21,650 nt of DNA from the IMG/VR virus record IMGVR_UViG_3300030103_001857, positions 2,891 to 24,540 of that record. The stretch is one strand, 5' to 3'. How positions within the stretch are numbered: position 1 is the stretch's first letter; each line of letters begins with the position of its first letter. This stretch comes from a virus. Positions 1 through 21,650 of this stretch are shown here, in pieces. Position numbers and translations under genes: made by a program. Under the pieces are notes generated by a model. It was not told where the DNA came from. It saw only the letters and a list, made by a program, of their open reading frames with translations, and did no database searches.

Positions 1-2
1 CT

Positions 3-1031
3 ACAACTGTTGACTTAGCTGTAGCAGCAGAAGGTAATAATTTATCTTTCTATAACAACTCTGAACGCATGAGAATAAACAGTTCAGGCGTATTGTTGGT
101 TGGTAAAAGTGCTATAGGTATATCAACAGCAGGTGTTGCACTTTCTAATGCAGGTAATCATATTACTAGAGATGGTGGCAGTTCAGTTATATCTTTGAAC
201 AGACTAACAAGTGATGGCGTTATTTTAGATATAAGAAAAGACAGCACAACAGTCGGTAGTATTGGTAGTAACGCATCAGGTGGTTCTTCAGTCTTAGACT
301 TAACTGCATCAGCAATTATGAGAATGGTTGTTGGCGGTTCAACAGAAGCTATGAGACTACTAGCCAATGGCAATGTCGGCATCGGAACGATTTCGCCTTC
401 TCACAAATTAGATATTGTTGGTGGTGGTTTAGAAATTACACAAGAAGAAACTACTGATGCTATTGCTTTGTTAGATTCTACCCAGTCAAATCAAAAATAT
501 TTCTCTATACAAAGTGATAGTGGTGATGCCAATATAAATGCACCAGCAGGAAGGCTTGTTTTACAACAAGCAGGAACATCAAGATTAGCAGTTACTTCAA
601 CTGGAGTTGCTATAACTGGTGCTTTATCCAAATCATCAGGTTCATTTAAGATTGAACATCCACTAAAACCAGACACACATCACTTAGTACACTCATTTGT
701 TGAAGGACCACAAGCTGATAACCTTTATAGAGGTGTTATTAAACTAAACAAAGGTAAAGCTACTATAGACCTAGATGACTGGTTTGGTATGACAGCTGGA
801 ACCTTCTTAGCTCTCAACAGGGACATTCAAGCTTTTGTTAATAATTCAGATACTTGGGATGCAGTTAGAGCAAATGTACAAGGTTCTCAACTAGTTATTG
901 AATGTCAAAACCCAGATTCAAATGCTGAAGTATCTTGGTTGGTTATAGGTGAAAGACAAGATAAAGAAATACATGATTCAATTCTAACAGATAATAATGG
1001 TAAAATAATTATTGAACCAGAAAAAGTATGA
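3..1031 (+). CDS. Phage tail fibre protein, C-terminal part (5' end outside window)
   Basis: The reading frame is open from the first bases, so the gene starts upstream; the Met at 69 is only internal. The visible 342 residues carry the short repeats typical of phage fibres, such as ERMRINSSGVLLVG and EAMRLLANGNVGIGT, each a beta-strand followed by a G-rich turn. These are followed by a C-terminal domain beginning near HPLKPDTHHLVHSFVEGP. That pattern (HP, then HSFVEGPQADNLYRG) is common in the distal domains of marine phage fibres. I see no S74 peptidase (intramolecular chaperone) domain after it. The role is presumably host recognition at the tip of the particle. The stop overlaps the start of the next small gene by ATGA. 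Family-level confidence is good; the receptor is unknown. Confidence 0.8.
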   Translation, partial: TTVDLAVAAEGNNLSFYNNSERMRINSSGVLLVGKSAIGISTAGVALSNAGNHITRDGGSSVISLNRLTSDGVILDIRKDSTTVGSIGSNASGGSSVLDLTASAIMRMVVGGSTEAMRLLANGNVGIGTISPSHKLDIVGGGLEITQEETTDAIALLDSTQSNQKYFSIQSDSGDANINAPAGRLVLQQAGTSRLAVTSTGVAITGALSKSSGSFKIEHPLKPDTHHLVHSFVEGPQADNLYRGVIKLNKGKATIDLDDWFGMTAGTFLALNRDIQAFVNNSDTWDAVRANVQGSQLVIECQNPDSNAEVSWLVIGERQDKEIHDSILTDNNGKIIIEPEKV

Positions 1032-1192
1032 AGGTCGAAGAACAAATAAAACAACTTCAAGTAGAAGTAATAGAACTTAAGAAACATTCTCATAGCCCGA
1101 AAGGTCTTGAGGACATGGAAGGCTACGAGAGCTTAATAGAAACTATTGAGACTCTTAAGGCTGAATTAAAGCTATTGAAAGGAGGAAACTAA
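1028..1192 (+). CDS. Small coiled-coil protein (54 aa)
   Basis: This 54-residue frame begins MKVEEQIKQLQVEVIELKK and ends LKAELKLLKGGN. It consists of two heptad-like helical stretches (about 2-20 and 34-50) joined by a polar linker, so a short coiled coil is likely. It overlaps the tail fibre stop by ATGA, and its last codons contain the strong ribosome binding site of the next gene (AAAGGAGG, 1178-1185). The position directly behind the fibre suggests a fibre-associated or assembly role, but that is inference; no family was recognised. Confidence 0.65.
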   Translation: MKVEEQIKQLQVEVIELKKHSHSPKGLEDMEGYESLIETIETLKAELKLLKGGN

Positions 1193-1193
1193 A

Positions 1194-1553
1194 ATGGCTA
1201 TATCATATACTTGGGATGTATCAAACGTTGATACTTACCCTTCACATACAGATAGCAGTTCAAACACTGAGTCTGATGTAATTTATAACGTGCATTGGAG
1301 ACTAAAAGGGTCTGACGATGCTAACAAGGATGCTGATGGTAACCCACAAACTGGAGAAGTTTATGGTAGTCAATCATTAGATGTTTCAGATTTATCAAGC
1401 TTCACAGCTTTTGCGAGTGTAAAGTTATCAAATGTCGAAAGCTGGGTCGAAGCAGCTATTGGGTCTGATGAAGTTAAAGCTCTTAAAGCTGGGATTGATG
1501 CTCAGATAGCTGAGAAAGTTAAACCAACATCCGTTAATAAAACTATAAGCTAG
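1194..1553 (+). CDS. Fibre-adjacent phage protein, DUF7936-like
   Basis: A 119-aa acidic soluble protein with no signal peptide or membrane segment. The layout (an aromatic N-terminus ISYTWDV, a central VIYNVHWRLKG strand, then YGSQSLDV, FTAFASV and a WVEAAIG helix) resembles the small fibre-neighbour proteins I recall as DUF7936 in cyanophages and related marine phages. That assignment is from memory and uncertain. Its start is well supported by an AAAGGAGG ribosome binding site 8 bases upstream. It lies between the coiled-coil gene and a membrane-anchored gene, so a structural or assembly role near the fibre is plausible. Confidence 0.65.
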   Translation: MAISYTWDVSNVDTYPSHTDSSSNTESDVIYNVHWRLKGSDDANKDADGNPQTGEVYGSQSLDVSDLSSFTAFASVKLSNVESWVEAAIGSDEVKALKAGIDAQIAEKVKPTSVNKTIS

Positions 1554-1555
1554 GT

Positions 1556-1795
1556 ATGGAAATATCCAGCTTAATGTTTTGGAATATCTTTATAACTCTG
1601 GTCTTAGCTCCAGTGCTTTATAGCATTAGACAAAATGGGTCAGAGTTAAAAAGATTGGATATATTATTAAATAAAACCAGAGAAGAAGTAGCAACTAATT
1701 ATGTTTTAAAATCTGATAACAAAGATATTATGAAATCAGTAATGGAAAGGTTTGACAAATTAGAAGAAAAGATTGACAAATTGATGGAAAAATAG
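1556..1795 (+). CDS. Membrane-anchored coiled-coil protein (79 aa)
   Basis: Residues 6-24 (LMFWNIFITLVLAPVLYSI) form one hydrophobic segment. The rest is a charged helix: ELKRLDILLNKTREEVATNY, then KLEEKIDKLMEK. Small proteins with this ELKRLDxLLNKTREE signature are common in marine phages, near fibre or lysis genes. A one-pass anchor with a coiled coil could be a holin accessory, a spanin-like piece or a tail-membrane linker; the sequence does not decide. It starts two bases after the preceding stop. Confidence 0.6.
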   Translation: MEISSLMFWNIFITLVLAPVLYSIRQNGSELKRLDILLNKTREEVATNYVLKSDNKDIMKSVMERFDKLEEKIDKLMEK

Positions 1796-1805
1796 TAAAA
1801 TATAG

Positions 1806-1934
1806 ATGAAAAGTAAGAAAACTAAAAAGACTAAGAAACTTCCTGTTTCAACCTTAGTCGTTTCTATAGCTACTATACCTTCAAAGATTTTAACAACTCT
1901 AAAAAGTAGGAAAAAGAACAATGGCAAAAAGTAA
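1806..1934 (+). CDS. Very small basic protein (42 aa)
   Basis: A 42-residue frame starting MKSKKTKKTKKLPVSTLVVS. It has Lys-rich ends (11 of the last 16 or so residues are polar or basic) around a mildly hydrophobic middle (LVVSIATIPSKIL). Its 3' end overlaps the start of the 868-aa gene by 14 bases, in a region otherwise without a gene on this strand (1796-1920). A ribosome binding site is not obvious. It could be a real small structural or membrane-active peptide, or a chance frame in Lys-rich DNA; the tight fit between neighbours favours a gene. Confidence 0.42.
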   Translation: MKSKKTKKTKKLPVSTLVVSIATIPSKILTTLKSRKKNNGKK

Positions 1935-4527
1935 AAACAAAAGAACAAGAACAGTATCTGTACGACAAGATTACAGAAAAGGTGGTAAAGTCGAAAGAGC
2001 TAAAAAGTTTACAGGTGGTTTTAACACTGTAGCTTTAGGAGCTATGAATCGTCTTAATAAAGAAGGCCAAGCAAAAATAGATGAGCTTAATCAACCAGCT
2101 CAACCAGAACCTACTTTTGGTGCAGTGCCTAAAGGAGCTAAAATAGGTAGACCTGATGTTGATGTTGCACCTAGTCCTGCTCCTGTAGATAAAATAGGTA
2201 ATTATGACCTTGAACAAATAGAAGTACCGACAGATGAAGCAGCTCCTATTGCTAGTCCTACTCCTATAGCTCAACCAACTCCTCCATTTATTGGTGGTAA
2301 TGAAGGACAAATTATTCAACCTAATTTAATTCCTTCTCTTGAGCCTGTAAATACAACAGATAAACTAAAAGGACCACGAGACCCTAGTGCTGGTTTTAGT
2401 AATGTTACACCTGAACGTTTAGCAAAAGCTGAAGAAGAAAGACAAAAATACTTACAAAGATTAAAAGATAACGGACAAGAAGATATACTTAATTTAGCTG
2501 ATAATGTTTATAATTTTATGGCTTTTCAACCCGGAGATGCTAACTATTTAACAACAGATAAAGCTGCATCAGGAACTCCAAGATTTGGAGACTTCGGAGC
2601 CTTTGGCGATTATGACAGAGACCAGCCACCTAGAGATGGTGAGCCTGAGCCTGACCCGGGCGGAGGAACTCCAACTCCAGCTCCAACTCCAGCACCAACA
2701 CCAGCACCGGAACCAACACCTGCACCTGAGCCTACTCCAGCTCCAACTCCTTCTCCAGAAGAAGATGCTTTAAGAAGCCAAGTAGAAGCTCAAGCTCGTG
2801 GTGAGATGCCAGAAACAATTACTATTCCTGATGCCTTACAAATAGATGATAGTATAGCTCAAAATGTTACAGTCATGGCAGAGCCTACTTCAGTGGACTT
2901 TGAAGAAACTGAAGGAGTACCTGCAGAAACTGTTAGTATTATTAATCAAATAGCACAGGCTCAAGGCCCAGAAGAAGCTAAAGTTTCTACTATACAAGAA
3001 ATTTTAAAAGTTCCTGAAGATGTTGCAGTTAAAATAGCTCAAGGACAAATTAGACCAGAAAACTTAGCAGAGGCTATTAAGGTTGCTAGAGTTGAAGCTA
3101 TTCAAGCAGCTACTGTAGAAATAGAAGAAGGTGCTTTAATGGCAGCAGCTCAAGGAGAACTAAGTCCTGAAGCTAAAGCTGAAGCAGCTAAAAATGCTGG
3201 ACTAACTTTAGCTAGAGTTACTAGAGCTAAAAAACAATTAAGAAATGCTGGTTTATCTGAAGAAGATATTACAGAGCTTGGTAATGACCCTGAAGCTCTT
3301 GAAGATAGATTGACAGATTTTACTGAAGAACAAAGAGGTATTATTGAAGGTTTACCTGAAGATGCTTTAGTCTCTAATCAAATTGATAGTTTGTTAGCTG
3401 GACTAGAATCAGGAGAAATACCAATGTGGGCTAGACCGGCTGTAACTAGTGTTGAAAAAATGTTAGCTGCCAGAGGTATGTCAGCTTCAACAGTTGGTCG
3501 AGATACTTTAATTAATACTATTATTCAATCAGCTTTACCAATAGCTCAGTCTAATGCTCAAGCTATTCAACAATCTGTAGCTCAACAAAGAGGTATAGAA
3601 GCTCAAGCTTTTGAAGCAGATGCTCAAAGAAGACAACAAACAGCTTTATTTAATGCTGGTAATGTTTTCCAAATGGACATGGCAAACTTAAATAATGAGC
3701 AACAAGCTAGATTAAGTAATAGTAAGTTTTTACAAACTGTTAGTTTAACAGAAGCTAATAATAGACAACAAGTAGCAATACAAAATGCAGTGCTAACTTC
3801 ACAAGCTAATTTAGCAGAAGCTAATTTTGCTCAGCAATCACAAATTCAAAATGCTAAAAACTTTTTAAGTATGGATTTAGCTAATTTAAATGCTGAACAA
3901 CAAAGTTACATGATAGAAGCTCAACAAGAACAACAAAGAATATTATCTAATCAATCAGCCGAAAATGCTAGAAGACAATTTAATGCTACTTCAGAAATGC
4001 AAGTAGAACAATTTAATAATAGTTTAGCAGTTCAAGTTGAACAGTTTAATGCTCAACAAACAAATGCAGTTAAGCAATTTAATGTTACTCAACAAAATGC
4101 TGCAGAAGCTCGAGATACTCAAAGACAAGCAGATATAAATAAATTTAATACACAATTAAAAACTCAAGTAGCTGAGTTTAATGCTAATCAAGACTTTGCT
4201 AGAAATCAATGGAATTCACAGAACAGAGCAGCTGTCGAGGCCTCTAATGTTCAATGGCGAAGACAAGCTAATACTGCTAACACAGCAGCACAAAATGCTA
4301 TCAATATGCAAAATGCTATGAATGCCTTTAACATGTCACAAACTGCTTTATCTTTTATGTGGCAAGAGTTACGAGATAATGCTGATTATGATTTTAGAGC
4401 TGGAGAAAATGAAAAAAGTAGAATATCTCAATTAGTTAGTACAGCACTAGCTTCTGACCCTGAAAGGTATGGTAGTGGTTTAGCAGCAATAGAAAACTTA
4501 ATAGGAATAATAACAGAGGATATATAA
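1921..4527 (+). CDS. Large internal-virion/ejection-type protein with 11-residue repeats
   Basis: The 868-aa product has four parts. Residues 1-30 are strongly basic (MAKSKNKRTRTVSVRQDYRK). Residues 31-249 are a low-complexity, Pro-rich and acidic region. A (TP/AP/EP)n linker spans 250-279. A helical C-terminal half follows, rich in Gln, Asn and Ala. Residues 562-803 are 22 consecutive 11-residue repeats in which position 6 is always Asn, Asp or Glu. There is no signal peptide. It is first in a run of five big genes with short overlaps, which resembles the internal core/ejection protein sets of short-tailed phages. The role as a virion structural or DNA-ejection protein is inferred from context and composition; no enzyme motif was seen. 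Confidence 0.7.
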   Translation: MAKSKNKRTRTVSVRQDYRKGGKVERAKKFTGGFNTVALGAMNRLNKEGQAKIDELNQPAQPEPTFGAVPKGAKIGRPDVDVAPSPAPVDKIGNYDLEQIEVPTDEAAPIASPTPIAQPTPPFIGGNEGQIIQPNLIPSLEPVNTTDKLKGPRDPSAGFSNVTPERLAKAEEERQKYLQRLKDNGQEDILNLADNVYNFMAFQPGDANYLTTDKAASGTPRFGDFGAFGDYDRDQPPRDGEPEPDPGGGTPTPAPTPAPTPAPEPTPAPEPTPAPTPSPEEDALRSQVEAQARGEMPETITIPDALQIDDSIAQNVTVMAEPTSVDFEETEGVPAETVSIINQIAQAQGPEEAKVSTIQEILKVPEDVAVKIAQGQIRPENLAEAIKVARVEAIQAATVEIEEGALMAAAQGELSPEAKAEAAKNAGLTLARVTRAKKQLRNAGLSEEDITELGNDPEALEDRLTDFTEEQRGIIEGLPEDALVSNQIDSLLAGLESGEIPMWARPAVTSVEKMLAARGMSASTVGRDTLINTIIQSALPIAQSNAQAIQQSVAQQRGIEAQAFEADAQRRQQTALFNAGNVFQMDMANLNNEQQARLSNSKFLQTVSLTEANNRQQVAIQNAVLTSQANLAEANFAQQSQIQNAKNFLSMDLANLNAEQQSYMIEAQQEQQRILSNQSAENARRQFNATSEMQVEQFNNSLAVQVEQFNAQQTNAVKQFNVTQQNAAEARDTQRQADINKFNTQLKTQVAEFNANQDFARNQWNSQNRAAVEASNVQWRRQANTANTAAQNAINMQNAMNAFNMSQTALSFMWQELRDNADYDFRAGENEKSRISQLVSTALASDPERYGSGLAAIENLIGIITEDI
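2668..2757 (+). repeat. Proline-alanine linker repeat
   Basis: Ninety bases encode residues 250-279 of the 868-aa protein, an almost pure run of TP, AP and EP dipeptides such as TPAPTPAPTPAPEPTPAP. Such runs form stiff, extended linkers. It separates the N-terminal acidic region from the helical half and is a likely site of length variation between relatives. Confidence 0.9.
3604..4329 (+). repeat. Array of 22 eleven-residue (33-base) protein repeats
   Basis: Residues 562-803 of the 868-aa protein divide without gaps into 22 blocks of 11. Examples are QTALFNAGNVF, QMDMANLNNEQ, QVAIQNAVLTS, QVEQFNNSLAV, QVEQFNAQQTN and AINMQNAMNAF. Position 6 is Asn in 17 blocks and Asp or Glu in the other five; position 1 is usually Gln or Ala. 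Eleven residues is close to three turns of an alpha helix, so the Asn residues form a stripe along one face. The DNA repeats are too diverged to be recent copies, so the period is under protein-level constraint. Confidence 0.88.
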
Positions 4528-4528
4528 A

Positions 4529-5296
4529 ATGGGATTTTTAAGAAAAGCCTTTAAAAAAGTAAAAAAAGGCATTAAAAAAGTAGTCAGAGGAGTTAAGAAA
4601 GTTGTTAAGAAAATTAGCAAAAGTAAAATCCTTAAAACTATAGCACTTGTAGGAGCAGCTTTAGTCACGGGAGGAGCAGCGGTAGGAGCTTTTGGAGGTC
4701 AGTTTGCAACTTCAGCGGTAGGTAAAGCATTAATTGGAGCTAAAAACTTTATTACTGGTCTACCTGTAGTAGGTACAGTGGCTAAACCATTTGAGTTTTT
4801 AGGAGCTGCTGTAGGTACAGGAGCCGGTAAAGTTACAGACTTTTTAGGAGTTACTACTGAAGCTGGAAGATTAGGTTCTGAAACTTTAACATATACACCG
4901 GGAGTTTCCGAAACTATTTCAGCCAAAGATGTAAGTAAAGTTTATGATGTTAAAACAGGTAAACTTTTAACAGGAGAGCAACTGGCAGAAATTGGATTAG
5001 GTGCTGCTCCTCAAACTACTTCTACAGGATTCTTTGGTACTACTGCAGGTCAATTTGTTAGAGATGTAGGTATGAGTTATGTTGAATCAGAGCTACAACC
5101 AGACCCAGAAATACCGGGTCAATATGTAGGCTACGGAGGCGATGAACAAGGTATGCTAGACCCCTTACAAGTATCTTTTGCTCAACCAGCGGTTAATTTA
5201 AATGATGCTTATAATAATTTACAATTTGGTACAGCAGATGTTGGTTACTTAGCTAGTGATTTATATAGACAAGAAACTGTAGGAGGGATGGCATAA
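4529..5296 (+). CDS. Basic, membrane-active virion protein candidate (255 aa)
   Basis: The N-terminus (residues 1-36, starting MGFLRKAFKKVKKGIKKVVR) is a Lys/Arg-rich amphipathic stretch with no acidic residues. It is followed by an Ala/Gly-rich hydrophobic segment at about 37-62 and further Gly-rich weakly hydrophobic stretches up to about residue 115. The C-terminal half is soluble and acidic. This design is frequent in small internal proteins of marine short-tailed phages and fits a protein that inserts into the host membrane during genome delivery. That function is inferred. It begins one base after the 868-aa gene and overlaps the next start (TAATG). Confidence 0.65.
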   Translation: MGFLRKAFKKVKKGIKKVVRGVKKVVKKISKSKILKTIALVGAALVTGGAAVGAFGGQFATSAVGKALIGAKNFITGLPVVGTVAKPFEFLGAAVGTGAGKVTDFLGVTTEAGRLGSETLTYTPGVSETISAKDVSKVYDVKTGKLLTGEQLAEIGLGAAPQTTSTGFFGTTAGQFVRDVGMSYVESELQPDPEIPGQYVGYGGDEQGMLDPLQVSFAQPAVNLNDAYNNLQFGTADVGYLASDLYRQETVGGMA

Positions 5297-6012
5297 TGGC
5301 ACAACAAAGAGAATTAAAACCTGTATTATCTAATAATTTAACAGATGCTGTTGAGCAAGTTATTTTAGATGCTCAGTCTGCTGGTGTTGATTTAGATGAT
5401 ATTGAAGATAAACCAAAAGTTAGAGGTCAGCTTAGAGATAATCAAGAAGGTTTAGATAAACTAGTAGCTTTAAAATCTCAAGGTTCTGCTATACCGGGAC
5501 AATCTTTAACAAATAGTCCTGACCAACCTTATCCTTGGGAACAACCAGCAGAGTTTGCTAATCCTAGAGATGCTATTGATGCTATCCTAACTCAATTATT
5601 ACAACCAGAAGCGGTGAAAGAAATTATTACTGGTTTATCAAACGGAGCTAGTGTAGGTGATTTAGCTATGGCAATTACTTATGCTAAATTTACTGAAGGT
5701 AAAATTAATCCAGATACTATGCTTCTAGTCATGGAGCCTATTATGTATTTAATTATGAGTATAGGTGAGGAAGCAAACATACAGTACAACATTGACAATG
5801 ATGATATTGATGAAGAAGATGAAGATGAAATAGCAGAAAAGTTACAAGAGTTTGAAAATATTTTTGAACAAATACAAGCAGGTGCTATGGACAAAGAAAT
5901 TAAACCAGAAAATTTATCTGAAGGAGTAGTAGATAAGTCATTACTAGACAGAGTTAAAGAAGCTGGTCCAGAAATTAGACAAAGTTTATTAGCGAGGGAA
6001 GAAGATGAGTGA
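5296..6012 (+). CDS. Virion-module protein of unknown function (238 aa)
   Basis: A soluble acidic protein without a signal peptide. There is a helical segment at about 90-155 (AEFANPRDAIDAILTQLLQ onward). A very acidic run (about 168-182, DNDDIDEEDEDEIAEK) precedes an amphipathic helix. It overlaps the 255-aa gene by one base and the 563-aa gene by eight, so it is co-translated with the ejection-type proteins. A strong GGAGGG lies before its start. I did not recognise a family; a structural or chaperone-like role within the internal-virion set is the context-based guess. Confidence 0.62.
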   Translation: MAQQRELKPVLSNNLTDAVEQVILDAQSAGVDLDDIEDKPKVRGQLRDNQEGLDKLVALKSQGSAIPGQSLTNSPDQPYPWEQPAEFANPRDAIDAILTQLLQPEAVKEIITGLSNGASVGDLAMAITYAKFTEGKINPDTMLLVMEPIMYLIMSIGEEANIQYNIDNDDIDEEDEDEIAEKLQEFENIFEQIQAGAMDKEIKPENLSEGVVDKSLLDRVKEAGPEIRQSLLAREEDE

Positions 6013-7696
6013 TTATTTTAAATCAAAAGAAGGCAGAATAGCTAAAAGTTTATTTGATAGTGGTAAAAGAACCAAAGAATCTCAATTTTTAAGTAGTATA
6101 ATTGGTGGGTTCTTTAAAGGCCAACAGAGAAGATTAAAGCAAGGTTTGAATGATGCTTACAATAATTTACAAATGGAGTACGATAGTATTTTTAAAAATA
6201 ATCAATCTAAGTATGACTTATCAAAAGACGATAGAGCTGATTACCAAAGTTATCTCAAAGACCCTGAAGGGTTTAAAGAACAAAAAGGTATTGAACTATT
6301 TAATAAAGACCCTTCAATTTTAGCTTCAGGTAAAAACTACTCACAAATAAACGAGTTAGACTCTGAAAGTAAAAAGTATGCTTTAGAACTCTACAATAAA
6401 TATCAAGATGAAGCAGAACAAGACATTCAAAGACTAGGTAAAGCTCCAGAAGTTTCTATGGCTACTTATGAAATGTATAACAAAGCAGCTGTGGATTCTT
6501 ACAAAGCTAAGTATGCTGCTTTAAGTAATGACCCAGCTAAACAAAACTTATTTAATTATTATGCTGAAAAATTATTTCCTAATATGTTTGTAGCTGAAAG
6601 AGGTAAATACGAAGTAGCTGTTGAGAATGCCGAGGCTAATAAGAAATCTCAAAATAGAATGAGTTTAAATTATGTCAAGCCTCTTGAACAGCAAGAACAA
6701 GAAGATAACCAAGCAAGTGTAGATAATATTAATAAAGCAGCTCAAGAAGTTGAGATGCCTATGCTTTATACTTCAGCTGAAAGGTTAAAGCTAGATAAAA
6801 ATAGTTTCTTAAATAAAGTGAATCAATCTGGTTATAAATTAACTTTAGAAGATTTAGATAGAGCTGCTGTCCTAGGAGTAGAGATACCGGGCTTACCGGG
6901 CTTGAATGACCTTATTGCTAATGATAGACCTATCTTACAGTCAGCTTTTGTTAAAGCTAAAAAAATAAAAGCAGAAGGACAAAACCCACTTGATGTTTTA
7001 ATGGGTAGAGAAAGAGATGTTTATGCTATAGCTTTAGGTACAACTGCTATGGATTATGATAAGAGAAATATGGATTTTGAATATTCTCAACTAAGATTAG
7101 AAAGCATGAAGCAACCTGACCCTACTAAAGCACAAAGAACTACTAGCCAATATGAAGCTGAAGTAAGAAATACAGATACTAGAGCAGCTGTCCGTAATAC
7201 TATCCTTGATGTAGTTGCTCAGCAACCAGAATTACCTGAAAGTTTTGCAAACTTTAACGATTTATTACAGAGTGATTTAAAAACTTCAGCTGGTAAACCT
7301 GCAGAAGAAAGTTTTATTACTCAAGTTATTAGAACAGCTCAACAGCTACAAGAAGATTATCCACAGTTTCAAACTAGAGAAGGGGTAGGAAGGTCTTATC
7401 GAGAAGCTGTTAAAATTCAATTATCTGGCATACAACAAACTCAAGCCGGTAGTTTATTTCAAGGTCGAGAATTTATTTATGAACCTGTTGATTCAAAATG
7501 GATGGCTTTGTTAGATAAAGATTCTTTAAATCAAAAAGATGCTGATTACTTTATTTATGGTTTGAATAACTATGGTTATACAAAAAATATTGACCCTACT
7601 TTAGAGAATAAAGCCGGTAATCAACTTATTCAAGGCCCTTATAGGTTTTATGTTAGAAACGATGGTTTCTGGGACTATGAAATTATAGAGGAGTAA
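6005..7696 (+). CDS. Virion-module protein, largely helical (563 aa)
   Basis: The sequence is rich in Lys, Glu, Gln, Asp and Ala with many Tyr, and has no membrane segment or catalytic motif that I can name. Long helical stretches (about 90-225 and 330-400) suggest an elongated structural protein. Its place between the small basic protein and the 1151-aa protein corresponds to the middle internal-virion protein of podovirus-type gene orders. The assignment rests on synteny and length. It overlaps the 238-aa gene by 8 bases and ends with a GAGGAG that serves the next gene. Confidence 0.65.
   Translation: MSDYFKSKEGRIAKSLFDSGKRTKESQFLSSIIGGFFKGQQRRLKQGLNDAYNNLQMEYDSIFKNNQSKYDLSKDDRADYQSYLKDPEGFKEQKGIELFNKDPSILASGKNYSQINELDSESKKYALELYNKYQDEAEQDIQRLGKAPEVSMATYEMYNKAAVDSYKAKYAALSNDPAKQNLFNYYAEKLFPNMFVAERGKYEVAVENAEANKKSQNRMSLNYVKPLEQQEQEDNQASVDNINKAAQEVEMPMLYTSAERLKLDKNSFLNKVNQSGYKLTLEDLDRAAVLGVEIPGLPGLNDLIANDRPILQSAFVKAKKIKAEGQNPLDVLMGRERDVYAIALGTTAMDYDKRNMDFEYSQLRLESMKQPDPTKAQRTTSQYEAEVRNTDTRAAVRNTILDVVAQQPELPESFANFNDLLQSDLKTSAGKPAEESFITQVIRTAQQLQEDYPQFQTREGVGRSYREAVKIQLSGIQQTQAGSLFQGREFIYEPVDSKWMALLDKDSLNQKDADYFIYGLNNYGYTKNIDPTLENKAGNQLIQGPYRFYVRNDGFWDYEIIEE
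7688..7693 (+). promoter_or_regulatory. Ribosome binding site deciding a TTG start
   Basis: GAGGAG lies 5 bases before TTG at 7699. The reading frame has no ATG near this point, and the strong site argues that translation of the 1151-aa protein begins at this TTG rather than at a later Met. Confidence 0.7.
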
Positions 7697-7698
7697 TC

Positions 7699-10600
7699 TT
7701 GTCACTTAGAGATAACTTTAAAACCAAACAAGAGGTTTTTATTCAAAGACCAATAGAATCTTATACTCTTAATGACTTAAGAAACGATGATGAGTTCAAT
7801 GAAAAAACTACAAGATTCTTACAGTCTATCGGTGAAGGTAAAACAGCTGATGATTTATTTGGTTACTTTAGAGGTATGGAATATAATCTTGGTGATGCTG
7901 CTCAAGCTATGTTCCAAACTAAAAAGTTTGATGACCAACAAAAAGATGATTATCTATATTTAAAAAATAAATTTGATAATGCTAATGTTGGTGACTGGGT
8001 AGAGTGGGCTAGAACTTCTGCTGATATTGGACAAGAAATCCTAACAGACCCTACAATGATAGCCAGTGCTTTGTTTATTCCTTGGACTGGAGGCACTTCA
8101 TTAGCAGCTCGTTTATCAGCTGGTAAAGCTGTACAAACTGGCTTAAAAGTAGCAGCTAATAAAACTGTACAAGAAGGAACTAAAAAGGGCTTTGCAGCTA
8201 TGCCGGGCCAAGTTCTTAAAAAACCTTTAACACCTATACAAACTCATGCTCTTGTTGGAACTGAGGGTATGCTTTATGGTTCTTCCTATGACTTCTTAAG
8301 ACAAAACAGAGAAATTAATGTCGGCCAAAGAGAAGATTATAACTTAGAAGAAACTTTAACTACTGGAGCTTTAGGTGGTGTCTTAGGTTATGGAGCATCG
8401 TTTGGTATTAGACATATAGCAAATACTCCAAGTTATCTCAGGTCTATTGAAGAAAGAAGATTAGCAAAAATAGACCATAATGAAAGCTATAAAGATAATG
8501 TTTTAGAAAAAATAAATCAAGCTGCTTTATATAGCATGACTTTATTTACTAAACCAACTTCTTCTTTTTTACTCAAAGCTAAAAAATCTAAAACTCTTAG
8601 TGATTTAATAAAAGTATTTAGATACGATGCTGAAAAACCTATCTTAGCTGAAGCAGCTGGAACTACGCCAAGAATGAAAGAAAGCTATAATGAGACTTTA
8701 AATGAATTTATAGGTACTAGGTTAGAAGGTTTAAAAGATATTTTTAACAAGTATAATCTATATGAATTAGGACAAAGAGATATTGTTGGGAGTTTTCGTA
8801 AAAAAACATTACTAAAATCGTATCGCCTTTCTGAAAAAACAAATAATGATTTAACAAAATATTTAAGAACAGGAAATAAAAAAGGCTTAGATGATAACTT
8901 AGTTAAAGCTGGAGATGAGGTTAGAGGACTTCTTAATGAAATATTAGAACAAGCTAGGAAAGAAGGCTTAAATGTTGGAAAGGTTGAAAACTTTTTCCCT
9001 AGAGTTTGGTTGCTTGATTCTATGAAAAATAATAAAGCAGCTTTTATTAATCAGATAAGAAAAGATGAAAAATTAAGTGTATCTAAAGCAACTGAGCTTT
9101 GGAAAAGAATGACAAATTTAAATGAAGTTGATGGAACAAGTGCAGCTAACTTAGCTTCTATAAGAGCAAAAAGAAAATTATTAAATATAGACGATAGTAA
9201 ATATTCTCAGTTTTTAGATAATAATGTTGAAAATGTTTTACAAGATTACATTTTTCAAGCTGGAAAATTAATTACTAGAAAAAAATTATTTGGAGAAAAC
9301 TTAGAAGAATTTAGAAATAAATTTGTTAATAAAATAGATGATGAATTAGGCGGCACAGGACTAGGAAAAGTAGAAAGAGATAAACTAGAAAATTTATATT
9401 TATTTACTACTGGTCAAAGAGGTTATATAAATAACCCAGTGGGTAGATTCTTATCAGATACTATAGCAGTTACTACACAGACTTCATTGCTTCCTTTTGC
9501 TGCTATTACATCTTTATCAGAAATAGGTGTTCCCTTATTAAAAGGAGCAAATACTAAAGAATATGCTAAAGCTGTTTGGAAAGGATTAGCAGACTCAGCT
9601 AGTGAATGGTGGAATGGAGTTCAGACTGCCTTTGGTCGAGAAGGAGCTAAATCAGAAGGCAGAAGCTTAAACAGAAGAGAATTAAATGCTTTTAATCGTT
9701 CTGTTGATATGGCTAGAGAAGACAGAGCAACAGCTATTTATGGTCAAGCCATGGGCAGAACAGCAACTAAAATACAAAATGTATTCTTTAAAAGTATTTT
9801 CTTACATGACTGGACAAGATTTGTACAGTTAGTTTCTTACGATACAGGTAAGGGTATTATTTATAGAAACTTAGATGAACTAGCTAATAAACAATTAAAT
9901 AAAAAAACTACTGCTCGTTTAACCGATGAATTAAATGAGTTAGGAGTAGATGTCAATAAAGGTATTCAGTGGATTAAAAACGGAGCTAATCATACTGATG
10001 ACTTTTATATGCAAGACGTTAGAAGAGGAGCAGCTCGTTACACTGATGAAGTAATTATGAACCCAACAGTTGCTTCTAATCAAAAACCTTTAATACATTC
10101 ACATCCGGCAACTAAATGGTCTTTTGGTTTATTAGGATTTCCAACAGCATTTTCAAATACTGTTCTTAAAAATGCAGTTAGAGAAATATCCAAAGATTTA
10201 AGTAATACTAATAGATTAGCAACTCCAAAGGTCTTATCAGGTATTTTAGTTATGACAGCAGCTGGTTTAGTTGGTAACTCTTTAAGAACAGGTGGTAGAA
10301 ATTTACAAGAATATAGAGAGGGTGAAAAGCCTTTAGTGTCTAGTTTGACAGCAAGAGCAGAAGGAAAAGAAACTGGTTTAATAAATGATGCTTTAGTTAG
10401 GACTGGTCTATACGGTCCGTTTGAATATTATGTTAGAACTCAAGAAGCTCAAAGATATCAGAACAATGTTACTTCTCTTTTAACAAGTTTAACAGGACCA
10501 GCAGTAGGAGATATATTAGATTATGTTAGAGCTTCACAATATAGAGGAGCCACTTTAGAAGCTGTTTTTAAAAAAGCACCTTTTATTACAGTTTTAAGAA

Positions 10601-11154
10601 GTCAATTCCCAGAAACTTATAAAGAAAGTTTACAAACAATTAAAGAATTAGATAAAGAAGCTGGACCTCAAAGACCTAATAAAGAAGTAATTCCTTTTGC
10701 AACAGGTGGTTTAGTCTCAGGGCCAGAAGTACCTTATACCCAAGAGGACCCAGCAGACCGTATCAATCCTTTGACTGGTGAGCCTTATCAAGAACAGATG
10801 AGTCGGCTAGGTTTTGCTGATGGTGGAGTTAAACAAGCTTTAAAAGTTGAACCTTTTGAACCAAATTTTTCAGAACGTGAGTATGTAAATATACCTACAG
10901 TTAAAGATAACCGTATAAATTTTGGGATGGAAGATAACTATATTAATAAAGAAATTTTATCAGGAATCATTACTGAAACAAATATTATAAGAAGATATAT
11001 TGATAAAGAAGAATATAACAATCCTAAAAAACTAGAAGCTCATTTAGATAATTATATAAATAAAGTAAATAAAAATACTGAACAAGCACCCGGAGTCTTA
11101 AATAAAAATTTAATGAAAGAAGTAATGTATAAATATTTATATCTAGAAAAATAA
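7699..11154 (+). CDS. Large internal-virion / DNA-ejection-type protein (1151 aa)
   Basis: This is the largest gene in the window, with a TTG start behind GAGGAG. Hydrophobic patches lie near 115-140 (TMIASALFIPWTGGTSLA), 210-230 and 595-620 (TSLLPFAAITSLSEIGVPLL). A block resembling large marine podovirus structural proteins spans about 690-830 and includes HDWTRFVQLVSYDTGKG, TDDFYMQDVRRGAARYTDEV and MNPTVASNQKPLIHSHPATK. Near the C-terminus, GGLVSGPEVPYTQEDPADRI and NPLTGEPYQEQMSRLGF form a signature I recall from the same proteins. I found no lysozyme or transglycosylase motif. The likely role is an ejected internal protein helping DNA cross the envelope (family and position based). It overlaps the following gene as TAATG. 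Confidence 0.75.
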   Translation: MSLRDNFKTKQEVFIQRPIESYTLNDLRNDDEFNEKTTRFLQSIGEGKTADDLFGYFRGMEYNLGDAAQAMFQTKKFDDQQKDDYLYLKNKFDNANVGDWVEWARTSADIGQEILTDPTMIASALFIPWTGGTSLAARLSAGKAVQTGLKVAANKTVQEGTKKGFAAMPGQVLKKPLTPIQTHALVGTEGMLYGSSYDFLRQNREINVGQREDYNLEETLTTGALGGVLGYGASFGIRHIANTPSYLRSIEERRLAKIDHNESYKDNVLEKINQAALYSMTLFTKPTSSFLLKAKKSKTLSDLIKVFRYDAEKPILAEAAGTTPRMKESYNETLNEFIGTRLEGLKDIFNKYNLYELGQRDIVGSFRKKTLLKSYRLSEKTNNDLTKYLRTGNKKGLDDNLVKAGDEVRGLLNEILEQARKEGLNVGKVENFFPRVWLLDSMKNNKAAFINQIRKDEKLSVSKATELWKRMTNLNEVDGTSAANLASIRAKRKLLNIDDSKYSQFLDNNVENVLQDYIFQAGKLITRKKLFGENLEEFRNKFVNKIDDELGGTGLGKVERDKLENLYLFTTGQRGYINNPVGRFLSDTIAVTTQTSLLPFAAITSLSEIGVPLLKGANTKEYAKAVWKGLADSASEWWNGVQTAFGREGAKSEGRSLNRRELNAFNRSVDMAREDRATAIYGQAMGRTATKIQNVFFKSIFLHDWTRFVQLVSYDTGKGIIYRNLDELANKQLNKKTTARLTDELNELGVDVNKGIQWIKNGANHTDDFYMQDVRRGAARYTDEVIMNPTVASNQKPLIHSHPATKWSFGLLGFPTAFSNTVLKNAVREISKDLSNTNRLATPKVLSGILVMTAAGLVGNSLRTGGRNLQEYREGEKPLVSSLTARAEGKETGLINDALVRTGLYGPFEYYVRTQEAQRYQNNVTSLLTSLTGPAVGDILDYVRASQYRGATLEAVFKKAPFITVLRSQFPETYKESLQTIKELDKEAGPQRPNKEVIPFATGGLVSGPEVPYTQEDPADRINPLTGEPYQEQMSRLGFADGGVKQALKVEPFEPNFSEREYVNIPTVKDNRINFGMEDNYINKEILSGIITETNIIRRYIDKEEYNNPKKLEAHLDNYINKVNKNTEQAPGVLNKNLMKEVMYKYLYLEK

Positions 11155-11303
11155 TGATACTCTACACAGAACAACAACTAGAAGAAGCTTGGCAGGAAAA
11201 CTGTAAGGTTAGAGCAGGTCTTGGTTTACCTTGGTTTACTATAGAAGACTATCGACCTTTATTTGAAGAAGAGATGGAAAAGTTTATGTTAGGAGAATTT
11301 TAA
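11154..11303 (+). CDS. Small acidic protein (49 aa)
   Basis: The frame runs MILYTEQQLEEAWQENCKVR to FMLGEF. It shares one base with the upstream stop (TAATG) and one with the downstream start (TAATG), which is a classic translational-coupling arrangement and the main reason to call it. Composition is aromatic and acidic with no membrane segment. Similar small genes sit near the holin position in other marine phages, but I cannot name a family. Confidence 0.68.
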   Translation: MILYTEQQLEEAWQENCKVRAGLGLPWFTIEDYRPLFEEEMEKFMLGEF

Positions 11304-11746
11304 TGGGCTTCCCTTTTGAGATAATAACTATGTTGGCCTCGACAATCCTTGGTGGCTTGATGAGTGTCTGGGCTGAAAGTAGAAAGGCTAAAGCAGAACA
11401 ACAAAAGCTCTTGATAACTCGTGGTGAGTTTGGCATGAAAGAAAGACAACAGTCTTTAGACCATGGTTTAAAAGACAAAGGCTTTGCTTGGACTAGAAGA
11501 ATTATAGCTTTGACTTCAGTCTTTGCTATTGTGTTACTGCCTAAACTAGTAGCAGTCTACTATCCAGATGTTTCTGTAACTGTTGGTTACACTAACTGGA
11601 ACCCGGGCTTCTGGTTCTTTAAAGAAGGTAGAGAAATATTTGAATGGGTTACTTTTCAGGGCTTGGTAATTACACAACTAGATACTAACTTAGTCTCAGC
11701 AATTATAGGTATGTACTTTGGTGGTAGCTTAGTTAAAGGTAAATGA
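11303..11746 (+). CDS. Three-pass membrane protein, holin-like
   Basis: The 147-aa protein has hydrophobic segments at about 6-23 (EIITMLASTILGGLMSVW), 66-86 (RIIALTSVFAIVLLPKLVAV) and 126-143 (LVSAIIGMYFGGSL). A charged helix (24-60) lies between the first two. Its size, three passes and position between structural genes and another small membrane protein fit a three-pass holin that would permeabilise the inner membrane at lysis. Related proteins in marine phages are often left as unknown membrane or structural proteins, so the holin call is tentative. No endolysin is visible next to it. Confidence 0.58.
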   Translation: MGFPFEIITMLASTILGGLMSVWAESRKAKAEQQKLLITRGEFGMKERQQSLDHGLKDKGFAWTRRIIALTSVFAIVLLPKLVAVYYPDVSVTVGYTNWNPGFWFFKEGREIFEWVTFQGLVITQLDTNLVSAIIGMYFGGSLVKGK

Positions 11747-12033
11747 TGAATACAAAGACATGGATGGACTTACTAGAAACTGTTGGGATTCCAGCAGCTT
11801 TTGCTATAGCAGCTGGTTGGATGGTTTGGAAATTATTTAATCATTTAATAGCAGATGTACACAAAAAATTAGATACTCAACACGGTATGATAGTAGCTTT
11901 GATAGATAGAATAAGACAAATAGATAATGACATTATAAGAATAGACACAATGTGTCGGACAGCTATGGGTGTACCTGTAGATGTCGATAGGTTAGCAAGG
12001 GCAGATGGAAAAAAAGACCAACGAAAAGATTGA
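11743..12033 (+). CDS. Small membrane protein with helical tail (96 aa)
   Basis: One hydrophobic segment (about 14-33, VGIPAAFAIAAGWMVWKLF) is followed by a long charged helix that includes ALIDRIRQIDNDIIRIDTMC. It overlaps the upstream membrane gene by four bases (ATGATG arrangement). The one-pass plus coiled-coil layout recalls holin partners or antiholins in marine phages. It is the last gene before the curli cassette, and its final codons carry part of the csgF ribosome binding site. Confidence 0.6.
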   Translation: MMNTKTWMDLLETVGIPAAFAIAAGWMVWKLFNHLIADVHKKLDTQHGMIVALIDRIRQIDNDIIRIDTMCRTAMGVPVDVDRLARADGKKDQRKD

Positions 12034-12037
12034 GGAG
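12032..12037 (+). promoter_or_regulatory. csgF ribosome binding site
   Basis: GAGGAG lies 9 bases before ATG at 12047. It selects this Met rather than the one at 12005, and it places a normal signal peptide (MKILSTLFIVLLLGVSNA) at the N-terminus. Confidence 0.75.
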
Positions 12038-12046
12038 ATAATAGAA

Positions 12047-12502
12047 ATGAAAATATTAAGCACGTTATTTATAGTATTGTTGCTCGGTGTTAGTAATGCT
12101 TTAGTCGGAGATGAGTTAGTACATAAGTTTAAGTCACCATCATTTAGTGGTATCAATAGCTCAGCCCATTACCTAACCATAGAGAACCAAGAGTTCAATA
12201 GAAAGGCAGCTATTGAAGCTGAAATCAGAGCTTATCGAGAAGAGCTAGAAAGAGAAGCAGACAATACAACTCTAGCAAGATTTATCAGAAACTTAGAATC
12301 AAGAATATATGCTCAACTATCCAGACAACTAGTAGATGCTTTGTTTGGTGAAAACCCAAGTACTTTCGGGACTTTAGAGCTAATGGGTAACACCATAGAA
12401 TACAGTGTTAGTGCTGATGGCACTATGATTACATTAAAGATTACAGATGCAGAAGGGAATGTTACAGAGATTACTGTTCCTATCGGTTCTTTTACTTTCT
12501 AG
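12047..12502 (+). CDS. csgF: CsgF-like curli assembly protein
   Basis: The 151-aa product has a signal peptide (MKILSTLFIVLLLGVSNA). The mature N-terminus, LVHKFKSPSFSGINSSAHYL, matches the conserved CsgF start of E. coli (FQFRNPNFGGNPNNGAFLL). CsgF inserts this N-terminal segment into the CsgG pore and helps couple secreted curlin to the cell surface. A helical middle (about 55-90) follows. The C-terminus matches the CsgF beta-sheet pattern (FGTLELMGNTIEYSVSADGT, then LKITDAEGNVTEITVPIGSF). It stands directly before csgG, as in compact csgGF pairs. csgF/csgG-type genes have, as I recall, been reported in pelagic phages. The last 56 bases also encode the CsgG signal peptide. Confidence 0.88.
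   Translation: MKILSTLFIVLLLGVSNALVGDELVHKFKSPSFSGINSSAHYLTIENQEFNRKAAIEAEIRAYREELEREADNTTLARFIRNLESRIYAQLSRQLVDALFGENPSTFGTLELMGNTIEYSVSADGTMITLKITDAEGNVTEITVPIGSFTF
12447..12502 (+). other. Dual-coding overlap: CsgF C-terminus / CsgG signal peptide
   Basis: Residues 134-151 of CsgF and residues 1-18 of CsgG come from the same bases, with csgG in the +1 frame. The upstream frame reads alternating Thr/Ile/Val-type beta codons; the shifted frame reads Leu, Phe and Val codons that form the hydrophobic core of the lipoprotein signal. Confidence 0.8.
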
Positions 12503-13265
12503 TTGTTCAAGTCTTAGACATAGTTCTCTCCTAGATGAGAATGTTATAGGAGCTTATTCAAAGAAAAGACCAAGTACCGTATTAGAGTTACAGTCAGAAG
12601 AGTTAAAAAACTTAAGACCGGCTAAGCTTAAGCCGACTATTGCTATTTATCCTAATAGCTTCACAGACCTAACAGGGCAAAGAAAGAGTAACAGTACCTT
12701 TGCTTTATTCAGTTCTGCTATTACACAGTCACCTGATGCTTTACTTATCAGGGCTTTTAAACATGCTGCAGATGGTCAGTTTTTTACAGTTGTCGAGAGA
12801 GTAGGCTTAGATAACCTCACCAAAGAACGACAAATAATTAGAACAACCCGTAAGGACTTTGAAGATAATACAGAGTTAAACCCTCTTATCTTTGCAGGTC
12901 TACTGGTTCAGGGTGGAGTCATTTCGTATGACACAAACCTAAAAAGTGGTGGTAATGGTGCTAGATATCTAGGTATCGGTATGAGCCGCCAGTATCGTGA
13001 GGACACTGTCACAGTATCTTTACGATTAGTTTCTGTTAATACCGGAGAGATATTAATAGAAGTACTAACATCAAAGACTATCCTATCTGTAGGAGTCTCT
13101 AACGATGTCTTTAGATTTATTGAAGCTGGGACAGAGTTAGTAGAAATAGAATCTGGTGTTACACAAAACGAAAGTGTATCTATTGCTCTCCAGAAAGCGA
13201 TAGAGACAAGTGTGCTAGAAATAGTACAACAAGGAATAGAGAGGAGATTTTGGAGTTATGAATAG
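12447..13265 (+). CDS. csgG: CsgG-like outer-membrane curli secretion channel
   Basis: CsgG forms a nonameric lipoprotein pore that exports curlin subunits. This 272-aa protein has a lipoprotein signal with lipobox LSSC (Cys20). Family blocks line up well with E. coli CsgG: LTGQ (75-78), VERVGLDNLTKERQIIR (116-132), LKSGGNGARYLGIG (165-178), NTGEILIEVLTSKTILS (198-214), DVFRFIE (220-226) and IERRFW (264-269). Phe88 aligns with the pore-constriction Phe56 (mature E. coli numbering). The positions of the other constriction residues, Tyr51 and Asn55, are not conserved, and there is one extra residue before the Phe. The protein stops just after the last conserved helix, so it lacks the C-terminal extension of E. 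coli CsgG. The start is ATG 12447, or possibly 12459; ribosome binding sites are weak at both. Confidence 0.93.
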   Translation: MQKGMLQRLLFLSVLLLSSCSSLRHSSLLDENVIGAYSKKRPSTVLELQSEELKNLRPAKLKPTIAIYPNSFTDLTGQRKSNSTFALFSSAITQSPDALLIRAFKHAADGQFFTVVERVGLDNLTKERQIIRTTRKDFEDNTELNPLIFAGLLVQGGVISYDTNLKSGGNGARYLGIGMSRQYREDTVTVSLRLVSVNTGEILIEVLTSKTILSVGVSNDVFRFIEAGTELVEIESGVTQNESVSIALQKAIETSVLEIVQQGIERRFWSYE

Positions 13266-13962
13266 AATAATTATATTGTTAGCTTTCTTAGGCTTTATGG
13301 TTAAAGCCGATAATGAAATATACATCAATCAAGTTGGTGCAACTTTAAACTTAGATGTTGAACAGCTAGGTGGTTCCAACCTTATTGGTGGTCTTGATGC
13401 TGCCTCAGGTCAGATGACTGCTCTAGAATTAGCTGGTAGTTCTATGACTTTAGACATCAATCAATTAGGGGATTCCAACAAATTTATTGGAGACATTGTC
13501 CTAGATTCACTAGTAGGTTTTTTTGAATTTGACGGTGATAGTAATATATTTGAAATTCAAGTAGACCCAACAGATACTTATAGTGCCGATGGTGGTAATT
13601 ATAATGTTGACGTTACAGGGTCAAGCAATGAATTTGAATTAAATATTGCTACCAATGCTTTAGCAGAATACTTAGACCTCGACTGGGTTATCAATGGTGA
13701 TTCAAATACCATAGACTACACAATAGATGTCGATGGAGCTACATCCTATCTAGATATAGATGGTGACTCAAACAGCTTAGTCTACAACGGTAGTGGCTAT
13801 GCTGATGGTTACTTTTATCTAGACCAAACAGGGGATAGCCGAGCATTTAATATTACACAGAGTTCAACCTTAGCAAGTGATTGGCTTAAGATTATTTCTA
13901 CTGGCAATAGTGGTACTGTCTGCATCATACAAAATGATGGCGGCACCAGCACAAGTTGCTAG
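13258..13962 (+). CDS. Curlin-like (CsgA/CsgB-type) repeat protein
   Basis: A signal peptide (MNRIIILLAFLGFMVKA) precedes a 217-aa mature chain with about eight repeats of the curlin type, 22-33 residues apart: INQVG/EQLGGSN (23-41), LDINQLGDSNKF (65-76), FEFDGDSNIFEIQ (89-101), VDVTGSSNEFELNI (117-130), WVINGDSNTIDYTI (143-156), YLDIDGDSNSLVYN (164-177), YLDQTGDSRAFNITQ (187-201) and IISTGNSGTVCIIQ (212-225). CsgA repeats have the pattern QxGxxNxA...Q. Here GxSN is kept but many ladder Gln residues are Asp or Glu, so the protein is acidic. Cys222 and Cys234 are near the end. It follows csgG with an 8-base overlap and a strong GAGAGGAG site, so it is the natural candidate substrate of the encoded channel. 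It could instead be a non-amyloid beta-solenoid; the fold prediction is firmer than the function. Confidence 0.78.
   Translation: MNRIIILLAFLGFMVKADNEIYINQVGATLNLDVEQLGGSNLIGGLDAASGQMTALELAGSSMTLDINQLGDSNKFIGDIVLDSLVGFFEFDGDSNIFEIQVDPTDTYSADGGNYNVDVTGSSNEFELNIATNALAEYLDLDWVINGDSNTIDYTIDVDGATSYLDIDGDSNSLVYNGSGYADGYFYLDQTGDSRAFNITQSSTLASDWLKIISTGNSGTVCIIQNDGGTSTSC
13315..13932 (+). repeat. Curlin-type protein repeats
   Basis: This region encodes residues 20-225 of the curlin-like protein, with the recurring core G-x-S-N flanked by alternating beta residues. The Asn positions (or equivalents) are 41, 74, 96, 124, 150, 172, 195 and 219. The first repeats keep the Q-x-G pair of true curlin; later ones substitute Asp. 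The last repeat (212-225) lies in DNA that also encodes the next protein's signal peptide. Confidence 0.75.
13877..13962 (+). other. Dual-coding overlap: curlin-like C-terminus / FecR-protein signal peptide
   Basis: Eighty-six bases are read in two frames. The curlin-like frame gives residues 207-234, including the last repeat and both Cys residues. The +1 frame gives MIGLRLFLLAIVVLSASYKM and the signal-peptidase region. Starting the FecR protein at the later ATGs (13931, 13934) would remove its signal peptide, so the overlap is needed for export. Confidence 0.75.
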
Positions 13963-14992
13963 TATAGGAAGCATAACAGAACTAAAAGGCTTAGGGAGAG
14001 TAGTAAGGGAACAAGACCCCTTTGCTGCTGCTCTCTCCTTTGCTATTAATAGTTTTGATAATGTTGAGACTTCTAATGGTCGGATAGGTATTACTTTTCT
14101 TGACGAATCTCAAGTCCGTCTCACAGAACATTCACAATTAGTTATAGATGAGTTTATCTATGACCCTGACCCATCTAAATCTAAGATGGCTCTACAGTTT
14201 GCTAGTGGCACAGCTAGGTTTATTAGTGGCAAACTAGCTACTATCAATAAAGAAAACATATCTATCGAGACTCCTAGTGCTACCATTGGTATTAGAGGCA
14301 CAGACTTTACTGTTACTGTCGATGAACTAGGCAGGTCTTTGATAATACTACTACCAGATGAGAACGGTATTGCTTCCGGTGAGATAGTTGTTTCTACTCT
14401 AGTAGGACAAGTAGTTCTCAACAAGCCCTATCAAGCTACTACAGTTGAGTTGTTTGAGTCGGCACCTAGTAGTCCTGTTATCCTAGACTTGACTCTAGAT
14501 ATTATTGACAACATGTTGATTGTCAATCCACCAAAGGAAGACCCAAACTTTGTTAGCGAAGAAGAACAAACAGATGGCTCTGATAATATCCTAGACATAG
14601 ATTACTTAGAGTTTGATGAACTAGAACAAGACTACTTAGCAGAAGATAACCTAGAGTTTACTGAGTTAGATATCAACTATCTAGATGTAAATTTCTTAGA
14701 AGACCTCTTGAGTATCATAGAGGAAGTAGATGAGTTAGAACAAAATGTTTTGAACACTGGTGACATTAATGTTCAAGGCACAGCTTTTGGTTTTGACTCT
14801 AACACACAGGTAAATACTTTTGTTACTGACACAGTGCTAACTTTCTTAAGACAGGTAGAAGACACAGTAAGATTAGATTTAGATACGAACAACAGTTACA
14901 AGGTTTTAATTATACAAGATGGCAAAGCAATTACTATTACTCTTAATGGCGGTAGTGACTCTTCCATTACTATCAAGCAGTCTTCCGGCTAA
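13877..14992 (+). CDS. Exported FecR-domain protein with acidic tail
   Basis: A GTG start gives a signal peptide (MIGLRLFLLAIVVLSASYKM, cleavage likely near AA-APAQ). A clear FecR domain spans about 40-190: DNVETSNGRIGITFLDESQV, LTEHSQLVIDEFIYDP, FASGTARFISGKLA, then ISIETPSATIGIRGTDFTV. FecR domains are periplasmic and commonly sense or relay envelope signals. Here there is no N-terminal anti-sigma segment, so it is the exported stand-alone type rather than a classical FecR regulator. Residues 227-290 are very acidic, with repeated YLE/FLED/LEF pieces. The C-terminal 30 residues (YKVLIIQDGKAITITLNGG, then DSSITIKQ) look like one curlin-type repeat. Stand-alone FecR-domain genes often neighbour CHASE2 cyclases in bacteria, and the same order occurs here. 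I expect it to act with the cyclase, and possibly to touch the curlin-like protein. Confidence 0.85.
   Translation: MIGLRLFLLAIVVLSASYKMMAAPAQVASIGSITELKGLGRVVREQDPFAAALSFAINSFDNVETSNGRIGITFLDESQVRLTEHSQLVIDEFIYDPDPSKSKMALQFASGTARFISGKLATINKENISIETPSATIGIRGTDFTVTVDELGRSLIILLPDENGIASGEIVVSTLVGQVVLNKPYQATTVELFESAPSSPVILDLTLDIIDNMLIVNPPKEDPNFVSEEEQTDGSDNILDIDYLEFDELEQDYLAEDNLEFTELDINYLDVNFLEDLLSIIEEVDELEQNVLNTGDINVQGTAFGFDSNTQVNTFVTDTVLTFLRQVEDTVRLDLDTNNSYKVLIIQDGKAITITLNGGSDSSITIKQSSG
14919..14992 (+). other. Dual-coding overlap: FecR-protein C-terminus / next signal peptide
   Basis: Seventy-four bases encode FecR-protein residues 348-371 (AITITLNGGSDSSITIKQ and flanks) and, in the +1 frame, MAKQLLLLLMAVVTLPLLSS of the next protein. 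Alternating Ile/Thr codons (ATT ACT) become TTA CTA leucine codons when read one base on. Confidence 0.78.
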
Positions 14993-15362
14993 GCCTGATA
15001 TATATTGGCGGATTACTAAAGCACCTTACCTCAACAAACCAGAGGCTTATGTAGATTACAGTCTACCCAAAGCTCAGCTACATTTTAAACTACAAGAAAA
15101 ACCTTATCAAGAATTTATAGCCTTACAGCTTTTGGATATCTATACCACACACAGGGCTGTCAATATTAAAGGCTATGCTTTAGAAGCTAATCCTCTACTG
15201 CCCAAACAACCTTCCTTAGAGTTGTTACTAGTTCTTAAAGGTGCTAGTAGTTATTTGATTATTAGAGATGCTTCTCCTCAACAGATAACAAATATCAATA
15301 CTCTGTATCGCTTAGTACTGCTCAACAATCTTTACGTCATGCACAAAGCAGGTGACTTATGA
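14919..15362 (+). CDS. Exported or membrane protein, DUF5658-like (147 aa)
   Basis: An N-terminal hydrophobic signal (MAKQLLLLLMAVVTLPLLSS) is followed by an extended region. A block then appears at about 69-103, LQLLDIYTTHRAVNIKGYAL followed by EANPLL and, after a short gap, LLLVLKGASSYLI. The D-x-x-TT...G...EANPLL arrangement is that of small DUF5658-type membrane proteins of unknown function; the match is from memory and moderate. It sits between the FecR protein and the CHASE2 cyclase, overlapping the first by 74 bases and the second by ATGA. It may be a membrane partner of the sensor. Confidence 0.62.
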   Translation: MAKQLLLLLMAVVTLPLLSSSLPAKPDIYWRITKAPYLNKPEAYVDYSLPKAQLHFKLQEKPYQEFIALQLLDIYTTHRAVNIKGYALEANPLLPKQPSLELLLVLKGASSYLIIRDASPQQITNINTLYRLVLLNNLYVMHKAGDL

Positions 15363-17089
15363 AGTGGGCGAGTTTACTTTTATTTCTACTAACACTACCT
15401 CTAGTCTTTAATGCTCCGCCTCTGGAGATACTAAGACTCAAAACCTTTGATGCCCTTGTCAAGACTCCAGAGCCTACTGGTTACTTTACTATCCTCAACA
15501 TTGATGAAGAGTTTATAGACCAGCAAGGTGGTTACCCTTTACCTCGTCAAACCTTAGCAGACATACACCTTAAGTTATTACAACAAGGAGCATTAGGTGT
15601 TGGTTGGACAATACTCTTTCCTCATCCTGATAGACTAGGAGGCGATGAAGCCTTTGCTGAGATGCTTGGTCTAGCTCCTAGTGTCATAGCAATGCCCGAA
15701 GTAAACAATAATAAATACCCACAGACACACGGCACAGTTATTTTAGGACCTGATGTTAGTTTAGTACATGCTTCAGGGTTTTTAGAAAACATCCAAGTCT
15801 TAAAAGACTCTGCAGCTCAAGGAGCTGTGTCAGTGCCGGTTGATATAGATAACCTAGTTAGACAGATACCTCTTATCCAACAAACTCCAGATGGTTGGGT
15901 AGCTTCTTTCGGTACAGAAGTTCTTAAGATACTAGGCGGTGGTAATACTTATCAAATCAAAACTAATGAGAACGGTATAGAGATGATAAGAGTAAAAGGT
16001 ATACCACCTATCCCAACAGACTCGACAGGTAAGAAATGGATTAGTTGGGTCGAAACACCAGAGACTAACCTAACTGAAATGGATGTAAAGGGTAAGTTTG
16101 TCTTTGTTGGTTTTACTGCTGCTGGAATACAGAGACAACTAGCAACTCCTGTAGGCCTATTAGAGCCACATAAAATCCAAGCAGCTCTAGCTGAGTCTAT
16201 TTTACTAGAGACACCCAACATACCGGACTATCGTTTGTTTGCCGAACTAAGTATCTTAGTAGTAGCTGGTTTACTAGTGGCTATCTTAACTGGTTTCTTA
16301 GGTATTACTACAGGCTTAGTCTCAGCCTTAACTATTTTTGGTGGGGTAGCTTATCTTGGTTGGTCTTTTATACAGCAGAATCTTTTAATAGATGTTACAT
16401 GGACTCTAATAAGTTTGTTTCTGATTGCTGCTCAACAGTTCTATCTAAACTTTAGAACTCAGTTTAAACTTAGACAACAAATCAAGAAGCAGTTCTCTAC
16501 TTATCTTGACCCTCGACAAGTGGCTAGACTACAAAAGAATCCAGAGTTATTAAGATTAGGTGGTGAAAGAAGAAACTGTACGATAATGTTTACAGATGTC
16601 AGAGGTTTTACTTCTATGTCAGAGAAACTAGAACCAGAAGAAGTTATTGAGATAATGAACAAAGCTTTAACTATTCAAGCAGATGCGGTCAAAGCTAATG
16701 AAGGGATGGTAGATAAATATATTGGCGATGCCATGATGGCAGTTTGGAATGCTCCAGTAGATGTTGAGGACCATGAACAGAAAGCTATTAAGACAGCCCT
16801 TCAAATACGACACGCAATGCAAGAAGCACAGTTAGATATTGAAATTGGTATTGGAATAAATTCTGGAGAAGTTGTTGCAGGAAATATGGGAAGTGCATCT
16901 CGTTTTGAATATAGTGTATTAGGCGATGCTTGTAATCTAGCAGCTCGATTAGAGTCTTCATGTAAAACAGTAGGTAAAAATTTAGTTATAGGTGAGGCAA
17001 CCATCAGCAAATATGAGGGTGAAGTAACAGAGTTAGAGTCTATTCTTGTCAAAGGTAAGGAAAAACCAGTAAAAATCTACACAATATAG
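15359..17089 (+). CDS. CHASE2-domain class III adenylate/guanylate cyclase
   Basis: The 576-aa sensor enzyme makes cAMP or cGMP. Order: N-terminal membrane segment (about 3-18); CHASE2 extracytoplasmic domain (about 20-285) with the typical FDALVKTPEPTGYFTILNID, PLPRQTLADIHLKLLQQGAL and FPHPDR pattern; three membrane segments (about 293-313, 316-338, 341-363); a linker helix; and a class III cyclase domain (about 400-576). The catalytic set is complete: metal Asp413 (FTDVRGFTSM) and Asp457, base-selecting Lys453 (DKYIGDAMM) and Ser519 (YSVLGDACN), and transition-state Asn526 and Arg530 (NLAARLES). Ser519 sits where class IIIb enzymes usually have Thr, which favours ATP, but a direct assay would be needed to fix the substrate. 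Hand-counted GC falls from roughly 37-47% in the CHASE2 part to about 32-33% in the cyclase part, suggesting a mosaic origin. It is the last gene of the cassette and of the plus-strand block. Confidence 0.92.
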   Translation: MKWASLLLFLLTLPLVFNAPPLEILRLKTFDALVKTPEPTGYFTILNIDEEFIDQQGGYPLPRQTLADIHLKLLQQGALGVGWTILFPHPDRLGGDEAFAEMLGLAPSVIAMPEVNNNKYPQTHGTVILGPDVSLVHASGFLENIQVLKDSAAQGAVSVPVDIDNLVRQIPLIQQTPDGWVASFGTEVLKILGGGNTYQIKTNENGIEMIRVKGIPPIPTDSTGKKWISWVETPETNLTEMDVKGKFVFVGFTAAGIQRQLATPVGLLEPHKIQAALAESILLETPNIPDYRLFAELSILVVAGLLVAILTGFLGITTGLVSALTIFGGVAYLGWSFIQQNLLIDVTWTLISLFLIAAQQFYLNFRTQFKLRQQIKKQFSTYLDPRQVARLQKNPELLRLGGERRNCTIMFTDVRGFTSMSEKLEPEEVIEIMNKALTIQADAVKANEGMVDKYIGDAMMAVWNAPVDVEDHEQKAIKTALQIRHAMQEAQLDIEIGIGINSGEVVAGNMGSASRFEYSVLGDACNLAARLESSCKTVGKNLVIGEATISKYEGEVTELESILVKGKEKPVKIYTI

Positions 17090-17097
17090 GCTAAATG

Positions 17098-17211
17098 CTG
17101 TGAGAGCCACAGATATCGCTTCTAAGCAATTTTGTTAGATTTTGGACGTATAGTATTACTTGAATGTCTTACGTTCTATACAAGCGATTCTGTGAGGTCA
17201 TTTTTTCACAG
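17098..17211. other. Convergent intergenic region with nested inverted repeats
   Basis: This is the gap between the end of the cyclase gene and the end of the minus-strand block; I find no ORF or tRNA in it. Inverted repeats seen: CTGTG/CACAG (17098-17102 and 17108-17112), ATCGCTT/AAGCGAT (17115-17121 and 17182-17188), GTATAG/CTATAC (17148-17153 and 17076-17081 or, within the region, 17176-17181), and CTGTGA/TCACAG (17190-17195 and 17206-17211). CTGTGA at 17098 can also pair with TCACAG at 17206, which would close the whole region into one long structure. A bidirectional transcription end or a structured RNA is possible. Confidence 0.5.
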
Positions 17212-17212
17212 A
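17189..17212 (+). terminator. Candidate terminator after the cyclase gene
   Basis: TCTGTGA (17189-17195) and TCACAGA (17206-17212) form a 7-bp stem around a T-rich 10-base loop. TTTAGTTTTTC follows on the plus strand. The stem is short and only moderately GC-rich, so it is a weak intrinsic terminator at best. On the minus strand no T run follows it. Confidence 0.4.
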
Positions 17213-17213
17213 T

Positions 17214-17432
17214 TTAGTTTTTCAGGGCATTAACTTCTTTTTCTAGAAATCTATGTAGAGGTTCGAGTTTAACTTTACCATTCCTAACAATACTCTTAAT
17301 AATTTCTCTTTCATGTAGAGGAAAGATAACATCAATCTTGTTTTCAGGTAACATGCTAAGCTCTGTTACTACTTTATTTTCTCTAGTTAATAAAACTTTA
17401 AAGCTAATTAAGTTTGCTTCTTTATTATTCAT
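17214..17432 (-). CDS. Small protein at the end of the nucleotide-metabolism block (72 aa)
   Basis: A charged soluble protein starting MNNKEANLISFKVLLTRENK and ending EKEVNALKN. It contains a stretch HEREIIKSIVRNGKVKLEPL that looks like a small DNA/RNA-binding or regulatory fold, but I recognise no family. Its start overlaps the nrdB stop by 8 bases, which supports co-translation with the reductase. It is the last gene of the minus-strand operon, ending 2 bases from the candidate hairpin. Confidence 0.6.
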   Translation of the reverse strand: MNNKEANLISFKVLLTRENKVVTELSMLPENKIDVIFPLHEREIIKSIVRNGKVKLEPLHRFLEKEVNALKN

Positions 17433-18408
17433 TTATATTTTCTAAGTTACTAAAGGTAACTTTATCTTGTCTACCTCTTAAACCAGCTTTCATATAAGAA
17501 GTGGCTCGGCCTTCAAAGAAGTTCTGATGTTCAACACCCATAACTTCATCTAACCAAGTAAGAGGATTTTCTTTTTGATTGTAATTAGTTTTAAGACCTA
17601 ATTGTAAAAGTCTTCTATCTGCAATGTAACGATTGTATTTATACATATCTTCTTTTGTTAGACCTTGGATGTTACCCATCTCAAAAACTAAGTCTAAGAA
17701 TTTATCTTCTAACTCAACCATCTGTCTGCAGATATCATATATTTCTTTTTTAAATTCATCTGTCCAGATATCTATGTTCTCTTGAATGAATTGTCTAAAC
17801 AGTTTAGTCATAGCTTCGACATGCATAGACTCATCACGAATAGAATAAGTTACTATCTGTCCCATACCTTTCATCTTACCGAACCTTGGAAAGTTTAATA
17901 AGATTGCAAAGCTACTGAATAATTGTAACCCTTCGGTAAAGGCTGAGTAGACTGCTAAGGTTTTAGCTATACTTCTTTTATCTTGTCTGGTAGTTTTAAT
18001 ATCATTAATGTATTCATGCTTGTCGGACATCTCTTCATACTCAGCAAAAGCTTTGTATTCATTATCAGGCATACCAACAGTATCAAGTAGCAAACTGTAA
18101 GCATGTTGATGGATAGACTCCATGTTTGCAAATGAACCCATCATCATACGGGCTTCTGGCTTTCTAAATATTCTCATGTATCTATCAATATACCCAGCAC
18201 CAACATCAACATCTGATTGAGTAAACAATCTAAAGATTTGTGTTAGTAAATTCTTTTCCACATCCGAAAGGTCTTGCCAGTCTTTAACATCTGTATGTAG
18301 TGGCACGGACTCCGGCATCCAATGCATTTGATTCTGTAGGACGTAATAATCAAACATCCACGCATCATCAAACGGTTTATAGTATTCTCTATTATTTAGT
18401 AAACTCAT
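17425..18408 (-). CDS. nrdB: Class I ribonucleotide reductase, small (beta, R2) subunit
   Basis: The protein (327 aa) carries the di-iron site and tyrosyl radical that start each catalytic cycle of NrdA. The ligands all align with E. coli NrdB at the same spacings: Asp66, Glu97, His100, Glu159, Glu193 and His196. The radical tyrosine is Tyr104 (NMESIHQHAYSLLLD). The radical-carrying form is therefore class I with Tyr, not the Phe-substituted Mn/Fe type. The C-terminal tail (RATSYMKAGLRG, including Tyr305) is the expected contact with the alpha subunit. It is separated from nrdA by three small genes, all overlapping. The product supplies dNTPs for phage replication. Confidence 0.95.
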   Translation of the reverse strand: MSLLNNREYYKPFDDAWMFDYYVLQNQMHWMPESVPLHTDVKDWQDLSDVEKNLLTQIFRLFTQSDVDVGAGYIDRYMRIFRKPEARMMMGSFANMESIHQHAYSLLLDTVGMPDNEYKAFAEYEEMSDKHEYINDIKTTRQDKRSIAKTLAVYSAFTEGLQLFSSFAILLNFPRFGKMKGMGQIVTYSIRDESMHVEAMTKLFRQFIQENIDIWTDEFKKEIYDICRQMVELEDKFLDLVFEMGNIQGLTKEDMYKYNRYIADRRLLQLGLKTNYNQKENPLTWLDEVMGVEHQNFFEGRATSYMKAGLRGRQDKVTFSNLENINE

Positions 18409-18604
18409 AATCTAACTCCCTTAAAATTTTAATGTACTCTTGTGCTTCCGCATATTCTTTAAATAACTTATCAATAGTCTCAACCGTATTAGGATGGTCG
18501 GCTACTGCGATTGGATTGCTAAGATACAAACTTAGGTTAGTCTTAGCTATTTTTTGTTGTGCTGAGTATTTTTCATACAAAGCTTCAAATAATTCATTAT
18601 TCAT
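18392..18604 (-). CDS. Small helical protein between nrdA and nrdB (70 aa)
   Basis: The sequence starts MNNELFEALYEKYSAQQKIA and contains a short SNPIAVADHPNTVETIDKLF motif between two helices. Small proteins with this layout occur in many phages near ribonucleotide reductase genes, but the function is unknown to me. It overlaps the 71-aa gene by 8 bases and nrdB by 17, so it is part of the reductase operon. Confidence 0.68.
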   Translation of the reverse strand: MNNELFEALYEKYSAQQKIAKTNLSLYLSNPIAVADHPNTVETIDKLFKEYAEAQEYIKILRELDYEFTK

Positions 18605-18812
18605 TTTCTAATTTCTTAGCTCCTTTTTTCATTTCAGCCCAAACAGTTATGGGTAATTTAATGTTCTTATTAAATAATCTAAGGTAAGCATACTTAGTTT
18701 TTTCTGCTACCTCTACTACTTTATAACCAGACTTGACATGAGGATGTTCATAGCCAGTAAAATAAACTTGATATTTATTATCACTGATTCTTCTTTTATC
18801 AAACATAGTCAT
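18597..18812 (-). CDS. Small basic protein in the reductase operon (71 aa)
   Basis: A Lys- and Tyr-rich protein starting MTMFDKRRISDNKYQVYFTG, with a beta-like middle (GYKVVEVAEKTKYAYLRL) and a Lys-rich end. No family was recognised. It overlaps the 50-aa gene upstream by ATGA and the 70-aa gene downstream by 8 bases. The context suggests expression with the reductase, without saying what it does. Confidence 0.6.
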   Translation of the reverse strand: MTMFDKRRISDNKYQVYFTGYEHPHVKSGYKVVEVAEKTKYAYLRLFNKNIKLPITVWAEMKKGAKKLENE

Positions 18813-18961
18813 CTGCCTTGGCCTTTATACTTTTTAAAACTTCTGCGTTTGTGTTTGTTCATCGTAGCTGTTGCTAAATTACCTTGACCTTGAGAAGTCT
18901 TCTTACCTCTGACACCAGTAACAGGGACATGGTTTTTAGTTGAAGCCCATCTAGTTGCCAT
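18809..18961 (-). CDS. Very small basic protein with RGKKTSQG motif (50 aa)
   Basis: The start codon shares one base with the nrdA stop (TAATG), and the stop overlaps the next start by ATGA. The sequence begins MATRWASTKNHVPVTGVRGK, then has KTSQGQGNLATATMNKHKRR and ends FKKYKGQGR. This basic pattern (VTGVRGKKTSQG and MNKHKRRSFKKYKGQG) is one I recall from other marine phages close to nrdA. Its function is not known to me; a nucleic-acid-binding peptide is a reasonable guess from its charge. Confidence 0.68.
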   Translation of the reverse strand: MATRWASTKNHVPVTGVRGKKTSQGQGNLATATMNKHKRRSFKKYKGQGR

Positions 18962-20850
18962 TAACCCTCACAAGCTATACAACCCTCATCAAGTTTGATA
19001 CGAGGTATTTTAACATTTACATTCTCTGCATTTCTAGCAGCATTAGACCTAAAGTAATATAAAGACTTAAGCTTACAAGCTCCATACCAATGCACATCAT
19101 TAACATACTGCATGTAATCATCGTGAACCTCTTGAGGCTCAGTAGCTTTAGGTAAAATAAAGAATAAGTTTACTGACTGCGACTGACAAATAAAGTCTTG
19201 TCTTTTGTAAGCATGTTCTACTATCCAAATCTGATTTATCTCATTGGCCGTTTTAAATAGTTCTTTCTCTTCAGCTGTCAGGATATCTAAGTTTTGTACT
19301 GACCCATCATAACCAGCTATCTCTTTCCATAGCTCAGTTAGCTTCTTACCTTTCAAGCCTTTAGATTTTAAAAGCTTTTCTAAGTATTTATTTTTTACTT
19401 GGTAACTACCCGAAAGAGTTTTGTGTGTATAAACATTAGCCCTGTACGGCTCAATCGAAGGAGATGTTCCACCACAAATAATACTAGAAGAGGCATTAGG
19501 AGCAACAGCGAGAAGGTGAGCATTCCGAAGCCCACTACCAGAGATATCAGGAGCCTCTCCCCGTGACTCAGCAAGTCCTTGAGAAGCCTCCACAGCTTTT
19601 GTCTTGATATATTTAAATGCTTTGTGATTGAAGCTAGTAGCATACATACTTTCAAAAGGTATTTGTTTAGATTGAAGGTAAGCATGGAACCCCATTGCTC
19701 CCAAACCAATCGACCTTTCTCTATAAGCTGAGTAAGTTGCTTTAGTAAAACCTTCTTTCCCTTCTTTAATGTGTTTGGTAAATCTTTTAAAGTTAGCATT
19801 GTATTCTCCTAATTGTGTAGTGTCGACAGCATTATCAATAAAGTGCTGTAAGACATTGTCTAGCATGGTAACTAAATCATTAATAAAATTTTTATTCTTA
19901 GACCACTTATCAAAGTGTTCTAAATTAACTGAGGATAAACAACAAACAGCTGTTCTTTCTTCGTTAGTTGGTAAAGTAATCTCAGAACATAAATTACTCT
20001 GCCTAATAGATAGGCCTAAGTCTTTTTGTTTTTGTGGTAAAGCTTTGTTACAAGTATCTATATTGACAATGTAAGGCTCTCCGGTTTCTGCTCTAGCATT
20101 TAATAGTTGCCACCATAAATCTCTAGCACTAATAGTTTTAATAGCTTCATTAGATTTAGGGTCTATCAATCGCCACTCTTCATCGTTCTCAACAGCTTGT
20201 AAGAATTCATTATTAATGTTTACTCCGTTGTGTAGGTTTAAACATTTTCTATTTATATCACCACCAGATTCTTTTCTCATGTTGATAAACTCTTCAATCT
20301 CTGGATGCCAAATGTTCATGTAAGCAGCATAGCTACCTCGTCTTGTAACACCTTGATTAAAGGCTAACATCTGAGAGTCTACGACATGCATAAAGGGTAT
20401 CGAACCAGTAGACTTACTACCGTGAGCAGTAGATACCCCGTTACTACGCACATCTCCCCAATATCCACCAATGCCTCCACCCGAACTAGCCAACCATATA
20501 TTTTCATCATAATGAGATGAGAGACCAGTTCTACTGTCAGGAACATAATTAAGGAAACAACTAATAGGTAACCCACGACTTGTTCCCCCGTTACTAAGTA
20601 TAGGAGTGCTAAACATAAACCAACAACGGGAACTGTAATTGTAAAGTCTCTGAGCCAGTTCAAAATCTGTAACTCCTTTGAATGTTGCTCCGAAAACGGA
20701 GGCTCTTGCGAAGGCTTCTTGGGCATGTGTTTCTTCTCCTGTAAAATATCTATCTTTTAAAGTATCTAAACTAAATTTATCTAAAAGCTTTTCATTATCA
20801 TAATTAATCTTGATGCCTAAATATTCTTTTGCTCCTACTTTATCTTCCAT
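18961..20850 (-). CDS. nrdA: Class I ribonucleotide reductase, large (alpha, R1) subunit without ATP cone
   Basis: Converts ribonucleoside diphosphates to deoxy forms with NrdB. Catalytic residues can be read directly: Cys98 (LPISCF) and Cys303 (AVCCLSS) form the redox pair, Cys288 with Asn286 and Glu290 (SNLCSEITLP) make the active site, Tyr598 and Tyr599 (KSLYYFRS) relay the radical, and Cys624/Cys627 in the tail (CIACEG) regenerate the active site. At 629 aa it is shorter than E. coli NrdA (about 760). The N-terminus starts at the catalytic-barrel lead-in, with no ATP-cone domain, so it should lack dATP shut-off. That loss is usual in phages. No glutaredoxin or thioredoxin gene is visible in the window. 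Confidence 0.95.
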   Translation of the reverse strand: MEDKVGAKEYLGIKINYDNEKLLDKFSLDTLKDRYFTGEETHAQEAFARASVFGATFKGVTDFELAQRLYNYSSRCWFMFSTPILSNGGTSRGLPISCFLNYVPDSRTGLSSHYDENIWLASSGGGIGGYWGDVRSNGVSTAHGSKSTGSIPFMHVVDSQMLAFNQGVTRRGSYAAYMNIWHPEIEEFINMRKESGGDINRKCLNLHNGVNINNEFLQAVENDEEWRLIDPKSNEAIKTISARDLWWQLLNARAETGEPYIVNIDTCNKALPQKQKDLGLSIRQSNLCSEITLPTNEERTAVCCLSSVNLEHFDKWSKNKNFINDLVTMLDNVLQHFIDNAVDTTQLGEYNANFKRFTKHIKEGKEGFTKATYSAYRERSIGLGAMGFHAYLQSKQIPFESMYATSFNHKAFKYIKTKAVEASQGLAESRGEAPDISGSGLRNAHLLAVAPNASSSIICGGTSPSIEPYRANVYTHKTLSGSYQVKNKYLEKLLKSKGLKGKKLTELWKEIAGYDGSVQNLDILTAEEKELFKTANEINQIWIVEHAYKRQDFICQSQSVNLFFILPKATEPQEVHDDYMQYVNDVHWYGACKLKSLYYFRSNAARNAENVNVKIPRIKLDEGCIACEG

Positions 20851-21109
20851 TGTTGTCCTCTACATATAAACCGATAATCCCATAATGTATTATCTTAAGT
20901 AGTTCTTTTTTCTTTTCATCTTTCTTACCACACCTCATAGCATACTTCATAATATTACCAATGCTAAAACCTTCACCATGTCCGGCATCTATAATCATAT
21001 CAGTAGCTTGATACTTACCTTGTGAGTAGTGTTGGTCGTAAGTAGAATCAATATAAGCTTTTATTTCTTGTAAGATTTTATCTTCATTAAACTTATATTT
21101 TATGGTCAT
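20840..21109 (-). CDS. DUF3310-like small protein (89 aa)
   Basis: The C-terminal two thirds match the DUF3310 layout: a Tyr/Gln-rich N-terminus (HYSQGKYQATDMIIDAG), then GFSIGNIMKYAMRCGKK, then a helix LLKIIHYGIIGLYVEDN. DUF3310 proteins are common in phage nucleotide-metabolism clusters; a nucleotide kinase-related role has been suggested for some members but is not established. It overlaps the upstream 82-aa gene by ATGA and nrdA by 11 bases, consistent with a role near dNTP supply. Confidence 0.72.
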   Translation of the reverse strand: MTIKYKFNEDKILQEIKAYIDSTYDQHYSQGKYQATDMIIDAGHGEGFSIGNIMKYAMRCGKKDEKKKELLKIIHYGIIGLYVEDNNGR

Positions 21110-21354
21110 GTTGTTATGTCTTCTAAGGTTATGTTTGGGTTTCTCTTTACTTGTTTATAAAACCATCTTAAAGAATAAGCACTCAACATCATTTTATTAT
21201 TAGCATAAATATGAGTTTGTTCAGGTAGAAACTTATCTAAGTTCTTGGTTGTTATTTTAGTTACATCTTCTCCTTCAGGCACCATGGTCTTTAACCATTC
21301 TACTAGAAGTAACTTACTTTTTTGTCTTAATTGTTTAGCTTTCTTGCCTCTCAT
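21106..21354 (-). CDS. Small basic protein (82 aa)
   Basis: It starts MRGKKAKQLRQKSKLLLVEW and has a middle helix-turn region (TKITTKNLDKFLPEQTHIYA) and a Lys-rich C-terminal helix (SAYSLRWFYKQVKRNPNI). The MRGKKAK opening is familiar from similarly placed genes in marine phages, but I cannot name a family. It is joined to the nuclease upstream and the DUF3310 gene downstream by ATGA overlaps. Confidence 0.62.
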   Translation of the reverse strand: MRGKKAKQLRQKSKLLLVEWLKTMVPEGEDVTKITTKNLDKFLPEQTHIYANNKMMLSAYSLRWFYKQVKRNPNITLEDITT

Positions 21355-21650
21355 AATACCTCTTCTACATTAGGTTCTTTTACTACTTTTGTCAAATAAG
21401 TTAGACCTTTAGCATAAGTAAAAACACGAAGCCCTACTCCATCATTGGAGTCAGCTTTGCATTTAAATTTATAAGGACAAAAAGTACACTCTTTAGGTAA
21501 CTTCATGTTACCAGCTTTACCTTCTGGTACTTCACTAAAACAATAATCAGGAGGAGAATCTGATTTAATAATTTGTTTTACCTTATCTATTTTATCTTTT
21601 ATATTAGGTTTGTCAAGGTCTTGAGGTCTAAAAAGAGCTAATTCTCCTGT
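21351..21650 (-). CDS. PD-(D/E)XK-like exonuclease, C-terminal part (5' end outside window)
   Basis: Ninety-nine C-terminal residues are visible, ending EPNVEEVL; the gene begins beyond the right edge. A cysteine set C37, then C55-x2-C58-x5-C64 (KECTFCPYKFKC) fits the Fe-S cluster at the C-terminus of Cas4/AddB-related exonucleases found in many marine phages next to replication genes. The nuclease core itself is not in view, so the catalytic residues cannot be checked. The likely role is processing DNA ends during phage replication or host DNA breakdown. Its stop overlaps the 82-aa start by ATGA. Confidence 0.7.
   Translation of the reverse strand, partial: TGELALFRPQDLDKPNIKDKIDKVKQIIKSDSPPDYCFSEVPEGKAGNMKLPKECTFCPYKFKCKADSNDGVGLRVFTYAKGLTYLTKVVKEPNVEEVL

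Follow-up and report, generated by a model that had tools for sequence, protein, structure and literature searches.

A phage-borne curli module with a FecR-domain protein and a CHASE2 cyclase, and its counterpart in alphaproteobacterial operons

The window analysed here, 21,650 nucleotides of viral DNA from an IMG/VR record of 24,540 bases, contains a module on a single strand (positions 12005-17089) in which csgF, csgG and a curlin-like gene are followed by genes for a FecR-domain protein, a small membrane protein and a CHASE2 cyclase. The order of this module is constant across dozens of IMG/VR contigs and recurs in bacteria. In our estimate there is about an even chance that it constitutes an envelope-sensing curli operon with a rare alphaproteobacterial relative, likewise equipped with its own envelope sensor, and that it is kept as an accessory in the late or virion arm of a SAR11-type podophage and coats or aggregates the infected cell. 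The features on which the analysis is built are as follows.

11303-11746, plus strand: h147, a membrane protein of 147 residues, upstream neighbour outside the module
11743-12033, plus strand: h96, 96 residues with one transmembrane segment and a coiled coil, constant first gene of the phage module
12047-12502, plus strand: CsgF (PF10614); the open reading frame begins at 12005, and the start at 12047 gives a hydrophobic leader
12447-13265, plus strand: CsgG, outer-membrane pore lipoprotein (PF03783)
13258-13962, plus strand: curlin-like repeat protein, presumed fibre subunit, assigned by alignment and a solenoid model
13877-14992, plus strand: exported FecR-domain protein with a GTG start (PF04773)
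14919-15362, plus strand: membrane protein of 147 residues, weakly DUF5658-like, an optional insert in the gap between FecR and cyclase
15359-17089, plus strand: CHASE2 sensor with class III adenylate cyclase (PF05226, PF00211)
17189-17212, plus strand: terminator-like hairpin from a consensus scan, after the cyclase and before convergent genes

A preliminary description of this DNA had proposed six overlapping genes from csgF to the cyclase, and we find all six frames in place, open, on the same strand and each overlapping its neighbour, with Pfam matches for CsgF, CsgG, FecR, CHASE2 and Guanylate_cyc. For four of the six proteins there is additionally a match to a PHROG family without assigned function, and signal peptides were assessed by visual inspection. 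Phage-type genes on both sides, tail- or virion-like upstream and including a ribonucleotide reductase downstream, identify the DNA as that of a phage and not of its host. The DNA polymerase of a near relative (G001) is closest to those of the phages HTVC115P, HTVC103P and HTVC104P (52%), and at the junction corresponding by position HTVC103P and HTVC115P contain other genes. Terminator-like sites number 6 between 10900 and 17600, against 3.5 (sd 2.0) expected from shuffles, and a promoter scan returned 18 sites against 20.5 expected and thus no excess.

The two components of the putative secretion pore are readily assigned. CsgF scores 59.3 bits against its family cut-off of 25.8 (E 5.9e-16) and CsgG 171.3 bits against 20.8 (E 2.2e-50). 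The CsgG family profile covers residues 2-255 of the E. coli protein (E 4.1e-94). In case of CsgF, the family profile aligns to its E. coli counterpart only in the N-terminal FxxPxFxG stretch and weakly so (E 0.0087), and the single sequence from the window retrieves no PDB match at E up to 1. It is this N-terminal stretch of CsgF that sits inside the CsgG pore.

The assignment of the fibre subunit, described initially as a curlin-like repeat protein, holds in part. The protein aligns with the first curlin-like proteins of the Pelagibacter phage HTVC008M (33%) and the Methylophilales phage Melnitz (30%), and its model is a beta-solenoid (pLDDT 81, pTM 0.78), but the window protein itself does not match the curlin repeat PF07012 at E up to 5. 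Among seven related phage and bacterial proteins, three exceed the 20.7-bit cut-off of this family, namely the second curlin-like protein of HTVC008M (33.1 bits) and the first, orthologous to the window protein, and second of Melnitz (26 bits, E 8.6e-6, and 21.8 bits), and four fall below it. Foldseek found no match to the model at E 0.001 or better, and a second fold comparison returned solenoids of a general kind, SufB among them (Z 17.6), the matches listed including no CsgA structure and FapC at rank 50 (E 5.7). A curlin family profile run against the PDB retrieved four weak and unrelated chains (best E 0.017).

The FecR protein exceeds the PF04773 cut-off of 24 with 43.7 bits (E 3.7e-11). 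Its model, of low overall confidence (mean pLDDT 69, pTM 0.49), consists of a cell-surface-signalling fold, a low-confidence linker and a conserved C-terminal beta tail, and matches the signalling domain of PupR (6ovk_R) with a Z of 15.9 and an rmsd of 2.3 over 135 residues. Although this periplasmic fold is common to the anti-sigma regulators FecR and PupR, these proteins contain an anti-sigma domain ahead of it, whereas in the window protein the beta domain begins around residue 31 and is preceded only by a leader helix (residues 2-20). The model thus suggests that the signalling fold is free in the periplasm and leaves no space for an anti-sigma domain. The end motif of the tail is found in all 74 FecR proteins that are complete in the cluster representatives, compared to 0.3% of shuffled tails. 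We also considered the tail as a curlin homologue and discarded this assignment, as the tail profile gave real curlins no higher scores than their shuffled versions.

Between FecR and cyclase, the reading frame of the small membrane protein previously called DUF5658-like is present, but its score against PF18902 (13.8 bits) stays below the cut-off of 25.2, with two relatives at 20 and 14 bits, and the gene is optional, since in 26 of 32 contigs FecR and cyclase are separated by at most 150 bases without an insert. The cyclase itself comprises both a CHASE2 (E 1.1e-30) and a Guanylate_cyc domain (E 2.1e-24), and its residues D413, K453, D457, D523 and R530 are retained in 102/102 distinct relatives, with N526 retained in 101/102 and Melnitz containing a Ser at the position of this catalytic Asn. 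We take these residues to be the metal-binding Asp pair, the Lys/Asp pair recognizing adenine and the Asn/Arg pair. As judged from its sequence, the protein is a membrane-bound sensor enzyme expected to produce cyclic AMP. The initial description of one phage cassette that unites genes for curli-type export with those for FecR and a CHASE2 cyclase is in this respect supported.

Upstream of csgF, we assign h96, left out of the preliminary description, to the module. Frames of this gene (n = 161) have a median length of 98 and a maximum of 117 residues, and among 50,697 phage records only six, of HTVC008M and Melnitz, match at E up to 0.01. In the consulted sections of PMC9599517, a gene preceding csgF is labelled as histidine kinase, and h96 is probably this gene. 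Different from what this label implies, h96 does not resemble a histidine kinase: it is a short membrane and coiled-coil protein, seven members of the family show no HisKA or HATPase domain at E up to 1, and the best Pfam matches are DUF1380 (5.7e-4) and YvrJ (0.017), both below cut-off. The preceding h147 has no Pfam match at E up to 0.05; it is common to other pelagiphages, with matches in 23 of the 50,697 records at up to 61% identity, some of them inside a gene annotated as peptidase M15.

To describe the inheritance of the module, we used 54 dereplicated clusters containing the locus, found through CsgG similarity, of which 44 extend at least 1.5 kb upstream and 37 at least 4.5 kb downstream. 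Co-occurrence is common: csgF and h96 are each present in 44/44 clusters, curlin-like gene and FecR in 37/37 and the cyclase in 32/37. Signalling would thus be dispensable in the five clusters in which the cyclase is missing, and in three loci without cyclase (L017, L024, L075) a convergent gene, p72, follows within 10 bases after FecR. The frames are open in 102 distinct cyclases and 74 FecR proteins; splits were noticed only in the FecR of L171 and the cyclase of L180, both containing unknown bases.

Three loci from alphaproteobacterial metagenome-assembled genomes, two from Caulobacteraceae (L177 and L179, near-identical, with FecR proteins at 93% identity) and one from Hyphomonas TMED17 (L178, on a 705-kb contig), share the order CsgF, CsgG, one or several curlins, FecR and CHASE2 cyclase with the phage module. 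They differ from it by chromosome-like surroundings, the absence of an h96 match and a longer C-terminus of the cyclase, and the FecR tail of L178 lacks the final Gln motif. A further locus filed under a planctomycete genome (L180) contains two h96 genes, resembles a misbinned phage and was left uncounted. In a cyclase tree, the three bacterial proteins group with all viral cyclases at a support of 1.0, while other alphaproteobacterial CHASE2 cyclases stand apart. In the CsgG tree the three, together with L180, join 76 viral sequences, all but the fragment L003 (support 0.74), and the corresponding FecR grouping has a support of 0.55. With midpoint rooting, the bacterial cyclases branch from within the viral group with weak support (0.24-0.67), and for both these reasons a transfer from bacteria to phage would rest on the proposal in PMC9599517 rather than on our trees. 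Full-length FecR relatives are rare in the order of Hyphomonas, where 7 of 299 genomes match the FecR profile at E 1e-20 or better and the whole profile is matched in TMED17 itself only. FecR also lies near a CHASE2 cyclase in 4 of 30 alphaproteobacterial CHASE2 loci, two of them divergent, and in 2 of 7 FecR loci, with no curli match in the approximately 1.5 kb seen on each side.

As presumptive hosts, we sampled 60 genomes of an order presumed to be SAR11-like, as judged from genome sizes of 1.1-1.6 Mb, a low G+C content (27-33% in the loci looked at) and the presence of a rhodopsin gene in the genome at its centre (G338). A receptor of the size of CRP found no match in these genomes. The cyclic-nucleotide-binding domain is absent from 39 and present in 21, there in frames of at least 421 residues except for one of 150 residues that is possibly cut, and none was found in seven related phage records. 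A cyclase domain above cut-off is encoded in 15 of the 60 genomes, and CsgG matches two frames, of 446 and 437 residues (E 1.6e-6 and 9.6e-12).

In the envelope-sensing curli operon that we favour, the module, located at the end of an arm of virion genes, would be expressed late. CsgG would form the outer-membrane pore into which CsgF plugs, and the curlin-like protein would exit through it to form an amyloid-like fibre on the infected cell. FecR has the fold through which regulators of the classical FecR type receive signals from outer-membrane partners on the periplasmic side. It would probably act in the periplasm on the curli apparatus and, in modules with a cyclase, pass on its state to CHASE2, so that the production of cAMP would follow the state of export or of the envelope. 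As the most likely use we consider a coating or aggregation of the infected cell, by which competing phages are excluded or siblings kept close. This reading is supported by the family matches, the constant order, the bacterial loci and trees, the N-terminal stretch kept by CsgF despite its weak match, the PupR match, the higher constancy of FecR compared to the cyclase, the proximity of FecR to CHASE2 outside of curli operons and the other genes at the HTVC103P and HTVC115P junction. It is weakened by the lack of clumping reported for Melnitz-infected cultures (PMC9004378), the absence of CsgE reported for pelagiphage modules (PMC9599517), with no such gene noticed among those scanned here either, the five clusters without cyclase, the missing CRP-sized receptor in the 60 presumptive host genomes, the failure of the tail profile to bear out the curlin-like look of the FecR tail and the low pTM of FecR.

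Alternatively, FecR could be a structural part of the export machinery, such as a periplasmic chaperone, a gate replacing CsgE or a fibre anchor, with the cyclase as separate optional passenger. Its presence in every cluster including those without cyclase, the p72 gene directly following it and its constant tail would all fit such a role, which we nevertheless regard as rather unlikely, since the recurrence of FecR near a CHASE2 cyclase outside of curli operons and the presence of both in all three bacterial operons favour a signalling pair. Less likely still, FecR would sense curlin load in the periplasm and signal via CHASE2 to cAMP, with its tail, which ends in a curlin-strand-like Gly...Ile-x-Ile-x-Gln, touching the secreted amyloid or the pore. 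In hosts devoid of CRP the cAMP would have a different target, for example a channel of the MscS type that contains a cyclic-nucleotide-binding domain and occurs in some genomes of the presumptive host order. If true, this would define a checkpoint of amyloid export, common to bacteria and moved between phage families, in which fibre export is tied to membrane state. We consider it improbable that the CsgG/CsgF pore has been repurposed for lysis timing or depolarisation, as proposed for Melnitz (PMC9004378): h147 matches genes annotated as peptidase M15 in some pelagiphages and a phage lysozyme is among the genes that come after the module in L062, yet a bare pore would not need the ubiquitous curlin-like gene, CsgG matches its E. 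coli counterpart throughout and the N-terminal stretch of CsgF is kept, despite its weak match. PMC9599517 also proposes that the pore takes up cofactors or siderophores while FecR senses iron, which draws on the FecR name and on ocean iron limitation; this appears highly improbable, because the FecR model leaves no room for a cytoplasmic anti-sigma domain and the fibre gene is present in all 37 clusters. A chance or misassembled union of unrelated neighbours is refuted by the same order in dozens of contigs, two types of cultured phages and three bacterial loci.

With FecR as free periplasmic domain and the presumed kinase as small membrane protein, attention moves away from iron or two-component control and the contacts of FecR with CHASE2, CsgG or curlin become the question. 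Curli genes carried by phages are widespread in the ocean (PMC9599517, PMC7003362), with csgG ranking near the top in abundance for virulence-type genes borne by phages in the data of PMC7003362, and their function is shown in none of the cited phage papers, as far as the consulted sections extend. A bacterial operon with the same parts offers a possible tractable counterpart, and demonstrates that also in bacteria a cyclase and a FecR protein can form part of a curli operon, although PMC9599517, in these sections, places the adenylate cyclase outside of bacterial curli operons.

The full combination of genes, which the preliminary description did not know from elsewhere, is already known from related ocean phages, to which the window adds a further case. 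The arrangement CsgF-CsgG-CsgA/B-FecR-(CsgA/B)-adenylate cyclase was described in 2022 for pelagic podo- and myophages (PMC9599517), where aggregation and defence against superinfection were already proposed. The HTVC023P-type podophages and pelagimyophages of that study share the order of the window, with one or two genes before CsgF; the window contains a single curlin gene, and the small membrane protein occupies the slot of a possible second one. HTVC008M and Melnitz (PMC7029224, PMC9004378) equally carry the same genes in the same order, but unlike the window they contain two copies of h96 and a second curlin-repeat gene.

The IMG/VR source record comprises 24,540 bases, of which the window covers 2891–24540. 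Within it, the six overlapping genes of the curli module, the gene of a 147-residue membrane protein (h147) and that of a 96-residue membrane/coiled-coil protein (h96) occupy the stretch between virion-like genes on the plus strand and reductase genes on the minus strand:

Up to 11154, plus strand: genes including those of tail-fibre-like and virion-like proteins
17214–17432, minus strand: 72-residue protein of unknown family (phrog_27180); in many relatives, too, it comes after the module and is encoded on the other strand
After 17214, minus strand: genes including those of both subunits of ribonucleotide reductase and a Cas4-like exonuclease

No PHROG family was matched by four of the large plus-strand proteins of the region up to 11154. 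Short runs of unknown bases at about 1675–1690 and 2880–2893 of the record, just before the window, identify it as a scaffold in the tail-fibre region. The overlapping gene set noted in the preliminary description is confirmed, with successive frames from csgF onward overlapping by 56, 8, 86, 74 and 4 bases and five domains (CsgF, CsgG, FecR, CHASE2 and the cyclase domain) exceeding the Pfam cut-off. The curlin-like and DUF5658-like labels find no Pfam support at cut-off in the window proteins.

The sample of viral contigs combines three scans. For CsgG, 559 relatives were confirmed and the best 80 used; the small protein has 20 relatives, which were all included; and for the cyclase the best 80 out of 375 were taken. 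This selection of best matches makes the sample lean to close kin. The scan loci, together with Pelagibacter phage HTVC008M, Methylophilales phage Melnitz and one 1.5-kb fragment, form 83 clusters including that of the window, and co-occurrence was counted in the 54 containing a CsgG-selected locus. Upstream of csgG, both csgF and h96 are found in 44/44 clusters with room in this sample leaning to close kin, h96 being doubled in 8 of them. Downstream, where 37 clusters have room, curlin and FecR are each present in 37/37 and the cyclase in 32/37, and FecR should therefore have an additional role that is independent of the cyclase. The FecR and cyclase genes are spaced by at most 150 bases in 26 of these 32 clusters and separated by an insert in six. 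Among all loci, the products of such inserts include the DUF5658-like protein and, in HTVC008M and Melnitz, a second curlin. One relative has a C-5 cytosine methylase gene there (L076:4864-6546), indicating that the slot takes in foreign genes.

Certain carriers display other peculiarities. In one contig (L062:11528-13342), the genes after a cyclase-less module resemble a lysis cassette: a coiled-coil membrane protein and a short lipoprotein-like frame come first, and a phage lysozyme lies beyond them. In another (L069:4505-5500), a phage integrase gene on the opposite strand follows a cyclase-less module, and some carriers may thus be temperate. The 1.5-kb fragment, an unverified and unannotated record entitled Salmonella phage S.Kent 1-2-1, is likely a stray; its CsgG shows 41% identity to that of the window.

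The family alignment of phage CsgG covers residues 2–255 of E. coli CsgG. CsgF matches its E. coli counterpart weakly and in the N-terminal stretch only (E 0.0087), with the motif FxxPxFxG kept; this stretch we take to be the part lining the CsgG pore. Judged from sequence, we lean towards a retained CsgG–CsgF contact, contrary to the divergence inferred in PMC9004378. The curlin-like protein is predicted to form a solenoid, and pore, plug and fibre gene would together provide curli-type export.

In the FecR model (overall pLDDT 69, pTM 0.49), a leader precedes a beta domain predicted with confidence; a linker at about 207–294, of low confidence, connects this to further beta structure at the C-terminus, where confidence is middling. 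The confident beta domain resembles the cell-surface-signalling domain of PupR (Z 15.9, rmsd 2.3, 135 residues) and, at Z about 14, a putative anti-sigma factor from Parabacteroides that is represented by two entries. In the window cyclase 6/6 checked active-site residues are kept, and among 102 distinct relatives Melnitz alone deviates, at the Asn. In Alphaproteobacteria, FecR is found near the cyclase in 4/30 CHASE2 loci, two of them divergent, and a CHASE2 cyclase near FecR in 2/7 FecR loci, with no curli match within short windows around these pairs. This recurrence outside a curli context underlies the proposed route, in which periplasmic FecR would likely signal via CHASE2 to cAMP.

In bacteria, CsgG was scanned in one genome per species (84,980 species), which gave 566 confirmed relatives, the best 80 of them being kept. 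By viral profiles, FecR and cyclase lie beside csgG in four of these 80 loci and were not found within the stretch examined in the other 76. One of the four, from a planctomycete MAG (TMED10), carries a phage-type module with two h96 genes and for this reason is probably misbinned phage DNA. The others, two Caulobacteraceae MAGs (L177, L179) and Hyphomonas TMED17 (L178), have neighbours that look chromosome-like on visual inspection of the frames, and their FecR and cyclase belong to a bacterial curli operon, whereas PMC9599517 does not count the cyclase among the genes of such operons in bacteria. The three loci represent two lineages, as L177 is closely related to L179 (FecR 93%). Trees group bacterial with viral genes with support of 1.0 for the cyclase, 0.74 for CsgG and 0.55 for FecR.

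For the large subunit of the reductase, the nearest match is in Pelagibacter phage HTVC115P (59%), and for the DNA polymerase of a near relative (G001) in HTVC115P, HTVC103P and HTVC104P (52%). Matches of h147 comprise 23 phage records, including 15 Pelagibacter and 6 Roseobacter phages; the large virion protein, by contrast, matched only Pseudomonas and Pseudoalteromonas phages, at 20–26% among the matches listed. From sequence affinities, the host is likely of SAR11 type. The convergent junction equivalent by position in HTVC103P and in HTVC115P carries an Hsp20-family gene and small hypothetical genes but no curli genes, which defines the module as accessory at this spot; an h147 homologue is also present at the HTVC103P junction.

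In the presumptive, SAR11-like host order, 39/60 genomes contain no cyclic-nucleotide-binding domain. In the other 21, a recurrent binding-domain protein is a channel adjoining a class III cyclase gene, as assigned by family scan on one locus:

L309:57-3024: MscS-type channel with cyclic-nucleotide-binding domain beside class III cyclase gene; similar neighbours in other genomes, by coordinates

A cyclase domain exceeds the cut-off in 15/60 genomes, and no cyclic-nucleotide-binding domain was found in seven related phage records.

The full combination of genes, initially thought not to be known, had already been published. The respective papers describe phage curli operons (PMC7029224, 2020; PMC9004378, 2022; PMC9599517, 2022), list csgG in marine phages (PMC7003362, 2020) and report csgGF in temperate sediment viruses (PMC9636769, 2022). 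In the passages covered, retrieved by a search for phage curli genes rather than for h96, the five papers mention neither the 96-residue membrane gene, nor a FecR fold, nor FecR and cyclase in a bacterial curli operon. What is new here are details on the relatives of the combination, its parts and its likely signalling.
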